Of a stretch of 64,000 nucleotides of DNA, positions 1 to 64,000 are shown one piece after another. The notes below the pieces were generated by a model. The model searched no databases. It was not told the origin of the DNA and saw only the letters and a list, made by a program, of their open reading frames with translations. Origin of the DNA: Agreia sp. Leaf210 (GTDB taxonomy: Bacteria > Actinomycetota > Actinomycetes > Actinomycetales > Microbacteriaceae); contig NZ_LMKK01000004.1 in assembly GCF_001421485.1 (NCBI RefSeq), positions 186,001-250,000 on the forward strand, written 5' to 3'. Position numbers and translations under genes: made by a program. How positions within the stretch are numbered: position 1 is the stretch's first letter; the number at the start of each line of letters is the position of its first letter.

Positions 1-1597
1 TGATCAGCGCGTAGACCTCGTCCCAGGCCGAGAAGAACTGGGCAGGGTCGTCGAGCCAGCTCGTGCCGTAGAAGCTCTCGCTGCCGTTGCCGAACATGTT
101 GCCCTCGGGCTCGTTGAAGGGAACGAAGACGATGTTGTCTTGGTACTCGGCGGGCAGCTGCAGCACCTGATCGACCTGCGTGGCGATCTTGGCCTTGAAG
201 TCGGCGAGCTTCTCATCGCCCGTGTCGCCGGGCACCTGGTAGGGGAATCCTCGGTAGATGTCGGTCATGTAGATGTAGACGTCGCCATTCGAGCTGTCGG
301 CCAGAGGCTTCACGATCTCGAGCGCGTCGGCACCCGGATGCTGTGGGCCGTCTTGGGCCTTCGTGGCAACGGTGCGCAATTTGATGCCCTCGAGCAGGTT
401 GTTCGAGGGAACGTCTTGGCCGTAGACGCCGTAGAGCGTTCCCGAGGCGCCGCCCATGAACGCACCGGTGGATGAGCCGAGGTCAACGGTCAATTCGCCG
501 GTTTCGACGACGGTGACGGTGGCGGTGACCTCGGTGTCGGTGCCTGTGACGACGCCCTTGACCGTGAACGTCTTCTTGCGGGTGTCGTAGAGCGTCGGGT
601 CGGACACAGCGTCCCAGGTCACCGGGGCGACACGTTCGACTCCGTCGGAGTAGAGCGCCTGCACCCCGGGGAGCGCGGGAGCCTCGCCGACGGGGGTAGT
701 CGTGTCGACCGTCAGCTGGGTCACCGAGGTCACGGTGGGCACAGCCGGGCCGGCCAGAGAGGCGACCTGCTCGGCGTCGAGGGCTCGGTTGTACACCGTG
801 AAGTCGTCGACGACGCCGTCGTAGTAGGGGTGCACGTTCCAGAGCGCGCGTCCGATGAAGCCGCTGTTCTTCGCCGAATCCGGGCTCAGCGTCGCGCCGA
901 TGTCGAGCGAGGCATCTGCCCGCGCGACCTCGAGGCCGTTCAGATACGACACGATCGTCGACCCGTCGAGCACGGTCGTGACGTTGACCCACGTGTCCTT
1001 CGCCATCACCGAACTGGAGGCGGCGTTCGCCTGGCCCCCGGTCGAGGTCGGCTTGACCGCCGAGACGGTGGTGTTGTTGCCGTCTCGGAACTTGGGCGTG
1101 AAGAACACGGAGTTGTCTTGGCTGGCTCCGAGGCCGTAGAGCCATTGGAAGCCGCCGTCGTAGCCCGACCATTTCGTCCACGCGGAGATCGTCACGGCAT
1201 CCAGGTCTGTGAACAGACCCTTCGGAACCGTCACGAAGGGCGCCGTCGTCGAATCAGCCGGGCCACCCGTGAGGTCGAGGCCGGTCGTTCCCGGCGAGCG
1301 CCCCTCGACGAGCGACTCTGCAGAGAAGTTGGTGATGGCTCCGTCGAGCCCCCGGGCCGACTGGTCGACGACCGTGGAGTCGGTGACGTTCTTCTGCTCG
1401 AAGTCGTAGTCGAGGATCAGGGCGTCGTCGGGAATGGGGGCCGCCGTGGGCAGCGCCGCCCCCGGTTGAAGGGCCGCCGGCTGCAGCGCCACTGCAGGCG
1501 AACTGGAGAGGCAGGCGAGAGCGAGCGCCGTGACGACGCCACCCGCCAGGAGTGGAGAACGCCGGTGTCGGCGTTGAGGGAATGCGATCGGGGCCAC
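1..1597 (-). CDS. Secreted glycoside hydrolase, LamG plus Ig-like plus GH-A clan domain (3' end outside window)
   Basis: The reading frame is open from a GTG at 1597 to the left edge, giving 532 codons and no stop, so the C-terminus is missing. GAGAGG lies 8 bp before the GTG. The N-terminus has basic residues (PQRRHRRSP) and a hydrophobic run, so it looks like a signal peptide. A concanavalin-like LamG domain follows (about residues 50-240, with typical VTISAWTKWSG and SYLNGLEVARADA segments). Next is a bacterial Ig-like domain (WDAVSDPTLYDTRKKTFTVKG), then the start of a TIM-barrel hydrolase with VYIYMTDIYRG and FVPFNEPEGN. The Asn-Glu in FNEPEGN fits the clan GH-A acid/base motif (GH39-like). 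It probably acts outside the cell on a plant-type polysaccharide. It is divergent from a LacI regulator, with an operator about 110 bp upstream, so substrate-induced control is likely. The exact GH family is uncertain because the domain is cut. Confidence 0.85.
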   Translation of the reverse strand, partial: MAPIAFPQRRHRRSPLLAGGVVTALALACLSSSPAVALQPAALQPGAALPTAAPIPDDALILDYDFEQKNVTDSTVVDQSARGLDGAITNFSAESLVEGRSPGTTGLDLTGGPADSTTAPFVTVPKGLFTDLDAVTISAWTKWSGYDGGFQWLYGLGASQDNSVFFTPKFRDGNNTTVSAVKPTSTGGQANAASSSVMAKDTWVNVTTVLDGSTIVSYLNGLEVARADASLDIGATLSPDSAKNSGFIGRALWNVHPYYDGVVDDFTVYNRALDAEQVASLAGPAVPTVTSVTQLTVDTTTPVGEAPALPGVQALYSDGVERVAPVTWDAVSDPTLYDTRKKTFTVKGVVTGTDTEVTATVTVVETGELTVDLGSSTGAFMGGASGTLYGVYGQDVPSNNLLEGIKLRTVATKAQDGPQHPGADALEIVKPLADSSNGDVYIYMTDIYRGFPYQVPGDTGDEKLADFKAKIATQVDQVLQLPAEYQDNIVFVPFNEPEGNMFGNGSESFYGTSWLDDPAQFFSAWDEVYALI

Positions 1598-1708
1598 GGG
1601 GGAAACCTCTCATCGGTGTCGGTGGCGGCGCCTGAGGGGTGTCCCGGAAGATCCGCTCTCGAGCGAGTCCTTCACGTGTCAGCGCCGTTGCTTACGGGTG
1701 TTCGACGT

Positions 1709-1728
1709 TCATCGAACCGGTTCGATGA
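1709..1728. promoter_or_regulatory. LacI-type operator, perfect 20-bp palindrome
   Basis: TCATCGAACCGGTTCGATGA is its own reverse complement and has the central CG typical of LacI-family sites. It lies about 110 bp upstream of the glycoside hydrolase start and inside the divergent promoter region. A near-copy lies at 1851-1870. Confidence 0.85.
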
Positions 1729-1850
1729 GTGTATAGGGCTGTTTTGGGCGGCGCAAGGCTTCCTTGGCGTGGCGCAGAGCATTTTTCGCTGAAGAAGGCT
1801 CGGGTTCGACGACAATGAAGGTGCGGATATCGCATCCGGAAGCCGATAAC

Positions 1851-1870
1851 TCATCGAATCGGTTCGACGA
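1851..1870. promoter_or_regulatory. Second LacI-type operator, next to the lacI start
   Basis: TCATCGAATCGGTTCGACGA matches the operator at 1709-1728 in 18 of 20 positions. It ends 16 bp before the regulator ATG and just before its ribosome binding site, so autorepression is expected. The centres of the two sites are 142 bp apart, close to a whole number of helical turns, which would allow looping. Confidence 0.8.
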
Positions 1871-1886
1871 ACATCTGAGGAGCATC

Positions 1887-2894
1887 ATGGCCACCATCGG
1901 AGATGTCGCCCGTGTAGCGGGCGTCTCGCGCAGCACCGTGTCGTACGCGCTGTCAGGCAAGCGTCCGATCTCGGGCGAGACGAATGAGCGCATCCAAGCG
2001 GCCATTGCGGAACTCGGTTTCACCATCAACGCCGGCGCTCGTGCGCTGGCCACCTCGCAGACGATGGTGCTGGCCCTCTTCCTGCAGTTCCACGACGATG
2101 AGTTCCCCCCGGCAATGCTGCAGTACATCTACGCCATCTCCGAGGCTGCTCGCGAAGAGGGCTACGACCTGCTGATGGTGACCGACTCCGACGGGCCGGG
2201 CGCCGTGCGGCGCATCACCTCGTCGAACATGGTCGACGGGGTACTTCTGCTCGACGTCACCCACGATGATCCGCGGCTCGAAGCACTCCGCGGCGCTCGC
2301 CAGCCAGGAGCGCTGATCGGGCTGCCCCGCGACATCGATGGCCTCGACGTCTTCGACCTCGACTTCGGCGAGGCGGCCCGACTGCTGATCGACCATCTGC
2401 ACGAACTCGGTCACAGCGAAGTGGTCCTGCTGACGCCGCCCCGCCATGTCTTCGAACGAGGCGGAGCCTACGCCTGGAGGTTCCGCGACGCCGCCATGGA
2501 ACGCGCCGCCCGGTACAACATGACGCTCTCCAGCTACTACGGAGAATCGCAGCAGCCGGCCATCGATCGCAGCCTCGACGAGATGCTCGACCACCGAACG
2601 ACCGCGACGGCCATGATCGTGCACAACGACGCATCCATCGCCGCCCTGCCACGCGTGCTCGCGCGACGCGGAACGCGAGTGCCCGAAGATCTGTCGGTCG
2701 TCAGCCTGTTTCCCCGAGAGTTCGGGCGCAGCTTTCAGCTGCCCTTCTCTGCCGTCGAGACGTCGCCCGATGGCCTCGCCCGCGAGGCCGTGCAGCATCT
2801 GATCCGCAGAATCGCGGATCCGGACTACGCGGCCTCGGTGGTCAAGTTCATCGACCCCGAACTCACGATCCGGGGCAGCACGGCCGCCCTCTAG
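1887..2894 (+). CDS. LacI-family transcriptional regulator
   Basis: A 335-residue protein, normal for the family. It begins MATIGDVARVAGVSRSTVSY, a clear LacI helix-turn-helix, followed by the hinge helix and a periplasmic-binding-like sensor domain (VVSLFPREFG, ETSPDGLAREAV near the end). The ATG at 1887 was chosen over an upstream in-frame start because the HTH must be N-terminal, GAGGAG lies just upstream, and the longer version would translate the operator itself. It is divergent from the LamG/GH-A hydrolase and probably represses both itself and that gene until a sugar ligand binds. Its stop overlaps the stop region of the convergent membrane protein by 4 bp. Confidence 0.93.
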   Translation: MATIGDVARVAGVSRSTVSYALSGKRPISGETNERIQAAIAELGFTINAGARALATSQTMVLALFLQFHDDEFPPAMLQYIYAISEAAREEGYDLLMVTDSDGPGAVRRITSSNMVDGVLLLDVTHDDPRLEALRGARQPGALIGLPRDIDGLDVFDLDFGEAARLLIDHLHELGHSEVVLLTPPRHVFERGGAYAWRFRDAAMERAARYNMTLSSYYGESQQPAIDRSLDEMLDHRTTATAMIVHNDASIAALPRVLARRGTRVPEDLSVVSLFPREFGRSFQLPFSAVETSPDGLAREAVQHLIRRIADPDYAASVVKFIDPELTIRGSTAAL

Positions 2895-4111
2895 CCGAAG
2901 AGGATCTGCGCCAGAAGAAGCGGTCCGAGCAGCAGAGCCATGGCGATGATGAAGCCAGACACCGGCGCCCAGCGAAAGCGACGGCTTCCGAGCCGACGGC
3001 CCGCCCTGGCGACCCGGGCAGGGGCTGCGACACGGGCATCCGGATGCGCCTGCGGCCCCGACGAATCGAGTGGCGCGAGCGGCCGCAGCACGCGCGCGGC
3101 CGCGCCATCCGACGCTCGTGCGCTGGCCGATCGGGCCGAGCCCTCGCCGCCGGGCGCCAGCGTCTGAGTGTCGCGCCAGCGCGCCCACTGACCGAGCTTC
3201 TGCTCGAGCGCCGCGACGAGCTCGAGCAGACCGCGCCACTTCTCGCGATCGAGGGTGGCGACCGTGTCGCGGGTCGAGAGCATAAGCCAGTCGTCGGCGA
3301 TCTCGACGTCGAAGTCGGCGGCGAAGTCGACGAAACGGGCCATGATGTCGGGCGTGAACAGGTAAAGCGCATCGCGTTCGTAGCCCGCAGGGCAGTACAG
3401 CGTGAAGGCGGTGTCGAAGTCGCCCTCGAGGCTCAGCCGCTGATCGGGGTCGACGCGGAAGCGCAGGCTCGAACCCTCGGAGCGGAAGTCGTTGGCCGTC
3501 GAGTCGAGCACGATGTGCGGCAGGGCCGCGTCGAGCCTGATGCCGATGTAGCCACGGCGCTCGACCGTCTTGCTGAGAGCGCTCGGGTGGTACTTGTGGT
3601 CGCCGATCTCGACCCGCCGCGGCTCGTCACGCGTGATCATGTCGTAGGTCATGCGCGTCGTGCCGAGGTCGAACATCATTCCGGGGCGTACGAGGGTGTG
3701 CACGACGGGCGTGTAGCTCCAGCCGTTGTCGCGCGCGAAACGATCGAGCCTGTATCGCCGGGTGGTCGGGTCGTTCCGTTTCCACGCGCGCACTCGCAGC
3801 ACGATCGCGAGCGTGATGGCGACGACCGCGAGAGGGGGATAGACGACGAGAACATAGTCGAGCTTCTGCGGCTGGGTGCTCTGCTGAACGAACGCGAGAA
3901 CGTTCATAGTCACGAGAACAACCGCGGCGAGCGCGAGGAGGGAGGCCCCGATGCCCACGAAGAAACCCCGCACGACCACGTCGGCCAGGTCGCGATGCGC
4001 CGACTCGAGGCCGAAGTCTCTCTGAATCGAGGTCTCGAAGTCGATCGCGGCTTGCCGATCGACCGGCTCGGTGAGGGCGCTGGCGTCGACCGAGATCGTG
4101 GCGTTCTGCAT
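2891..4111 (-). CDS. Membrane protein of unknown function
   Basis: A 406-residue protein that I do not recognise. Two hydrophobic segments near residues 48-72 and 88-108 are followed by a long soluble region (about 115-330) rich in ordinary globular sequence (TYDMITRDEPRRVEIGDHKYH, FTPDIMARFVDFAADFDVEIADDWL). An Ala/Arg/Gly-rich linker follows, and a last hydrophobic helix at the C-terminus (SGFIIAMALLLGPLLLAQILFG). The soluble region could sit on either face of the membrane. It is convergent with lacI and divergent from the epimerase-like gene. No function can be assigned. Confidence 0.8.
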   Translation of the reverse strand: MQNATISVDASALTEPVDRQAAIDFETSIQRDFGLESAHRDLADVVVRGFFVGIGASLLALAAVVLVTMNVLAFVQQSTQPQKLDYVLVVYPPLAVVAITLAIVLRVRAWKRNDPTTRRYRLDRFARDNGWSYTPVVHTLVRPGMMFDLGTTRMTYDMITRDEPRRVEIGDHKYHPSALSKTVERRGYIGIRLDAALPHIVLDSTANDFRSEGSSLRFRVDPDQRLSLEGDFDTAFTLYCPAGYERDALYLFTPDIMARFVDFAADFDVEIADDWLMLSTRDTVATLDREKWRGLLELVAALEQKLGQWARWRDTQTLAPGGEGSARSASARASDGAAARVLRPLAPLDSSGPQAHPDARVAAPARVARAGRRLGSRRFRWAPVSGFIIAMALLLGPLLLAQILFG

Positions 4112-4188
4112 GAGTCGAGCCTGCCATGCCCGTTGCGCCCTGGGCGAAGCGAGCCACGCACTGCCGCGTCGACCGATGGACTGGGTTC

Positions 4189-5151
4189 ATGCGACGGGTG
4201 CTTGTGCTGGGTGGAACGGGCTGGTTGGGGCGCGAGATCGCGCAGCGAGCGGTGGCGGAGGGCGCAGAGGTCACCTGCCTCGCTCGCGGTGATTCGGGGT
4301 CCGTTCCCGATGCTGCGCATCTCGTGCGGAGCGATCGGCTGTCTGCCCACGCATACGACGGTGTTATCGGCGAGTGGGATGACGTGATCGAGCTCTCCCA
4401 CGATCCACGGTTCGTCGGCCCGGCCCTCGACGCGCTCGCCTCGCGCGTCGCCCATTGGACGCTCGTGTCGAGCGTCTCGGTGTACAGCCGAAACGATGAA
4501 CCGGATGCCGACGAGTCGGCCGCCGTAGTGGAGCCTCGCGACACCTCGGAGCACGCCGATGCGAAGGTCGCGGCGGAGCGCTCGAGCCTCGAGCACCTCG
4601 GCGACCGGCTGCTCGTGGCCCGACCGGGACTCATCGTCGGATCCGGCGACCCAAGCGACCGCTTCGGCTACTGGCCGGCACGCTTCAGCCGCTCAGGCCC
4701 CGTGCTCGCCCCCACAACTGCGGATCGGTTCGTGCAGGCGATCGACGTCTCCGACCTCGCCGCGTGGATCGAGCGCGCGGGCCGCGATCGCCTGTCGGGC
4801 GCGGTGAATGTCGTCGGCGAGGTGATTCCCCTGGCGGCTTTCCTGCACGCTGCAGCAGAGGTCGCCGGCTACGACGGCGAGGTCGTCGAGCTCTCTGACG
4901 AGGCGCTGCTCGCCCACGACGTGCACTACTGGGCCGGGCCCAGGTCGCTTCCCCTGTGGCTTCCGCTCAGCGATGCGGCCTTTGCGCAGCGATCGGGAGC
5001 CGCCTACCTGGCCTCAGGGGGCATCCGGCGATCGCTTCACGAGACGCTGTCGCGCGTGCACGCCGACGAACTTGCCCGCGGCATCGACCGCGAGCGCCGG
5101 TCGGGGCTCACGGCGGTCGACGAGCGCGCGATTCTGCGCGCAGGCCGCTGA
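4189..5151 (+). CDS. NAD-dependent epimerase/dehydratase family protein
   Basis: A 320-residue protein beginning MRRVLVLGGTGWLGREIA, the Rossmann GxxGxxG nucleotide motif of atypical/extended SDRs. TLVSSVSVYSRND is the segment that follows beta-5, and LLVARPGLIVGSGDPSDRFGYW is the substrate-domain entry. The family oxidises or isomerises nucleotide sugars, or acts as NAD(P)H reductases; the substrate cannot be told here. The ATG at 4189 starts directly at the nucleotide-binding strand, so I prefer it to an upstream in-frame start. It stands alone between a divergent membrane protein and a convergent CPBP gene. Confidence 0.85.
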   Translation: MRRVLVLGGTGWLGREIAQRAVAEGAEVTCLARGDSGSVPDAAHLVRSDRLSAHAYDGVIGEWDDVIELSHDPRFVGPALDALASRVAHWTLVSSVSVYSRNDEPDADESAAVVEPRDTSEHADAKVAAERSSLEHLGDRLLVARPGLIVGSGDPSDRFGYWPARFSRSGPVLAPTTADRFVQAIDVSDLAAWIERAGRDRLSGAVNVVGEVIPLAAFLHAAAEVAGYDGEVVELSDEALLAHDVHYWAGPRSLPLWLPLSDAAFAQRSGAAYLASGGIRRSLHETLSRVHADELARGIDRERRSGLTAVDERAILRAGR

Positions 5152-5179
5152 GCGAGTCGCGCCTCGATTTGTGCAGCTT

Positions 5180-5731
5180 TCAGGCCGCGAGCAGACCTGC
5201 GCCGATGTTGGCGACCGCGTGCGACAGCGCACCCGGCACGACGCTGCCCGACCGGTAGCGCAGCCATCCGAGCAGGAGGCCCGCGACGAACTGCACGGGA
5301 AGGATCGGCCACAGGGCCGGATCGACAAGGAGCAAGAGCAGGTGCGGAACCAAGAAGATGGCCGCCTGGAGCAGATTGCCGCGAATGAAACCTAGTCTGC
5401 GAAGAAGCACGCCGCCGATCAGACCGCGAAAGAGGATCTCTTCGCCTAGCGCCCTGGCTACGACCGCGACGGCTGCCGCCACAGACGTCACGGCCGCCAA
5501 CGTCACCCCGGGAGCCTGCGTTGCGCCGTCGGGGATTGCCGCGATGGCGAGATAGCCGAGCACTCCAAGGGGAATGAGCAGGGCTGCAGCCCACAGATAG
5601 TCGCTGCCTCGGCCCCACGCTGCGCCCAGACGCTCGGCGGCCTCGCGGCGGCCCAGACGCTTCCTGCTGCCCTGGACGATGAAGTAGATCACTGACGGAA
5701 TGGAGTAGAGGATCAGCTCAACCATGACCAC
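5180..5731 (-). CDS. CPBP-family intramembrane metalloprotease
   Basis: A 183-residue polytopic membrane protein. It has the family's three motifs: EE at 97-98 with R102 (GEEILFRG), F126-x3-H130 (FLVPH) and H171 (GALSHAVAN). These are the glutamates and histidines that form the putative active site of CPBP (Abi/Rce1-like) proteins. Known relatives process CaaX proteins in eukaryotes or act in bacteriocin immunity and membrane maintenance. No bacteriocin gene is nearby, so a house-keeping role is as likely. The ATG at 5731 follows a normal intergenic region. Confidence 0.88.
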   Translation of the reverse strand: MVMVELILYSIPSVIYFIVQGSRKRLGRREAAERLGAAWGRGSDYLWAAALLIPLGVLGYLAIAAIPDGATQAPGVTLAAVTSVAAAVAVVARALGEEILFRGLIGGVLLRRLGFIRGNLLQAAIFLVPHLLLLLVDPALWPILPVQFVAGLLLGWLRYRSGSVVPGALSHAVANIGAGLLAA

Positions 5732-5766
5732 AACCCTAGGGGCGGGCGAGAAGCCGCAGCGCCGCT

Positions 5767-5834
5767 CTTATTCAGGAGATTCGGCCGAAATCGAGCAGTT
5801 CTGCACGCCGAGGTTCGGTTGTTCCTGAATTGCG
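5767..5834. repeat. Inverted-repeat-bounded intergenic element, copy 1
   Basis: The stretch is bounded by TTATTCAGGA on the left and TTCCTGAATTGC on the right. Its right end, read on the minus strand (5832-5816), is CAATTCAGGAACAACCG, which matches 16 of 17 bases at 16977-16993. The gene-free stretch 5732-5927 holds this element and the upstream region of the HAD gene; nothing else is evident. Confidence 0.5.
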
Positions 5835-5927
5835 GCGGCAGCGCGCCCGCCAGCATCAGTAATCGCAACCAACGACCCACACAGCGACAGCACGACAGTT
5901 CGCCAGCTGCACGAGACAATCTGAGCT

Positions 5928-6554
5928 ATGGACAAGATCACCCTTCCCGAGGGACTGCAGGCGATCGTCTTCGATGTCGGCGAGACACTGGTCGACGAGT
6001 CTCGCGCCTGGTCTCTTCACGCCGCGGAGGTGGGGGTCACGCCCTTCGCACTGATGGGCACATTGGGGGCGCTGATCGAACGAGGAGAAGACCACCGCCG
6101 AGTCTGGGACGTGCTCGAGGTCGAGCCGCCCGCTCTCCCTGCGCGAATCGAGCGAGCGGACCTCTACGCCGACGCTGTACCCTGTCTCCTTGCGGCCCGC
6201 GCGGCCGGGTTTCTTGTCGGCATCGCGGGCAACCAACCCGTCGGTGCCGTTGCACAGGTGCACGCACTGGGGTTCGAGGCCGACTTCGTCGCATCGTCGA
6301 CCGAGTGGGGTGTCGCCAAGCCCGCACCCGAGTTCTTCTCTCGAATCGCGCAGCGCGCAGACCGCAATCCCGACGTCATGCTCTATGTCGGCGACCGTCT
6401 AGACAACGACATTCTGCCTGCACGCGATGCCGGCATGCACACTGCGTTTCTTCGTCGCGGGCCGTGGGGGTACATCCACGCTCAGCGCGAGGAAGCGCGG
6501 CTCGCGGATTTTCGCCTCGACTCGCTCTCGCAGTTGACGGCTGCGCTGAGCTGA
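5928..6554 (+). CDS. HAD-superfamily hydrolase
   Basis: A 208-residue protein with all the main HAD motifs. Motif I is FDVGETL with nucleophile D16; the usual second Asp is Gly, as in several HAD subfamilies. The motif II region is GIAGNQP, motif III is K131 (GVAKPAPEFF), and motif IV is D156 with D161 (YVGDRLDNDILPARDAGM). This points to a phosphatase-type hydrolase acting on a small phosphorylated metabolite in the cytosol. The replacement of the motif I acid (DxG instead of DxD) makes the phosphatase assignment less certain. It is a single gene, convergent with the CobW-like gene. Confidence 0.88.
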   Translation: MDKITLPEGLQAIVFDVGETLVDESRAWSLHAAEVGVTPFALMGTLGALIERGEDHRRVWDVLEVEPPALPARIERADLYADAVPCLLAARAAGFLVGIAGNQPVGAVAQVHALGFEADFVASSTEWGVAKPAPEFFSRIAQRADRNPDVMLYVGDRLDNDILPARDAGMHTAFLRRGPWGYIHAQREEARLADFRLDSLSQLTAALS

Positions 6555-6588
6555 CGAGCAGACACGACGCGGCAACGCGCGCCCCTCC

Positions 6589-7668
6589 TCAGTGGTGGTG
6601 CTCGACCATCCACTCGGGGAAGGGATCCGGGTAGCTCGCCCACTCCTCCGGCCCCGCCGCCAGCTCCTCCGCCGTGAGCAGACACTCCGACAGCGCCGCC
6701 TCGAGCGCCATCTCGTCGAGGTCGGGGCCGAAGAACACGATCTCCTGTCCGATCGGCGAGTCCGAGCTCCAGCTGAGCATCTCGGTCGGCTCGAGATCGA
6801 GCACATTGCCAGCGGTCGCCCACGACCCGACCCGGCCGCCGCGCGTCGCCAGCCGCACGAATCCTCGCGAGCGCGCGATGCATCCGACGTTCTCCGGCGT
6901 CAGCCGCAGAGTCACGGCCGCGTGCAGGCGACCCGGGTGAAACGGTCGCGGGTCGCGGAACACGAACGTCGAACACCCAGACACCGGATGCGCGGGCGCA
7001 CCCTCCACGAGCTCCCGCTGCCAGCCCATCGACGCCCCGAGCCGGCGGGCGCGGCCGCGCACCAGCAACCCTGACAGCTGCCTTGCGTGCGCCACGTCGA
7101 AGGGCGTCAGCACGAGTGCCGACGGCGCCAGTCGCTCGAGAAGTGCGAGCACGAGCCGCGTGTCTTCTGCGGCAGCCGCGTTGGGAACATCGGTCAGCAC
7201 GATCATGCTGGCGAACTCGAGGCGAGAGGCCAGGCGCCCGGGCGAGGTGAAGTCGTCGATCTGGTCGGCCGCCTGGCTTGCCCAGCCGAGAAGCTGCTGG
7301 CCCACCTCGCGCACGGAGCTCACCGCCACCACGTCGCGAATGCCCACGGGAACGCGCGGCCGACGACCATCGAGCATGTGCTCGAGCACCAGGGCGATCT
7401 CGACGATGTCCGCACCCGGCTCCAGCACGACCACGGTGTTGCCCGTGAGGCCGTCGTCGTACTCGGATGCGAGTTGCTCGGCGAGCTCGACGGCGAACGT
7501 CGCGTCGTCATCGCCTCCGAGATCGAGTTCGGCGGGCGACTCCGAGGCTGCGCATCCACTGAGGATGGCGGCGATCTGCTCGGCGCGAAGACGATCACTC
7601 GACGAGACGAGCGTGACGGCCAGACCGGCGATACGGGAGATCGGGTGGCTGTCGGAGGACTCGTTCAT
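6589..7668 (-). CDS. CobW/YciC-like protein with degenerate GTPase motifs
   Basis: A 359-residue protein. The C-terminal part (about residues 235-345, FVFRDPRPFHPGRLHA ... GRVGSWATAGNVLDLEP) looks like the CobW C-terminal domain of putative zinc chaperones. The N-terminal half keeps the layout (AVTLVSSSDRLRAEQIAAIL, MIVLTDVP) but lacks both a GxxGxGK(T/S) P-loop and the CxCC metal motif. It is therefore probably not a working GTPase. It ends EHHH, a possible weak metal site. It is divergent from rpmJ across a Zur-like box at 7685-7699, only 17 bp from its start. Zur control of cobW-type genes next to alternative ribosomal proteins is well known; the exact function of this degenerate form is not. 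Confidence 0.8.
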   Translation of the reverse strand: MNESSDSHPISRIAGLAVTLVSSSDRLRAEQIAAILSGCAASESPAELDLGGDDDATFAVELAEQLASEYDDGLTGNTVVVLEPGADIVEIALVLEHMLDGRRPRVPVGIRDVVAVSSVREVGQQLLGWASQAADQIDDFTSPGRLASRLEFASMIVLTDVPNAAAAEDTRLVLALLERLAPSALVLTPFDVAHARQLSGLLVRGRARRLGASMGWQRELVEGAPAHPVSGCSTFVFRDPRPFHPGRLHAAVTLRLTPENVGCIARSRGFVRLATRGGRVGSWATAGNVLDLEPTEMLSWSSDSPIGQEIVFFGPDLDEMALEAALSECLLTAEELAAGPEEWASYPDPFPEWMVEHHH

Positions 7669-7684
7669 AGTGAGTTACTGTATG

Positions 7685-7699
7685 TGAGAATCGTTCTCA
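7685..7699. promoter_or_regulatory. Putative Zur box
   Basis: TGAGAA-TCG-TTCTCA is a 15-bp inverted repeat with perfect 6-bp arms. It sits between the divergent CobW-like gene (start 7668) and rpmJ (start 7719). Actinobacterial Zur sites are A/T-rich hyphenated palindromes of this kind. The flanking genes, a cysteine-free L36 and a CobW protein, are classic Zur targets. Confidence 0.75.
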
Positions 7700-7718
7700 A
7701 TAACAAATGGAGGCAGCT

Positions 7719-7841
7719 GTGAAGGTCCGCAATTCGATCAAGTCAATGAAGAAGATGCCCGGCTCGCAGGTCGTCAGACGGCGCGGCCGCGTGTTCGTGA
7801 TCAACAAGCTCAACCCTCGCTTCAAAGCCCGCCAGGGGTGA
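7719..7841 (+). CDS. rpmJ: 50S ribosomal protein L36, zinc-independent (type B) form
   Basis: A 40-residue protein beginning [19 protein letters not shown] and ending NPRFKARQG, the signature of type-B L36. It has no cysteine, so it lacks the zinc ribbon of the house-keeping L36. Such C-minus copies replace the zinc-binding copy when zinc is scarce, which frees zinc. GGAGG lies about 6 bp upstream of the GTG at 7719. The stop TGA overlaps the possible GTG start of the ABC permease (GTGA at 7838-7841), so the two are probably translationally coupled. A Zur-like box lies 20 bp upstream. Confidence 0.95.
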
Positions 7842-7882
7842 GAAGCGAAAGCTCCTCAGCGGTGAGAAGCGAAAGCTCCTCA
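7838..7882 (+). repeat. Tandem repeat forming two GAAA-tetraloop hairpins
   Basis: A 21-base unit occurs twice, at 7838-7858 and 7862-7882, with a 24-base period. Within each unit TGAGAAGC-GAAA-GCTCCTCA can fold into an 8-bp stem (one A-C mismatch) closed by a GNRA tetraloop. The first unit contains the rpmJ stop codon. If translated, it adds a repeated RSESSS to the N-terminus of the permease. Confidence 0.7.
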
Positions 7883-8959
7883 CGGATGACGAGCCTCGCC
7901 CAGCGCGAGGTCGTCTCGTCGATCAGACGTGGTCGACGACGCGGTGCCGTGATGATCGCTGCCCTGGTGAGTGCAGCGATCATCGCAGCGCTGGTCGCGG
8001 TGAGCATCGGCCCTGTGCCGATAGCCCCGGCGAGTGTCATCGGCATCATCGGCGACGGAGTCTTCTCGACCGGCCGCGGCGACTGGTCGGACTCCGCCCA
8101 ACAGATCGTGTGGGGCACCCGGCTGCCGCGTGTGGCGATGGCCCTGGTAGCAGGCGCGGTGCTCGCCGTGTCGGGAGCGATGCTTCAGGCGCTCGTGCGC
8201 AACAGCCTCGCCGACCCCTACCTGCTCGGACTCAACTCCGGCGCATCCACCGGCGTCGCCCTCGTCGTTCTCGTGATCGGCGGCGGCAGTGCCCTGCTGT
8301 TCTCCGGTGCCGCCCTCGCCGGCGCCATCGGCGCCGTGCTGCTCGTACTGATGCTGGCAGGCGTGGCCAATCGTCGAGGCCCACTACGGCTGGTGTTGGC
8401 CGGCCTCGCCGTCGGCTACGCGCTCAATGCCGCCACCAGCTTTCTCGTGTTCTCGAGCGACTCCCCCGAGGCGGCCCGTTCGGTGCTGTTCTGGCTGCTC
8501 GGGTCGCTCGCCGCTGTGCAACCGCTCGCCCTCGCGGCCGCCGCCGTCACCGCGGCCGTCGGTATCGGCATCCTGATCGTGATCGCGCCGATGATCGACG
8601 CGCTGGCCTCGGGCGACGACTCCGCCCGATCGGCGGGAATCGACCCCGAGCGCACCCGCATCGCCCTGATGGTGGGCGTCTCGGCGATGGTCGGCGTCAC
8701 CGTAGCCGCGGTCGGCGGTGTCGGCTTCATCGGCCTGGTCGTGCCCCATCTCGCTCGCCGATTGGCGGGCGGCCGTCACCGCGTCGTGCTGCCGATCTCC
8801 GCGCTCCTCGGCGCCATCCTGCTTGTCGCCGCCGACACCGTGGCGAGAACCGCCTTCGCTCCTCAAGAGATTCCCGTGGGCGTCATCACCGGAATCATCG
8901 GCGCCCCCTTCCTGCTCCTGCTGCTTCGCACATCCTCCTCACCCGCACACACCTCGTAG
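7838..8959 (+). CDS. FecCD/BtuC-type ABC transporter permease
   Basis: Up to 373 residues with about nine or ten membrane segments. It has the family signatures [20 protein letters not shown] and [17 protein letters not shown], and near the end [13 protein letters not shown]. It is the membrane subunit (homodimer) of a BtuCDF-type importer with the next two genes. The GTG at 7838 overlaps the rpmJ stop; the ATG at 7886 (357 residues) is an alternative that leaves out the duplicated RSESSS residues. Metal-chelate, heme or cobalamin are usual substrates of the family; the Zur context favours zinc or a zinc chelate, but that is inference. Confidence 0.9.
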
Positions 8960-8979
8960 CCCCCTCTAGAAAGAACCCG

Positions 8980-9990
8980 ATGAACACACCCCTCTTCCGG
9001 CGCCTGCCGGCGGCCCTCACCGTCACCGCGCTGACCCTCGCGGCGCTCAGCGCCTGCGCGCCGACCGCATCCGCGACCGACGTCGGCGGATCCACGAGCG
9101 ACTCCGCCGACGCGCCCATCACCATCGAGAACTGCGGATCGGAGGTCACTCTTGCGGCGCCCGCGAAGCGCATCGTTCTCGTGAACAACGACTCTCTGCC
9201 GAACCTCGAGGCGCTCGACGCCGTCGACCGCGTGGTCGCCCTCACCTCGACCGTGCAGCCGGGCCTCTATAAGGACTCCACCTACACGACCCTCGACTCG
9301 CTCGACCTGCTCTCGACAGAGAAGAACGCGACCGGCGGATCGATCGTGTCGCAGGAGAGCATCCTCGGAGCCAGGCCGGATCTGGTGATCGCGCCCGAGA
9401 ACGCGGTCGACCGAGCCGCCCTCGCCGCCAGCGGAATCGCCGTGTACACACCCAGCGCCTACTGCGCGAACCCCGGCCCCGAGCTCAGCCAACCGGCCAC
9501 CTTCGACCGCGTCTGGAGCGAAGTCCGCACCCTAGGCGCCCTCCTGGGCGAGAGCGATCAGGCCGAGCAGGTCGTCGCCCAGGGCACGGCGAGCCTCGGT
9601 TCAGAGGCACCGGATGCCGGAACCGCCGCCGCCCTCTACGTGTCATCCGGCGGGAGCGTTCTCTCGCCCTACGGCGGCCCGAGCATGGTGACGCCGGTCT
9701 TTGCGGCCGCGGGGCTGACCAACGTCTACGCCGACTCCCCCGAGCGGGTCTTCGACGCCAACATCGAGGACATCATCTCGCGTGACCCGGCCACCATCGT
9801 GCTGCTCTATTCCAGCGGCGAGCCGAAAGACGTCATCGACAGCTTCATGAGCGCTCCCGGGGTGTCCGCCCTGTCGGCGGTGCAGAAGGGACGCGTCGTA
9901 GCGCTGCAGTTCCCCTACACCGACCCGCCCAGCATGCTCTCGATCGCCGGACCGCAGCAGGTGCGCGGGCTTCTCTCGACACTGCCGTGA
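8980..9990 (+). CDS. ABC transporter substrate-binding lipoprotein, FecB/BtuF type
   Basis: A 336-residue protein. MNTPLFRRLPAALTVTALTL leads to a lipobox LSAC, so it is anchored outside the membrane. The two lobes follow, with typical KRIVLVNNDSLPNLEALDAVDRVVAL near the start and ARPDLVIAPE in the middle. This family hands chelated metal or corrinoid to a BtuCD transporter. It starts 20 bp after the permease and overlaps the ATPase start (GTGA, 9987-9990), so the three genes are co-translated. The protein has a Cys pair (C around residues 45 and 160) outside the lipobox, but no obvious His-rich zinc loop, which argues for a chelate rather than free zinc. Confidence 0.9.
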   Translation: MNTPLFRRLPAALTVTALTLAALSACAPTASATDVGGSTSDSADAPITIENCGSEVTLAAPAKRIVLVNNDSLPNLEALDAVDRVVALTSTVQPGLYKDSTYTTLDSLDLLSTEKNATGGSIVSQESILGARPDLVIAPENAVDRAALAASGIAVYTPSAYCANPGPELSQPATFDRVWSEVRTLGALLGESDQAEQVVAQGTASLGSEAPDAGTAAALYVSSGGSVLSPYGGPSMVTPVFAAAGLTNVYADSPERVFDANIEDIISRDPATIVLLYSSGEPKDVIDSFMSAPGVSALSAVQKGRVVALQFPYTDPPSMLSIAGPQQVRGLLSTLP

Positions 9991-10781
9991 TCGAAGCCGA
10001 GGCGGTGACCGTACGCATCGGCCGCCGGGTGCTGCTCGATGACGTCTCGTTCACCGCACAGACCGGGGCGGTCACCGGCATCGTCGGGCCGAACGGAAGC
10101 GGAAAGACCACCCTGCTGCGCGCCCTCGTTCGCGCCACGCCACTGTCGTCGGGCCGGATCGCTCTGGATGGCAACGACCTCCGCATCCGGCCCCGACGCT
10201 GGATCGCGCGCCACGTCGCCGAGGTGGGGCAGCGTAGCGAGCCCGACCCCTCGCTGCGCATCGTCGACGAGGTGTCGCTCGGCGGGCTCGCCGAGCACGG
10301 GGTTCTGCGCTCGGGCGGGGCCGCCTTCGACGACAGAGTCGCCGACGCCCTCGAGGCGGTCGAACTGTCGCACCGAGCGTTCGACCGGCTGTCGACCCTC
10401 TCAGGCGGAGAGCTGCAGCGGGTGGCGCTGGCGCGAGCGCTCGCCCACGGTGCGAGCCACGTTCTGCTCGACGAACCCACCAACCACCTCGACATCAGGC
10501 ACCGACTCGAGATCGTCTCGCTTCTGCGGCGCATCGCTCCGACGGTCGTGATCGTCTTGCACGATCTCGACCTCGCGGCCGAGGTGTGCGATCACGTCGT
10601 CGTTCTGCATCGCGGACGCGTCGCAGGCGCGGGGCGCCCGGCCGACGTGCTTCTGCCGCCGTTACTCGACGAGGTGTACGACGTGACGACCCACTCGCAT
10701 CAGGGGCCGGATGGGCGTGCGCGCCTCTCCTTCTCCCTGCCCTCGCCGAATCCCTCCCCTCGAACAAAGGAAACCGCATGA
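9987..10781 (+). CDS. ABC transporter ATP-binding protein (FepC/BtuD type)
   Basis: A 264-residue protein with Walker A GPNGSGKTT (about residues 33-41), signature LSGGELQRVALARAL, Walker B LLDEPTNHLD and the switch histidine (VIVLHDLDLA). It energises the permease and binding protein encoded just upstream. It starts with GTG overlapping the previous stop, and its own stop overlaps the methyltransferase ATG (ATGA at 10778-10781). It might also serve the iron importer at 36654-39621, which has no ATPase gene of its own; that is speculation. Confidence 0.94.
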   Translation: MIEAEAVTVRIGRRVLLDDVSFTAQTGAVTGIVGPNGSGKTTLLRALVRATPLSSGRIALDGNDLRIRPRRWIARHVAEVGQRSEPDPSLRIVDEVSLGGLAEHGVLRSGGAAFDDRVADALEAVELSHRAFDRLSTLSGGELQRVALARALAHGASHVLLDEPTNHLDIRHRLEIVSLLRRIAPTVVIVLHDLDLAAEVCDHVVVLHRGRVAGAGRPADVLLPPLLDEVYDVTTHSHQGPDGRARLSFSLPSPNPSPRTKETA

Positions 10782-11569
10782 CAGACCTCAGCATCCTCGA
10801 CACCGCACGCTCCCTCGCGGCCCGCTGGGACGCGCAGCAGACCGGCTACATCCGACACCGCGCCGAGCGCTTCGACACCATCGCCCGCGTCGTCGCCGCT
10901 GTCTGCTCCGACGTCGCCGAGCCGCGCATCCTCGACCTCGCCGGGGGCACGGGCTCGCTGGCTCTGCACGTTCTCGGTCACGTTCCGAACGGCCGCGCGG
11001 TCGTCGCCGACAAAGACCCGGCACTTCTGGCCATCGCCGCCGACCTCGCTGCCGACGATGCTCGCCTGCAGACCGCCGAACTCGACCTCGCCCACGCAGA
11101 CTGGCCCGAGCATCCGGCCATCGCGGCCGCGCCGTTCGACGCCGTGGTCTCGTCGACCGCGCTGCACTGGTTGAAGCCCGGAACCCTCGCCGATGTCTAT
11201 CGGGCCCTGCCCGATCTGATGCGCCCGGGCAGCATCGTCTTGAACGGCGACCACCTGTCGTACAGCGCTCGGCACGAGAGCACACTGGCTCGCGTGGCCC
11301 TCGCCGACGACGCGGCCATGCAGGAGTCGACATTCGCCGGCGACACCGACACCTGGGACGAGTGGTGGCAGGCCGTCGCCGATGCGCCTCGCTACGCCGA
11401 CGCCCTCGCGCGACGGTCGGAGGTCTGGGGAGCCGAACTGCACGAGGCGCCGCCGAAGGTCACGCTCGGCTTCCACCTCGAGAGCCTCGCGAGCGCCGGA
11501 TTCGCCGAGACGGGCACGGTCTGGCAGTACCTCGACGATCACGTGGTCTACGGGGTGCTCGCGCAATGA
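10778..11569 (+). CDS. Class I SAM-dependent methyltransferase
   Basis: A 263-residue protein with the SAM motif ILDLAGGTGSLALHVL, acidic strand-2 end VVADKDP, and SSTALHWLKPGTLADVYRAL (motif IV region). AAAGG lies 7 bp upstream of the ATG at 10778. It overlaps the ATPase stop by 4 bp and the oxidoreductase start by 4 bp (ATGA at 11566-11569), so it is firmly inside the Zur-linked operon. A methyltransferase is not part of an ordinary zinc importer. It may modify a metal-binding small molecule, but the substrate is unknown. Confidence 0.9.
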   Translation: MTDLSILDTARSLAARWDAQQTGYIRHRAERFDTIARVVAAVCSDVAEPRILDLAGGTGSLALHVLGHVPNGRAVVADKDPALLAIAADLAADDARLQTAELDLAHADWPEHPAIAAAPFDAVVSSTALHWLKPGTLADVYRALPDLMRPGSIVLNGDHLSYSARHESTLARVALADDAAMQESTFAGDTDTWDEWWQAVADAPRYADALARRSEVWGAELHEAPPKVTLGFHLESLASAGFAETGTVWQYLDDHVVYGVLAQ

Positions 11570-12702
11570 CCTCCCGAAGCGACATGGCTCCCACGTCCAA
11601 GCCCCTCGACGCGCTCGTCATCGGCGCCGGCCCGGCCGGAATCGGCACGGCGCTGGCCCTCTCGGCGGTCGACGACCTGCTGGTCGGCGTGGTCGATCGC
11701 GGTCAGATCGGTCAGACGTTCCTCGACTGGCCGACGAAGCAGACCTTTCTCACTCCCTCGTTCACGGGCAATGGGTTCGGCGCGACCGACCTCAACGCGG
11801 TGCACCCGCGCACGTCGCCTGCGTTCAGCCTGGGCGCCGACTACCTCACCGGGCCGCAGTACGCCAAGTATCTGCGCAGCGTGGTGAAGCACTTTCAGGT
11901 GCCGGTGCTGTCGGATACCGAGGTGACCGCGGTGGAGGCGGCCGGCGACGGGTTCACGGTGGCGACCTCGCGAGGACCGGTGTCCGCGCGCACCGTCGTG
12001 TGGGCCGGCGGCGAGTTCTCCGATCGCCCCGACGCGCGCCTGTCCGGCATCGGCCTCGCCGATCACTCCGCCACCCCCGAGGCCTGGGAGCCGCGCTCGG
12101 GCCGGGTGATCGTGATCGGCGGCTACGAATCCGGTATCGATATCGCCTGCCACCACGTCGAGCACGGCGCGCGGGTCACGGTCGTGGATGCCGGGAGCCC
12201 CTGGGATGCCGGCTCGGGCTCCGATCCCTCGTTCCGCCTCGCCCCGCGTTCACGAATGCGTCTCGACGCCGCCGCCGCGACCGGCCGGTTGACCCTGACC
12301 ACAGCTCACGCGAGCAGCATCAAACGCGACGGCGCCGAGTGGATCGCGAGCCTCGACAACGGCACGCGCATCCGTGCCGACTCTCGCCCGATCGCCGCCA
12401 CCGGTTTCGGCCCGGGTCTGGGCCCGGTCTCCGAGCTGTTCACGCTGCGCCGCGACGGGTGGCCCGAACTCGACGACGACGATCAGTCCACGATCACCCC
12501 CGGCCTCTTCCTGTCGGGTCCGGCGATGCGGCACGGTGCACTGAAGTTCTGCTTCATCTACAAGTTCAGACAGCGCTTCGCCCACGTCGCTCGTGTGATC
12601 GGCGAGGCGCAGGGCAAGGACTGCAGCGGCCTCGAGGAATGGCGCACCGCGGGCATGCTCACCGACGATCTGTCGTGCTGTGGAGTGGAGTGCGCGTGCT
12701 GA
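11566..12702 (+). CDS. FAD/NAD(P)-dependent oxidoreductase with Cys-rich tail
   Basis: A 378-residue protein. It begins with an FAD-binding Rossmann motif (ALVIGAGPAGIGTALAL) and has a second dinucleotide motif in the middle (VIVIGGYESGIDIACH) and the ATGFGP motif near the end, as in flavin monooxygenases and thioredoxin-reductase-like enzymes. The FCFIYKFRQRFAHVA segment is also typical. It ends SCCGVECAC, four cysteines in eight residues, which could bind zinc or another thiophilic metal. The ATG overlaps the methyltransferase stop. Together these genes suggest synthesis or modification of a chelator, or metal-responsive redox control; neither is proven. Confidence 0.85.
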   Translation: MTSRSDMAPTSKPLDALVIGAGPAGIGTALALSAVDDLLVGVVDRGQIGQTFLDWPTKQTFLTPSFTGNGFGATDLNAVHPRTSPAFSLGADYLTGPQYAKYLRSVVKHFQVPVLSDTEVTAVEAAGDGFTVATSRGPVSARTVVWAGGEFSDRPDARLSGIGLADHSATPEAWEPRSGRVIVIGGYESGIDIACHHVEHGARVTVVDAGSPWDAGSGSDPSFRLAPRSRMRLDAAAATGRLTLTTAHASSIKRDGAEWIASLDNGTRIRADSRPIAATGFGPGLGPVSELFTLRRDGWPELDDDDQSTITPGLFLSGPAMRHGALKFCFIYKFRQRFAHVARVIGEAQGKDCSGLEEWRTAGMLTDDLSCCGVECAC

Positions 12703-13688
12703 CCGCAACGCCTCGCCCCTGGGCTGTGACCGTACTCTTCGTCGCCGCCATCCTCGTCGGCAGCCTGACGGGCGCACTCGCTCCCGCTGCGGGTGGCGCC
12801 CTCGCGTCGATGGTGGATCCGTCGATCATGGTGCTGGTCGGGCTGCTCGTGTTCACGCTGCGGCTCGACAGCCTCGCCGCGCTGAAGCGTGCGCCTCGAA
12901 CGGTGCTGCTCGCACTGGCCTTCAACTTCGCCCTGGTTCCGCTGATCGCGTTCTGTCTGACCTCGCTCCTGCTGCCCGAGCAGGCGCTGCGATTGGGAGT
13001 GCTGATCTACTGCCTGTTCCCCTGCACCGACTGGTTCCTCGGCTTCACCCGCATGGCCGGCGGTGACACGACGACGGGGGCGGCGCTCATCCCGATTCAG
13101 ATGACGCTGCAGCTGGTGCTCTATCCCGTCTGGCTCGGCCTCTTCGGGGGCCAGCAGGTGGGGAGCTCGCCTGTCGAGATCGCTCCGACGCTCGTCACGT
13201 GGTTCGCCGTGCCGGCCGGGGTCGCGCTCGGAGCGCGACTGCTGCTGCGGCTGTGCCTCGCTGTCGCGACGCGGGAGCGCATCGTTGCCGCAGCAGACAG
13301 GCTGGTTCCCCTCGTGATCGCCGTGGTGATCCTCGGGCTGTTCGGCGGCAACGTCGGAACGATCCTCGCCGACCCGGCCTCGTTCGCGTGGGTGCTGCTG
13401 GTCGTCTTCCTCTTCTTCGTCGTCGTCTTCGTGATCGGCGAGGGAGTCGCCCGCCTGTTCGGCCTCGGCTATCCCGCGCGGGCGCTGCTGACCATGACGA
13501 CCTCTGCTCGCAACGCGCCGCTGATGCTCGCCGTCACGACCGTCGCTCTGCCTGATCAGCCCGTCGTCTACGCGGCGATCATCCTGGGCATGCTCATCGA
13601 GTTCCCGCACCTGACGGCTCTGACCCACTTGCTGCGTTGGCAGGAGAAGCAGCGCGAGAGAGCGAGCAGACCGAGCGTCAGCGTGTGA
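12696..13688 (+). CDS. BASS/ACR3-like membrane transporter
   Basis: A 330-residue protein with about ten hydrophobic segments. YCLFPCTDWFLGFTRMAGGD and the late TSARNAPLMLAV segment resemble the bile acid/Na+ symporter superfamily, including ACR3-type arsenite carriers. The GTG at 12696 overlaps the oxidoreductase stop by 7 bp; another in-frame GTG at 12690 is possible. It may export or import a small organic anion or metal complex linked with the enzymes upstream. Arsenic efflux is less likely because no arsenate reductase or ArsR gene adjoins it. An 83-bp gap follows before the next gene. Confidence 0.85.
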   Translation: MLTATPRPWAVTVLFVAAILVGSLTGALAPAAGGALASMVDPSIMVLVGLLVFTLRLDSLAALKRAPRTVLLALAFNFALVPLIAFCLTSLLLPEQALRLGVLIYCLFPCTDWFLGFTRMAGGDTTTGAALIPIQMTLQLVLYPVWLGLFGGQQVGSSPVEIAPTLVTWFAVPAGVALGARLLLRLCLAVATRERIVAAADRLVPLVIAVVILGLFGGNVGTILADPASFAWVLLVVFLFFVVVFVIGEGVARLFGLGYPARALLTMTTSARNAPLMLAVTTVALPDQPVVYAAIILGMLIEFPHLTALTHLLRWQEKQRERASRPSVSV

Positions 13689-13810
13689 GCAACCACGCCC
13701 AGCTACCGCACGGCATGAGCGCACCATGATGGGGTAGCCGAAACGACGGTCGACAGAGCGAGGAGCGAACGCTGAGCACGACACCCGCGTCGCACCCGAC
13801 ACTGCGCGAG

Positions 13811-14800
13811 TTGACCCGATCGGAGTGGCGCTGGACGCCCACGATCGGCATCGCCGCGGTGCTGCTTCTCGTGGCGATCAGAGTTTTGGCGCCGGCCGAG
13901 TGGACGTCGTGGATGACCGATCCGGCGAAAGACTTCGTGACACTCTCGGTGAGCGTCATCATCGAGTCGCTGCCGTTCGTCATCCTCGGGATCCTGCTCT
14001 CGGCGATCGTGCAGATCTGGCTGCCCGCGGGCTTTCTTCTGAGGAGATTGCCCAGGAACGCCGTGCTGCGGCGCAGCCTGATCTCTCTGCTCGGCGTGCT
14101 CCTGCCGGTCTGCGAGTGCGGCAACGTGCCGCTGACCCGCGGGCTGATCGTCAGTGGCCTCAGCGTCGCCGACTCCATGGCGTTCCTCTTCGCGGCACCG
14201 ATCATCAACCCGATCACGATCATCACGACGTACCAGGCGTTCGGCTGGAACGACGGCATCCTCATCAGCCGCATCCTCGGCGGCCTGGTCATCGCGAATC
14301 TCGTCGGGTTCATCTACAGCGCCCACCCGGCTCCGCAGACCCTGCTCACGCGAGGGTTTCAGGCAGCCTGCGCCGTCGATCCGCACGCCGAGCACGGCAC
14401 TCGAACGCGCCGCACCCTCATCAGCTTCGGGCGCGAGTCCGGGGCCATGATGCCCGCCCTGATCGTGGGCGCGGGTATCGCAGGGCTCATCCAGGTGGCC
14501 GTGTCACGCAACCTGCTGATCACGCTGGGCAGCAATCCCCTGTGGTCTGTGCTCGCACTCATGGCCCTCGCGTTCATCGTGGCCATCTGCTCGAACGTCG
14601 ACGCGTTCTTCATCCTCTCCTTCGGCTCCACCTTCCTACCCGGGGGCATCGTCGCCTTCCTCATCTTCGGGCCCATGATCGACATCAAGATGCTCGCGCT
14701 GATGCGCACGACCTTTACCGTGCGCACTCTGGTGCAGGTGAGCGTGCTCATCGCCGTCTGTGCCGCAGCCATCGGATTGGCGGTGAACCTTGTTTTTTAG
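13811..14800 (+). CDS. UPF0718 (DUF318) family permease
   Basis: A 329-residue membrane protein of about eight segments with the family motif LLPVCECGNVPLTRGL and the repeat-like FAAPIINPITI. A TTG at 13811 gives this length but has no ribosome site. An in-frame CTG at 13772 lies 6 bp after AGGAG, so the true protein may be 13 residues longer and start with a rare CTG. It pairs with the TIGR03943 protein, as in many Gram-positives (B. subtilis YcgR/YcgQ are relatives). The transported substrate of the family is not settled. Confidence 0.87.
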   Translation: MTRSEWRWTPTIGIAAVLLLVAIRVLAPAEWTSWMTDPAKDFVTLSVSVIIESLPFVILGILLSAIVQIWLPAGFLLRRLPRNAVLRRSLISLLGVLLPVCECGNVPLTRGLIVSGLSVADSMAFLFAAPIINPITIITTYQAFGWNDGILISRILGGLVIANLVGFIYSAHPAPQTLLTRGFQAACAVDPHAEHGTRTRRTLISFGRESGAMMPALIVGAGIAGLIQVAVSRNLLITLGSNPLWSVLALMALAFIVAICSNVDAFFILSFGSTFLPGGIVAFLIFGPMIDIKMLALMRTTFTVRTLVQVSVLIAVCAAAIGLAVNLVF

Positions 14801-14807
14801 TCGCCTC

Positions 14808-15608
14808 ATGACGCGCTGGAAGGGGCTGGCTCTCACCCTGCTCGCGGCGATCGCCACAGTCTGGCTCGGGGTCACGGGCCAGCTCGGTCTGTACATCAAC
14901 CCGCGCTACTACGTGTTCACCCTGATCATGGCCGGCATCGCGTTCGTGCTCACGATCGGTGCGCTCCTCGTCATTCCGGGGCCGCGCGAAGACGACGAGC
15001 ACGATCACGTCGGGGCCGATGGGCCGGATGGGCGCGGGCCCGACGCCCACGACGTCGCCGGGGCCGGTCGCCGCCGCCCGTTGCTCGCGTTCGGCGGATC
15101 GCTCACCGCGCTCGTCATCGTCGCCGCCGCGGCCGTCGCCCTGCTCGTCGTGCCCCCGAGCTCGCTCACATCGGCGGCGGTCGAACAGCGCAGCCTCAAC
15201 GGCTCGTCGAACAGCCTCGCGAACGCCGGGCCGCCGCCGGGCACGTCGGACGACACCTCCGCGTACTCGGTCAAGGACTGGGCCGCCCTCATCCGCCAGG
15301 GCGCGAGCGCCGACGACCTGAGTGGCCGGACGGCAACCCTGACGGGATTCGTGACTCCCGACGCCGACGATCCAGACAACGTCTTCTTCGTCGCCCGCTT
15401 CGTGGTGACGTGCTGCGCGGTCGACGCGCAGCCTGTCGGGGTTCCGGTCTACTCCCCGGGCTGGGCGAGCAGCTACGCCACCGACAGCTGGGTCACGGTG
15501 ACCGGCGAGTTCGAGGCGAACCCCAGCGTGCTCAGCGCCGCCACGACCGTCGTACGCCCCGACAGCCTCACCGCCGTCGACCAACCCTCCGAGCCCTATG
15601 TCTATTGA
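14808..15608 (+). CDS. TIGR03943 family putative permease subunit
   Basis: A 266-residue protein. Two hydrophobic segments (about residues 3-25 and 35-60), a charged His/Asp-rich loop (REDDEHDHVGADGPDG), a further hydrophobic segment (about 95-115) and a soluble C-terminal domain with the family's FVVTCCAVDAQPVGVPV. The double Cys is conserved in the family. The ATG at 14808 lies 7 bp after the permease stop; a TTG at 14790 would overlap it. The Asp/His-rich loop could bind metal. This gene is nearly always next to an UPF0718 permease, as here. Confidence 0.87.
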   Translation: MTRWKGLALTLLAAIATVWLGVTGQLGLYINPRYYVFTLIMAGIAFVLTIGALLVIPGPREDDEHDHVGADGPDGRGPDAHDVAGAGRRRPLLAFGGSLTALVIVAAAAVALLVVPPSSLTSAAVEQRSLNGSSNSLANAGPPPGTSDDTSAYSVKDWAALIRQGASADDLSGRTATLTGFVTPDADDPDNVFFVARFVVTCCAVDAQPVGVPVYSPGWASSYATDSWVTVTGEFEANPSVLSAATTVVRPDSLTAVDQPSEPYVY

Positions 15609-16956
15609 CACCGCCGGCCGCAGGTTCCGCCGGCTGCTCTACGGCAGCATCACGATCGTGTCGGTCGTGGCTGCCGTTCTGGTGGTCGCCAACTTCTCGC
15701 ACGGGCCAGAGCTGCAGTCGGCTCAGATCAACGTGAACACCGCGGTCGAACGCTCGGGGCAGCGCCTGCTGCTGCAGGCCAACGAGCCTCTCGATCCGTC
15801 GGCTGCCGACACCCTCACCGTGAGCCCGGCGGCGGCGACCACCGCAACGGTCGACGGCGACACCATCGATGTGCAATTCACCGGGATCCTCAGCTACAAC
15901 ACCCGCTACACCGTGACCGTGCCCGAGGTCCGCAGCGTCGCGGCCGGTAGCGCGTCCACCATCAGCTACACCTTCACCACGGCGAATCCCACCACCTACT
16001 TCTTGTCGCCCGCCACCGGGTCGCCCGGGTCGCAGGTGAGCGATGCCGTTCTGGCCGCACCCGTCGGCGGAGGCGCACCGACACCGGTCTACCAAGCCCC
16101 GCGCATCCGGCAGTTCGTGGCGCTCGGCGACACCCTCGTCGTCGATACCGTGAACGACGACGCGACCGATGCGCTCACGATCGTCTCGCTGACCGGCGGC
16201 GCTCCCATCGTTGTGAATCTCGCGGGCGCGGGCACCATCACCAGCCTCAAGGCGAACCCGGCAAGCAAACTCTTCGGCTACACGTTCACACCGCAGCAGT
16301 CTGCCCACTACGAAGCGCAACCCGACCAGCTCTACGTCTACGACATCACGCGCGGCAACGACTACTCGATCCCCATCACGGGCACCGATTTCGAGGTGCT
16401 GACGGCGAAGGACTGGATGTTCATTCCGGGCACCACCTCGCTCGTCGCCCAGACAGAGGGTTCGGACCTGGTGCTGGTCGACACCCTGGGTGAACGAGAC
16501 GGCACCTCGGGCCCCGCCCCGATCGGGCACGCAGACGAGCTCCTCGGGTTCGTCCCCACCACGAAGACGCTGATCACGGCAGACGCGGGCAGCCGTGTCG
16601 CGACCGACTTCGGGCAGACGGCAAATCCGAGCAGCGCATTCCCGACGGTGGCGGGCGACATCGGCTCCGCCGCGGCTGTCGTGAATGCCGGGGGAACCAC
16701 CCTGCAGATCCAGGACTCGGGCTCTGGACCGGGTACGGCCGTCGCCAAGGTCGACGCGAGCGGCAGCAGCATCATCTTCGCTCTCGACACCCCCGAGTCG
16801 GCGGGTCACGCCGTCACGAGCGTCTGTGTCGCACCCAACGGTCTCTACGCCGCGGTCACGACCGACGCACAGCACATCACCTACGTCGACCTCTCGAACG
16901 GCACAGCGCTCGGCACCGTCGACGGCCGCGACCCGAACTGGTGCGCGTCGCGCTGA
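15598..16956 (+). CDS. Membrane-anchored Ig-like plus beta-propeller protein
   Basis: A 452-residue protein. A basic N-terminus and one hydrophobic helix (about residues 13-32) suggest a signal anchor. An Ig-like segment follows (ANEPLDPSAADTLTVSP ... YNTRYTVTVPEVRSVAAGSA, similar to Big_5 domains), then a long set of short beta repeats ending SVCVAPNGLYAAVTTDAQHI, typical of a seven-bladed propeller such as YncE-like proteins. The ATG overlaps the previous stop by 11 bp, so it is co-translated. It probably lies on the outer face of the membrane as a partner of the permease pair. The role is unknown. Confidence 0.82.
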   Translation: MSIDTAGRRFRRLLYGSITIVSVVAAVLVVANFSHGPELQSAQINVNTAVERSGQRLLLQANEPLDPSAADTLTVSPAAATTATVDGDTIDVQFTGILSYNTRYTVTVPEVRSVAAGSASTISYTFTTANPTTYFLSPATGSPGSQVSDAVLAAPVGGGAPTPVYQAPRIRQFVALGDTLVVDTVNDDATDALTIVSLTGGAPIVVNLAGAGTITSLKANPASKLFGYTFTPQQSAHYEAQPDQLYVYDITRGNDYSIPITGTDFEVLTAKDWMFIPGTTSLVAQTEGSDLVLVDTLGERDGTSGPAPIGHADELLGFVPTTKTLITADAGSRVATDFGQTANPSSAFPTVAGDIGSAAAVVNAGGTTLQIQDSGSGPGTAVAKVDASGSSIIFALDTPESAGHAVTSVCVAPNGLYAAVTTDAQHITYVDLSNGTALGTVDGRDPNWCASR

Positions 16957-16976
16957 CCGGCCCACCGGCTCCGCTC

Positions 16977-17042
16977 CAATTCAGGAAGAACCGCCCCCGA
17001 TAGGCGGTTTCGTACACCGTTATACGGCTTTTCCTGAGTTGC
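16977..17042. repeat. Inverted-repeat-bounded intergenic element, copy 2
   Basis: AATTCAGGAA at 16978 pairs with TTCCTGAGTT near 17031-17040. The first 17 bases match copy 1 (5832-5816, minus strand) at 16 positions, and the 3' flank (TTCCTGAGTTGCAGC) also resembles copy 1 (TTCCTGAATTGCGGC). It encloses the terminator hairpin. Confidence 0.5.
16989..17010 (+). terminator. Terminator-like hairpin after the metal-linked operon
   Basis: AACCGCC-CCCGATA-GGCGGTT forms a perfect 7-bp stem ending in TTT, 32 bp after the propeller gene. A second small hairpin (CCGTTATACGG, then CTTTTCC) follows. Together they probably end the operon. Confidence 0.6.
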
Positions 17043-17075
17043 AGCGCGGCCCTCGAAGTTGCGCCGAAAAAGGTC

Positions 17076-17105
17076 TTGATTCCGACTTTCGAGTGGAGTT
17101 AATAT
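17076..17105 (+). promoter_or_regulatory. Probable promoter of the hsp20 gene
   Basis: TTGATT (17076-17081) and TAATAT (17100-17105) are separated by 18 bp and lie 76 bp before the ATG. This A/T-rich stretch stands out from its surroundings. I see no clear HAIR or CIRCE box. Confidence 0.55.
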
Positions 17106-17180
17106 GTTGCCGTCCGAAGGTGAAAACCCTCGGTATCCAGCACAATTACGCACGCGATATCAGAAAGGGGACTCCTCATC

Positions 17181-17609
17181 ATGGCTATGTTTTTCGATCC
17201 TTTCACCGAGTTCGGCCGCCTCACCAGCAGCCTGAGCGGCGGCCAAGCCGGCCCGCGGTTCATGCCCGTCGACCTCTACCGCGAGGGTGATCACTACGTA
17301 CTCAACGCCGACCTCCCCGGAGTGGATCCGGAGAGTGTCGACATCGACGTCGACGGTCAGCTGCTGACCATCCGCGCTCAACGCACCGCCGACATCCAGA
17401 ACGGCGTGAAGTGGCTCTCTCAGGAGCGACCGCACGGATCGTACGTGCGACAGTTCAGCGTCGGCGAGGGCATCGACTCGGAGCGCATCACAGCTCACTA
17501 CGAGAACGGCGTTCTCTCGGTGCTCCTGCCGGTGAGCGAGCGCGCGAAGCCCCGAAAGATCGAGATTCAGGGCGGGGCGCCCCGCGAGCAGGCCGCGCTG
17601 CGGAGCTGA
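17181..17609 (+). CDS. Hsp20/alpha-crystallin small heat-shock protein
   Basis: A 142-residue protein. The N-terminus is MAMFFDPFTEFGRLTSSL, the alpha-crystallin domain spans about residues 30-130 (FMPVDLYREGDHYVLNADLPG), and the conserved ENGVLSVLLPVSERAKPRKIEI closes it. It is an ATP-independent holdase that keeps unfolding proteins soluble, acting as a cytosolic oligomer. GAAAGGGGA lies upstream of the ATG. A small gene follows 11 bp downstream, then a strong terminator. Heat or oxidative induction is expected from the family. Confidence 0.95.
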   Translation: MAMFFDPFTEFGRLTSSLSGGQAGPRFMPVDLYREGDHYVLNADLPGVDPESVDIDVDGQLLTIRAQRTADIQNGVKWLSQERPHGSYVRQFSVGEGIDSERITAHYENGVLSVLLPVSERAKPRKIEIQGGAPREQAALRS

Positions 17610-17620
17610 CGGGGTGGGCC

Positions 17621-17890
17621 ATGTTTCTCGTCGCCTCTATCAAGCCTCGAGACGAACCGGGAACGGCGTCGGTTTCAGCGTCTGACCAGGTTCTCGCCGA
17701 GGCCGACGACATCGTCGTGAGCGCACTGTTCGACGACATCGTGCGGCAGCTGGTGACGCCGGTCGACGCCCGTGAGCCTGCGTGGGGCGCACCGTCCGAG
17801 CATCCGGATGCGTCGGACGACGGCTCGAGCGTCTGGACCCCCACTCCTCGGGTACACCCGGGCAGGAGCAGGTCTCCGCCTCAGAACTGA
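17621..17890 (+). CDS. Small hypothetical protein downstream of hsp20
   Basis: An 89-residue protein (MFLVASIKPRDEPG ...) that I do not recognise. It is hydrophilic, with a short acidic middle (LAEADDIVVSALFDDIVRQL) that may be helical and a Pro/Ser/Arg-rich tail. It starts 11 bp after hsp20 and ends 9 bp before a strong terminator, so it is probably the second gene of the hsp20 transcript. Confidence 0.6.
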   Translation: MFLVASIKPRDEPGTASVSASDQVLAEADDIVVSALFDDIVRQLVTPVDAREPAWGAPSEHPDASDDGSSVWTPTPRVHPGRSRSPPQN

Positions 17891-17899
17891 CTCACCGGC

Positions 17900-17937
17900 G
17901 AAGCGGTGCCAGAACTTCTGGCACCGCTTCATTTTTG
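17900..17937 (+). terminator. Strong rho-independent terminator
   Basis: GAAGCGGTGCCAGAA pairs perfectly with TTCTGGCACCGCTTC over 15 bp across a single-base gap (the real loop is a few bases wider), followed by ATTTTTG. It ends the hsp20 unit. Confidence 0.9.
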
Positions 17938-17940
17938 TCA

Positions 17941-17973
17941 GGTATGGCCAGGCGGCGCACGCCCGGCAATACC
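17941..17973. repeat. Imperfect hairpin upstream of the SDR gene
   Basis: GGTATgGCCaGGCG pairs with CGCCcGGCaATACC around a 5-base loop (12 of 14 pairs). It lies between the hsp20 terminator and the SDR promoter region. It could be an operator or an RNA structure. Confidence 0.45.
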
Positions 17974-18033
17974 AGAAATCACATGGCGTGCAATGCCCTC
18001 GCCCAATTCGACCATCGGCCTAACCTGATCCCT

Positions 18034-18933
18034 ATGACTGCACGAGACCAGTACACGTTCGGCAACCCGGTCACCCTCTACAACCGGGTCGAGCCTCCCG
18101 TTCAGCACCAGCCCGAACCCGGAGTGCAGGCGAAGATGACGCCGGTACCCGATCTGGGCGAGAAGACCTACCGCGGCACCGGCCGCCTCGCGGGTCGCAA
18201 GGCACTCATCACCGGCGGAGACTCGGGAATCGGCGGCGCCGTCGCGATCGCTTTCGCTCGCGAGGGCGCCGACGTGGTGATCGTGCACCTGCCCACCGAG
18301 CAGGAAGACGCCGATCGCATCGTGGGCCTGATCGACGAGGCCGGCACGAAGGGTCATTCCATCGCTGCCGACATCACCGAGGCAGCCACCTGCCGCGCCA
18401 TCATCGCCGAGGCCGTGAGCGTGCTCGGCGGACTCGACATCCTGGTGAACAACGCCGGCAAGCAGGTCGCGGTCGACCGCCTCGAAGACCTCAGCGACGA
18501 GCAGTTCGAGCAGACCTTCCGCACCAACGTCTTCGCCAACTTCTGGCTCAGCAAAGCCGCCCTCCCTCACCTGCCCGAGGGCGCGACCATCATCAACACC
18601 GCATCGCTCGAGGCCTACAAGCCTGCGCCCGACCGCCTCGACTACGCCTCGACCAAAGCCGCGATCAACAACTTCTCGAAGGGTCTGGCTCAGCAGCTGG
18701 CCCCGCGCGGCATCCGGGTCAACGTGGTGGCGCCGGGCCCGGTGTGGACCGCGCTGCAGGTGTCGCAGGGCGTCTCCGATGAGCAGATGACGGCCTTCGA
18801 CGACGAGAGCACCTATCAGCGCGCCGGCCAGCCGGCGGAGCTGGCACCCGCCTTCGTGTTCCTCGCCTCCCCCGAGTCGAGCTACGTCTCGGGCGAGACG
18901 CTCAACGTCAACGGGGCGATGGTCACCCCGTGA
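18034..18933 (+). CDS. SDR-family oxidoreductase (general-stress YhdF/YdaD type)
   Basis: A 299-residue protein. A roughly 45-residue leader (PVQHQPEPGVQAKM) typical of this subgroup precedes the Rossmann core ALITGGDSGIGGAVAIAFA. NNAG is present, and the catalytic residues appear as S (IINTASLEAY) and YASTK, with RGIRVNVVAPGPVWT after it. It uses NAD(P)H; the substrate is unknown. The ATG at 18034 gives the standard leader. Its stop overlaps the GTG start of the hydrolase fusion, so the SDR, the fusion and the GMC oxidoreductase form one operon. Confidence 0.93.
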   Translation: MTARDQYTFGNPVTLYNRVEPPVQHQPEPGVQAKMTPVPDLGEKTYRGTGRLAGRKALITGGDSGIGGAVAIAFAREGADVVIVHLPTEQEDADRIVGLIDEAGTKGHSIAADITEAATCRAIIAEAVSVLGGLDILVNNAGKQVAVDRLEDLSDEQFEQTFRTNVFANFWLSKAALPHLPEGATIINTASLEAYKPAPDRLDYASTKAAINNFSKGLAQQLAPRGIRVNVVAPGPVWTALQVSQGVSDEQMTAFDDESTYQRAGQPAELAPAFVFLASPESSYVSGETLNVNGAMVTP

Positions 18934-20402
18934 CCGCCCACGACGGCACGATCTTCTTCCTCCCCGGCCTCGGATTCGACGCAGCAGCGGCGGCGCCGCT
19001 CGCCGCCGCCCTCCACCGCCTCGCCGACGGCCGCTTTCGGGTCGTGGGCATCGATCTGCCCGGCCACGGCGGGTCTCCGGATGCGCCGGACGGCTCCGTC
19101 GCGGCCCTCGCCGACCGCGCGGTCGAGGTCATCGAGGCCGAGTCCGATGGCGGCCCCTTCTTTCTGGCCGCCCACAGCATGGGCGGCAAGGTCGCGGCCC
19201 TCGTCGCCGACCGCATCCTGGACGGCGACGCGAACGTCTTCGGCCTCGCCGGCCTGGTACTGCTCGCGCCGTCACCGCGTACCCCGGAGCCCATGTCCGA
19301 CGACAAGCGCGCAGAGATGCTCTCGTGGGCGGAGAACGGCCTGATCTCCGAGGACCACGCCGTGGATTTCGTCGCCCAGAACGTCGCGACTCCCCTCGAC
19401 GACGATGACGAGCGCGCGGCCATCGCCCAAGTGCGACTGATGTCGCCCCTCGCCTGGCGCCGCTGGCTCGACGAGGGCAGCACCGAAGACGTGTCGAACG
19501 ACGTCGGCCCCATCGATCTGCCCGCGGTCGTGCTCGGTGGCGAAGACGACGACGACCTCGGCGCTTCAGCCCAGCCGCGCCTGCTCGACGGCGTCTACCC
19601 GCAGGCTCGTTTCGTCTCGCTCGCATCCACCGGGCATCTGCTCCCCTACGAGCGGCCGAACGAGGTGGCCGCCGAGATCGTTCGGCTGTGGGATGCGACG
19701 GTGTCCGTGAGCCCGCAACTCACGCCCGAATGGGGCCGGCTGGTCGCCTCCGAACGCACGGCTCCCGAGGCACGCGGGTTCCTCTCGCGTCGGGTGATCG
19801 CAGACGACCCGCAGTACACGCCGCGAGCGCTGTCTGCCGATCAGCTCACGATGCTGCGCACGCTGGCCGACCGGCTGGTTCCGCAGCCTGAGTCGCCGCG
19901 CATCGACCTGGCCGCGCGCATCGACGACGATCTCGCGATCGGTCGCGGCGACGGATGGCGCAACACCGGCCAGCCGGCAGACGTGGCCGCATACCGGCTG
20001 GGGCTCGACGACCTGGCGACGCTGTGGCCCGCCGACGATCGCGCTGAGCAGGATGCCCTCATCGACGGCATCATCTCCGGAGAACTGAACGGGTTCGAGG
20101 CCCGGGGAGACTCGGCCTGGAACGGAGCCATGCGCCAGCACTGGCTCGACGACGTGCGCACCGACCTGACCCGCGTGTGGCTGTCGCATCCGGCGTCGAT
20201 GGCCCGCGTCGGCTACGACGGCTTCGCGACCAGCGGGCCGGCGAGCGGCCCCGCCGGATACATCACCGTCGCCGCCGGCGAGCGCGACCCGTGGGAGCCG
20301 GCCGAGCTCGGAACTGTCGCATCCGATGACGACGAAGAGCAGCACGACCACCCGAACACGAACACCACCCGAACCGTCGAGGAGAGCCCCGCGTGGATCT
20401 GA
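18930..20402 (+). CDS. Alpha/beta-hydrolase fused to gluconate-2-dehydrogenase subunit-3-like domain
   Basis: A 490-residue two-domain protein. Residues 1 to about 255 are an alpha/beta hydrolase: FFLPGLGFDA oxyanion region, nucleophile S83 in AAHSMGGK, late His in STGHLLPYERP. Residues about 270-440 resemble the small subunit (subunit 3) of membrane GMC dehydrogenases: ALSADQLTMLRTLADRLVP, then AEQDALIDGIISGELNG. The acidic His-containing tail (DDDEEQHDHPNTN) precedes the GMC gene. The GTG start overlaps the SDR stop, and the GMC start overlaps its stop by 10 bp. The domain fusion plus the neighbour suggests that a hydrolytic step and an FAD dehydrogenase act in sequence on one substrate. 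No twin-arginine leader is seen. Confidence 0.85.
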   Translation: MTAHDGTIFFLPGLGFDAAAAAPLAAALHRLADGRFRVVGIDLPGHGGSPDAPDGSVAALADRAVEVIEAESDGGPFFLAAHSMGGKVAALVADRILDGDANVFGLAGLVLLAPSPRTPEPMSDDKRAEMLSWAENGLISEDHAVDFVAQNVATPLDDDDERAAIAQVRLMSPLAWRRWLDEGSTEDVSNDVGPIDLPAVVLGGEDDDDLGASAQPRLLDGVYPQARFVSLASTGHLLPYERPNEVAAEIVRLWDATVSVSPQLTPEWGRLVASERTAPEARGFLSRRVIADDPQYTPRALSADQLTMLRTLADRLVPQPESPRIDLAARIDDDLAIGRGDGWRNTGQPADVAAYRLGLDDLATLWPADDRAEQDALIDGIISGELNGFEARGDSAWNGAMRQHWLDDVRTDLTRVWLSHPASMARVGYDGFATSGPASGPAGYITVAAGERDPWEPAELGTVASDDDEEQHDHPNTNTTRTVEESPAWI

Positions 20403-21934
20403 GTCGCATGCGCACGTACGACACCGATGAGATCGTCGACGTGGTCGTGGTCGGCACGGGCGCCGGTGGCGGTCCGTTGCTGGCCCGCCTCGCCGAACGC
20501 GGCCTGAAGGTCGTGGCCCTCGAAGCCGGCCCGAACACCGACGCCGACGGTTTCACCAACGACGAGATCGAGGCCCCGCGCATCAATTGGATGTCGGAGC
20601 GGCTCTCGGGTGGCGACGACCCCACCGCGTTCGGCTCGAACAACAGCGGCTTCGGCGTGGGCGGCGGAACCCTGCACTGGGGCGCCTTCACTCCTCGCCC
20701 AGACGCACGCGACCTCCGCCTGCGAACCGAGACGGGATCCGGCGAAGACTGGCCGATCGACCACGACGAGCTCACCCGCTACGTCGTCGAGGTCGAGCGC
20801 ACCATCGGAGTCTCCGGGCCGACTCCCTACCCCTGGGATCCGGAGCGCGAGTACCTCGAGCCGCCCGTCGATCGCAACGCCGCGGCCGACATGATGGCCG
20901 CCGGATGCGCACGGCTCGGCATCCGGGCCACGGATGCGCCGGCGGCCATCCTGAGCCGCGACCGCGACCAGCCGCACTTCGGGAATCGCCGGTCGAGCCA
21001 GAACCTGGGCAGCATCCACCAGGGCGAACGCTACGGAACCAAGGCAACGACTGCGAACACGTACCTGCCCGCGGCCGTCGCCGACGGAGCCGAGATCCGC
21101 GCCGACGCGATGGTGCACGGCATCGAACTGGATGCGCAGGGTCGCGTCGAGGCCGTCGTCTATCGGCGCGACGGACAGGACTTCCGCCAGCGCTGCGCGA
21201 ACCTCGTGCTGGCGGGCGGGGGCATCGAGACGCCCCGCCTGCTGCTGAACACGGGCCTCGCCAACTCGAGCGGCCAGGTCGGCCGCAACTTCCTCGCCCA
21301 CGGCGGCGTGCAGGTCTGGGGCCGCTTCGACGAACAGATCCGCGGCTACCGCGGCTATCCGTCGTCGCTCATCAGTGAAGACTTCGTTCGGCCGGAGGGC
21401 GTCGACTTCGTGGGCGGCTACCTACTGCAGAGCCTGGGCGTGATGCCACTCAACTACGCCACGAGCCTCGTGCGCGGCGCTGGTCTGTGGGGCGACGAAC
21501 TCATGAACGCTCTGGATGCCTGGCGGTATTCAGCGGGGATCGGCATCAACGGCGAGTGCCTCCCGTCTGACGACAACAGGCTCGTACTGTCAGACGAACT
21601 CGACGAGTGGGGCGTGCCGCGCGCGGTCGTCTCGTTCACCGCCGGCTCGAACGAGAAGGCCATCGAGGAGCACGCCACGGCGACGATGACGCGCATCCTC
21701 GAGGCAGCCGGAGCTCTTGAGACCCGCGTGCTCGCTCGCACCGCGCACACTCTGGGCACGTGCCGCATGAGTGCCGACCCGTCGTCGGGTGTGGTCGATT
21801 CCGAGGGGCGCAGCCACGACATCCCGAACATGTGGATCTCGGACAACTCGACGTTCCCGAGCTCGCTGAGCGCGAATCCGTGCCTGGTTCAGCAAGCGCT
21901 GGCGCTGCGCACCGCCGACCTCATGCTGCGCTGA
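20393..21934 (+). CDS. GMC-family FAD-dependent oxidoreductase
   Basis: A 513-residue protein with the FAD motif VVVVGTGAGGGPLLARLAE, the GMC flavin loop GVGGGTLHWGAF, the second signature LVLAGGGIETPRLLLNTGLA, and a C-terminal HTLGTCRMSADPSSGVVD ... NPCLVQQALALRTADLML. It oxidises an alcohol or sugar group. The domain fused to the preceding hydrolase is the likely partner subunit. It starts with GTG at 20393; an ATG 15 bp later is also possible. It converges with the PLP decarboxylase, two bases apart. Confidence 0.92.
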   Translation: MDLSRMRTYDTDEIVDVVVVGTGAGGGPLLARLAERGLKVVALEAGPNTDADGFTNDEIEAPRINWMSERLSGGDDPTAFGSNNSGFGVGGGTLHWGAFTPRPDARDLRLRTETGSGEDWPIDHDELTRYVVEVERTIGVSGPTPYPWDPEREYLEPPVDRNAAADMMAAGCARLGIRATDAPAAILSRDRDQPHFGNRRSSQNLGSIHQGERYGTKATTANTYLPAAVADGAEIRADAMVHGIELDAQGRVEAVVYRRDGQDFRQRCANLVLAGGGIETPRLLLNTGLANSSGQVGRNFLAHGGVQVWGRFDEQIRGYRGYPSSLISEDFVRPEGVDFVGGYLLQSLGVMPLNYATSLVRGAGLWGDELMNALDAWRYSAGIGINGECLPSDDNRLVLSDELDEWGVPRAVVSFTAGSNEKAIEEHATATMTRILEAAGALETRVLARTAHTLGTCRMSADPSSGVVDSEGRSHDIPNMWISDNSTFPSSLSANPCLVQQALALRTADLMLR

Positions 21935-21936
21935 GG

Positions 21937-23322
21937 TCAGTCGGCTTGTCGGAGCGAGCCGAGTAGTAAAAGGAGGGCATCGACGTCATCCTCTGTGGTT
22001 CGCCATGACGACACCGAGATGCGGAATGCGCTGCGGCCTTTCCACACCGTCTGACCGAACCAGGTCTCTCCCGAAGCCTGGGCTGCCTCTGTGATCCGCC
22101 GGGTCTGATCCGGATCGTCTGTCGAGACAAGCACCTGATTCAGAACGACCCGGTTCAGCACGTCGTAGCCTGCATCGCGTAGCCCCTCGGCCACGCGGTC
22201 GGCGAGGTGCATGGTGCGTTCGACCAGATCGGCGACACCCACCCGCCCCAGTGTGCGCAAGGCGGCCCAGACGGGAATGCCGCGGGCGCGCCGCGAGAAT
22301 TCGAGTGTGCGATTGCGTTGAGCATCAAAAGATGGCGACAGGTAGACCGCATCGGATTTCATCGCCCCGACGAGAGCCTCCGGGTCACGGAGGATGACCA
22401 TGGCGCTGTCGTAGGGGGTGTTCAGCCATTTGTGACCGTCGACGGTCCACGAGTCGGCCCGTTCGACGCCAGCGGTGAGCTGCCGGTGCTTCGACGCCCG
22501 CGCCCAGAGGCCGAAGGCTCCGTCGATATGCACCCAGGCGCCCGCGGCTTCGGCACGGTCGATCAGCTCCGCGAACGGATCGAACTCACCCGAGTTGACC
22601 TCGCCGGCCTGCAAAATCAGGATCGTGCTCGCGTCGAGCGCGGGCAGCTGCAACACATCGATGCGCCCGTGGTCGTCGACCGGCACCCACTCCACGTTGT
22701 CGAGGCCGAAGCCGAGGAGTCTGAGCGCCTTGACTACGACAGCGTGGGCGAGTTCGCTGGCGACGATTCGCACGTTGGGCGAACCGCCGAGCCCAGCCCT
22801 GTCGACGTCCCAGTTCTGGGCCGCGAGGATCGCGCGGCGAGCAGCAGAGAGAGCGATGACGGTTCCAGCCGAGGCGCTGGTAGTGAACCCGACGGCGCTC
22901 GATCGGGGCAGATCGAGAATCTCGAGTAGCCAGGCGCCGGCCACCTCCTCGATGGTCGCAGCGGCGGGCGATCCTGCAAAAGACGAGCCACTGTTGTCCC
23001 ACGCGAGCGCCATCCTGTCGGCGGCGGCGGCTACCGGCAGCGTGGCACCGGTCACGAATCCGAAGTAGCGGCCGCCGTTGCTCTCGACGGCTCCAGCGGA
23101 GCCCTTCTCGTCGAGCAATCGAAGAGTGGAGCGAGCGTCGTGGCCTTCGACCGGAAGGGGCTCCCGGAATGCCCGCAACTCATCGACGGCGGCGGAATCA
23201 GGAAAGACTCGACGCGATCCGATGCCCTCGATGTACGATCTCGCGCGCCGATCGGCATCGTCGATGAGTTCGAGTTCGTCGAGGCGACCGGGTCGTGTCG
23301 GTAGTGAGGCGTCGGAGGTCAT
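21937..23322 (-). CDS. PLP-dependent group II decarboxylase family protein
   Basis: A 461-residue protein. It belongs to the fold-type I group II amino-acid decarboxylases: GFTTSASAGTVIALSAARRA near the cofactor phosphate, VHIDGAFGLWA with the Asp that pairs with the pyridine nitrogen, and the Schiff-base Lys in TVDGHKWLNTPYD. The true substrate (aromatic, glutamate-like or other) cannot be told. The ATG at 23322 was chosen because the preceding in-frame residues (VLERGGHNVRLALVPV) look non-coding. Convergent with the GMC gene. Confidence 0.9.
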   Translation of the reverse strand: MTSDASLPTRPGRLDELELIDDADRRARSYIEGIGSRRVFPDSAAVDELRAFREPLPVEGHDARSTLRLLDEKGSAGAVESNGGRYFGFVTGATLPVAAAADRMALAWDNSGSSFAGSPAAATIEEVAGAWLLEILDLPRSSAVGFTTSASAGTVIALSAARRAILAAQNWDVDRAGLGGSPNVRIVASELAHAVVVKALRLLGFGLDNVEWVPVDDHGRIDVLQLPALDASTILILQAGEVNSGEFDPFAELIDRAEAAGAWVHIDGAFGLWARASKHRQLTAGVERADSWTVDGHKWLNTPYDSAMVILRDPEALVGAMKSDAVYLSPSFDAQRNRTLEFSRRARGIPVWAALRTLGRVGVADLVERTMHLADRVAEGLRDAGYDVLNRVVLNQVLVSTDDPDQTRRITEAAQASGETWFGQTVWKGRSAFRISVSSWRTTEDDVDALLLLLGSLRQAD

Positions 23323-23417
23323 CCGATCATGATCTCGTTCCTGTCGAACGGGCACGAGAGCCAATCGAACATTGTGGCCTCCTCGTTCGAGCACCGTCAC
23401 CGAATCTTCGGCACAGG

Positions 23418-23795
23418 TCAGCGACGCTGGAGCTGAACGATCTCACTGCCTTTGTAGTCTCGCGTCGTCATCGTGTCACCGTCGATGACCGCAGAGGACA
23501 TTCCGTGGAACGACGTCGTGACCCCCATGCACGCCTTCAGCGTCGACAGATCGAGCCTGAAGCGAACCTCGTCGTCGACCACGGTGGCGGTGCCGGTGAA
23601 CTTGTTGCACCCGTCGTCTCCCGTGAGGTTTCCGCTCCCGTCGATCGTCAGCCACGCGGTATCCGGATCTGCGGCCTGCCAGGTGCCTTCGGGGTCGGTT
23701 GTCGCCGTGCCGCTCGATGCGGAGCTCGCGCAACCAACGAGGCCGAGCAGTGCGCCACCGCTGATCGCCAGGGCAAGAATCGATGAGGTTCGCAT
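23418..23795 (-). CDS. META-domain lipoprotein (HslJ-like)
   Basis: A 125-residue protein with an N-terminal signal and lipobox LVGC, so it is anchored on the outer face of the membrane. The rest fits a META domain: GTWQAADPDTAWLTIDGSGNLTGDDGCNKFTG and then ACMGV with a second conserved Cys. META lipoproteins of this type are small surface proteins linked with stress; no enzymatic activity is known. Confidence 0.85.
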   Translation of the reverse strand: MRTSSILALAISGGALLGLVGCASSASSGTATTDPEGTWQAADPDTAWLTIDGSGNLTGDDGCNKFTGTATVVDDEVRFRLDLSTLKACMGVTTSFHGMSSAVIDGDTMTTRDYKGSEIVQLQRR

Positions 23796-23977
23796 GACGC
23801 CATCTGATCAGGTGGCACGGCGAGTTTCAAGTAACTGAGATTAACCTTCGAGGTTTCTTTGCTTTTGCCTTGAGTTCTTAATTACGCTCTCAGAGGCGGG
23901 GGTATCTCGGCGGCACGTGCAGCCAGAACCAGATCTATGCCCTCAGCTCTTATCGCATACGGAACTAGGGGTAACAC
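23796..23977. promoter_or_regulatory. Intergenic region upstream of the S1 protease
   Basis: A 182-bp gene-free stretch between divergent genes. It contains a lower-GC segment (about 23830-23890, TTAACC, TTTGCTTTTGCCTTGAG) that probably carries promoters. AGGGG at 23966-23970 is the ribosome site of the TTG start. No clear operator is seen. Confidence 0.4.
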
Positions 23978-25975
23978 TTGTCCACTTGGAAAAAGAGGGC
24001 TGCGTACGTCGCAGTCTGCTCGCTCGCGCTGACGGGCCTCAGCGGAACGTTCGGCACAGCCGCGTTCGCCACCGAGGGCGACGACGTCGCTCCCACGTCG
24101 GGCGCACAGTTCGACACGCTCGCACAGTCACTGCTGACTGAAGATGCCGTTCAGGCCGTGGCGACAGACGCCGACGGCAACGTCGTCATCTACACGACCG
24201 AGCCCACCGCCGACATCGGCGCCGGCGCGCGCTCCGTTGCAGAAGACAACAGCAACGTGCTCGTCGAGGTCATGGATGCGCCGATCTCCGCGTATTCCAC
24301 CAACGACGTCGTCGGCGGTGCCGGCTACGCAGGCCTGACAGACCCCAACGCAACGTCGGCCAGCCTCTGCTCCATCGGATTCTCCGCATGGTCGCCTGCC
24401 GGTGCCCCCGCCGTCATCTCGGCCGGTCACTGCACCGAAGACGGCACGGCCGTGATCAGCGCCCTGACCCTCCCCTCGGGAGACACTGCTGGCGGAGCCC
24501 CTGAGGGTAGCCCCGTCACGTTGACGCAGCCGCTCGGCGAGCTCGCCTTCTCCCAGTACGGCGGCCCGGGCAACACCGCCGGCGAAGAGGGCAAAGCAGA
24601 CAGCGTCGACATCTCGGTCATCGATGTGACCAACCCGGCGCTCAACACTCTGCCGCAGGTCACCGACTGGACGACCTCGGCCAGCGAAGACCTCTCCACC
24701 TCGACCCGCCCGGTTCGTTCCGTCGGTGCAGCCGAGGTAGGCGCTCAGGTCAGCAAGAGCGGTCGCACGACCGGCTTCACCTCCGGACCAGTCGAGTCCG
24801 TCGGATGGGCCAACGTCGAAGGCCGCCAGGTCTCCGGATTCCTGTCGATCCTCACCTCGAGCCAGGGCGACTCGGGTGGCTCGATCATCCAGGGTGACCG
24901 CGCCGTCGGCGTCGTCTCCGGTGGAACCACCGTCGAGGGCCAGTCCGTCATGTGGGGTGCGAACATCCAGAACGGTCTCGCCCTGACCGGCGGCTACACC
25001 GTTGCACTCTTCCTCGATGCACCGGCCGTCACCGAGCAGAGCGCCCCGTACTTCACCGACGCTCCCGTCTCGGGAACCGGTCCTGCGGGCGCCACCCTCA
25101 CCGTGACGCCGGAGAACGGCACCCCGTTCGACGTCGCGATCGATGCCAACGGAGCCTGGTCCTTCCCCGCACCCGGCACCGAGGGCAACTACAGCTACTC
25201 CATCGTCGCGAAGAAGGGCTTCGACACCTCGGCGTCCGCCACCTTCGACATCGCCGTGGTTCTCGCACCGCCCGTCTTCACCGCCCCGCTCGACGGTCAG
25301 CTGATCGAGACGTCGCTCAAGGCAGTCACCGGAACCGGCAAGGCCGGCGCGACCGTCACCCTCACCGGCGACGTGACCGGTACCGCTACGGTCGATGGCG
25401 CTGGAAACTGGTCGGTTCCCGCCGACCTGTCGTACGGCGCGTACAGCATCACCGCCACCCAGGAAACGCCTGACGTGATCCCCACGCAGAACCGTGAGTT
25501 CCAGGCACTGGCCGCGTCCGGCGGCGCCACCGTCGCCTTCCAGGTCGGCCCGGTGGCCCCCGTCATCAGCAGCCCCGCCAACGGCGTGGCCTATGTCGAA
25601 GGCAGCGGCCCCACCCAGGTGAGCGGCACCGGCATCAACGGCGCGGTCGTCAGCGTGTCTGTCAACGGCGTCTCGGCCGGCACGGCCACGGTCGCCAACG
25701 GCGCATGGGTCCTGTCCCTCGTCGGACAGCTCGCGGCCGGATCGGTGACCATCACCGCCACGCAGGCGATCAACGGCATCACCGGAACCGCAGCGACCTC
25801 GACCATCACGATCACCGCGGTCACGGCACCGGCAGGAACCCCGGGTACTCCCGCGGCCCTCGCCAACACGGGTGCGCCCGTGATGCCGCTGCTCGGAGGG
25901 GGCCTCGCCCTGCTCCTGGCCGCCGGTGGAATGATGCTCATCGCACGTCGCATCGGTGCCACCCGAACCAACTAG
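23978..25975 (+). CDS. Secreted, wall-anchored S1 (trypsin-like) serine protease with Ig-like repeats
   Basis: A 665-residue protein. A signal peptide (about residues 1-32) is followed by a chymotrypsin-fold domain with catalytic H151 (ISAGHCTED, disulfide C131-C152 likely), D211 (SVDISVID; D208 is the alternative) and S299 (SSQGDSGGS). Three Ig-like modules follow (about 350-430, 435-540, 550-625; each begins with APVF/APVI-like strands). The end is LANTG, hydrophobic helix and RRIGATR, a sortase signal. It starts with TTG at 23978 after AGGGGTAACAC; no better ATG exists. It is probably a surface protease of the streptogrisin/alpha-lytic relatives, with a short pro-region at 33-105. A strong terminator follows. 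Confidence 0.93.
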   Translation: MSTWKKRAAYVAVCSLALTGLSGTFGTAAFATEGDDVAPTSGAQFDTLAQSLLTEDAVQAVATDADGNVVIYTTEPTADIGAGARSVAEDNSNVLVEVMDAPISAYSTNDVVGGAGYAGLTDPNATSASLCSIGFSAWSPAGAPAVISAGHCTEDGTAVISALTLPSGDTAGGAPEGSPVTLTQPLGELAFSQYGGPGNTAGEEGKADSVDISVIDVTNPALNTLPQVTDWTTSASEDLSTSTRPVRSVGAAEVGAQVSKSGRTTGFTSGPVESVGWANVEGRQVSGFLSILTSSQGDSGGSIIQGDRAVGVVSGGTTVEGQSVMWGANIQNGLALTGGYTVALFLDAPAVTEQSAPYFTDAPVSGTGPAGATLTVTPENGTPFDVAIDANGAWSFPAPGTEGNYSYSIVAKKGFDTSASATFDIAVVLAPPVFTAPLDGQLIETSLKAVTGTGKAGATVTLTGDVTGTATVDGAGNWSVPADLSYGAYSITATQETPDVIPTQNREFQALAASGGATVAFQVGPVAPVISSPANGVAYVEGSGPTQVSGTGINGAVVSVSVNGVSAGTATVANGAWVLSLVGQLAAGSVTITATQAINGITGTAATSTITITAVTAPAGTPGTPAALANTGAPVMPLLGGGLALLLAAGGMMLIARRIGATRTN

Positions 25976-25982
25976 CACGATA

Positions 25983-26028
25983 AGAAAAGGGGCAGCAGCG
26001 ACCACCCGGTCGCTGCTGCCCCTTTTCT
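25983..26028 (+). terminator. Strong rho-independent terminator
   Basis: A perfect 21-bp stem (AGAAAAGGGGCAGCAGCGAC and its complement) around loop ACCC, ending CCTTTTCT. The A-tract on the left makes it function in both directions. Confidence 0.93.
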
Positions 26029-26086
26029 GCGCGCCGATGACAGGTACGCTGAAACGGCCTTGCCCCCGCACAAAGGAGTCCGCTCG

Positions 26087-27181
26087 ATGTCCATCACCGT
26101 GTCCGGCGTCATCGCCCGCTCGAAGGGCTCACCCGTCGAACTGACCACCATCGTCATCCCGGATCCCGGGCCAGGCGAGGCCGTCGTCGACATCGAGACG
26201 TGCGGCGTCTGTCACACCGACTACCACTACCGCGAGGGCGGAATCAGCGACGATTTCCCCTTCCTCCTGGGCCATGAGGCCGCCGGCCGGGTCAGCGCCA
26301 TCGGCGAGGGCGTCACGAACGTGAAGGTCGGCGACTTCGTGGTGCTCAACTGGCGCGCCGTCTGCGGCGAGTGCCGCGCCTGCCTGCGCGCCGAGCCCTG
26401 GTACTGCTTCAACACCTTCAACGCCACCCAGAAGATGACCCTCGAAGACGGCACCGAGCTGAGCCCCGCGCTCGGCATCGGCGCCTTCGCCGAGAAGACG
26501 CTCGTGCACGCCAAGCAGTGCACGAAGGTGAATCCGGATGCCGATCCCGCCGCCGTGGGCCTGCTCGGCTGCGGCATCATGGCCGGCCTGGGTGCCGCCA
26601 TGAACACCGGCAATGTGACACGAGGCGACTCCGTCGCGGTCATCGGATGCGGCGGCGTGGGCACCGCAGCCATCGTCGGTTCGCAGCTGGCCGGCGCCAG
26701 CACCATCATCGCCATCGATCGCGACGCCAAGAAACTCACCAAGGCGACAGCCCTCGGCGCGACCCATGTGATCGACTCCAGCGAGCTCGACGAGGCCGGA
26801 GTCGTGGCGGCCGTGCAGGAACTCACGAACACCTTCGGCGCCGACGTCGTGATCGACGCGGTCGGTCGCCCCGAGACCTGGCGTCAGGCTTTTTACGCCC
26901 GCGACCTCGCCGGAACCGTCGTTCTCGTCGGCGTTCCCACTCCCGACATGATGCTCGAGATCCCCCTGCTCGATGTGTTCGGCCGGGGAGGCTCGCTCAA
27001 GTCGAGCTGGTACGGCGACTGTCTGCCCGAACGTGATTTCCCCATGCTCACAGATCTCTTTCTGCAGGGCCGACTGCCCCTCGACGAATTCGTGACCGAG
27101 CGAATCGGCATCCGCGACATCGAAGAGGCGTTCGCCAGCATGGCGAGCGGCGACGTGCTGCGTTCGGTGGTGGTTCTGTAA
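26087..27181 (+). CDS. mscR: S-(hydroxymethyl)mycothiol dehydrogenase / S-nitrosomycothiol reductase
   Basis: A 364-residue zinc-containing alcohol dehydrogenase. Catalytic zinc ligands: C39 (ETCGVCHTD), H63 (LGHE) and the later Cys of [10 protein letters not shown]. Structural zinc Cys: C93, C96, C99 and C107. The NAD motif is [11 protein letters not shown]. The stretch [21 protein letters not shown] type is that of mycothiol-dependent formaldehyde dehydrogenase. It oxidises S-hydroxymethyl-mycothiol with NAD+ in the cytosol. AAAGGAG lies 8 bp upstream of the ATG. The next gene overlaps its stop by 1 base. This pair implies that the host makes mycothiol. Confidence 0.93.
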
Positions 27182-27810
27182 TGGCTGCCCGCATCGAGAA
27201 TCTCGTCACGAGCGGCACGTTCAGCCTCGACGGCGGAACCTGGGATGTCGACAACAACGTGTGGATCGTCGGCGACGACCGTGAGTGCGTCGTGATCGAC
27301 GCCGCCCACGATGCCGACGCCATCCTGGCCGCCGTCGGCGAGCGCACCGTCACCGCGATTCTGTTGACGCACGCCCACAACGACCACATCGACGCCGTCG
27401 CGGCGCTGCAGGCCGCGACCGGCGCGCCCGTACTGCTGAACGACGGCGATCGGATGCTCTGGGACGCGGTCTACCCCGACACCGCGCCGAGTTCCGGCCT
27501 GGTCGATGGCCAGGCTCTCATTGTCGCGGGCACGGAGCTGCACGTGCTGCACACTCCGGGCCACTCCCCCGGAGCGGTGTGCTTCTACGCCCCGTCACTG
27601 GGCACGGTCTTCAGCGGAGACACGCTGTTCAATGGCGGGCCGGGTGCAACGGGCCGCTCGTACAGCGACTTCGGCACGATCATCGAATCGATCACCGCGA
27701 AACTGCTGACGCTGCCCGACGAGACCGTCGTGCTCACCGGTCACGGCGACGCGACGACGATCGGCGCCGAGGCCCCGCACCTCGACGAATGGATCGCTCG
27801 CGGCCACTGA
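27181..27810 (+). CDS. MBL-fold metallo-hydrolase, mycothiol-linked
   Basis: A 209-residue protein with the HxHxDH motif H64-H66-D68-H69 (LLTHAHNDHID), a middle H (HTPGHSPG), D (FSGDTLF) and final H (LTGHGDAT), the full metal set. It starts at the last base of the mscR stop codon. This position and family fit hydrolysis of S-formyl-mycothiol, the step after MscR, releasing formate and mycothiol; this is inference from the conserved gene pair. Length is normal for a glyoxalase-II-like domain without the C-terminal extension. Confidence 0.88.
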   Translation: MAARIENLVTSGTFSLDGGTWDVDNNVWIVGDDRECVVIDAAHDADAILAAVGERTVTAILLTHAHNDHIDAVAALQAATGAPVLLNDGDRMLWDAVYPDTAPSSGLVDGQALIVAGTELHVLHTPGHSPGAVCFYAPSLGTVFSGDTLFNGGPGATGRSYSDFGTIIESITAKLLTLPDETVVLTGHGDATTIGAEAPHLDEWIARGH

Positions 27811-27814
27811 CCCC

Positions 27815-28429
27815 CTAAGGCTGCGGCTGGGCCCGCCAGCCGCGCTTGTTGGCCCGAACCAGAAGCACGATGCCCTCGATCGGCAGCACGATGAACATCA
27901 CGATGAACACCACGTGCCACTGCGCCACGAACGCAACGGCCAGCGTGGGCTGATTGGGCACGCTCGGTTGGTTCTGCCCGATCAGGCTCGCCACGAACGA
28001 CAGCGCGAGCACGATCAACCCGGCGGAGAAGGGCCGCACCCACGCGACGATCTTCTCGCGGCGCGTCCAGGCCTTCGCCATGCCGACCCACACGAGACCG
28101 ACGAGCGGACCGAGGATCGGCACGACGAAGGTGCCGATGATGAGCACGAGCACGGCGGCGATCGAGAACGCGCGGCCGGGAACGGGTTCTGCCACGGCGG
28201 GTGCCGGAGCCGCGGGCGGCTGAGGCATCTCGGCGCGCGCCTCAGCAGCGATGAGCGCGGGGTCGTCCATCTCGGCGATGCGAGCCGACGCCGCTTGATC
28301 GTCGAGACCGGCGAGTTCTTCGCGGATGCCCGACACGATCTCGAAGCGAACATCGGGGTCGACTCCTACGAGCGCCGTATCGAGGCGGGCGAGATAGGTC
28401 TTGACGGCATTCGAAGTCTGTTCGGTCAT
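27815..28429 (-). CDS. Membrane protein, partner of PadR regulator
   Basis: A 204-residue protein. The N-terminal soluble region (about residues 1-70, TEQTSNAVKTYLARLDTALVG ... EIVSGIREELAG) resembles the HAAS-like domain that often follows PadR genes. Ala/Pro-rich linker, then about four membrane helices (about 88-110, 112-130, 135-155 and 168-190). Its ATG overlaps the PadR stop by 4 bp, so they are co-translated. It probably helps sense or respond to a membrane signal; no enzyme motif is seen. Confidence 0.82.
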   Translation of the reverse strand: MTEQTSNAVKTYLARLDTALVGVDPDVRFEIVSGIREELAGLDDQAASARIAEMDDPALIAAEARAEMPQPPAAPAPAVAEPVPGRAFSIAAVLVLIIGTFVVPILGPLVGLVWVGMAKAWTRREKIVAWVRPFSAGLIVLALSFVASLIGQNQPSVPNQPTLAVAFVAQWHVVFIVMFIVLPIEGIVLLVRANKRGWRAQPQP

Positions 28430-28761
28430 GAGCCGCTGTCCTTTCCGACGAGCTGATCCACGGTGGCAGCAAAGGGCGCCCATTGCTGGCGGAACGAGTC
28501 GAGCTGCGACTCGCCTTGAGCCGTGAGCCTGTAGTACTTGCGCACCGGGCCGGAGGCCGATGCCTCGTCGTATGCGGTGACGAGCCCCTGACTGCGCAGG
28601 CGGGCGAGCATGGGATAGAGAGTTCCGATGCTCGCGATCAGTCCGCTCGCGACGAGTCGCTCCGAGAGCTCCCAGCCGTACATCGCCTGCCGCGAGAGCA
28701 ATCCGAGCACACAGAACTCGACGACGCCCTTGCGAAGCTGCGTGCCGACGTCCGCTACCAT
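28426..28761 (-). CDS. PadR-family transcriptional regulator
   Basis: A 111-residue protein. The PadR winged helix is clear: QLRKGVVEFCVLGLLSRQAMYGWELSERL ... GLIASIGTLYPMLARLRSQGLVTAY ... RKYYRLTAQGE. Small PadR repressors bind palindromes in their own promoters, but the 72-bp divergent region shows only an A/T-rich core near 28765-28795 (CATAACACGTTACGTGCGATG). The start ATG at 28761 is best because the longer in-frame version would cover that region. Confidence 0.92.
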   Translation of the reverse strand: MVADVGTQLRKGVVEFCVLGLLSRQAMYGWELSERLVASGLIASIGTLYPMLARLRSQGLVTAYDEASASGPVRKYYRLTAQGESQLDSFRQQWAPFAATVDQLVGKDSGS

Positions 28762-28833
28762 GCATAACACGTTACGTGCGATGCAAGATAGTTGCAAGTG
28801 CGTCGCCGAGGCCCAGGTCGCGATACTGGTGGA

Positions 28834-29202
28834 ATGAGATCGCCTGTCGACGCCCCCTGCGTGTGGATCACGACACTCCGCGCCGACGGGTCACCCCATA
28901 CGACCCCGGTCTGGTTCGTTGCGACAGGCGACACCTTCTGGGTCGCGTCGGCTGCGACGAACGTGAAGGTGCGAAACGCCCTGGCAGATGATCGGGTCTC
29001 GCTCGCGATCGACGGGTCCGGAGCCGACCCGCACGTCGCCCAGGGCAACGTTGTCGTCCACCACGACATCGCAGGATTCCCCGACGTCGTCTCACTCTTC
29101 ATGCAGAAGTACGACGGCTGGAACCTGCTCGACGAGACGGTGGACGGTGCGCGCGTCCTCCTCGAGATCTCGATTGAACGGTGGCTGCTCGGTGGATCGT
29201 AA
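28834..29202 (+). CDS. Pyridoxamine 5'-phosphate oxidase family (PPOX/F420-type) protein
   Basis: A 122-residue protein with WITTLRADGSPHTTPVWF and VKVRNALADDRVSLAIDG, the split-barrel flavin or deazaflavin fold. Proteins of this size in actinobacteria are often F420H2- or FMN-dependent reductases; the substrate is unknown. The ATG at 28834 was chosen, with GGTGGA just upstream. The GNAT gene starts within its end (11-bp overlap). Confidence 0.87.
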   Translation: MRSPVDAPCVWITTLRADGSPHTTPVWFVATGDTFWVASAATNVKVRNALADDRVSLAIDGSGADPHVAQGNVVVHHDIAGFPDVVSLFMQKYDGWNLLDETVDGARVLLEISIERWLLGGS

Positions 29203-29704
29203 AGACAACACCCATCCCATCTCCGCGCGTCGGGCCGACCTCGAGGGACCGGACAGCGAAGGGGTGGGTCTTCTCGTCGAGGCCTACCTGAGGCAGACCG
29301 AGCGAGAGAAGGCTGCGCACCTCGGTGGCGCTCCCGCCGATGCCCCTGTTCCCTCGCGATATCGAGCGGAGATCGACGAGCCGGCGAGAGCCTATGAGGA
29401 CTCGGTCGTCTATGTCGCCGAGTCGAAGGGTGAACTCCTCGGCGTCGTCGTCGTGAAGACGAACACAGCGACGCGCGAGATCAAGCGGCTATGGGTCGAT
29501 CCCGGTGCCCGCGGCCGACGCGTCGGCGCCGCCCTGATCGACGCGGCGATCGAGCTCAGAGACCTGCCCGTGCGGCTGACCGTCTGGGATTGGCGCGCCG
29601 ACGCCATCCAGCTGTATCGCTCGAGGGGCTTCCAGGTGGCGGAGTCGTGCGAAGAGCGGGCGAGACTCGTGTGCATGCAGCTCGAGCCAGAGCGGAGCCT
29701 CTAA
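29192..29704 (+). CDS. GNAT-family N-acetyltransferase
   Basis: A 170-residue protein with the acetyl-CoA core IKRLWVDPGARGRRVGAALIDAAI (motif A, R/Q-x-x-G-x-G/A) and LYRSRGFQVAE (motif B). The acceptor is unknown. It starts with GTG at 29192 and overlaps the PPOX gene by 11 bp, so the two form an operon. Confidence 0.88.
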   Translation: MDRKDNTHPISARRADLEGPDSEGVGLLVEAYLRQTEREKAAHLGGAPADAPVPSRYRAEIDEPARAYEDSVVYVAESKGELLGVVVVKTNTATREIKRLWVDPGARGRRVGAALIDAAIELRDLPVRLTVWDWRADAIQLYRSRGFQVAESCEERARLVCMQLEPERSL

Positions 29705-29878
29705 TTGCGACGGATGATCGGGCCTTACTGAACAGATGTCGGAACCCTTGCGCTTTCCCTCGATTGCGCTGTGCAGCGGGGCTACTGTGAAAACGCTCCT
29801 CACCTCATCGACGAGCAGAATTCCCACACGCAGTCGTCCCGAGCACGACTTGGTTCGACACGAAAATGGAGGTCAATC

Positions 29879-30715
29879 ATGGCGTTTGTGACCGTAGAAG
29901 ACGGCACCGAGATCTACTACAAGGACTGGGGATCGAAGGACGCCCAGCCCATCGTGTTCCACCACGGCTGGCCCCTGTCGAGCGATGACTGGGATGCTCA
30001 GATGCTGTTCTTCCACTCCAAGGGCTACCGCGTCATCGCGAGTGACCGCCGCGGCCACGGTCGATCCACCGACATCGGCACCGGGCACGACATGGACCAC
30101 TACGCGAGCGACGTCTCGGCAGTGGTCGAGCACCTCGACCTGAAGAACGCGATCCACATCGGTCACTCCACGGGTGGCGGCCAGGTCGCGCGCTACGTCG
30201 CGAAGTTCGGCGAGCCGCAGGGCCGCGTCGCGAAGGCCGTGCTCGTCTCGTCGGTGCCGCCGCTGATGGTGCAGACCGACGCCAACCCCGAGGGCACGCC
30301 CATCGCGGTCTTCGACGGATTCCGCGAGGCCCTCGCAGCCAACCGTTCCGAGTTCTACCAGGCCGTCGCATCCGGCCCCTTCTACAGCTTCAACCGCGAG
30401 GGCGCGAAGGTGTCGGAGCCGGTGATCGCGAACTGGTGGCGTCAGGGCATGACGGGCAGCGCGCTCGCCCACTACGAAGGCATCAAGGCCTTCTCCGAGA
30501 CCGACCAGACCGAAGATCTGAAGTCGATCTCGGTTCCCGTTCTCGTCACCCAGGGTGACGACGACCAGGTCGTTCCCTACAAGGATGCTTCGCTGAAGCA
30601 GCACGAACTGCTGCAGAACTCGACCCTGAAGGTCTACGAGGGCTACCCCCACGGAATGCTCACGACGCACGCCGACGTGATCAACCCCGACCTGCTCGCG
30701 TTCATTCAGCAGTAA
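29879..30715 (+). CDS. Alpha/beta hydrolase, non-heme chloroperoxidase type
   Basis: A 278-residue protein. The oxyanion region is VFHHGWPLSSDDW, nucleophile S97 is in IGHSTGGG, the acid lies in TQGDDDQVVP and the His in EGYPHGML. The mature length and the WPLS/GHGRS motifs are those of perhydrolase/bromoperoxidase-like (cofactor-free haloperoxidase) enzymes. The natural role is usually ester or lactone hydrolysis. TGGAGG lies 7 bp before the ATG. The preceding 174 bp (29705-29878) have no other gene and hold its promoter. A hairpin terminator follows. Confidence 0.93.
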   Translation: MAFVTVEDGTEIYYKDWGSKDAQPIVFHHGWPLSSDDWDAQMLFFHSKGYRVIASDRRGHGRSTDIGTGHDMDHYASDVSAVVEHLDLKNAIHIGHSTGGGQVARYVAKFGEPQGRVAKAVLVSSVPPLMVQTDANPEGTPIAVFDGFREALAANRSEFYQAVASGPFYSFNREGAKVSEPVIANWWRQGMTGSALAHYEGIKAFSETDQTEDLKSISVPVLVTQGDDDQVVPYKDASLKQHELLQNSTLKVYEGYPHGMLTTHADVINPDLLAFIQQ

Positions 30716-30748
30716 CGACATCACGCTCGGCGCTCGCGCCGACAGCAG

Positions 30749-30781
30749 ACGGCGCACCCCGGAGAACCCGGGGTGCGCCGT
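30749..30781. terminator. Bidirectional terminator hairpin
   Basis: CGGCGCACCCCGG pairs with CCGGGGTGCGCCG around AGAAC, a 13-bp stem. It lies between the convergent chloroperoxidase-like and GNAT genes. The following T-run is weak (TTCGTC). Confidence 0.7.
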
Positions 30782-30784
30782 TCG

Positions 30785-31240
30785 TCATCTCGCCAGAGAG
30801 CACGACCAGGCGACCTCGCGACCCAGCTGACCCGTCTCGACGAAGAGGCTCACCTGGTGGGTGTCGGCAAGAGCCGCCGCGAGCTCGTCACGGTCGGCGC
30901 CCGTGAAGCCCAGCTTCTGCCAGAACGGTCCGGATCGCCGCGAGAACAACCACGCGCGCTCGACTCCCGCCTGTCGCGCGGCATCCATCGCGAATCGCGC
31001 GAGGCGGGAGCCCGACCCGGCCGAACGCTGCTGCGGATCCACCGCAACGCTCCGGATAAGCGCGTGTCGGCCATCCGCGCTGAGCTCGAAACCCGTGCTG
31101 CCGACGACCCGGCCGGCTTCATCTCGCTCGACCCACAGGCGCACCCCTGGCGCATCGAGTCCAGCCAGAGTCAGATCGGCCGCCCGCAGAAACTCTCGGA
31201 TCGGGCCGATGTCAGAGGGGGACACGCGTTCCAGCTGCAC
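30785..31240 (-). CDS. GNAT-family acetyltransferase (ArsN2-like)
   Basis: A 151-residue protein with LIRSVAVDPQQRSAGSGSRLARFAM (acetyl-CoA motif) and FWQKLGFTGADRDELAAAL at the end. The layout resembles the ArsN2-type GNATs found beside arsenic genes, but no ars operon adjoins it, so I leave the acceptor open. Single gene, convergent with the preceding hydrolase. Confidence 0.83.
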   Translation of the reverse strand: MQLERVSPSDIGPIREFLRAADLTLAGLDAPGVRLWVERDEAGRVVGSTGFELSADGRHALIRSVAVDPQQRSAGSGSRLARFAMDAARQAGVERAWLFSRRSGPFWQKLGFTGADRDELAAALADTHQVSLFVETGQLGREVAWSCSLAR

Positions 31241-31311
31241 GCCTCGATTATGCCCATGCTCGCTGCGGCGAATCGAATCGCGCAGTCGAACCCTCAGCCG
31301 CGACGCGCCGA

Positions 31312-32364
31312 CTACGGAATGAGACGCTGCTCGCGAAGATCTCCGAAGATGCGCAAGATCATGGCCCGGGTGTCGACGTACTCATGAAAACCGGCACGTC
31401 TCGATTTCGACGCATCAGAGATGACGTCGTAGTCCCACGCGAAGACGAAGTCTCCGAAGGCCCACGACGACACGTCGGAGTATGGGGTGGCGACCAGCCC
31501 ATGGCGCTCGACCATCGCGTTCCACAACTCCTCTTTGTCGGCCATCACCTCGGTGAGATCCATCTCGAGCGGCGGAGCAACCTCGAGCTCGAAGAACGCC
31601 GCAATCTCGGGCCACATCGTCGACCACCGGAAGAGGTCGCCGTTGGTGATATTGAAGGCCTCGTTGCGGGCAGCCGGAGTGGTGGCGGCCCAGACCGTGG
31701 CTTTCGCAAGCAGGTCGGCGTCGGTCATCTCGATGAGCGAGGTGTAGGCACCAGGTCTGCCAGGGAACCGCAGCGGAATGCCCAACTCCTTGCTCATCGA
31801 GGCGTACACGGCGATCACCATGGCGAGGTTCATCGGATTTCCGAGCCCGATGCCGGCGACGACGGAGGGCCGCAGGGCAGACCACGTCCACGTCGATCCC
31901 ACCTGGCGACGCTCGAGAAACTGCTGCTGATCGACGTTGAACTCGGGCGGCATGTGCGGCGGATCGGACTCCTTCGCGGGCGTCGCGAAGGGGCCGAGGT
32001 GGGCGCCGTAGACCTTGTAGCCCTGCATGAGGCTGATGTGTTCGAGCGCCGGAGCGACAGCCTCGATGGCATCGACGACATTCGTCAGCATGGCCATGTT
32101 CGGCGCGACCAGCTCGGCCCATCGAGGGCGGTCTTGATAGGCCGCGTAGAAGACGTGAGTCACGTGCGACAAGCCCCGCAGTGCCACGGCCGTGGCCTCA
32201 CGGTCGAGCAGATCGACAGCAATATGTCTCACTCGCTCGCGGTCGTCGCCGCCTCGGCGCGAGAGGCCGATGATGTCCCACTCCCCGAGCGCCTCGAGGT
32301 GCTCGATCAGATTGCCTCCGATCACCCCGCGCGCTCCGACGACGAGTGCGGTCTTCTGTTCCAT
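31312..32364 (-). CDS. PRISE-type (5-beta-reductase/iridoid-synthase-like) SDR
   Basis: A 350-residue protein. It begins EQKTALVVGARGVIGGNLIEHL (NADP motif), has THVFYAAYQDRP, then the key Lys/Tyr pair HISLMQGYKVYGAHLGPFATPA, and EAFNITNGDLFRWSTMWPEIA. These are hallmarks of the PRISE subgroup, which reduces activated C=C bonds with NADPH. The bacterial substrate is unknown. The ATG at 32364 follows a divergent promoter shared with an ArsR regulator, and a large inverted repeat lies between them. Confidence 0.9.
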   Translation of the reverse strand: MEQKTALVVGARGVIGGNLIEHLEALGEWDIIGLSRRGGDDRERVRHIAVDLLDREATAVALRGLSHVTHVFYAAYQDRPRWAELVAPNMAMLTNVVDAIEAVAPALEHISLMQGYKVYGAHLGPFATPAKESDPPHMPPEFNVDQQQFLERRQVGSTWTWSALRPSVVAGIGLGNPMNLAMVIAVYASMSKELGIPLRFPGRPGAYTSLIEMTDADLLAKATVWAATTPAARNEAFNITNGDLFRWSTMWPEIAAFFELEVAPPLEMDLTEVMADKEELWNAMVERHGLVATPYSDVSSWAFGDFVFAWDYDVISDASKSRRAGFHEYVDTRAMILRIFGDLREQRLIP

Positions 32365-32381
32365 TGGTCCTCCATCGTTAC

Positions 32382-32430
32382 ATCGCAATTTACCGATCTA
32401 AGGTCTACCACAACATCGGTAAACCGCGAT
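32382..32430. promoter_or_regulatory. ArsR-type operator, inverted repeat
   Basis: ATCGCAATTTACCGAT (32382-32397) and ATCGGTAAACCGCGAT (32415-32430) are inverted copies with 14 of 16 matches. A third half-like motif, ATATTGCGAT, follows at 32429-32438. The stretch sits in the divergent promoter of the PRISE and ArsR genes. Confidence 0.8.
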
Positions 32431-32449
32431 ATTGCGATATTATGAACGA

Positions 32450-32764
32450 GTGAAAGAAACGCAGGAGCTCGATCTGGTGGCCGTCTTCAAGGCTCTCGGC
32501 CATCCGACGCGACTCGCGATTCTCGGATGGTTGAAGGAGCCGGAGTCGTTTCCACCGCAGGATCAGCCCGCGTCCGAGGTCGGAGTGTGCCTCAAGCACA
32601 TCCAGGCCAGGGCCGAGGTGTCGCAGTCCACGGCCTCGCAGTTCATGGCCACACTCCAGCGGGCAGGGCTGGTGACCTGCACCCGCATCGGGCAGTGGTC
32701 CCACTACAGCCGAAACGAACCGGCCATCGCGGCACTCGGCACGCAGCTGGCGGTCAGCCTGTAG
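32450..32764 (+). CDS. ArsR-family transcriptional regulator
   Basis: A 104-residue protein. VAVFKALGHPTRLAILGWLKE and VSQSTASQFMATLQRAGLVTCTRIGQWSHYSRNE form the winged helix. The VCLKHIQARA stretch has one Cys, but the canonical CVC metal-binding motif is absent, so it is probably not a classic metal sensor. The start used is GTG 32450; a TTG at 32432 is possible but lies at the operator edge. It probably represses itself and the divergent reductase. Confidence 0.88.
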   Translation: MKETQELDLVAVFKALGHPTRLAILGWLKEPESFPPQDQPASEVGVCLKHIQARAEVSQSTASQFMATLQRAGLVTCTRIGQWSHYSRNEPAIAALGTQLAVSL

Positions 32765-33212
32765 CCCGATCGAACGAGACCAAGACCGGCACGATGGGGG
32801 CGGCGAGCTCGATTGCAGCATCGACGGACGAGGGGTCGTAACGCCCTTCGGCATCGAGCAGGTTGATCGAACCGATGGTCGCACCGTCGTGAACGACGGG
32901 CACATTGATGATCGCGCCGCAACCGAGCGACTCGATGAGTTCGTGGTCTGCAAAATTCGCTCGCAGGTCCTCCACATCGAAACTGGCCCAGGGCTGCTGC
33001 TGCACCACAACACGGTCGTACCAGGGATCGTCGTCGCCCTCCCGAAGCGGCTCTCCTACGCCACCGACCGGATAGCTCGCCGGATCCGTCGAGTACACCC
33101 GCGTCATCCGGTTCTCATCGACCTCGATCGTCGAGATCGTCACGAGTCTGGCGCCCGGCGATCGGCGGGCCGCCGCGACCAGATCTCGGAAGGTGTCGTG
33201 CGCATCGATCAT
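32754..33212 (-). CDS. GAF-domain protein
   Basis: A 152-residue protein with a single GAF-like fold: ELIESLGCGAIINVPVVHDGATIGSINLLD is the typical closing half. No kinase, cyclase or HTH domain is attached. It probably binds a small ligand. Its start overlaps the small membrane protein stop by 4 bp, and it converges with and overlaps the ArsR end by 11 bp. Confidence 0.82.
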   Translation of the reverse strand: MIDAHDTFRDLVAAARRSPGARLVTISTIEVDENRMTRVYSTDPASYPVGGVGEPLREGDDDPWYDRVVVQQQPWASFDVEDLRANFADHELIESLGCGAIINVPVVHDGATIGSINLLDAEGRYDPSSVDAAIELAAPIVPVLVSFDRATG

Positions 33213-33442
33213 CGCGGCGTCTGGAAAGCGTTACCAGAAGCAGGCTCAGGGTCGACGACGTTGTCTTGCCGACGGTCAGCGACCGCGGCTGCCACGTTGT
33301 TGATAGCCGCGATCAGGGCGCCGAGAAAGATCGTGGCCACGACGAGCAGGGTCTTGCCGGTCGTGCCCAGTCCGCCGTCCATGAGCGCGAAGACGACAAC
33401 AGCGACTCCGAGACCGTAGGCGGCCCACGACATATTCTTCAT
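33209..33442 (-). CDS. Small membrane protein
   Basis: A 77-residue protein with two hydrophobic helices (about residues 6-25 and 29-53) and a soluble tail. It overlaps trpF by 4 bp upstream and the GAF gene by 4 bp downstream, so it is almost certainly expressed as part of the unit. Function unknown. Confidence 0.75.
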   Translation of the reverse strand: MKNMSWAAYGLGVAVVVFALMDGGLGTTGKTLLVVATIFLGALIAAINNVAAAVADRRQDNVVDPEPASGNAFQTPR

Positions 33443-34086
33443 CCGGCCACGCTATCCGTGCGCCCAGGAGAAGTCGACCGCGCGTTGGCCACGAATCGCT
33501 CGATGAGCGCGTGATCCTTGACACCCGGGCCTGACTCGACGCCGCTCGAGACGTCGACTCCCATCGGTTCGGCTTGGGCGACCGCCTGTGCCACATTCTC
33601 CGGATCGAGTCCGCCGGCCAACAGCCAGGGGCCGGAGGGTCGCTGCGTCTGCAATTCCCCGAGATCCCAGCGCTCGCCCGATCCGGCTCTAGGCGAATCG
33701 ATCAACAACATCTCCTCACCCCACGACTCGAGATGGCTCTCATGCGTCGCCTTGCCGAGCGACGTGGCCCGCCACACGCGCGGAAAGAGCTCCAGCGTGC
33801 GCTCGACCTGCAGCCGGTCGAATCCGTGCACCTGAAGCACATCGACGCCGCATCCCTCAGCCGCAGAGGCGGCCGCCTCGGGGCTGAGACCTTTCGTCAC
33901 CAGCACGGTCGTCGCTCGCCCGGCGGTGTACTCGACAAGCCGACGGGCCGTCTCTGCATCGACGAACCGAGGACTGCCCTCGGCGATCACGAAGCCGACG
34001 GCATCCGCCCCCGCCGCTATGGCCACATCGATCGCGGCCTCGGTGCGGAGGCCGCAGATTTTCACGGTGAGTGCGGGGAGAACCAT
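33439..34086 (-). CDS. trpF: Phosphoribosylanthranilate isomerase
   Basis: A 215-residue TIM barrel with KICGLRTEAAIDVAIAAGADAVGFV at the start (catalytic C11) and the acid in LLIDSPRAGSGERWDL. LAGGLDPENV, then VDVSSGVESGPGVKD, is the phosphate-binding end. It converts N-(5-phosphoribosyl)-anthranilate to CdRP in tryptophan synthesis. No other trp gene lies in the window; the unit continues into a small membrane protein and a GAF protein. Many actinobacteria have no separate trpF and use PriA instead, so this gene is noteworthy. Confidence 0.93.
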   Translation of the reverse strand: MVLPALTVKICGLRTEAAIDVAIAAGADAVGFVIAEGSPRFVDAETARRLVEYTAGRATTVLVTKGLSPEAAASAAEGCGVDVLQVHGFDRLQVERTLELFPRVWRATSLGKATHESHLESWGEEMLLIDSPRAGSGERWDLGELQTQRPSGPWLLAGGLDPENVAQAVAQAEPMGVDVSSGVESGPGVKDHALIERFVANARSTSPGRTDSVAG

Positions 34087-34122
34087 GCGGGCGAGCCTAG
34101 CGGGCGGGGGACGTGGATCGGC

Positions 34123-34821
34123 TTATACGCCCCGACCATGGACAGGTCTGGCGTTCACCGGTGGCGTGCCGACCTCGTCGATGCTGTGGCCTTCGCACGC
34201 CGTCTTGGTGACGCTGGCTCGCTCGATGCGTGACACGGCGAACCATCGCATCTCATTGCGCATCCTGCACCATCCGACGAGGTACCACTGGCCATTCGTC
34301 GAGGCGAAGAGCACGGGCTCGACGTCGCGCGTGGTCGTGATCTCGGATCGAGATGTGTAGCGGAGGCGCACGACCCGCTGCTCGGCCATCGCCTCCTCCA
34401 GCGCCGACCTGATCGTTCGCGAGGCAGAGCGAGTCTCGGCGACCCAAACCCTGTCGGCCAGCTGATCGGCGCGCGCCCGAGTGAGGGGATCGAGGACATC
34501 GAGAATTTTCTGAACGCCGGATGCCGCCAGGTCGGAATACGGGGCATCGGGCGCGGCGGACACGGCCGCCATCAGCGCGACGGCCTGAGCAGCGGACAGG
34601 CTGACCGGAGGGAGGGATGCGCCTATCGCCAAGCCGTAACCGCCACCTGGACCGGGGCGGGACCAGATGGCCGCGCCGCTGCGTTCGAGCGTCTCCAAGT
34701 CTCGCTTGACGGTGCGCACCGACACGCTGAACTCTTTCGCCAGCCTGTCGGCGGAACAGCCTCGCGATCCGTTGCGGCGCAGCATCTCGGTCAGTGCGTG
34801 GAGCCGTTCTGCACGCTTCAC
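34123..34821 (-). CDS. WYL-domain helix-turn-helix transcriptional regulator
   Basis: A 232-residue protein. KRAERLHALTEMLRRNG ... SADRLAKEFSVSVRTVKRDLETLERSGAAI is an HTH_11 domain. The WYL domain lies near residues 140-205 (GQWYLVGWCRMRNEMRWFAVSRIE). The start used is GTG 34821, since the upstream in-frame residues match the operator region. Divergent from the alpha/beta hydrolase it most likely controls. WYL domains sense small ligands or nucleic acids. Confidence 0.9.
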   Translation of the reverse strand: MKRAERLHALTEMLRRNGSRGCSADRLAKEFSVSVRTVKRDLETLERSGAAIWSRPGPGGGYGLAIGASLPPVSLSAAQAVALMAAVSAAPDAPYSDLAASGVQKILDVLDPLTRARADQLADRVWVAETRSASRTIRSALEEAMAEQRVVRLRYTSRSEITTTRDVEPVLFASTNGQWYLVGWCRMRNEMRWFAVSRIERASVTKTACEGHSIDEVGTPPVNARPVHGRGV

Positions 34822-34843
34822 AGCACGATGCGTTTCAGATTCA

Positions 34844-34860
34844 TGACACAGATAGTGACA
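34844..34860. promoter_or_regulatory. Putative operator of the WYL regulator
   Basis: TGACACAGATAGTGACA is an imperfect palindrome (TGnCAC-N5-GTGnCA). It lies between the divergent WYL regulator and the alpha/beta hydrolase, 23 bp before the regulator start and 35 bp before the hydrolase. Confidence 0.6.
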
Positions 34861-34894
34861 TACACCTGCCCGGGGGGCATACGAGGGTGGGTAC

Positions 34895-35635
34895 ATGACT
34901 ACTCAGAAAAACAAACCGATCATTGTTCTCGTCGCCGGCCACTGGCTTGGTGCTTGGGCGTGGGATGACGTCGTCGAGCATCTAGACCCCGACCGCTCGC
35001 AGGCAATCGCAATCACGCTGCCCGGCCTCGACGAAGACGATCCGGATCGTGCGACGAGAACCCTCGACGATCAAGCTGCGGCGCTACTCGACCTCCTCGC
35101 TCGCCTCGCTGCCTCCGAGGCCCAGCCAGCGACACTCGTCGCTCACAGCGGCGCGAATGGACCCGTCAGCCTGATCCTCGATCGCCACCCCGAACTCGTC
35201 GATCGGGTGGTGTGGGTCGACTCGGGCCCGATGGCATCAGGGAGCGCCTTCGCCCCAGACTTTCCAGAAGACGTTCTCGAGCTGCCACTCCCACCCTTCG
35301 ACGTCCTCGCTCAGCAGGCGAGCCTCGACGGGTTGACCGGTGAGGCGCTCGAGCGTTTTCGAGCCCGGGCGACCCCTGAGCCTGGCCCAGTGATTCGCCA
35401 GAGAATCGAGCTCACGAACGACGCCCGCAACACCGTGCCGACCACGATGGTCTGCTGTTCGATCTCGAGCACGCAGGTGCTCGAGATGGCCCGGGGAGGA
35501 CATCCCATGTTCGCTGAAGTCGCGAACCTCGAAACGCTCGACGTTGTCGATCTCCCGACGGGCCATTGGCCGATGTGGAGTCGTGCAGGAGACCTCGCCG
35601 AGGTCATTCAGGCGACGGTGTCGCCTCGCAGCTGA
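34895..35635 (+). CDS. Alpha/beta hydrolase
   Basis: A 246-residue protein. The oxyanion region is LVAGHWLGAWAWDDV, nucleophile S in LVAHSGANGPVSL (the nucleophile elbow is AHSGAN, one variant of GxSxG), and a late His in LPTGHWPMWS. The type is that of small salicylate-binding/methylesterase-like hydrolases. The substrate is unknown. GAGGGTGG lies upstream of the ATG. It is divergent from the WYL gene. Confidence 0.88.
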   Translation: MTTQKNKPIIVLVAGHWLGAWAWDDVVEHLDPDRSQAIAITLPGLDEDDPDRATRTLDDQAAALLDLLARLAASEAQPATLVAHSGANGPVSLILDRHPELVDRVVWVDSGPMASGSAFAPDFPEDVLELPLPPFDVLAQQASLDGLTGEALERFRARATPEPGPVIRQRIELTNDARNTVPTTMVCCSISSTQVLEMARGGHPMFAEVANLETLDVVDLPTGHWPMWSRAGDLAEVIQATVSPRS

Positions 35636-35697
35636 TCGCATCCTCGACGCAGCGGCGCGAGGCATGACCTCGCACGAACCCCGCTAGGCTCCCTCGG

Positions 35698-36582
35698 GTG
35701 ACGATCGTGCCCGGAACCCCCGCGTACCGCCTCTTCGACACACGCGTCGTGCGCACCCGCGCGATCTCGCCGACATTCGTTCGCGTCACGCTCGGATCGC
35801 CATCGCTTCGACACTTCGCTCCGTATGGTCTCGACCAGCGGCTCAAACTCATTCTTCCGCATGACGTGAGCCATGCCAGGGCGCGACGGCAGCCGTGGGA
35901 GGGACCGTTCTCGGGCGACGTCGACGGGCTCTCCGTCGCCGAGTGGCGGGCTGCGCTGGCCAGCATGCCCGCGGGCGAACGCCACCTCGCGCGCACGTAC
36001 ACGACCGGCCGCGCGCGACCGCGGGAGTGCGAGGTCGATATCGACTTCTTCATCCATCACCCGGCCGGGCCCGCTTCGACCTGGGCCAGCTGCGCCGCTG
36101 TCGGCGACCGAATGCTGGTCTCGGGGCCGGATGCGCGGGCGAACGACCGTCGGCACGGCATCCAATGGCGACCGGCCGAGCCGCCCACCGCCGTGCTGCT
36201 ACTCGGTGACGAGACGGCGGTCCCGGCCCTCACCGGGATAGCCAGCTCCCTCGGAAGCGGCACCCGAGGCGTCATCGTGGTCGAGGCCGACGACGTCGAC
36301 GCATGCCCGCCGATCGAGCAGGTTCCGAGCGAGGTGGCCGTGCACTACGTCGCCCGCGAGGGCCGACCACCCGGCGAGACTCTGGCCGTTGCCGCGGAAT
36401 CGTGGGCGGCGTCGGATGCACCCGACGCGCGAGCGGCCGGCACGGCTTTCGCCGCATGGATTGCTGCCGAGAGTTCCGCGGTTCCCCGGCTTCGTTCTCT
36501 TGTCGCCGAGGCCGGAATCCCGCGCGACCTTCTGCACTCTCAGGGATATTGGAACCACGGTGCACGCGGTCCGAGGATTTAG
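35698..36582 (+). CDS. Siderophore-interacting protein (FAD-linked reductase, ViuB/YqjH type)
   Basis: A 294-residue protein. It has the FAD_binding_9 part (TFVRVTLGSPSLRHFAPYG ... RTYTTGRARPRECEVDIDFFIHHPAGPASTWA) with the RxYT motif, and the SIP C-terminal part (VLLLGDETAVPALTGIASSLG). The end DLLHSQGYWNHGARG is typical. It reduces ferric siderophores in the cytosol and releases iron. The start is GTG 35698. It lies upstream of the iron importer, and a DtxR-like box overlaps its stop codon. Confidence 0.94.
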   Translation: MTIVPGTPAYRLFDTRVVRTRAISPTFVRVTLGSPSLRHFAPYGLDQRLKLILPHDVSHARARRQPWEGPFSGDVDGLSVAEWRAALASMPAGERHLARTYTTGRARPRECEVDIDFFIHHPAGPASTWASCAAVGDRMLVSGPDARANDRRHGIQWRPAEPPTAVLLLGDETAVPALTGIASSLGSGTRGVIVVEADDVDACPPIEQVPSEVAVHYVAREGRPPGETLAVAAESWAASDAPDARAAGTAFAAWIAAESSAVPRLRSLVAEAGIPRDLLHSQGYWNHGARGPRI

Positions 36583-36599
36583 ATAGGGTACCCTAACCT
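36579..36599 (+). promoter_or_regulatory. DtxR/IdeR-like iron box
   Basis: TTAGATAGGGTACCCTAACC lies from 36579, with a palindromic core TAGGGTACCCTA. It resembles the actinobacterial DtxR/IdeR consensus (TTAGGTTAGnCTAACCTAA). It overlaps the stop codon of the SIP gene and lies 55 bp before the importer's first gene. Confidence 0.75.
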
Positions 36600-36653
36600 G
36601 GGTCGCCATCGTCGTCGACGCATCCACCCGACGTCGAACGAGAGCGCCCTTCC

Positions 36654-37607
36654 ATGCCCCTGCTTCCCCCCGCTTCCCCACGCTTTCGACGACCCGCACT
36701 GCTCGTGGGGCTCGTTCTCTCGGCCATGGTCTTCTCGGGCTGTTCGGCGGCGGCAACCACGGCCCCGGCCGCAACCGACGCCGCGGCGGCAGGCACCATC
36801 AGCGTGACGCATGCTCGCGGAGAGTCAGAGGTGCCGGCTCAGGCGAAGCGCGTGGTGGTACTCGAGCCCGTCGCACTCGACGCGTCGGTCGCCCTCGGAA
36901 TCGTGCCCGTGGGTGCAGCCGTACTCAACGAGGCTGCCGGCATCCCCTCGTATCTCGGTAAAGAAGCGAGCGGCATCACGTCGGTCGGTACGGTGACCGA
37001 GCCCAACGTCGAGAAGATCGCGGCCCTCAAGCCCGACCTCATCATCGGCACCGAGTCGCGCCATTCGGCGCTGTACGACCAGCTGTCGTCCGTCGCGCCC
37101 ACGGTCTACCTCGCCTCGCAGGCCGATCCGTGGAAGGACAATGTGAAGCTGGTGGGCAAGGCCCTCGGCCGGGTCGACGAGGCAGACACTCTGCTTGCCG
37201 ACTACGACGCTCGCTGCAACGAGGTCAAGACCGAATTCGCGGTGGAGGGGAAGACCGCGCAGCTCATCCGCCCCCGCGACGGGCTGCTCACGGTCTACGG
37301 ACCCGAGTCGTTCGCCGGCAGCACCCTCGAGTGCGTCGGCTTCACCACGCCCCCGAGAGATTGGCAGAACTCGATCTCCGTCGATCTGTCACCCGAGAAG
37401 GTCCTCGAGGCGAGCGCCGATCTCGTGGTCGTCACCACGACCGACGTCGACGACCCGACGACTATGCCCGAGGCGATCACCGCCAACGCGTCATCGTTCC
37501 CCGATGTGCACCTCGTCGACCAGTCGTACTGGATCACCGGGGTGGGACCGATGGGCGGCCTCAAGGTGCTCGACGACATCGAGAGCATCCTCCGCGACGC
37601 GCGGTGA
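36654..37607 (+). CDS. Iron-siderophore ABC transporter substrate-binding lipoprotein
   Basis: A 317-residue protein. Signal peptide with lipobox MVFSGC. The FepB/FhuD-like fold shows AKRVVVLEPVALDASVALGIVPVGA near the start and ALKPDLIIGTESRH in the middle. It captures ferric siderophore outside the cell and passes it to the permeases. The ATG at 36654 follows the iron box by 54 bp. Its stop overlaps the next GTG start (GTGA at 37604-37607). Confidence 0.93.
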   Translation: MPLLPPASPRFRRPALLVGLVLSAMVFSGCSAAATTAPAATDAAAAGTISVTHARGESEVPAQAKRVVVLEPVALDASVALGIVPVGAAVLNEAAGIPSYLGKEASGITSVGTVTEPNVEKIAALKPDLIIGTESRHSALYDQLSSVAPTVYLASQADPWKDNVKLVGKALGRVDEADTLLADYDARCNEVKTEFAVEGKTAQLIRPRDGLLTVYGPESFAGSTLECVGFTTPPRDWQNSISVDLSPEKVLEASADLVVVTTTDVDDPTTMPEAITANASSFPDVHLVDQSYWITGVGPMGGLKVLDDIESILRDAR

Positions 37608-38614
37608 CCAGTCACCCGACCCGCAGCTTCGTTCTCTTCGTCGCGGGAGCCTTCGGGCTCATCGCGCTGCTCGTCGTTCTCTCGCTCGTGATCGGCGCGA
37701 ACATGATCGCGCCGACGGTGCTCCTCGACACCCTGACGGGCGGCGGAACGGAAGAGTCGCGGTTCATCCTCTTGGATCAGCGAGTGCCCCGTACCGTTGC
37801 GGCGCTCGTCGTCGGCGCCGGACTCGGCGGGGCGGGCGCGCTCATCCAGGCCGTCACGCGCAATCCACTGGCCGATCCGGGGATCCTCGGGGTCAACGCC
37901 GGGGCCGCCGCCGCGGTGGCCGGTGCCATCGTGTTCCTCGGAGTCGCCAGCCCCGGCCAGTACGTGTGGTTCGCATACGCGGGGGCCTTCGTTCTGACGG
38001 CGGCTGTGTTCCTCCTCGGTTCGGCAGGCCCACGTCGGGCCGACCCGCTGACTCTGACCTTCGCGGGCCTGGCCGTCGGAGCCGTGCTCTCGGGGCTCAC
38101 CACGGGCCTCACCCTGACGAACCCCGATGCCTTCGAGCGGATGCTCGGCTGGTCGGCCGGCAGCCTACTCGGTCGTGGGTTCGACGTGACGACCCCGGTG
38201 CTTCTCCCGCTGGTCGTGGGCATCGCGCTCGCACTGGCGATCGCCGCGGCACTCAACGCTATGGCGCTCGGCGACGATGTGGCCGCGGGCCAGGGAGTGA
38301 GCGTTCCGCGTACTCGGCTGCTGGCCGTGGTCGCCATCACCCTTCTCGCCGGCACCGCCACCGCCGTCGCCGGCCCCATCTCGTTCGTCGGGCTGATGAT
38401 GCCGCACGTCGTTCGCTGGATCGTCGGAGTGGATCAGCGCCGCATCATTGCCGGATCGATCGTCGCGGCGCCCGCTCTCGTACTCGCCTCCGACATCGTG
38501 GGGCGACTCGTGGCACTGCCAGCCGAGATGCCTGTAGGCATCGTCACGGCGTTCGTGGGTGCCCCCGTTCTCGTGCTCCTCGTGCGACGCAACCGACGGG
38601 TGACGGGACTGTGA
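37604..38614 (+). CDS. FecCD-family iron-siderophore permease, subunit 1
   Basis: A 336-residue membrane protein with RVPRTVAALVVGAGLGGAGALIQAVTRNPLADPGILGVNAGA and, near the end, GPISFVGLMMPHVVRWIVG. Nine to ten helices. Start GTG overlaps the binding-protein stop; its own stop overlaps the ATG of subunit 2. The two permeases form a heterodimer (FepD/FepG type). Confidence 0.94.
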   Translation: MTSHPTRSFVLFVAGAFGLIALLVVLSLVIGANMIAPTVLLDTLTGGGTEESRFILLDQRVPRTVAALVVGAGLGGAGALIQAVTRNPLADPGILGVNAGAAAAVAGAIVFLGVASPGQYVWFAYAGAFVLTAAVFLLGSAGPRRADPLTLTFAGLAVGAVLSGLTTGLTLTNPDAFERMLGWSAGSLLGRGFDVTTPVLLPLVVGIALALAIAAALNAMALGDDVAAGQGVSVPRTRLLAVVAITLLAGTATAVAGPISFVGLMMPHVVRWIVGVDQRRIIAGSIVAAPALVLASDIVGRLVALPAEMPVGIVTAFVGAPVLVLLVRRNRRVTGL

Positions 38615-39621
38615 TGAACGACGCGCGACGGCGCATCCGCCCTGCCACGATCAACCTGGTGCTACTGATTCTGCTCGCCGCTCTCGCCGCGATCGGAGCG
38701 ATGTCGGGAGACTTCCCGATTCCGTTCCCTGATCTCCTGAAGGTGATGTCGGGCACCGCGAACGACCTGACCACCACCGTTGTGCTCGAGTGGAGGCTGC
38801 CCCGCATCGCGGCAGCCATCGTGGTCGGCGCGGCACTCGGGGTCGCGGGCGGACTCTTCCAGACCGTCACGCACAACCCGCTCGCAAGCCCCGACGTGCT
38901 GGGGCTGTCGAACGGCGCCTTCGTCGGCATGCTCGTCTCGCTCATCGTGGCCGGGTCGTCTGTCGAGTCGCGCACGATCGGAGCCCTGATCGGCGGTCTC
39001 GCCACCGCGCTGCTCATCTTCGCCTTCTCGCGCGGCGTCGGATTCGGGGGCTTCCGTTTCATCATCGTGGGAGTCGCGATCTCATCGATGGCCGCCGCGT
39101 TCGGAACCTGGTTGCTGTTGCAGGTCGATCTCGACACCGCGCTGTTCGCCTCGGCCTGGGGCGCGGGCACGTTGGCCGGCGTCACCGCGGGAGGTGTCGC
39201 CACCGCCGCGGTGCTCATCGGCCTTCTCCTCGCCGTGATTCCTCTGCACGTTCGTGCGCTGCACCAACTCGGATTGGGTGACGATGTGGCCATCGTGACG
39301 GGAGTGCGCATTTCGGTCACCCGCATCACGATGCTCGCGGTCGGCGTGGTTCTCGTCTGCGTGGCGACCACCGTCGCAGGGCCCGTTGCCTTCGTCGCGC
39401 TCGCTGCCCCGCAGATCGCGAGACGCCTCGTCGGCACCCCGCACATTCCCTTCCTCACGACGGCCATCTTCGGTGCCGTCATGCTCAGCGCATCCGATCT
39501 GATCGCCCAGCACGCGCTACCGGTCACGCTGCCCGTCGGCGTCGTCACCGTGGTCGTCGGCGGCTGCTACCTCGTCTCGTTCCTCGTCAGAGAGGCACGC
39601 TCGCACCGGCGCACGGCCTGA
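38614..39621 (+). CDS. FecCD-family iron-siderophore permease, subunit 2
   Basis: A 335-residue protein paralogous to subunit 1: LPRIAAAIVVGAALGVAGGLFQTVTHNPLASPDVLGLSNGA and GPVAFVALAAPQIARRL. The ATG at 38614 shares a base with the preceding stop; a GTG at 38611 is also possible. No ATP-binding gene follows: the next gene is a carboxypeptidase on the other strand. The ATPase must be encoded elsewhere. Confidence 0.94.
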   Translation: MNDARRRIRPATINLVLLILLAALAAIGAMSGDFPIPFPDLLKVMSGTANDLTTTVVLEWRLPRIAAAIVVGAALGVAGGLFQTVTHNPLASPDVLGLSNGAFVGMLVSLIVAGSSVESRTIGALIGGLATALLIFAFSRGVGFGGFRFIIVGVAISSMAAAFGTWLLLQVDLDTALFASAWGAGTLAGVTAGGVATAAVLIGLLLAVIPLHVRALHQLGLGDDVAIVTGVRISVTRITMLAVGVVLVCVATTVAGPVAFVALAAPQIARRLVGTPHIPFLTTAIFGAVMLSASDLIAQHALPVTLPVGVVTVVVGGCYLVSFLVREARSHRRTA

Positions 39622-39625
39622 CCCG

Positions 39626-40300
39626 TCACGACCAGTCCCCGGCTGCGTCCATGCGCATGTCGGGACACTGGCCGCCCGGCGTCGTGGCGAGTTCGAAGTG
39701 CCAGCGCTCGTTGGCGTAGGTCTGGCAGAGCCCGTATTCGTATCCGTGCTCCATGAGCCACAGCTGCGCATCGAGGGGGCCGATGTCGACAGCCTCCCCC
39801 GTAACGTGCTTCGACTGGGTCGGCGACGATACGAACTCCCGCGCCGCCTCCTCACTGCCGTACGTCACCACGGCTTCGGCGAACAGCTCCTCCTGATACG
39901 CCACGCTCCGCCATCCGCTCGTGACCTCGATGGGCTGGCCGTCGACGGATGCCGCATCGCTCGCCTGGCGCAGCGCGTCGAGCAGCGCGGGGTCGAGTCG
40001 CGCGATGGCCGGCAGGTCGGAATCGACTCCGGCCGGTTCGGCGTCGGGGATCACGCCGTCGTCGGCACCGAAGACCGATGACTCGACGCCGGAGCCCGAG
40101 GCTGGCGCCGCGCCCGCCCCGACCGTGGGCGAGTCGGATGCGATCCACGACACCCCGAGCGCGATGGCGACGGCGAATGACACCGCGACGACCAGCACAC
40201 CGATCATCGTTCCCGTTCTGAGGCCGCCCGCACGGTTGCGCCGATAACGAGGTGACCGCCCGACGCGGCGGATGACGAGCGGTGAGGTGTTGTGGGGCAT
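39626..40300 (-). CDS. D-alanyl-D-alanine carboxypeptidase, VanY type (M15B)
   Basis: A 224-residue protein. A basic N-terminus and one membrane helix (about residues 28-52) anchor it, with the catalytic domain outside. Motifs: VTSGWRS, SKHVTGEAVDI (zinc ligands His and Asp) and ANERWHFEL (catalytic Glu and zinc His). It cleaves the terminal D-Ala from peptidoglycan stem peptides. It is divergent from the two-component system (87 bp between starts), which may control it. No vanH, vanA or vanX is present, so this is envelope maintenance rather than a full glycopeptide-resistance cluster. Confidence 0.92.
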   Translation of the reverse strand: MPHNTSPLVIRRVGRSPRYRRNRAGGLRTGTMIGVLVVAVSFAVAIALGVSWIASDSPTVGAGAAPASGSGVESSVFGADDGVIPDAEPAGVDSDLPAIARLDPALLDALRQASDAASVDGQPIEVTSGWRSVAYQEELFAEAVVTYGSEEAAREFVSSPTQSKHVTGEAVDIGPLDAQLWLMEHGYEYGLCQTYANERWHFELATTPGGQCPDMRMDAAGDWS

Positions 40301-40387
40301 GCCTCCATCCCACGCCTGGCGGTGTTGCGACGACGTAGCCTCTTTTACATACGCTGCCGATACGTGCCGTGAACTACGGTGGGGCGC

Positions 40388-41062
40388 ATGCGGGTACTGA
40401 TCGTCGAGGACGAGCTCTTTCTTGCGGAGGCCGTGCGCGACGGGCTCCGCCTCGAGGCGATCGCGTCCGATATCGCGGGTGACGGAGACACGGCTCTCGA
40501 GCTGCTCGATATCAACGACTACGACGTCGTCGTGCTCGACCGAGACATTCCCGGGCCCAACGGCGACGAGATCGCGCGCACGCTGTCGAGCCGCTCGCCG
40601 AGCCCGCGCATCCTGATGCTCACTGCGGCTGGCCGCCTCGACGACAAGGAGTCGGGGTTCGAGAGCGGCGCCGACGACTACCTGACCAAGCCGTTCGCGC
40701 TGCGTGAGTTGGTTCTGCGGCTGCGCGCCCTGGAGCGTCGTCCCGACGCGGCGAGTCCTCCGATGATCGAGTACGCCGATGTGCGGCTCGACCCGTTCCG
40801 CCGCGAGGTCTATCGCGGCGGCCGCTATGTGGCCCTGACCCGCAAGCAGTTCGCCGTGCTGCAGGTGCTGCTGTCGGCGAGGGGAGGCGTCGTCAGCGCG
40901 GAGCAGCTGCTCGAACGGGCCTGGGACGAGAATGCTGATCCGTTCACGAACGCCGTGCGCATCACCATCTCCGAGCTGCGCAAACGCCTCGGCCAGCCCT
41001 GGGTGATCCAGACCGTTCCCGGCACCGGCTACCGGGCGGGCGAGGCGGCGAACGATGAGTGA
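40388..41062 (+). CDS. OmpR-family response regulator
   Basis: A 224-residue protein. Receiver: E7-D8-E9 acidic pocket, phospho-acceptor D51 (VVLDRDIPG), Lys in YLTKPF. The C-terminal winged helix (trans_reg_C) has RKQFAVLQVLLSARGGVVSAEQLLERAWDE and TVPGTGYRAG. It overlaps the kinase start by 8 bp. Likely targets are the divergent VanY gene and the lipoprotein/exporter genes downstream. Confidence 0.95.
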   Translation: MRVLIVEDELFLAEAVRDGLRLEAIASDIAGDGDTALELLDINDYDVVVLDRDIPGPNGDEIARTLSSRSPSPRILMLTAAGRLDDKESGFESGADDYLTKPFALRELVLRLRALERRPDAASPPMIEYADVRLDPFRREVYRGGRYVALTRKQFAVLQVLLSARGGVVSAEQLLERAWDENADPFTNAVRITISELRKRLGQPWVIQTVPGTGYRAGEAANDE

Positions 41063-42152
41063 GCGAGCCAGGCCGCGCGGTCTGTCGGTGCGGATGCAGC
41101 TGACGCTGAGCTACGCCGCCTTCATCGTGGTCGTGGGTATCGCCATCTTCGTGGTGGGGTTCCTGCTGCTGCGCTTCGTGCCCGACAACGACCTCATCCT
41201 GGCCGACAACGGGGGCTTCGCTCCCGCTAGATCAGACCTTCTGAAGGTGTTCGTTCGCTACGCCCTGGTGGCGATCCTCGTGCTGGCCGTGCTCGGCCTC
41301 GGCGGCGGCTGGCTCGTGGCCGGTCGTATGCTCAAGCCGCTCACCCGCATCACCGAGGCCGCCCGGCTGGTTCGTGACGGCGCGCTCGACGTGCGCATCC
41401 GGATGCCGGGCCGCCAGAACGAATTGGCGGCGTTGGCTGACACCTTCGACGAGATGCTCGATCGGGTTCAGAGCTCGGTCGACGAGCAGCGCCGCTTCGC
41501 GGCCAATGCGTCTCACGAGCTTCGCACCCCGCACGCGGTGATCCGAACGATGCTCGAGGTCGCACGCGCCGACCCCGAGGGCCGCGACGTCGACCGCCTT
41601 CTCGAGCGCATCGACGAGATGAACGAGCGTTCGATCGTGCTCACCGACGCGCTCCTCGCACTCGCCGCCGCAGAGAATCACGAGGGCCGATTGGTGCCGT
41701 TCGATCTCGGTGAACTTGTGACCCAGACGGTCGGCGAATTCGCTGAGACGGCTGCGCACGCGCACGTGCAGCTGATGGCACAGACCGGCGCGACCACCGT
41801 GCGGGGGGATCGATCTCTGCTGCAGCGGCTCGTTGCGAACCTCGTTCAGAACGCGATCGTGCACAATCACGCCGCCGGAACGGTTCATGTCTCGGCGGCA
41901 CAGGACTCGAACGGCGACAGCGTTCTCGAGGTGAGCAATACCGGCGCGCGCCTCGAGACGGCTGCGCTCGTCACCTACGCCGAGCCGTTCGTACGGGGCA
42001 CGGGGCGAGTCCGCCAGGCTGGTGGTCACGTCGGATCGGGGCTCGGGCTCGCCATCGTCGCCTCGATCGCCGAGCTCCACTCGGCCAGGCTCGACCTGAC
42101 TGCCCTCGATGACGGAGGGCTACGCGTCCGCGTGACCTTCCCGTCGCCCTGA
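41055..42152 (+). CDS. Sensor histidine kinase (OmpR-system partner)
   Basis: A 365-residue protein. Two membrane helices (about 18-40 and 68-90) enclose a short outside loop of only about 27 residues. HAMP linker (RMLKPLTRITEAARLVRDG), phospho-acceptor H154 in ASHELRTPHAV, N-box LVQNAIVHNHA and G-boxes GSGLGLAIVASI. The very short sensor loop suggests sensing at the membrane, perhaps of an envelope-active compound, as in Bce-type or VanS-like short sensors. The ATG overlaps the regulator stop. Confidence 0.95.
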   Translation: MSERARPRGLSVRMQLTLSYAAFIVVVGIAIFVVGFLLLRFVPDNDLILADNGGFAPARSDLLKVFVRYALVAILVLAVLGLGGGWLVAGRMLKPLTRITEAARLVRDGALDVRIRMPGRQNELAALADTFDEMLDRVQSSVDEQRRFAANASHELRTPHAVIRTMLEVARADPEGRDVDRLLERIDEMNERSIVLTDALLALAAAENHEGRLVPFDLGELVTQTVGEFAETAAHAHVQLMAQTGATTVRGDRSLLQRLVANLVQNAIVHNHAAGTVHVSAAQDSNGDSVLEVSNTGARLETAALVTYAEPFVRGTGRVRQAGGHVGSGLGLAIVASIAELHSARLDLTALDDGGLRVRVTFPSP

Positions 42153-42289
42153 CTCTCGCCTCGCACGTCATGCCCGTCACGGCATATGAGAAACGTATCG
42201 AAATCGCCTTACGGTGACGCAACGCCGACGTCGCTTTGCTGGTGTTCACGGGCGTTCACAATCGCGCCCCACACCAGAAGGGCACCATC

Positions 42290-42772
42290 ATGAACATCCT
42301 CTCCCCTCGCCTCGTCCGTTCCGCCGCGGCGCTGATGGCCGGCGCTGCCATCGTTCTCTCATTCGCCGGATGCGCATCCTCGGCCGATGACGCAGCAGGT
42401 ACGTCCGGTGGAAAGGCCGTGTCTAGTGACGCAGAATTCAGCGCCGCCCGCGATGCCTACGATCTGAAGCTCGCCGAGTGCATGCGAGGCAAGGGTCTCG
42501 ACGTCAAGGATCCCGAACCAGGCAAGGGAATCCAGGAGAGCGGCGAGGAGTTCAACGCGGCCGCATCGATCTGCATGAAAGAGCTCGGCGACCCGCCCGT
42601 ATACGAATCCCCGCTGAGCGATGCCGAGGTTCTCACCATGCACCTCGCCTGGGCGAACTGCTTCCGCGAGCGCGGCTTCGACGTCGTCGACCCCCAGCTC
42701 GGGCAGGTGTTCGTCATCCCCGAGAACGCCACCGACGAGGATATCGCCGCCTGCACGGACCCCGCCCTGTGA
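42290..42772 (+). CDS. Small secreted lipoprotein
   Basis: A 160-residue protein with a signal peptide and lipobox LSFAGC. Repeated CMRGKGLDVKDPEPG and CFRERGFDVVDPQLG segments, each followed by a further Cys, give a two-fold repeat; four Cys may form disulfides. The 137-bp stretch upstream (42153-42289) has no other gene and probably carries a promoter. Its stop overlaps the next GTG by 4 bp. It is probably an accessory of the exporter. Confidence 0.85.
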   Translation: MNILSPRLVRSAAALMAGAAIVLSFAGCASSADDAAGTSGGKAVSSDAEFSAARDAYDLKLAECMRGKGLDVKDPEPGKGIQESGEEFNAAASICMKELGDPPVYESPLSDAEVLTMHLAWANCFRERGFDVVDPQLGQVFVIPENATDEDIAACTDPAL

Positions 42773-43863
42773 ACGAGCAGACCATCGCACCTCGCCGTCG
42801 CAGACGCGGCATCGTGATCGTGATCATCGTCGCCGTGGCGGTCGCAGGCCTGGCCGCGGGCTACCTCGTCTGGGCGCCCGCCTCCGAGTCGACGTCCGCG
42901 ACACCCGCGCAGTTCTCGACCGCGCAGGTCAGCACGGGCAGCATCATCACCGAGACGAAGGTGTCGGGCACCGTGCAGTACGCGGCGAAGCAACCGGTCG
43001 TCTCAGGGCTCGCCGGCGTGGTCACCGAACTGCCCCCGGCCGGCGGCACGATCGTCGCCGGGTCGGCGGCGTACCGCGTCGACACCCGACCGGTGATCAT
43101 GCTCTCAGGAACAACGCCCGCCTGGCGGGACTTCGCGACCGGAATGACCGATGGCGAGGACGTGCGGCAGCTGGAGCAGAATCTGATCGCCTTCGGCTTC
43201 TTCACCGGCGAGCCCGACGCGCGGTTCACCTGGAGCACCGCTGCCGCCATCCGCGCCTGGCAGAAGTTCATGGGGGTCGAGCAGACAGGAGCCGTGGAGC
43301 GGGCCTCGATCCTGGTCTCCGATCGGGAACTCCGGGTCGACTCTCTCGACAGCCGCCTCGGCTCGCAGGTCGCCGCCGGGTCGCCGCTCTTTCAGGCCAC
43401 GAGCCTTCAGCAGGTCGTCGACGTGACCGTCAAGTCGGCCGATCGCGCCCTCGCCTCCGTCGGCGCGACCGTCACGGTGACACTGCCCACGGGCGGCACC
43501 ACCGAGGGTGTCGTCGAGTCGATCGCGGCTCCCGCGAGCAAACCGGATGCCGATGGCACGGGCTCGAGCATCGTTGTGCCGGTGCGCATCTCGGTCGCCG
43601 ACCAGGCCGCACTCGCGGGGCTCGCGCTGGCCGCCGTGACCGTCAGTTTCGCCAGCACCGCCAAGAACGACGTGCTCATGGTTCCGGTCGACGCACTCGT
43701 TCCCACCAGCGAGTCGGAGTTCGCCCTCGAGCTGCCGCGCACGTCGGCAGACGACGAACGTCGGCTGCTCGCCGTCACCGTCGGAACGTTCGCGTCGGGC
43801 AAGGTCGAGATCTCGGGCGACGGCGTCGTCGACGGTCTCACCGTCGTGGTTCCGGCCCGATGA
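42769..43863 (+). CDS. Membrane-fusion (HlyD/MacA-like) protein with peptidoglycan-binding domain
   Basis: A 364-residue protein. One N-terminal membrane helix (about 14-36), then an HlyD-like barrel (VSGTVQYAAKQPVVSGLAGVV) and an inserted peptidoglycan-binding domain (GEDVRQLEQNLIAFGFFTGEPDARFTWSTAAAIRAWQKFMG). A barrel and beta segment end it. It is the adaptor linking the FtsX-like permease to the wall. The GTG start overlaps the lipoprotein stop. Confidence 0.92.
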   Translation: MNEQTIAPRRRRRGIVIVIIVAVAVAGLAAGYLVWAPASESTSATPAQFSTAQVSTGSIITETKVSGTVQYAAKQPVVSGLAGVVTELPPAGGTIVAGSAAYRVDTRPVIMLSGTTPAWRDFATGMTDGEDVRQLEQNLIAFGFFTGEPDARFTWSTAAAIRAWQKFMGVEQTGAVERASILVSDRELRVDSLDSRLGSQVAAGSPLFQATSLQQVVDVTVKSADRALASVGATVTVTLPTGGTTEGVVESIAAPASKPDADGTGSSIVVPVRISVADQAALAGLALAAVTVSFASTAKNDVLMVPVDALVPTSESEFALELPRTSADDERRLLAVTVGTFASGKVEISGDGVVDGLTVVVPAR

Positions 43864-44549
43864 GGCCCCTCATACGCCTCACCGATGTCGTGCGCAGTTA
43901 CGGCTCGCCGCCGGTGCTCGCGCTCGCCGGGGTGAACCTCACCATCGATACCGGCGAGTTCGTCGCCATCGTGGGCGCGAGCGGATCGGGCAAGTCGACG
44001 CTGCTCAACGTGATCGGAACCCTCGACCGGCCCAGCTCGGGCTCCGTCTCGATCGACGGCGTCGACACGAGCAACCTTTCCGACTCAGAGCTCTCGGCGC
44101 TGCGATCACGACACATCGGTTTCGTGTTCCAGCAGTTCCACCTGCGCGACGGCGTGACCGCGTTGGAGAATGTCGCCGACGGCCTGCTCTACACCGGCAC
44201 TCCGAGGCGCGACCGCCGACGCCGAGCGCACGAGGCGCTCGAACGGGTCGGCCTCGACCACCGGCTCTCCCACCAGCCGCATCAGCTGTCGGGCGGCGAG
44301 AGACAGCGAGTGGCCATCGCTCGAGCGGTCGCCGGTCGACCTCCGCTGCTGCTCGCCGACGAGCCCACCGGAAACCTCGACTCACGCTCGGGTGAGAGCG
44401 TCGTCGAGCTGCTGCACTCCCTCCACTCGGCAGGAACCAGCATCGTCGTCATCACCCACGACACCGCACTGGCGGCCCGCCTGCCCCGGCGCGTGTCCAT
44501 CAGCGACGGCGCCGTCGTGTCCGATTCCCTGTTTGGAGCAGCCGCATGA
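43860..44549 (+). CDS. ABC transporter ATP-binding protein (MacB/LolD type)
   Basis: A 229-residue protein with Walker A GASGSGKST (39-47), signature LSGGERQRVAIARA, Walker B LLLADEPTGNLD and switch His (VVITHDTALAA). It starts at the last base of the adaptor stop region (ATGA) and overlaps the permease start by 4 bp. It powers the MacB-type exporter. Confidence 0.95.
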   Translation: MRPLIRLTDVVRSYGSPPVLALAGVNLTIDTGEFVAIVGASGSGKSTLLNVIGTLDRPSSGSVSIDGVDTSNLSDSELSALRSRHIGFVFQQFHLRDGVTALENVADGLLYTGTPRRDRRRRAHEALERVGLDHRLSHQPHQLSGGERQRVAIARAVAGRPPLLLADEPTGNLDSRSGESVVELLHSLHSAGTSIVVITHDTALAARLPRRVSISDGAVVSDSLFGAAA

Positions 44550-45772
44550 GCACCCTGTACGTCGAGCGTGCAACCCAGAAACGCATCGCTGTGAGTCCCT
44601 CGCGCCTGCGGGCATCCGATCTCGTGTCTCTCGGGTCGGCGGGCCTCAGGGCCAAGCCGGCCCGCGCCATCCTCTCGGCTCTGGGAATCGCGATCGGCGT
44701 GGCCGCCATGGTCGCCGTGCTCGGGATCTCCGCCTCGAGCCAGGCGCGTCTGAACGACCGCCTCGCCGCCCTCGGCACCAACCTGCTGAGCGCAACGGCC
44801 ACCCCGCCCTCGACAGGTGACCCGATCCCGCTGCCGGTCAACGCGACCGATCGACTGGATCGTCTGCCCGGAATCGAGGAGACCGCCTTTGTCGCCGACC
44901 TCGCCGACGTGCACGTGTATCGCAGCTCGTACAGCGACCCCGAGCGTACCGCCGGGCTGACGGTGACCGCGGCAGATCTGCCTCTCCTCGACACGGTCGC
45001 GGGCACGGTTCGTGCCGGCGCGTGGCTCGATCACACTGCTGCCGTCTTTCCCACGACCGTGCTCGGCTCCACCGCCGCAGAGCGTCTCGGTGTCTCCGAG
45101 CCCGGCACCCTGGTGTGGCTCGGCGGTCGAAACACCCTCGTCGTCGGGATCCTCGACCCCGTTGCTCTCGCACCCGAACTCGACATCGCCGCGCTCGTCG
45201 GTGTTCCCTTCGCGACCACCGATCACGCCTTCGCGGGCAACCCCACGAAGCTCTATCAACGCGTCGACGACACGTCGATCGACCGGGTCCGCGGTCTCAT
45301 AGGCCCGGCGATACAGCCGGATGCCCCGGCGAGCGTGGCCGTATCGCGCCCGTCTGACGCGCTGGCCGCGATCAGCGCCGTCGACGAGACGTTCACCGGC
45401 ATGCTGGTGGGGCTCGGATCGATCGCACTGCTCGTCGGGGCCATCGGAGTGGCCAACACCATGGTCATCTCCGTCATCGAACGGCGGCGCGAGATAGGGC
45501 TGCGGCGTGCGCTCGGGGCGACCCGTCGGCACATCAGACTGCAGTTCCTCACCGAGGCCCTCGTGCTCTCGGCGATGGGCGGAGTCGCGGGCGCGGGGAT
45601 CGGCTACCTGGTCACGTTCGGAGTCGCGCTCACCAGCGGGTGGCCACCCGTCGTGCCGCCGCTCGTCATGGCCGCGGGAGTAGCGTCCACTCTGATCGTC
45701 GGGGCGGTCGCCGGACTCTACCCGGCCGTGCGCGCGGCGCGCACGCCGCCCACAGCCGCGCTGAACAGCTGA
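44546..45772 (+). CDS. FtsX-like (MacB-type) ABC permease
   Basis: A 408-residue protein. One N-terminal helix (about 40-62), a large outside domain (MacB_PCD, about 63-285) and three C-terminal helices (about 290-315, 340-365 and 375-395) with RRREIGLRRALGATRRHIRLQFLTEA between them, the FtsX hallmark. With the ATPase and adaptor it probably expels a peptide, antibiotic or lipid-linked compound, under the nearby two-component system. Confidence 0.94.
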   Translation: MSTLYVERATQKRIAVSPSRLRASDLVSLGSAGLRAKPARAILSALGIAIGVAAMVAVLGISASSQARLNDRLAALGTNLLSATATPPSTGDPIPLPVNATDRLDRLPGIEETAFVADLADVHVYRSSYSDPERTAGLTVTAADLPLLDTVAGTVRAGAWLDHTAAVFPTTVLGSTAAERLGVSEPGTLVWLGGRNTLVVGILDPVALAPELDIAALVGVPFATTDHAFAGNPTKLYQRVDDTSIDRVRGLIGPAIQPDAPASVAVSRPSDALAAISAVDETFTGMLVGLGSIALLVGAIGVANTMVISVIERRREIGLRRALGATRRHIRLQFLTEALVLSAMGGVAGAGIGYLVTFGVALTSGWPPVVPPLVMAAGVASTLIVGAVAGLYPAVRAARTPPTAALNS

Positions 45773-45797
45773 GTCACTCTATGCGTCGCGCGCCGGG

Positions 45798-46052
45798 TCA
45801 CTGCTTCGCCAACGCGGCCTTCACATAGGCGACGATCGCATTGGCGTGGCCGTGGCCAAGGCCGTGCTCCGACTTGAGCGTCGACACCACCCGCATGTGG
45901 GGATGGTCGGCGAGTTCGACGACGACGAGGTCGAGCCACTCCTGAATCGGCTTGCCGTAGGTGCTCTCGATACTCGCGAAGTACGACGCAGGGCCCTTGA
46001 GCTTCGATCCGTCGTTGGGCTGCTCGGGGGCGAGAACACGCGTGCTGGTCAT
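45798..46052 (-). CDS. DUF4287 family protein
   Basis: An 84-residue protein. GPASYFASIESTYGKPIQEWLDLV and LKSEHGLGHGHANAIVAYVKAAL are typical of DUF4287 (similar to a small helical domain). Function unknown; soluble. Confidence 0.82.
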   Translation of the reverse strand: MTSTRVLAPEQPNDGSKLKGPASYFASIESTYGKPIQEWLDLVVVELADHPHMRVVSTLKSEHGLGHGHANAIVAYVKAALAKQ

Positions 46053-46104
46053 GCAGTCACGATAGAAGACGCGGTGCGCGGCAGCAACGGTTCGCTCGCG
46101 CGGA

Positions 46105-46533
46105 TCAGTCGTTCTCTGCCCGGTCGCTCTCGACGAACAGGTAATCGGCGACCTTCGTCCAGTCGTCGCCTGCGACAGGCGTATCGCTGAGCATGTAGTT
46201 CGGCATACCGTTGAAACGAACCATCAGGGGCAGGCCGGTCGAGCATCCGCTGGCACCGACGTCGCCCTCGAAGATCATCAGGCATGTGCTGTCTTCGGAG
46301 TCGCCAGTGCCTTTCGCCGCGTAGAACGTCGTGTCGCCCTTCTGCCAGAGCAGTCGCGTCGACTCCTGCTCCACGGCGGCGACCACGTTCTCCGTTCCGT
46401 TGGCGGGGAGCTCGTCACTCGCGACCTGCTCGCGGTCGAAGACGTCGAGCCCACCTACCGGTGCGCATCCCGAGAGGCCCGCCGCCAGCGAGAGCGCCAC
46501 CACCGCTACGGCAAGCACCGTCGATCTCTTCAT
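46105..46533 (-). CDS. Secreted lipoprotein of unknown function
   Basis: A 142-residue protein. Signal peptide and lipobox LSGC. Two further Cys (CLMIFEGDVGASGC) could form a disulfide. No family recognised. Followed upstream, on the same strand, by another small exported protein, so the two may be related in role. Confidence 0.78.
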   Translation of the reverse strand: MKRSTVLAVAVVALSLAAGLSGCAPVGGLDVFDREQVASDELPANGTENVVAAVEQESTRLLWQKGDTTFYAAKGTGDSEDSTCLMIFEGDVGASGCSTGLPLMVRFNGMPNYMLSDTPVAGDDWTKVADYLFVESDRAEND

Positions 46534-46575
46534 GTCGTCACCCTTTCCAGAGCATCGTCGTCATCTGTATGTAAA

Positions 46576-47076
46576 TCAGTCGACGGTCGAGCATCGGGAG
46601 GTCGCCTCGATCGTCAGTTTCGGGGCAGGGTCCGTGGCGGAGGCGGCCGAAGGCCTGAGAGTGAAGATCATCAGCGATCGGCTGGCCAGGGTGAGAATCG
46701 GCGCCGGCCCCTGCTCGGACTTCATGGTCGCGCTCCACCCCTCCTTGGCCGCGTAGCTGGCCGACAGCTCGCGCACCCACCCGGTCAGATCGAAGCCCTC
46801 TGCCGTCACGATCGATCTCTCGACGGCGACGAGCGTTCCCTCCCCGCCGTCTGGGCACGGCTCGGTGCGGATGGTGTCCGCGGCCGACACGATCGAGTCC
46901 GGCGGAAGCTGCGCCTGCAACTCGTCCATGCCGTCGGTCACCTGGGTCGTGACATCGTCGACGGTCAGCGAGTTCGCCGACGACGAGAGGGCGAGGCCCG
47001 TCGCGACGATTCCCACGAGCAGAACGACGCAGGCGACGGCCAGCACCACCGTCGGATGCTTTCGCAACACTCGCAT
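46576..47076 (-). CDS. Membrane-anchored protein of unknown function
   Basis: A 166-residue protein. One N-terminal helix (about residues 9-30) then a soluble outside domain with two Cys (EPCPDGG, SRCSTVD) near its ends. No known family. Its layout matches the preceding lipoprotein gene loosely. Confidence 0.75.
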   Translation of the reverse strand: MRVLRKHPTVVLAVACVVLLVGIVATGLALSSSANSLTVDDVTTQVTDGMDELQAQLPPDSIVSAADTIRTEPCPDGGEGTLVAVERSIVTAEGFDLTGWVRELSASYAAKEGWSATMKSEQGPAPILTLASRSLMIFTLRPSAASATDPAPKLTIEATSRCSTVD

Positions 47077-47275
47077 CGCGTTCTCTCCCTCGATCGCCCT
47101 GCCTCAAGTCTGCCCGGTCACTTTCTCGGGGCAAACGAGCGATGAGACGCCTCGTCCCATGCGGCTCTCGTTCGTTCGGGCGGAGATTCGAGGGGTCCGT
47201 GCTCGTATGAGCGTCGGATGCCCTGAATCTCCGCCCGAACGCCCGCCCGACCGAGGGAACGCCCGACCACCAGAC
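47077..47275. repeat. Gene-free stretch with a 16-bp perfect inverted repeat
   Basis: GTTCGGGCGGAGATTC (47174-47189) pairs with GAATCTCCGCCCGAAC (47225-47240); AGGG and CCCT extend it inside. The loop contains a further small hairpin, GCTC-GTAT-GAGC. It lies between a membrane-protein gene and the 3' end of a response-regulator gene, so it could be a terminator, a processed RNA structure, or a repeat element. Confidence 0.65.
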
Positions 47276-47902
47276 CTACCGCAGGATGCCGCGGGTGCGG
47301 GCTGCAGACACGGCCGCGGTGCGCGAGCTCACCCCGAGCTTCGTGAAGATGTGCGCCAGGTGCGACTTCACCGTCGTCTCGCTCACGAACAGATCGCCGG
47401 CGACCTCGGTGTTGGAACGGCCGGCCGCCACCAGCTCGAGCACCTCGATCTCGCGAGAGCTCAGACTCGCCTGCGGCGCCCGCATGCGGCTCAGCAGTCG
47501 CGACGCGATCACGGGCGCGAGGGCGCTCTCTCCAGCCGCTGCCGCCCGCACTGCCGCGATGAGCTCGTGCGGCGGGGCGTCTTTCAGCAGGTACCCGCTC
47601 GCCCCGGCCTCGACCGCGCCCAGGATGTCGGCATCCGAGTCGTAATTCGTGAGCACCAGAACGTAGGGCGCCGCGTCAAGAGCCCGGATGCGCCTGGTCG
47701 CATCTGCGCCCGTCGCCTGCGATCGGGCTCCGAACTGCAGATCCATGAGCACGACGTCGGGATTCTCGTGCACCGTCGCCGCCACCGCCTCGTCGGGGGT
47801 GGAGGCCTCTGCGACGACCTCGATGTCGGCCTCGAGGCCGAACAGCGCGGCCAGCCCGGCGCGAACGATGGGGTGGTCGTCGGCGACGACGAGTCTGATC
47901 AC
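47276..47902 (-). CDS. NarL/LuxR-family response regulator
   Basis: A 208-residue protein. Receiver with D8-D9 and phospho-acceptor D54 (VVLMDLQFG), Lys in YLLKDAPP. GerE-type HTH (LSSREIEVLELVAAGRSNTEVAGDL, VSETTVKSHLAHIFTKLGV). Start GTG 47902, overlapping the kinase stop by 4 bp. Probable target: the divergent FtsX transporter genes at 49244. Confidence 0.95.
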   Translation of the reverse strand: MIRLVVADDHPIVRAGLAALFGLEADIEVVAEASTPDEAVAATVHENPDVVLMDLQFGARSQATGADATRRIRALDAAPYVLVLTNYDSDADILGAVEAGASGYLLKDAPPHELIAAVRAAAAGESALAPVIASRLLSRMRAPQASLSSREIEVLELVAAGRSNTEVAGDLFVSETTVKSHLAHIFTKLGVSSRTAAVSAARTRGILR

Positions 47903-49080
47903 GCGATGCTCTCGAGGGCGAGTTCCACGCGCAGGGTCGTTCCTCGACCGGGCGACGACTCCACCGACAACACGCCTCCGAGCTGGTCGACTCTCTCCCT
48001 CGCCGCCGTCAGGCCGAACGAATCCGACCGGCCGCCCCGAGCATCCGCCGCTTGAAGATCGAACCCGGCGCCGTCGTCGACGATGGTGAAGCGCAGGCCG
48101 ACGCCATCGGACTCGAGCGTGATCACCGCGGCCGCGGCGTGCGCGTGCTGAATGACATTGGCCACGGCACCCTGGGCGATGCGCAGCAGCGCGGTCTGCA
48201 GCTGCATGGGAAGTTCGATCGAATCGGAGACCCGCACCGTGACGGCGAGACCCTGCGCCTGCCACTGCCCCACGGCCAGCCGACGAAGCGCACCGCCGAG
48301 CCCGTTGTCGTCGAGATCGGGCGGCGTGAGCTCACGAATGAAGCGCCGGGCCTCGGCCAGATTGTCGGCCGCCGTCTCGCGCGCGAGCCGGATGTGCTCC
48401 ACACCCGGCCGTTCGGGGTCGGCGCGCTCGGCCGCGTGCAACAGCATCTGGATGCTCGACAGGCCCTGGGCGAGCGTGTCATGGATCTCGCGGGCCAGTC
48501 GGGCGCGCTCCGCGAGCACACCCGATTCGTGCTCGGTCGCGGCGAGCTGACCCTGGGTCGCCACCAGCTCCTGCATCAGCGCCTCGCGCTGTTGCGCCTC
48601 GCGGGCGAGCGCCTGGTAGCCGAGGCCGATGAGTAGAGCGACTCCGGCGCCCACGAGCGGGCCGACGACGCCGCCGACCGTCCAGCCGCCATGGATGCCC
48701 AGGGCGCAGATCGCGACGACGGTCGCGGCCACGATCGCCACCGACCCCCACCACCGGCCGAGCAGGTGCAGATAGAGAAAGAACAGCGGAAAGACCAAGT
48801 ACGCGGCCTCGGGCGTGAGCCACAGCAGGGCGATCCACTCGAGCGTGATCGCGGCCAGCCACAGAGAACCCGCGATGCGACGGCGGCCACGAGCCCGCGC
48901 CACTACTCCCCCGAGCGCATAGGTGACGAGGAGCAGAATCGCGAGGCCGATCACGACTCCGGCGCGTTCGCTCGGCACGACCACGGCGCGAACGATCACC
49001 AGCACCGCGAGCGCCGCGAAGAGAACGTGCAGCCCGGTGCGCAGCCCCACGAAGACGGGGGTGAGCGCGGAATGAGCCAT
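47899..49080 (-). CDS. Sensor histidine kinase, NarL-system type (HisKA_3)
   Basis: A 393-residue protein. About six membrane helices fill residues 1-155, a polytopic sensor. The dimerisation/phospho-acceptor box has H200 (LAREIHDTLAQGLSSIQMLL), and the ATPase end is DDGAGFDLQAADARGGRSDSFGLTAARERVDQLGG. The start at 49080 puts the first helix near the N-terminus; a longer in-frame start has no ribosome site. Divergent from the transporter pair, 163 bp apart. Confidence 0.94.
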   Translation of the reverse strand: MAHSALTPVFVGLRTGLHVLFAALAVLVIVRAVVVPSERAGVVIGLAILLLVTYALGGVVARARGRRRIAGSLWLAAITLEWIALLWLTPEAAYLVFPLFFLYLHLLGRWWGSVAIVAATVVAICALGIHGGWTVGGVVGPLVGAGVALLIGLGYQALAREAQQREALMQELVATQGQLAATEHESGVLAERARLAREIHDTLAQGLSSIQMLLHAAERADPERPGVEHIRLARETAADNLAEARRFIRELTPPDLDDNGLGGALRRLAVGQWQAQGLAVTVRVSDSIELPMQLQTALLRIAQGAVANVIQHAHAAAAVITLESDGVGLRFTIVDDGAGFDLQAADARGGRSDSFGLTAARERVDQLGGVLSVESSPGRGTTLRVELALESIA

Positions 49081-49211
49081 GAATCGAACTCTACGCGCCG
49101 CCCCAACCGCGTCATCCTTCGAAAGTACGACTGCGAGGCCGATAGATCGGCCAGACCACACCGTGCGGGCGACGGATGCCTCGGGCCGGTCTGGGCGGAA
49201 AAGTGAGGAGG

Positions 49212-49228
49212 GTCACCACCCCGGTGAC
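49212..49228. promoter_or_regulatory. Putative operator for the transporter genes
   Basis: GTCACC-ACCCC-GGTGAC is a perfect hyphenated palindrome, 16 bp before the FtsX permease ATG and inside the divergent region (49081-49243). It could bind the NarL-type regulator. The rest of the region shows nothing else I can name. Confidence 0.55.
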
Positions 49229-49243
49229 ACGAAAGGACGTCTT

Positions 49244-50308
49244 ATGTTCGTCGCACTCCGCGACCTGCGCTTCGCCCGAGGACGATTCGTTCTGATCGGC
49301 TCGGTCGTCGCCCTCATCACGATTCTCGTCGGCTTTCTCAGCGGCCTCACCGGCGGCCTGGCCACCCAGAACATCTCGGCCATCCTGCAGCTACCCGGCG
49401 ACCGCATCGTCTTCTCGAGCCCGAGCGGCGAGGCCGCGAGCTACTCCGACTCCACCGTCACCGAGAAACAGCAGGCCACGTGGGCAGCCACGGCGGGGGT
49501 CACCTCCGCCCAGCCGATCGGCATCACGCAGACCCGCGCCGAGGCGGGCGGCACTCGAACAGCCGTCGCCGTCTTCGGAGTGCAGCCCGGCTTCACCTCC
49601 ACCGCCCCCACGCAGCGCGGGCATGTGAGTCTCGCCGCACCGGCGGCGCAGGCTCTCGGGGTGAAGGTGGGGGATTCCGTGACGATCGGAGCCACGCGCT
49701 ACGTCGTCGACAGGGTCGCCGGAGATGCCTGGTACAGCCACACTCCGGTCGTCGAGATGACGCTCGCCGACTGGCAGGCCTACGCGGCGGCCACCGGCAG
49801 CGCCGACAGCTATGCGACCGTGCTGGCCGTATCCGGCACCCCCGACTGGAGCGCCGCCGACACGGCCACCGCGACCGTCTCGACGAGCGTCCTCGGTTCG
49901 CTGACCGCGCTCAGCGCCTTTCGCTCGGAGATCGGCTCCCTGCTGCTGATGGTCGCTATGCTCTTCGGCATCTCCGGTCTGGTCATCGGCGCGTTCTTCA
50001 CGGTCTGGACGATGCAGCGCAAGGGCGACATCGCCGTGCTCAAGGCCCTCGGCGCCAGCACTCGGTCTCTGCGAACGGATGCGTTGGGCCAGGCGCTCGT
50101 CGTTCTGGTCGCCGGCATCGGGGTCGGCCTCGCCGTCGTCACCGCACTCGGGCTGCTCGCCGGCTCGGCACTGCCGTTTCTGCTCAGCCCCGTCACCACC
50201 CTCCTGCCCGGCGTCATCATGATCGCTCTCGGGCTCGCCGGAGCAGCCTTCGCGCTGCGTTCCGTCACCTCCGCCGACCCCCTCACCGCCCTTGGGAGCA
50301 CCCGATGA
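49244..50308 (+). CDS. FtsX-like ABC permease
   Basis: A 354-residue protein. One N-terminal helix (about 14-38), an outside domain (about 39-230) and three C-terminal helices (about 240-265, 285-310 and 318-345) with TMQRKGDIAVLKALGASTRSLRTDALGQ. GAAAGGA precedes the ATG. With the ATPase below it forms a two-gene exporter next to the NarL-type system. Confidence 0.93.
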   Translation: MFVALRDLRFARGRFVLIGSVVALITILVGFLSGLTGGLATQNISAILQLPGDRIVFSSPSGEAASYSDSTVTEKQQATWAATAGVTSAQPIGITQTRAEAGGTRTAVAVFGVQPGFTSTAPTQRGHVSLAAPAAQALGVKVGDSVTIGATRYVVDRVAGDAWYSHTPVVEMTLADWQAYAAATGSADSYATVLAVSGTPDWSAADTATATVSTSVLGSLTALSAFRSEIGSLLLMVAMLFGISGLVIGAFFTVWTMQRKGDIAVLKALGASTRSLRTDALGQALVVLVAGIGVGLAVVTALGLLAGSALPFLLSPVTTLLPGVIMIALGLAGAAFALRSVTSADPLTALGSTR

Positions 50309-51084
50309 TCCGCCTGAACGACATCACCCTGACCTTCGCCGACGGCGACGCCCGCATCACCGCAATCAATCGAGTGTCGCTCGCGGCGCATCCGGCAACC
50401 GTCACCGGCATCACCGGGCCGAGCGGCTCTGGCAAGTCGAGCCTGCTCGCCGTCGCCGCCACGCTCATTCGCCCCGACTCGGGCGAGGTGCTCATCGACG
50501 GGGTCGACGCCGGCACGCTGAACGCGACGGAGGCGACCGAGCTGCGCCGCGAGAAGATCGGCATCGTCTTCCAACAGTCCAACCTCATTCCCTCGCTCAC
50601 GGCCCAGGAGCAGCTGATGGTCATGAACGAACTGGGTGCGCGAGGTGGTCGAGCCGGGCGGCGAGGCCGAGCCGTCGCATCCGATCGCGCAGCGATGCTT
50701 CTCGAGGCCGTCGGCCTGGCCGACCAGCGACACAAGAGACCACACCAACTCTCGGGCGGGCAGCGGCAGCGGGTCAACATCGCTCGAGCGCTCATGAACG
50801 AGCCCAGCGTTCTTCTGGTCGACGAGCCGACGAGCGCGCTCGATCAAGAGAGGGGCGCAAGCATCATCAAGCTGATCCTCCGCCTCACCGCCGAGCTCGA
50901 CACGTCTACCCTGCTCGTCACCCACGACCTCGTGCACCTTCCGCGCATGCACGAGGTCCTGCACCTGGTCGACGGAGCGCTCGTCGAGGCGCCGAGTTCA
51001 CGGCTGGGCGCGGCGGATCAGCGCGCTGGCAGGGCTTCGAGGAACGCGGCGGTGTCGTCGGCGATCGCGGGCGACTGGCTGTGA
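50305..51084 (+). CDS. ABC transporter ATP-binding protein, with a run-on C-terminus
   Basis: A 259-residue protein. Walker A GPSGSGKSS, signature LSGGQRQRVNIARAL, Walker B LLVDEPTSALD, switch His in LLVTHDLV. An inserted Arg/Gly-rich segment (ARGGRAGRRGRAVASD) sits between the Q-loop and the signature. Homologues usually end after VLHLVDGALVE; here about 28 extra residues follow, because the reading frame continues 67 bp into the end of the convergent hydrolase gene. The extra tail is probably a stop-loss extension. Confidence 0.92.
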   Translation: MIRLNDITLTFADGDARITAINRVSLAAHPATVTGITGPSGSGKSSLLAVAATLIRPDSGEVLIDGVDAGTLNATEATELRREKIGIVFQQSNLIPSLTAQEQLMVMNELGARGGRAGRRGRAVASDRAAMLLEAVGLADQRHKRPHQLSGGQRQRVNIARALMNEPSVLLVDEPTSALDQERGASIIKLILRLTAELDTSTLLVTHDLVHLPRMHEVLHLVDGALVEAPSSRLGAADQRAGRASRNAAVSSAIAGDWL

Positions 51085-51959
51085 TGCAGGTAATGCTGCC
51101 CGTCGAGAGCGACGACCTGGCCGTGGTCGACGGTGGCTGCCTGCTCGTCGTGCAGTTCCCGCCAGCCGTCGAGCTCGGCATCGTTCTTCACGACGAAGAG
51201 CAGCACCGGAAGGGTGGGCGGAAAGGCGAGCTCGCGAGCCGCGCCGAAGTTCGAACTCGAATGGGCCATCTCGTCGATCATCGTCGGCGAGGTCGAGTTG
51301 CGCGTCGTGAGCAGGCGCATCTGCTCGGCGGTACGGTCGTCGAAGGGCGCGTGATCGGCATCGCCCGAGATCCACGACAGTGCCCGGATGACGCCAAGGT
51401 CTCGTAGCGCGACGAGTCCGTCGGTGGCAATTGGTTCGTCCCAGCCGGGCTGATTCGGAACGCTGCTGTCGACGCCGACGAACGCGATGAGCTCGTCGGC
51501 GTAGTCGGCGGCATAGCTGAGGGCGTAGATGCCGGCGATCGAGTGCCCCATCAACACGTAGCGATCGATCCCGAGGTACTGCAGGGCCTCGTGGACCTCG
51601 TGCGCGATGTTCTGGGATGTGCGCGGGCTGTCGGTCTGGTCGCTGAGTCCGGTGCCGAACGGCTCGACCGCGATGACCCGGTACGACCCCTCCAACTGAT
51701 CGATCAGGGGTTCGAAGTCGAGGCCGGGCGCCGCCGTTCCCAGGCCGGGCAACAACACGATCGCCTCGCCGCCGCCACCGCTGTCGAGCACGTTCAGCTG
51801 CTTCCCCTCGACGGGAACGAGAGTGCCGTACGGGGCGATGGCAGCGAGGTCGGACTTCGTTGCGACGACGTTGACGATCGAGGTCGTGGCGAGGGTCACG
51901 ATCGGAATGGCCAGGAGGGCACCGATCGTCAGCAGCGTGATCTTCAGGGGTTTTCGCAC
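51018..51959 (-). CDS. Membrane-anchored alpha/beta hydrolase
   Basis: A 313-residue protein. N-terminal helix (about 7-30) probably anchors it or exports it. Oxyanion region VLLPGLGTAAPGLDFEPL, nucleophile S in YVLMGHSIAGIYAL, late His in LDGQHYLHHSQ. The substrate is unknown. Start GTG 51959. The 3' end overlaps the ABC ATPase on the other strand by 67 bp. Confidence 0.88.
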   Translation of the reverse strand: MRKPLKITLLTIGALLAIPIVTLATTSIVNVVATKSDLAAIAPYGTLVPVEGKQLNVLDSGGGGEAIVLLPGLGTAAPGLDFEPLIDQLEGSYRVIAVEPFGTGLSDQTDSPRTSQNIAHEVHEALQYLGIDRYVLMGHSIAGIYALSYAADYADELIAFVGVDSSVPNQPGWDEPIATDGLVALRDLGVIRALSWISGDADHAPFDDRTAEQMRLLTTRNSTSPTMIDEMAHSSSNFGAARELAFPPTLPVLLFVVKNDAELDGWRELHDEQAATVDHGQVVALDGQHYLHHSQSPAIADDTAAFLEALPAR

Positions 51960-51973
51960 GACATTCTCGTTTC

Positions 51974-52008
51974 AGCTCTGCCCGCGAGACGATCGCGCGG
52001 GCACAGCT
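51974..52008. repeat. Hairpin upstream of the hydrolase
   Basis: AGCTCTGCCCGCG pairs with CGCGGGCACAGCT at 12 of 13 positions. It lies 15 bp before the hydrolase start, on its transcript, so it could be a leader structure or mark the end of the MFS transcript. Confidence 0.55.
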
Positions 52009-52048
52009 CAAGTCAATCGAGCGTCGGCGTTACCCGGAAGTGCCGTGA

Positions 52049-52083
52049 TGTCACGACGTGACATGACATGTGTCACGACGTCA
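52049..52083. promoter_or_regulatory. Tandem palindromic operator
   Basis: TGTCACGACGTGACA (52049-52063) is a perfect 15-bp palindrome around a central A. TGACA-TG-TGTCA follows, and TGTCACGACGTCA (52071-52083) repeats the first unit. The end touches the MFS stop codon. It is upstream of the hydrolase (minus strand). Confidence 0.65.
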
Positions 52084-53574
52084 AACGGGACGCAGCTCGT
52101 CGACGTCGTCGACCCCGGCGGCCTCGGCCTCGCGACGGCGGGCCCGCAGCGACGGGGCGGCGAGGGCGGCGATGATCGCGATCACGCCGACTCCGGCCGA
52201 GACCCAGAATCCGATGGTGAACGAGTCGTCGGTGGGCGCGCCCTGAGCGGTGACGTTCGACGACAGCAGGGCCGCGATCACCGCGGTTCCGACGCTGCTG
52301 CCGATCGTGCGGATGACCGTGTTCGCGCTGATGGCCTCACTCGTCTGCGACGCGGGAACGCTTTCGACGATGGCGTTCGACGTGGCGGCGAGGGCCATTC
52401 CGATGCCGATACCCGTGAGAACACCGGAGACGAGGATCTGCCAGTCCTCCGCGTGACCGAGAGCGGGAATGACGAACGCGATCGCGACCGACACTCCACC
52501 GACGATCATGGGGATCTTAGGCCCGATCTTGCGGATCAGAATTCCGGCGAGCACGCCCGACAGCACCATCGCCACCACGGTCGGCAGTAGGTACAGCCCA
52601 GCCTCGCTCACCGATTTGCCGAAGCCGTAGCCGAGAACGCTCGGCAGCTGCAGCAGGGTGGGCACCAGGATGAACGTGCCGAACATCGCGAAGCCGAACG
52701 CGAGGGCCACGATGTGGGCGGTCCAGACTCCGCGGTGCTGGAACAAGCGCATGTCGATGAGCGGTTCCTTGACGCGCAGTTCGACGAACACGAAGACGAC
52801 GATGGCGACGGCGCCGAGAACGAGCAGGCCGATGGTCTTGCCATCATCCCAGCCCCACTTCTGGCCCTCGCCGATGGCGAGCAACAACGCGACCAGACCG
52901 ACAGACAGGATGCCGGTGCCCACCAGATCGAGACGGCCCGGCGTGCGCTTGGTCGACTCGGGGATGCCGAAGATCGCGCCGAGGAGGGCGATCGCCACGA
53001 GGATGGCCGGCAGCCAGAACAGCCAGTGCCAGGAGAGCGCCTCGACGATGGGGCCGGCCGCCACGATGCCGACGCCGGCGCCGATGCCGAAGATGGCCGA
53101 GAGAAGACCGATGGTCACACTCACGCGCTCCCTCGGCAGCTCGTCGCGCACGATGCCGATGGAGAGCGGCATGACCGCGCCGGCCGCGCCCTGCAGTACG
53201 CGGGCCACGATCAGCACGCCGAGGTTCGGTGCGAGGGCCGCGAGCACAGTGCCGACGAGCAGCAGCGCGAGAACAACGATGATCACCTTGCGCTTTCCGA
53301 CCATGTCGCCGAGGCGACCGAGGATCGGGGTGAGTACCGATGCCGAGAGCAGATAGGCCGTGAGAACCCAGCTCGCGTCGGTCGTCGCGACACCGAGGTC
53401 TGACCCGATCGTGCCGAGGGCGGGCGCGACGAGCGACTGCAGCACGGCGAACGAGAGCCCGCCGAGCGAGAGGAAGAGAACGATGGCGACGGAGCGGGAG
53501 CCCCGGCCCTTTGCGGCTGTGCCCGACTGGGCGCTGACGGAACCCGTGGTCGGGCCCTGGGCGATGACAGACAT
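52081..53574 (-). CDS. MFS transporter, DHA2/EmrB type
   Basis: A 497-residue protein with about 14 membrane helices. Typical motifs: LGRLGDMVGKRKV (motif A), VLQGAAGAVMPLSIGIVRDELPRERVSV (motif B/C region), TIGSSVGTAVIAALL near the end. These proton-driven pumps export drugs or toxic compounds. The start is the ATG at 53574, since the preceding seven residues match the operator region. It is divergent from the TetR gene. Confidence 0.93.
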   Translation of the reverse strand: MSVIAQGPTTGSVSAQSGTAAKGRGSRSVAIVLFLSLGGLSFAVLQSLVAPALGTIGSDLGVATTDASWVLTAYLLSASVLTPILGRLGDMVGKRKVIIVVLALLLVGTVLAALAPNLGVLIVARVLQGAAGAVMPLSIGIVRDELPRERVSVTIGLLSAIFGIGAGVGIVAAGPIVEALSWHWLFWLPAILVAIALLGAIFGIPESTKRTPGRLDLVGTGILSVGLVALLLAIGEGQKWGWDDGKTIGLLVLGAVAIVVFVFVELRVKEPLIDMRLFQHRGVWTAHIVALAFGFAMFGTFILVPTLLQLPSVLGYGFGKSVSEAGLYLLPTVVAMVLSGVLAGILIRKIGPKIPMIVGGVSVAIAFVIPALGHAEDWQILVSGVLTGIGIGMALAATSNAIVESVPASQTSEAISANTVIRTIGSSVGTAVIAALLSSNVTAQGAPTDDSFTIGFWVSAGVGVIAIIAALAAPSLRARRREAEAAGVDDVDELRPV

Positions 53575-53593
53575 GGATCTCCTCGATGTAAAC

Positions 53594-53612
53594 ACTTGAC
53601 GACTTGTCGAGT
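53594..53612. promoter_or_regulatory. Putative TetR operator
   Basis: ACTTGAC-GACTT-GTCGAGT is a 7-bp-arm inverted repeat with one mismatch, 20 bp upstream of the MFS start and between the divergent genes. Outer GTAAAC (53588) and GTTTAC (53644) also form an inverted pair. Confidence 0.65.
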
Positions 53613-53690
53613 ATTCACCCGTCGATGACGTTTGTCAACAATCGTTTACTTCGCTTATCGCCCGGCTACAGTGGGTGCGGGAGTTGATAC

Positions 53691-54350
53691 ATGAACAGCA
53701 AGACGACGATGTCGACGGCAGACCCCTCCGAGATCCCGACCGAGGCCGATGACGAGCTGATCCGCTCGGGTCGCGACGCCGCCCTGACGCGACGCGCCCT
53801 GGTGCGTGCTGCTCGCAGGCGCTTCGCCACCGATGGGTATCGCGCCACGACCGTTCGGCAGATCGCGGCCGACGCCAAAGTGAACGTGGCGCTGATCAAT
53901 CGGTACTTCGTCTCGAAGGAGGGCCTCTTCGAGGCGTGCATGCTGCGCACGTCAGACGAGCTCGAGAACCAGGGCTCGAGACCCTCCAAGAGCATCGACG
54001 AGGTGATCGAACGGCTCATCGAACACGTCGTCAACGCGCCCGATCGTGACGACCCGCTGCAGCTCCTCCTGCTCCTGCGCTCGTCGGGAGACGAGAATGC
54101 CGACCTCATCCGACGCAGGACCCTCGAGCACTTCACCCGCAGGCTCGCTGCGGCGGCGGGCTGGAAAGAGAACGACGCGGCCACCGACGCGATCCTCCTG
54201 CGCGCTCAACTCGCGATCGCGACATCTCTCGGAGTCGTGATGCTGCGCACCTCGGCAGCCGTGCAGCCCGTCGCATCTGCGAGCGCCGACGATCTCACCG
54301 AACCGCTCAAGCAGATGTTCCAGGTGCTCTTCACACGGCAGCACGACTGA
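53691..54350 (+). CDS. TetR-family transcriptional regulator
   Basis: A 219-residue protein. The N-terminal HTH has RRALVRAARRRFATDGYRATTVRQIAADAKVNVALINRYFVSKEGLFEAC. The ligand domain is C-terminal and includes RRTLEHFTRRLAAAAGW. It probably represses the divergent MFS pump, as such pairs usually do, until an exported compound binds it. Confidence 0.93.
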   Translation: MNSKTTMSTADPSEIPTEADDELIRSGRDAALTRRALVRAARRRFATDGYRATTVRQIAADAKVNVALINRYFVSKEGLFEACMLRTSDELENQGSRPSKSIDEVIERLIEHVVNAPDRDDPLQLLLLLRSSGDENADLIRRRTLEHFTRRLAAAAGWKENDAATDAILLRAQLAIATSLGVVMLRTSAAVQPVASASADDLTEPLKQMFQVLFTRQHD

Positions 54351-54436
54351 CCCTCCCTGCCCACCCTGATCCGATTCACCCGCTCTCAGAACCGGGCGCG
54401 GGGCATGCTGCGCGCATCCGCCGGATAAAGCAAGGG

Positions 54437-54452
54437 TCGAATCTCGATTCGA
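54437..54452. promoter_or_regulatory. Inverted repeat upstream of manganese catalase
   Basis: TCGAAT-CTCG-ATTCGA is a perfect 6-bp-arm palindrome, 58 bp before the ATG. It may be an operator. The rest of the 160-bp gene-free stretch (54351-54510) shows nothing I can name. Confidence 0.5.
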
Positions 54453-54510
54453 TCTGAGACCTCAGGCTGGATGCATCGGGGGCACACTGCCGCCCGTCGA
54501 AGGAGACAGC

Positions 54511-55464
54511 ATGTATTTCCACGTACAGGAATGGATCAACGACATCGCTGAGGACGAGCCGGACCCGGCGGCGGCGAACGCCCTGCAGGAGGGACTCGGC
54601 GGGCAGTTCGGCGAGATGCGCACGATGATGCAGTACCTCTTTCAGGCCATGAACTTCAGAGGCCCGGCCGCCAAGCCGTACCGCGACCTCATTCAGGGCG
54701 TCGGCACCGAGGAGATCAGCCACGTCGAGCTGATCGGCACTACGATCTCGCGGCTGCTCGATGGCGCGCCGGGCTACAAGGGCAAGCTCACCGACCCGCT
54801 CGACACCCCGGGCGCGGGCGGCGCGACTCCCCTGAACATCGCACTCGACCACGGCAACATCCACCACTATCTGGTGGGCGCACAGGGAGCACTGCCCGTC
54901 GACTCCGCCGGCAACCCGTGGCTGGGAAGCTACGTCTACAACTCGGGAAACCTCGTTCTCGACCTGCTGTACAACCTCATGCTCGAGTCCACCGGACGCC
55001 TGCAGAAGACGCGCATCTATGAGATGACCGCGAACAAGACGGCTCGGTCGACGATCGCGTACCTCATCGTGCGTGACCAGGCCCACGAGAACGCCTATGC
55101 GAAGGCTCTCGAGACACTCGGTGTCGACTGGAAGAAGACCCTGCCGATTCCCAAGACGAACGCCGAGCAGTTTCCCGAGGTCAAGAAGCTCGTCGACCTC
55201 GGTCTGCAGAGCAAGCAGTTCACCTTCGACCTGAAGGGCGAGTCCGAGGCCGGACGCATCTTCCAGGGGGCGTCGCCCTCGAACGACGGCACCGACCTCG
55301 ATGGAAGCGAACAGGCACCCATCGGAACGCCCTCGTTCATCGCGCCCGAGCGCCTCGAGGAGTTCTCGCCGGGACTCGACCCCGAGCTGCTCAAGCTCAT
55401 CCAGGCCACGGCCGAGCAGGAGCTCGCCGAGGTCAACGCGTTCTACGGCCCCACGGCCCAGTAG
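54511..55464 (+). CDS. Manganese catalase
   Basis: A 317-residue protein with the five di-manganese ligands: E35 (FGEMRTMMQY), E68 and H71 (TEEISHVE), E159 (LMLESTGR) and H192 (RDQAHENAY). It disproportionates hydrogen peroxide without heme, in the cytosol. Length is slightly above the roughly 270-300 typical, with a C-terminal APERLEEFSPGLDPELLK segment. GGAGA lies 7 bp before the ATG. A long imperfect palindrome follows the gene. Confidence 0.95.
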   Translation: MYFHVQEWINDIAEDEPDPAAANALQEGLGGQFGEMRTMMQYLFQAMNFRGPAAKPYRDLIQGVGTEEISHVELIGTTISRLLDGAPGYKGKLTDPLDTPGAGGATPLNIALDHGNIHHYLVGAQGALPVDSAGNPWLGSYVYNSGNLVLDLLYNLMLESTGRLQKTRIYEMTANKTARSTIAYLIVRDQAHENAYAKALETLGVDWKKTLPIPKTNAEQFPEVKKLVDLGLQSKQFTFDLKGESEAGRIFQGASPSNDGTDLDGSEQAPIGTPSFIAPERLEEFSPGLDPELLKLIQATAEQELAEVNAFYGPTAQ

Positions 55465-55470
55465 GTGTTG

Positions 55471-55552
55471 CCGTTCAACAGGATGGATTGATGACACGCC
55501 GGTGTTCGCCATAAGACACACCGACGATGTCTCGATTCATCCCGTTGAACGG
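55471..55552. repeat. Long imperfect inverted repeat between catalase and arr
   Basis: The 36-base arms (55471-55506 and 55517-55552) pair at 26 positions, or 28 with G-U, around a 10-base loop. The ends, CCGTTCAAC and GTTGAACGG, pair perfectly. Because of it, both strands can encode similar SIHPVER-like peptides. It may be the catalase terminator, a processed RNA, or a degraded palindromic element. There is no T-run after it. Confidence 0.75.
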
Positions 55553-55580
55553 TTCGAGCACGTCTTCGTACACTGACTCC

Positions 55581-55991
55581 GTGAGCACTGCACTCGACGA
55601 CGGGCCCTTCTTTCACGGCACAAAGGCCGATCTCCGTGTCGGCGATCTTCTCGTGGCGGGACGCCGCTCCAACTACCGCCCCGAGGTCGTGATGAACCAC
55701 ATCTACTTCACTGCGTTGAAGAACGGCGCGGGCCTCGCGGCCGAGCTCGCGGTCGGCGACGGCGAGCCGCGCGTCTACGAGGTCGAACCCACGGGCGAGT
55801 TCGAGAACGACCCTAACGTCACCGACAAGAAGTTCTCGGGCAACCCGACCCGCTCCTATCGGAGCACCGCCTCACTGCGAGTGGTCGGAGAGGTCACCGA
55901 CTGGGAGCGCCTGACACCCGGGGCCCTGCAGCAGTGGCACGAGCGCCTGGCAGCACTGCGCGCAGACGAGCGCGGCGAGATCATCAACTGA
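55581..55991 (+). CDS. arr: NAD(+)-rifampin ADP-ribosyltransferase
   Basis: A 136-residue protein that fits Arr in full. The catalytic residues known from mycobacterial Arr (H19, Y49, D84) fall at H12 (FFHGTKADL), Y42 (NHIYFTA) and D77 (FENDPN), all with the same offset of 7. It transfers ADP-ribose from NAD+ to a rifamycin hydroxyl, inactivating the drug. The GTG at 55581 gives this length; an upstream ATG would translate the hairpin arm. It follows manganese catalase by about 116 bp. Confidence 0.94.
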   Translation: MSTALDDGPFFHGTKADLRVGDLLVAGRRSNYRPEVVMNHIYFTALKNGAGLAAELAVGDGEPRVYEVEPTGEFENDPNVTDKKFSGNPTRSYRSTASLRVVGEVTDWERLTPGALQQWHERLAALRADERGEIIN

Positions 55992-56044
55992 CCGAATTAT
56001 CCGCAGCGGGTGGTCGACGCACCCTCGAGTAAGGACGAAAAACT

Positions 56045-56278
56045 ATGAACGACCGCAGTAAAGGAACCGAGTCCGTCCTCCTCGTGGTCGCGATCATCAG
56101 TTTCCTGGTCGTGATCGCCACGCTGGTGTTCATCGCGCAGGGCAGCGGAAACTGGTTCACGGTGGCTGGTTCCGGGCTCACCACGATCGCAGCAGTGACC
56201 GCCATCGTGAGATCACGTCGGGCCCGAAGGCGTGTCGCCGATGCGGCCGACGCTGCGGCAGAAGAGCCGGCCCCGTAG
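56045..56278 (+). CDS. Small membrane protein
   Basis: A 77-residue protein with two hydrophobic helices (about residues 11-33 and 38-55), a basic patch (RSRRARRRVADAA) and an acidic tail. AAGGACG precedes the ATG. Function unknown. Confidence 0.7.
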   Translation: MNDRSKGTESVLLVVAIISFLVVIATLVFIAQGSGNWFTVAGSGLTTIAAVTAIVRSRRARRRVADAADAAAEEPAP

Positions 56279-56322
56279 TCCACAGAGGCCACGCTTGCCG
56301 TGGCCAGCCTGTGTGAGGTGCG

Positions 56323-56487
56323 TCAGAGCCCGACGGGCGAGCGCCCGGCCGCCGCGCAATCACGGCACCACCAGCCGGTGAAGCGTTCGAGCATCACCAG
56401 CTCGCGCGGCGCACCGCAGGTGGGACAGGGCGGGCTGGCCTCGACACCGTCGGCGTGCTCGGCTGCGCGGGGAGCGGTGTCATCCAT
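56323..56487 (-). CDS. 54-residue zinc-ribbon protein
   Basis: Reading the minus strand from the ATG at 56487 gives a 54-residue protein with a CPTCGAPRELVMLERFTGWW and WCRDC arrangement, i.e. two CxxC pairs 19 residues apart, the pattern of a small zinc ribbon. The frame is closed by TGA at 56325-56323. It is downstream of, and on the opposite strand to, the small membrane protein gene. The function is unknown; a nucleic-acid or protein-binding role is typical for such ribbons. Confidence 0.75.
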   Translation of the reverse strand: MDDTAPRAAEHADGVEASPPCPTCGAPRELVMLERFTGWWCRDCAAAGRSPVGL

Positions 56488-56530
56488 GAGTGGAGTCTAT
56501 GCAGCAATCCCGCGGTGACAGCTACAGATG

Positions 56531-56568
56531 CAGACAGGGGGTACCGGTGTACCGGTACCCCCTGTCTG
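56531..56568 (-). terminator. Strong terminator-like palindrome after the GH43 gene
   Basis: CAGACAGGGGGTACCGGT pairs perfectly with ACCGGTACCCCCTGTCTG over 18 bp around a 2-base gap. It lies 10 bp after the stop of the GH43 gene (minus strand). T-runs are lacking, but the stem is very strong. Confidence 0.8.
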
Positions 56569-56577
56569 CTGTGGTGA

Positions 56578-59500
56578 CTAGTGCGTTCGGCGGCGACGCA
56601 ACCAGAACGCCAGTCCCCCGGCGACGAGCAGCGCGAGCGCTCCGAGGCCGGCGTACAGCGCGCCCGATCCGGTGAGCGCGAGCGGTCCGCCCGACGTGCC
56701 GCCGGCATCCACCGACGAACCGGATGCCGGACCGGTCGGCTCGCCCCCGCCCGGCTGACCCGGCTGCCCGGGCTCCGTCGGCTGGCCCGGATCGACCGGC
56801 GGCGTCACCTCGTCATCGGCCACGACCACATCGAGCGTGACGGTCGGTGATGCGAGCTCCTCCTCCGGCTCCATGTCGAAGACGGGCAGCCCTTCGGCCG
56901 ACCAGTGCACCCGTCGCACGAACATGTCGCGCCCGCTCAGGTTGTTGTTGTCGGTGCGGGCGTGGAAGACGTAGATCATGTTGCCGTCCTCGTCCTCCGA
57001 CCACATGCCGTGGCCCGTTCCCAACTGCCAGGCGCCGTCGAAGAGGCCCGACTTCTGGATCGGATAGTTCAGCTTCGACCAGGCGGCTTCGGTGAGCAGA
57101 TCGGTCTCTCCAGACGCGTCCGCGGTGGCGAGCCCCGTCGTGTAGGTGTCGCCGACCGTCGAGCCCGAGTAGATCAACTGCAGCCTGCCGTCGCGGGTGA
57201 TCACGTTCGGCCCCTCTGCGATCGTGTTGTCCCACGCGTACTGGGGCGCGAGGATGCGCACGGGTTCCGACGTCAGTCGCGTCGGATCCGTCGGGTCGAC
57301 CGTGGCGATGAACAGCGAGCCGAGCTGCTGCCAGACGTAGTAGGCCTGGCCCTTCTCGTCTTGGAAGTACGTCATGTCGAGCGAGATGCCGGCAATCTGG
57401 TTGAGGTCCGATCCGTCGGCCCGCAGGACTTTGGATGGCTTCGTCCAGTTCGCGGGAACGGCCGGGTCGAGATCCGCACCCGAGGCGTCCTGCTCCAGCT
57501 GCATGATCGACGCGCGGCCCGACCACATGTCGGGGTTGTTGCCGTAGCAGGGCATGAACAGGATCGAGAGCCTGCCGTCGATCTCGTGATACTCGGGTGC
57601 CCAGAAGCATCCGGTCATCACATTGCCGAGCGCATCCGTGTCGCCGCGCTTCAGCAGGTCGATCTCCTCGGCGCCCGCCGCATCCGACAGCCCCGAGATG
57701 GAGTCCGCGATGCGGATGGGCATCATGGCCGCGCCCTGCTGCTCGACGTTCGAGCCATAGAGGTCGTTCGTCGCGATCATCAGGTACTTCGTCGTTCCAT
57801 TGAAGTCGTACTTGTACACCGAGGGATCGGCGCGCTCGTCGGCGAACGGACGCGGGTACTCGGTCTGCTTCACAGTGCCCGTCACGGTGTAGGTGCCCGG
57901 CTTCGAGGTGTCGACGCCGCTGGTGTCCCATGTGGCGACGGGCAAAGAGCCCGTCGATCCGTCGGAGTAGTCGAGCCCGACCTCGGTCGGCAGCTCGAGC
58001 GCCGATGCATCGTCGCCCACCGAGGCCGCGATGTCGTCGAAGGGCGCGTAGCCGGTGTTCGTGATGCGACCGAAGCGCTCCTCGAGGGCGGTGATGGTGG
58101 CCGCGTCGACCGGCGCGGTGCGCCCGGCCACGTAGTCGTCGATTCCGGATGCGGCCGCGACCGCGCCCCGGTCGGCGATCGCGCCGGCCACGATCTCGCC
58201 GCGCGTGCTCGCATCGGCGAGGTCGCCGATGGTCGTGAACTTCGGCGTTCCGGAGTCGTCGGTCCAGGCGATGACGTAGGCGTCGGCCGCCGAGTCGAAC
58301 ACGGCGTGCGGGCCGTTCACGCCGTTGGTCTCGCCGAGATCGAGCATGCCGACCTCCGTGTACGACAGCAGATCGGTCGAGGTCGCGATGAGAACGCTCG
58401 ACTTCTGCGTGCCGTCGGATGCGCCCTCGCGGGCGGTGCGCGTGGAGACGACCCCGTAGCCGCCGTCCTCGAGCGCGAACACCTGCGGGTTGACCAGGCT
58501 GCGGATGATGTCGTCAGACGTTCCGCCGGCCGCCGGCGTAACCGACGTCTTCGGGAAGAAGATGCCGTAGTTCTCGTTCAGCGGCGTCCACGCGGAGCCG
58601 TCGTCAGACGGCAGGGCGAGGTGCATGCTCAGGGCGACGTCGGCGTTGTTGGCCGTGTTCGCGCTGGTCGGAGTGCGGTGGTAGCTGAGCAGCTCCTGCG
58701 AGGAACCGGCGGGGAGCACCCGCACGGTGAAGGTCTTCGTCACCGTGACTGCGGGGGTGTCGGTGCGGGAGATGACCGCGTCGACCGTGCCGGTGACATC
58801 GCCGGCGGCGGCCGCGCCCGCGGCATCCGGTGCCGTGATCGTGCCGTCGGCCGCGACCGCGACACCCTGCGCGTTCTGCAGCACGACGCTCGTTCCGTCG
58901 GCCGGGGCCGGCAACACCGTTCCCGAGATGACCACGGGCGGCAGCACGTAACCCGCCGCTGCCGCGTCGACGCGCTCCTGATCGCTGGTCGGCAGCACGG
59001 TGAGGGTGATGCTGTCGGATGCGCTGACGCCCCGAACCGTGCTCGTCGCCGTGGCGGTCACCGTCGCCGTGCCGTCCTCCTCCGAGGGCTGACTGACGCG
59101 ACCATCGGGGGCCACGATGGTCTCGTCCGAGGTGGTCCACGTGACCGCGCCTCCGGCCGTCGGCAGGGCGACATAACCCGAGTCGACCGTCTGATCGGCG
59201 AGACCCAGACCGTCGAGAATCGACTGCGCCCGCGCCGCCATCTCGGCTGTGTGGATGCTCGCGTCCTGATCCGAGATCGCCGCGACCTCGCTGTCGGCGA
59301 TCGCGCGGTCGTAGACGCGGAACGCCGAGACCTCGCCGGCGAAGAAGCCGTCGGGCCAGGGCGAGCGACCGATCGCGTTGAGTGACTGGTCGGTGATCGA
59401 GGCGGGAGTGAGGGCGGTGTTCGCCTGGCCCGTCTTCACTCCGTCGACGTAGAACGAGATCGTTCCCGCGGTTCCGTCGATCACCGAGGTGAGGTTGTAC

Positions 59501-60015
59501 CAGCGGTCGGCCTCGAGCGCGTTCGTCGCCCGGGCGTTGACCTCGCCGCCGTTCGACGCCGTGGTGATGGCGGTGCGCGGCACGTCTCTCACCGAGGTGA
59601 AGAAGTACGAGGTGGGTGAGTCGTTGCCGACGTTCCAGAGGAAGTTGAAGGCGGATTTCATCGAGGCGTCGATCTTGACCTCGGTGCTGATCGTCGCCGC
59701 CGTCTTGCCCGCGAGGATGTCGTTCGGAAGACGAACCCAGTTCGCCGAGCTGTTCTTGGCGCCGCCCGTGAACTGCAGCGAGTCACCGGTCCACCGGTCA
59801 TCACTACCGTTCACGACCGTGGCGGCCGCGAGCGCGCCGGCGCCCGTGGCGGAGTTCGGCACCGATGCCCCGGCGGTCTGCGAGAAGACATACTCGCCGA
59901 TGAGGCCGTCGGTCGGGGCTGCCGCAGAGGCGACGCCGGCAGCGGAGAGGCCCGTGCCGATGACGGCGAGCGACACCACGGCCGCCGCGCCCCGCGTGAG
60001 AATTCTGGAGATCAC
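56578..60015 (-). CDS. Wall-anchored GH43-family glycosidase with LamG domain
   Basis: An 1145-residue secreted protein. Order: signal peptide (about 1-32), LamG domain (about 35-260), Ig-like/Big segments (about 265-440), a first beta-propeller-like region (about 450-690), an Ig-like segment (about 700-790), then the GH43 catalytic propeller with base Asp in ADERADPSVYKYDFNG and general-acid Glu in NTIAEGPNVITRDGRLQLIYSG. The C-terminus has a sortase signal LALTG, hydrophobic helix, RRRRTH. Likely substrates are arabinan, arabinoxylan or xylan. Start GTG 60015 fits a good signal peptide. Its N-terminal half is closely similar to that of the next gene. Confidence 0.93.
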   Translation of the reverse strand: MISRILTRGAAAVVSLAVIGTGLSAAGVASAAAPTDGLIGEYVFSQTAGASVPNSATGAGALAAATVVNGSDDRWTGDSLQFTGGAKNSSANWVRLPNDILAGKTAATISTEVKIDASMKSAFNFLWNVGNDSPTSYFFTSVRDVPRTAITTASNGGEVNARATNALEADRWYNLTSVIDGTAGTISFYVDGVKTGQANTALTPASITDQSLNAIGRSPWPDGFFAGEVSAFRVYDRAIADSEVAAISDQDASIHTAEMAARAQSILDGLGLADQTVDSGYVALPTAGGAVTWTTSDETIVAPDGRVSQPSEEDGTATVTATATSTVRGVSASDSITLTVLPTSDQERVDAAAAGYVLPPVVISGTVLPAPADGTSVVLQNAQGVAVAADGTITAPDAAGAAAAGDVTGTVDAVISRTDTPAVTVTKTFTVRVLPAGSSQELLSYHRTPTSANTANNADVALSMHLALPSDDGSAWTPLNENYGIFFPKTSVTPAAGGTSDDIIRSLVNPQVFALEDGGYGVVSTRTAREGASDGTQKSSVLIATSTDLLSYTEVGMLDLGETNGVNGPHAVFDSAADAYVIAWTDDSGTPKFTTIGDLADASTRGEIVAGAIADRGAVAAASGIDDYVAGRTAPVDAATITALEERFGRITNTGYAPFDDIAASVGDDASALELPTEVGLDYSDGSTGSLPVATWDTSGVDTSKPGTYTVTGTVKQTEYPRPFADERADPSVYKYDFNGTTKYLMIATNDLYGSNVEQQGAAMMPIRIADSISGLSDAAGAEEIDLLKRGDTDALGNVMTGCFWAPEYHEIDGRLSILFMPCYGNNPDMWSGRASIMQLEQDASGADLDPAVPANWTKPSKVLRADGSDLNQIAGISLDMTYFQDEKGQAYYVWQQLGSLFIATVDPTDPTRLTSEPVRILAPQYAWDNTIAEGPNVITRDGRLQLIYSGSTVGDTYTTGLATADASGETDLLTEAAWSKLNYPIQKSGLFDGAWQLGTGHGMWSEDEDGNMIYVFHARTDNNNLSGRDMFVRRVHWSAEGLPVFDMEPEEELASPTVTLDVVVADDEVTPPVDPGQPTEPGQPGQPGGGEPTGPASGSSVDAGGTSGGPLALTGSGALYAGLGALALLVAGGLAFWLRRRRTH

Positions 60016-60050
60016 GTGTTCACCTTCGGTTGGAGGTCGGAGAAGAGGGG

Positions 60051-62633
60051 CTACGCGGAGCGGCGGCGCCGGCGCACGACGACCGCGATGCCGGCTGCGA
60101 GCAGCAGGGCCGCGAGCGACACGATTCCGGATGCGCCGAAGCCCGTGGCGGCGAGCTTGTCGCCGGCGGCCGTCGACCCGGGGATGGATGCCTCCGGTCC
60201 GCCCGTTCCAGGCTGGCCGGTACCGGGATCCACGGGCACGACGATTTCGCCCGCGGCGACGCGCACGGTAGACGTGACCTCGATCGCGGTCGAGCTGAAG
60301 AGCTGTTTGTCGGCCGCGTTCCATGCGGTCGATCCGGCGGCTCCGGCCCAGTCGTTGAGATTGGAGCCGAGCGAGCGCACCACTCCGGTGACCGTGTAGT
60401 CGCCAGCGGTAGACGTGTCCACGCCGGAGAGATCCCAGTCGACGGCCAGCTCAGCCGTTCCTCGCGCATAGGCCAGGTTCACCGCGGCCGTCGCCGGCAG
60501 CGCGGCGGCGACCGCGTCAGCCGTCGCACCCTGGCTGACGCTCGCGACGCCGAGCTCCGTCGACACCGCCGACGTCGCATCCGCTGCCCGCACGGTGTCG
60601 TACTGCGCCTTCGTCAGCGAGATGATGCCACCGTGCTTCGTGCTCGGGGCCATCTCGAAACCGGCCGCCGTCAACTGCGACCAGCCGGCATCCAGATCGT
60701 TCGTCACCATCGGCCGGTAGCCGGTCGTCGGAATGACGTCGACGTACAGGTACCACGTGTCGTCGCTGTGGCTCTTGAAGACGGCCGGACCTTCGACGCC
60801 GCCCTCGTTGCCTCCCGCCCAGACCGCGCCGATCTTCGTCTGCAGCGTCGTCCAGGTCGTTCCGGCCTCCCACCAGCGGGGCGCCTCGGTCGACTCCATG
60901 TAGATTCCGTTGCCGAACGAGTTGTCCTTCGTGATGCGGTAGGTCGTGCCGTCGTTCTGGATCATCGTGGTGTCGATCGCGTTTCCGCCGGTGTTCACGA
61001 AGTCGCCGCCGAAGGAGTAGCTGCCCTGCGTGAAGTCGGTGGTGGCACCCCAGAGCACGCGGTTGTACGACGCGGTGTCGTGGGCCGGGTCGTCGTTGGG
61101 GAACACGTTCGATGCCCAGTACACGACGAAGGCTCCGCGGCCGTCGGGGTAGTAGTCGTCGACCCAGGTCGCCTCGGGTGCCCAGGCCATTCCGAGCTGT
61201 GCCGCGGTGTTGCCCGCGGCGTCGGCCGCCATGTCGATCTGTCGCAGGTCGCCCCACGTCACGAGGTCCTTCGACTCCCAGATGTTGAGCTTCGTGCTGG
61301 CGTTCTTGGTCCAGTGGCACCAGGTGGTGCAGTTGCCCGAGCCGTTGTCGCCGCCGAAGACCCGCAGGTCGGTGGCGATGATGTAGTACGTCTGGGTCTC
61401 GGGGTTGTAGGTCAGGTACGGGTCGCGCACGCCGGTCGTTCCGAGGTCGGAGGCCAGAATAGGCACTCCGCCGTTCAGCGGATCCCACTGCTCGGGGTTG
61501 TCGCCGCGCGACACGTCGAGGTAGATCTTCTCGGCGTAGCCCTCCGAGTCCTCGATGAAGTGCACCATGAGGTAGCCGTAGTCGTCGGCCTGGGCGGCCA
61601 GCGGCGTCACGGTCACCGCGACCTCCTTCGAGGCGGTGATTCCGCGCACGGTGGCCGTGGCGGTGAGGGTCCCGCTGAGGGCGGGCTCTCCCGCCGCCGG
61701 CTGCACTGCCGTGGCGGTCACGCCGTCGGCGGCGATCGCGATGCCGGGCGTGTTCGAGGCCCAGCTCACGGCGCCACCGGATGCGGGAAGCACGAGCGAG
61801 CTGTCGTCGATCGTGACCGGCTCGATCGAGTCGACGAGAGACTGCGCGGCCGCGCCGATGCTGTCGGCGTGGGCGAGGGCATCCTCGTCGGAGACGTCGT
61901 CGACCTCCTCGGCTGTGAGGGCCCGGTCGTAGACGCGGAATGCGGCGACCTCTCCCTTGTAGAAGGGGTCGGGCCACGGCGAGCGCCCGATCGTGTTGAG
62001 CGACTGGTCGGTGATGGATGCGGGAGTCAGCGACGTGTCGGCCTGGCCGACCCGGGTTCCGTCGACGTAGTACGTGATGGTGCCGGCCGCGCCGTCGATC
62101 ACCGAGGTGAGGCTGTACCAGCGGTTCGCGTCGAGCGCGCTGGTCGAGCGGGCGTTCACCTCGCCGCCGCCCGAGGTGGTCGTGATGGCGGTGCGGGTCG
62201 TGTCTCGCGCGGTGGCGAACCAATACGCCGCGTTCGTGTCGTTGCCGATGTTCCACAGAAAGTGGTTGGCGGTCTTCATCGACGGGTCGATCTTCGCCTC
62301 GGTGGTGATGGTCGCCGACGTCTTTCCGGCGAGGATGCCGTCGGGCAGCTCGACCCAGTTGGCCTGGCTGTTCTTCGCGCCACCCGTGAAGACGAGCGAG
62401 TCGCCCGTCCACTGAGCATCGGTTCCGTTCACCACGGTGGCTCCGGCGACGGCGCCCGCCCCCGTGGCGGTGTTCGCCACCGCATTGCCCGCGGTCTGCG
62501 TGAAGAGGTACTCGCCGATCAGTCCGTCACCGGGGGCGGCGGCGTTCGCCGCGCCTCCCAGCGACAGTCCTGCGCCGATCACAGCGAGCGACACCGCTGC
62601 GGCCGCTCCCCGCTTGAGAAATGTGGAGATCAT
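60051..62633 (-). CDS. Wall-anchored GH43-like arabinosidase with LamG domain
   Basis: An 860-residue protein. Signal peptide (about 1-33), LamG domain (about 36-260), Ig-like domain (about 265-345), GH43-like propeller (about 350-690) with DYGYLMVHF and GTTGVRDPYLTYNPET (catalytic Asp of RDP), NEGGVEGPAVF (acid Glu), a Big_4-type segment (about 700-800), Gly/Pro linker, and the sortase signal LAATG, hydrophobic helix, RRRRRSA. It follows the GH43 gene after 35 bp, on the same strand. The first 260 residues are nearly the same as those of the neighbour, so one arose by duplication. Confidence 0.93.
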   Translation of the reverse strand: MISTFLKRGAAAAVSLAVIGAGLSLGGAANAAAPGDGLIGEYLFTQTAGNAVANTATGAGAVAGATVVNGTDAQWTGDSLVFTGGAKNSQANWVELPDGILAGKTSATITTEAKIDPSMKTANHFLWNIGNDTNAAYWFATARDTTRTAITTTSGGGEVNARSTSALDANRWYSLTSVIDGAAGTITYYVDGTRVGQADTSLTPASITDQSLNTIGRSPWPDPFYKGEVAAFRVYDRALTAEEVDDVSDEDALAHADSIGAAAQSLVDSIEPVTIDDSSLVLPASGGAVSWASNTPGIAIAADGVTATAVQPAAGEPALSGTLTATATVRGITASKEVAVTVTPLAAQADDYGYLMVHFIEDSEGYAEKIYLDVSRGDNPEQWDPLNGGVPILASDLGTTGVRDPYLTYNPETQTYYIIATDLRVFGGDNGSGNCTTWCHWTKNASTKLNIWESKDLVTWGDLRQIDMAADAAGNTAAQLGMAWAPEATWVDDYYPDGRGAFVVYWASNVFPNDDPAHDTASYNRVLWGATTDFTQGSYSFGGDFVNTGGNAIDTTMIQNDGTTYRITKDNSFGNGIYMESTEAPRWWEAGTTWTTLQTKIGAVWAGGNEGGVEGPAVFKSHSDDTWYLYVDVIPTTGYRPMVTNDLDAGWSQLTAAGFEMAPSTKHGGIISLTKAQYDTVRAADATSAVSTELGVASVSQGATADAVAAALPATAAVNLAYARGTAELAVDWDLSGVDTSTAGDYTVTGVVRSLGSNLNDWAGAAGSTAWNAADKQLFSSTAIEVTSTVRVAAGEIVVPVDPGTGQPGTGGPEASIPGSTAAGDKLAATGFGASGIVSLAALLLAAGIAVVVRRRRRSA

Positions 62634-62726
62634 CGAATGCCTTTCACTCGTCGTCGAGTCGTGTGCGAACGTTCTGCGTGGATGTTCTGCGTGGATGTGG
62701 TTGTGGTTGTGGATGGCGTACTGAGA
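62634..62726. repeat. Intergenic tandem repeats between two GH genes
   Basis: Two copies of GTTCTGCGTGGAT (62671-62683, 62684-62696) in tandem, then GTGGTT twice and GTGGAT. This lies between the second and third GH genes (minus strand). No gene is seen. No operator like that at 1709 is present. Confidence 0.6.
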
Positions 62727-64000
62727 TCAGACACGTCGGCGGCGCAGGAGGAACACGGCTCCGCCGGCGATCAGCAGCGCGAGCGCTCCGAGCCCCGCGA
62801 ACAGTGCGCCCGATCCGGTCTGACTGAGAGAGCCGCCGGGGCCACCGGCGCCGGGAGCTCCGGCATCCGGAGCACCGGGTCCCGCAGGCACCGCCTGCAC
62901 GGTCAGCGCCTTCTCCGCGAGAGCCCCCGACGTGCTTCCCGCAGCGCGCACGGTGTGCTCCCCGGCGGGTGTCGTGAGCGGGATGCGCACGGTCGCCGTG
63001 AATCGTCCGTCGCTGTCGGCGTCGGCCGAGCCCAGGAACACCGGGTCGGAGAACAGGGTCATCTCGACCCTCTCGCCCTCTCCGAATCCGCGGCCGGTCA
63101 CCGTGACCGTGTCACCTGCGACGACACTCGACGCGCTCAGGGCGATCGAGGCATCCGGTGTGTCGGGGCCTGACACGACGACCGACAGCGACCCTGTCGC
63201 CGAGCTGTTGCCGGCCACATCGACCGAGCGGTACTCGAGCAACGTCCAGCCGACCGTTCCGAAGCTGAGCGGCTCGCCGTAGGCGGCCCACTCCCCCGCG
63301 TTCAGGCGGTACTCCAGTGCCGCCACGCCGCTGGTCGCGTCGGATGCCGACAGCGTCACGACGACGGGCTGCTCGACCGTGCCGACGGCAGTCGACGGCG
63401 AAGCGAGAGCGCTGACGCTCGGTGCCGTGCGGTCGACGGGCAGGGTGATCGAGCCGACAGACGACTCCACGGGAACGCCGGCGACGCTCGCCCGGTATTC
63501 GAGAGTGCGGGCGCCGTCTTCGGCGAGCGAGATCGGCGCCGTGTAGGCCGTCCACTCGCCGCCGTCGAGGCGGTACTCCAGATCTGCCGGCGCATCCGAG
63601 CCCGGCGCGAGGGTGACGGTCGGCGCCGTGCGGTACCAGCCCGCGGAGCCATCCGGTGCGCCCGGCGCGGTCGTGGCGATCACGCTCGGAGCCTCGGGGT
63701 CGACGTCGTCTCCCACGACGACGCGGATCTTCACCGCGGCGTTCTCGGGAGCCAACTCCTCGTCGGCAGCCATCGCGAACACCGGCAGACCGGCGGCCGT
63801 CCAGTGCACCAGGGCGGCGCGGGCGTGCCTGCGGGGGTCGAACAGACCCGCATCCGTTGCCTCGCCCGGGTTGGACGAGTCGTTCACGGTGCGTGAGTGG
63901 TAGACGATCACGGGGTTGCCGAATTCGTCGACGGTGAACGAGTTGTGGCCGGGGCCCACCTGTCCGGGAACGTCGTCGGTCGTGAGCAGCGGGTAGGGGT
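62727..64000 (-). CDS. Wall-anchored GH43-type glycosidase, C-terminal part (5' end outside window)
   Basis: The frame continues open past the right edge; the start lies outside. The visible 424 codons begin in the GH43 catalytic domain (DDVPGQVGPGHNSFTVDEFGNPVIVYHSRT, the GPGHNSF stretch is typical). Three Ig-like segments follow: two with LEYRL(D/N)GGEWTAY or LEYRLNAGEWAAY (OmpL47-like) and one with VVAGDTVTVTGRGFGEG. The sortase signal is LSQTG, hydrophobic helix, RRRRV. It is the third member of this GH cluster. Confidence 0.9.
   Translation of the reverse strand, partial: PYPLLTTDDVPGQVGPGHNSFTVDEFGNPVIVYHSRTVNDSSNPGEATDAGLFDPRRHARAALVHWTAAGLPVFAMAADEELAPENAAVKIRVVVGDDVDPEAPSVIATTAPGAPDGSAGWYRTAPTVTLAPGSDAPADLEYRLDGGEWTAYTAPISLAEDGARTLEYRASVAGVPVESSVGSITLPVDRTAPSVSALASPSTAVGTVEQPVVVTLSASDATSGVAALEYRLNAGEWAAYGEPLSFGTVGWTLLEYRSVDVAGNSSATGSLSVVVSGPDTPDASIALSASSVVAGDTVTVTGRGFGEGERVEMTLFSDPVFLGSADADSDGRFTATVRIPLTTPAGEHTVRAAGSTSGALAEKALTVQAVPAGPGAPDAGAPGAGGPGGSLSQTGSGALFAGLGALALLIAGGAVFLLRRRRV

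Follow-up and report, generated by a model that had tools for sequence, protein, structure and literature searches.

Two of the closest described systems concern zinc metabolism in other bacteria. In those opine-zincophore clusters of actinomycetes in which a FecCD importer is the only importer, an extra methyltransferase is also encoded, and a PF13649 methyltransferase is present in eight such clusters, according to the accessible part of PMC7438024. Zinc-regulated oxidoreductases beside a COG0523 GTPase have also been reported. For example, cg0794/cg0795 belong to the Zur regulon of C. glutamicum (PMC2823685); in S. aureus, a FAD oxidoreductase with no described role adjoins a COG0523 gene (NWMN_2481-2483) and is among the zinc-limitation genes, as given in the part of PMC5480029 that was available. 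The locus of Agreia sp. Leaf210 analysed here resembles the opine-like zincophore clusters, as far as they appear in the accessible part of PMC7438024: a FecCD permease, a Peripla_BP_2 binding protein and an ABC ATPase stand beside a class I methyltransferase, and the combination of a FecCD importer with an extra methyltransferase is thus present in the run. However, no CntM or NAS was detected in the Agreia genome with the models PF10100 and PF03059, and the module lies within an L36 operon. Compared with the C. glutamicum and S. aureus sets, the partner of the oxidoreductase is an ACR3-like carrier, and the Agreia CobW-like protein has no P-loop. As a whole, the locus is best explained as a Zur-repressed zinc-starvation operon built from separable modules (probability about 0.62).

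Gene run and Zur-type box

The window, which is the whole stretch of 64,000 nucleotides that was analysed, contains the locus at 6589-16956. Along this region the gene order given in a preliminary description was confirmed, and the gene order also bears out its single co-directional run. The leftmost gene (6589-7668) is on the minus strand; all other genes discussed here are on the plus strand. Its product is a degenerate COG0523/CobW-like protein, and the earlier label "CobW-like" is right for the CobW_C domain, its only match, and goes no further: the P-loop GxxxxGK[ST] and the CxCC motif are both absent. On these two motifs, a COG0523 zinc GTPase identity was rejected. The rpmJ gene (7719-7841) encodes the expected cysteine-free type-B L36 (PRK00831.1, 76.5 bits, cut-off 70).

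The Zur-type box TGAGAATCGTTCTCA is located between these two genes at 7685-7699 (no strand assigned), where the earlier work had placed it. A perfect match occurs only once in the window. When up to 3 mismatches were allowed, 11 matches were obtained against 10.25 expected, which is close to chance, and therefore only the perfect match carries meaning. The whole-genome scan with TGANAANNNTTNTCA revealed 5 sites, whereas the reversed control gave none; the box at 7685-7699 scored 23.8 with a matrix built from the genome's 4 other boxes only. Two of these four are upstream of zinc-type importers. One of the other boxes heads a gene above the AztA cut-off (227.8 vs 220), another heads an AztC/AdcA-like binding protein, an ATPase and a Fur-family regulator, none of them above a curated cut-off, and another heads a second FecCD importer. 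A Zur-type operator, one of the marks of Zur regulon membership, is present at the operon promoter. The scan for sigma-70-like promoters gave 0 sites, with 0.5 expected.

From the permease to the carrier the genes are as tightly spaced as had been described, with overlaps of up to 7 nt and gaps of up to 20 nt. The run is probably repressed by Zur and transcribed as one unit. The reported 83-nt gap before the UPF0718 gene presupposes a CTG start at 13772; if translation begins instead at the first codon of the ATG/GTG/TTG set, TTG 13811, the gap is 122 nt. A tandem pair of 24-nt repeats, both of which form a hairpin with a GAAA tetraloop (7838-7885, plus strand; folded pair -22.1 kcal/mol), had been overlooked. 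The transcript could be split at these repeats or at the 122-nt gap.

The last three genes encode a UPF0718/ArsP_1 permease (13811-14800, with the uncertain start noted above), a TIGR03943/DUF1980 protein (14790-15608) and a protein of 452 aa (15598-16956). The first two assignments agree with the earlier ones (ArsP_1; TIGR03943 at 156.9 bits, cut-off 88.8). The "propeller" proposed for the third was not recovered: its Big_5 match is marginal (23.2 bits, cut-off 23.6), and the AlphaFold2 model was unusable (mean pLDDT 35). The three form a conserved trio that is linked with Zur only occasionally. A clear upstream Zur box was present at 1 of 20 other trio loci, and 5 of the 20 were above the random 95% level; since the box is rare at these loci, the regulon membership of the trio may be local. 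In the open-licence literature nothing was found that joins DUF1980 with COG0523, nor any mention of TIGR03943; in the available portion of PMC10957091, DUF1980, TIGR03943, the permease and the propeller were not found.

Importer and methyltransferase

Module A consists of a FecCD-type permease (7886-8959, alternative GTG 7838; PF01032), a Peripla_BP_2 binding lipoprotein of the FecB/BtuF type (8980-9990; PF01497), an ABC ATPase (9987-10781) and a class I SAM methyltransferase (10778-11569; PF13649/PF08242). The permease, lipoprotein and ATPase make up an importer of the chelate-uptake class, in agreement with the preliminary description. The "lost" zinc-binding His loop that it saw in the binding protein is no loss, for PF01497 Peripla_BP_2 is a different family from ZnuA. 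A ZnuABC/AdcABC zinc importer was also rejected, since PF01497 is the sole Pfam match of this protein. PDB searches with the binding protein, the methyltransferase and the carrier returned general relatives only.

Matches to the methyltransferase were found in 4 of the 150 family genomes searched, and in all four it adjoins a FecCD importer. Module A occurs without the other modules, each time with a Zur box, at one locus of the same genus (L055) and one of another genus (L056). These two and L057 contain the importer and methyltransferase without the oxidoreductase and carrier; L057, L078 and L087 have the importer and methyltransferase without a strict Zur box. L078 is a CntM cluster, and its methyltransferase, which adjoins the FecCD importer, is 37% identical over 265 aa. 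A methyltransferase match without an importer alongside was also observed in Streptomyces (L088).

Oxidoreductase and carrier

Module B comprises a Pyr_redox_3 FAD oxidoreductase, here called OX, with a C-terminal CCGVECAC tail (11566-12702), and an ACR3/BASS-like (SBF) carrier with an invariant PC-x-DWFL motif (12696-13688). Agreia OX matches its family over the full length and carries the C-terminal CC-x(2-5)-C-x-C, which is conserved in 48 of 49 family members; in the AlphaFold2 model the tail has low confidence. The S. aureus protein 3D1C belongs to the same family by profile (384 bits), NWMN_2483 is a candidate match to 3D1C, and cg0795 is a candidate OX relative. The carrier shares the SBF fold with the ACR3 arsenite exporter and BASS symporters; however, it is below both cut-offs (42.6/282.8 and 37.7/326.3), stands behind a Zur box and is tied to OX. 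The PC of its motif, presumably in TM4, is taken to correspond to the PC of ACR3. Two further assignments were rejected by score, OX as an ArsO monooxygenase (NF040505, 39.9 bits vs 425) and the carrier as ACR3 (TIGR00832, 42.6 bits vs 282.8).

OX is rare in the lineage: among 150 family genomes 4 have it, and among 394 class genomes, for each of which no more than 5 candidates were scored, only 1 does (Agreia's own). A Zur-type box was found at all 16 other (unique) actinobacterial OX loci, using the matrix built from the four other Agreia boxes; a site scoring at least 19 lies directly ahead of OX at 10 loci and directly ahead of the L36 gene that precedes OX at the other 6. Over 292,296 bases, this matrix gave 30 matches of at least 15, and the permuted matrix gave none. 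The carrier is within 150 bp of OX at 16/16 actinobacterial loci but at 0/28 others, whereas a FeoB-like gene is within 3 kb at 0/16 and 26/28, respectively. CobW was present within 5 kb at 10/16 actinobacterial and 21/28 other loci and was not found within that distance at the remaining 6 and 7.

The non-actinobacterial OX loci often have COG0523, HisI or CysS genes nearby. Where the surroundings of OX are annotated (Paracoccus, Haloferax, Klebsiella and Paenibacillus), they contain cysS, hisI, folE2, dksA, extra rpsN, COG0523 genes or Zur-like repressors. Among the Klebsiella plasmids searched, OX genes are common, as they are in the zinc islands of haloarchaea and Opitutae. The palindrome scan upstream of non-actinobacterial OX genes revealed a Bacillus-type Zur box in Paenibacillus only, and otherwise scattered palindromes. 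OX relatives thus recur in zinc-starvation clusters of very different microbes, with no function described in the open-licence literature.

Alternative explanations and proposed mechanism

The preliminary description proposed that a small zinc chelator might be produced, exported and taken up again by the importer, methyltransferase, oxidoreductase and carrier together. The genes do form one co-directional run, the importer and methyltransferase resemble opine-zincophore clusters, and the carrier could act as an exporter; however, the two halves are found apart, the oxidoreductase and carrier occurring without the methyltransferase at 14 of 16 other actinobacterial loci, which argues against a single pathway, and the partner of the oxidoreductase in other lineages is a FeoB-like transporter instead. 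Moreover, the CntM opine dehydrogenase model (PF10100) was negative in all 150 family genomes, Agreia's included, in a search whose controls were all silent (it was positive in 1 of 394 class genomes), NAS (PF03059, a model that bacterial CntL may escape) was not detected in the Agreia genome, and no NRPS condensation domain was found there. Synthesis of an own chelator via CntM, NAS or NRPS was therefore set aside as improbable, uptake of a foreign chelate is likelier than synthesis, and the complete pathway is highly improbable, although biosynthesis by an unfamiliar route elsewhere in the genome is possible. Import of a cofactor (F420-0 or a corrinoid) by module A instead of a zinc chelate is only slightly easier to accept and distinctly unlikely. 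The nearest models for the permease, ATPase and binding protein are the putative F420-0 ones, TIGR03869, TIGR03873 and TIGR03868, respectively; but the scores are far below the curated cut-offs (255.7/437.35, 229.6/372.4 and 110.5/392.4), and a putative F420-0 ABC transporter was rejected. TIGR03868 is also the top model for the CntM-cluster binding protein (96.4 bits, below cut-off), so it cannot separate the two, and the Zur boxes at L055 and L056 also speak against a cofactor.

For OX, a tentative proposal is that it and its membrane partner are an undescribed zinc-acquisition or trafficking pair of bacteria and archaea. The NAD(P)H-cycled CC-x(2-5)-C-x-C tail might draw zinc or thiol-bound zinc from a cysteine-bearing transporter, mostly FeoB-like and ACR3-like in actinobacteria, and pass it to COG0523 chaperones. 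A role for OX as a zinc-sparing replacement of a zinc enzyme, with a tail that senses zinc or relays redox, is rather doubtful: OX is found among CysS, HisI, FolE2 and DksA copies in Klebsiella, Paracoccus and Opitutae loci, but no zinc enzyme of matching chemistry is apparent, its fixed partner is a transporter, and four conserved tail cysteines would be odd in a zinc-free substitute. It is unlikely that OX is a YpdA/Bdr-like reductase of low-molecular-weight thiol disulfides, restoring zinc-buffer thiols while the carrier or FeoB-like protein moves a metal/thiol complex. In sequence and fold, the best characterised protein near OX is YpdA (PDB ranks 2-5), and both proteins have the Pyr_redox_3 fold. 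However, the cysteine tail is a feature of OX, and the score of 69.5 bits is far below the TIGR04018 cut-off of 339.9, by which a YpdA bacillithiol disulfide reductase was rejected. In addition, residue 24 in the GAGPAG turn is Ala in OX, where YpdA presumably carries Cys. Haloarchaea, Bacillota and actinobacteria use different thiols, and the thiols of the OX hosts would thus differ.

In the modular zinc-starvation operon preferred here, Zur would leave the box at low zinc, and derepression would let the run be read rightwards and the cobW-like gene leftwards. The cysteine-free L36 would take the place of the zinc-binding form, and zinc would be spared. Judging from the protein families, module A may import a zinc chelate, probably of other organisms' making, and the methyltransferase might act on the chelator in the cytosol, for example in metal release or ligand tagging. 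Module B would be a second, independent zinc-starvation unit, in which OX, predicted to use NAD(P)H and FAD, may bind or relay zinc or a thiol through its cysteine tail and is probably coupled to a membrane transporter (ACR3-like in actinobacteria and FeoB-like elsewhere).

The importer and methyltransferase module offers a test of the role of the methyltransferase in chelate uptake versus synthesis, and the exchange of FeoB-like and ACR3-like partners beside the same flavoprotein offers a direct genetic test of the role of the OX pair. If the pair handles zinc, it would account for a zinc-starvation step seen in the transcriptomes of S. aureus, and perhaps of C. glutamicum, that has been unexplained so far. 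If the tentative reading with the NAD(P)H-cycled tail is true, it would mean flavin-driven handling of zinc, a metal without redox activity.

Zur-type box and the gene run behind it

The window occupies positions G000:C4:186001-250000 of the Agreia sp. Leaf210 genome (G000, 3.54 Mb). The preliminary description had placed a Zur-type box between a CobW-like gene and the gene of the Cys-free ribosomal protein L36. This is borne out: TGAGAATCGTTCTCA sits at 7685-7699, between the leftward CobW-like gene (6589-7668) and the rightward L36 gene, and the pattern TGANAANNNTTNTCA has five sites in the whole genome and none in the reversed control. The other boxes head an AztA gene (227.8 bits, cut-off 220), a second FecCD importer (L046), and a gene for an AztC/AdcA-like binding protein, with an ATPase and a Fur-family regulator next in line (none of these three above a curated cut-off); another (L048:3831) precedes a 627-aa protein without NCBIfam match. 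A scoring matrix was built solely from these four boxes, and the window's box, which was left out, scored 23.8. In the actinobacterial OX loci described below, matches of at least 15 numbered 30 in 292,296 bases, and zero with the permuted matrix.

The rightward run includes L36, a FecCD permease, a FecB-type lipoprotein, an ATPase, a methyltransferase (10778-11569), the Pyr_redox_3 flavoprotein OX (11566-12702), an ACR3/BASS-like carrier (12696-13688), and a third block (13811-16956) of UPF0718, TIGR03943 and a 452-aa protein. OX is 95% and 90% identical to its homologues in the closest named relatives, Agreia sp. VKM Ac-1783 and A. pratensis. The gap between the carrier and UPF0718 is 122 nt; the 83 bp reported earlier holds only if a CTG start is used. 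Two tandem 24-nt repeats (7838-7885), each a GAAA-tetraloop hairpin, are situated between the stop codon of L36 and the start (ATG) of the permease; they may serve as an attenuator or a processing site. No further copies were found in the genome; among relatives, a single copy is present in Agreia sp. VKM Ac-1783 and none in A. pratensis or G077 (same genus). Of three L36 genes in the genome, one encodes a protein with three Cys and two encode Cys-free proteins. The second Cys-free gene is at G000:C3:635546-635665 (L085), and the pattern search found no strict box on that contig.

The protein of the leftward CobW-like gene lacks both the P-loop and CxCC. Among 11 homologues beside L36 (L010 is a fragment), the P-loop was found in L002 only and CxCC in none. 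The genome has a single PF02492 match (23.8 bits, cut-off 20.7). The CobW-like protein scored 71 bits against the ribosome-hibernation MRF model, under its cut-off of 375.

OX and its neighbours

One OX scan returned 42 loci (14 from actinobacteria, 28 from elsewhere); because it relies on exact peptide patterns, it samples the family unevenly. The 28 came mostly from Opitutae-type Verrucomicrobiota and haloarchaea, and one lies on a Paenibacillus plasmid. Three further loci, one a repeat, were added, which brought the unique actinobacterial loci to 16 and left the others at 28; L001 and L009, being the same contig, were entered once. OX was the sole query, and therefore its neighbours were not selected for. 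The loci are akin to each other and do not represent independent events. The carrier lay within 150 bp of OX in 16/16 actinobacterial and 0/28 other loci, a FeoB-like gene no more than 3 kb away in 0/16 and 26/28 (within 150 bp in 24/28; not found within 3 kb in L029 and L038), and CobW within 5 kb in 10/16 and 21/28, with HisI within 7 kb in 10 and CysS in five of the 28. Boxes scoring at least 19 stood directly before OX in 10 of the 16 actinobacterial loci and before a preceding L36 in six. The Agreia loci L004 and L008 are arranged like the window; in L007 the boxed L36 and OX are ~0.9 kb apart.

At E 1e-40, OX matched 523 plasmid records, and Klebsiella accounts for 485 of these. The one Klebsiella region examined, on IncHI1B plasmid L082, is a compact zinc-starvation island in the order carbonate dehydratase, folE2, dksA, GTPase, repressor, cysS, OX, FeoB-like gene, zigA, hisI and repressor. 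The neighbourhoods include GTPase, OX, ribosomal S14 gene, FeoB-like gene and hisI in Haloferax; OX with FeoB-like, zigA and Fur-family genes in Acaryochloris; and GTPase, rpsN, OX and FeoB-like gene in Paenibacillus, where TCGTAATTATTACGA, which we take to be the Bacillus Zur consensus, lies 52 nt before the GTPase. The Paracoccus locus has aztABC close to genes for a repressor and a GTPase, to OX and to cysS; also beside OX and cysS, a second GTPase is followed by a second FAD protein, which is thioredoxin-reductase-like (L079:9809-10690).

Among 27 aligned OX members, G20/G22/G25/G27, G185/G186/E188/S189/G190, C329, C372, C376 and C378 do not vary, and C371 is almost invariant. Of 49 members, 46 show the CC-x(2-5)-C-x-C tail in a clean reading frame and two more show it in frames that contain stops; Gulosibacter OX (L013) lacks the first Cys of the tail. 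In 16 carrier sequences (L003 truncated) the stretch P-C-x-D-W-F-L is invariant; GFGCNV, a CxxC and one further Cys are conserved in the FeoB-like proteins. The top PDB match of OX is the S. aureus 3D1C fold, matched full length by the OX profile (384 bits; tail SCCEVSCTC), and 3D1C is likely NWMN_2483. In a listing of PMC5480029, the last column has 'Yes (43.2)' for NWMN_2481 (COG0523), '(83.1)' for NWMN_2482 and '(152)' for NWMN_2483 (FAD oxidoreductase), which we read as calprotectin induction. PMC2823685 shows Zur control of the oxidoreductase cg0795, which is divergent from the COG0523 gene cg0794 and is a candidate member of the OX family.

Third block, importer and methyltransferase

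The third block was compared in 20 loci; the underlying search gave 34 match rows, spread over 28 of the 60 genomes, and G000 contributes two further copies. UPF0718, TIGR03943 and the 452-aa homologue occurred together in all 20. The zinc link of this block is weak, because strict boxes were present in 2/20 loci (upstream in one), 5/20 exceeded the random 95% box score, and a Fur-family gene adjoined in 3/20.

The methyltransferase matched at E 1e-30 in four of 150 family genomes, G000 included, and a FecCD importer adjoins it in all four. G077 combines the CobW-like gene, the box and L36 with the three importer genes (permease, lipoprotein, ATPase) and the methyltransferase, and has no OX, carrier, UPF0718 or TIGR03943 within the 18 kb examined. 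G026 lacks L36 but has the box, the same three importer genes and the methyltransferase; G033 has the importer and the methyltransferase but no strict box. G394 has a CntM gene (651.7 bits) in the vicinity of genes for a binding protein, a permease, an ATPase and a methyltransferase that shares 37% identity with that of the window. According to PMC7438024, actinomycete zincophore clusters with FecCD only also have an additional methyltransferase. The third block joins the importer-methyltransferase module in Nonomuraea too, since UPF0718 and DUF1980 precede binding protein, methyltransferase, permease and ATPase there (L087:5000-10602). Profile searches of G000 gave no match to PF10100, PF03059 or PF00668. 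The module would import foreign chelates, and, as a guess, its methyltransferase might act on the chelator.

At the core of this putative operon, a flavoprotein and a transporter form a conserved pair for which the literature searched describes no function. The operon as a whole is probably a composite zinc-starvation unit, with parts of known kinds in a new combination.
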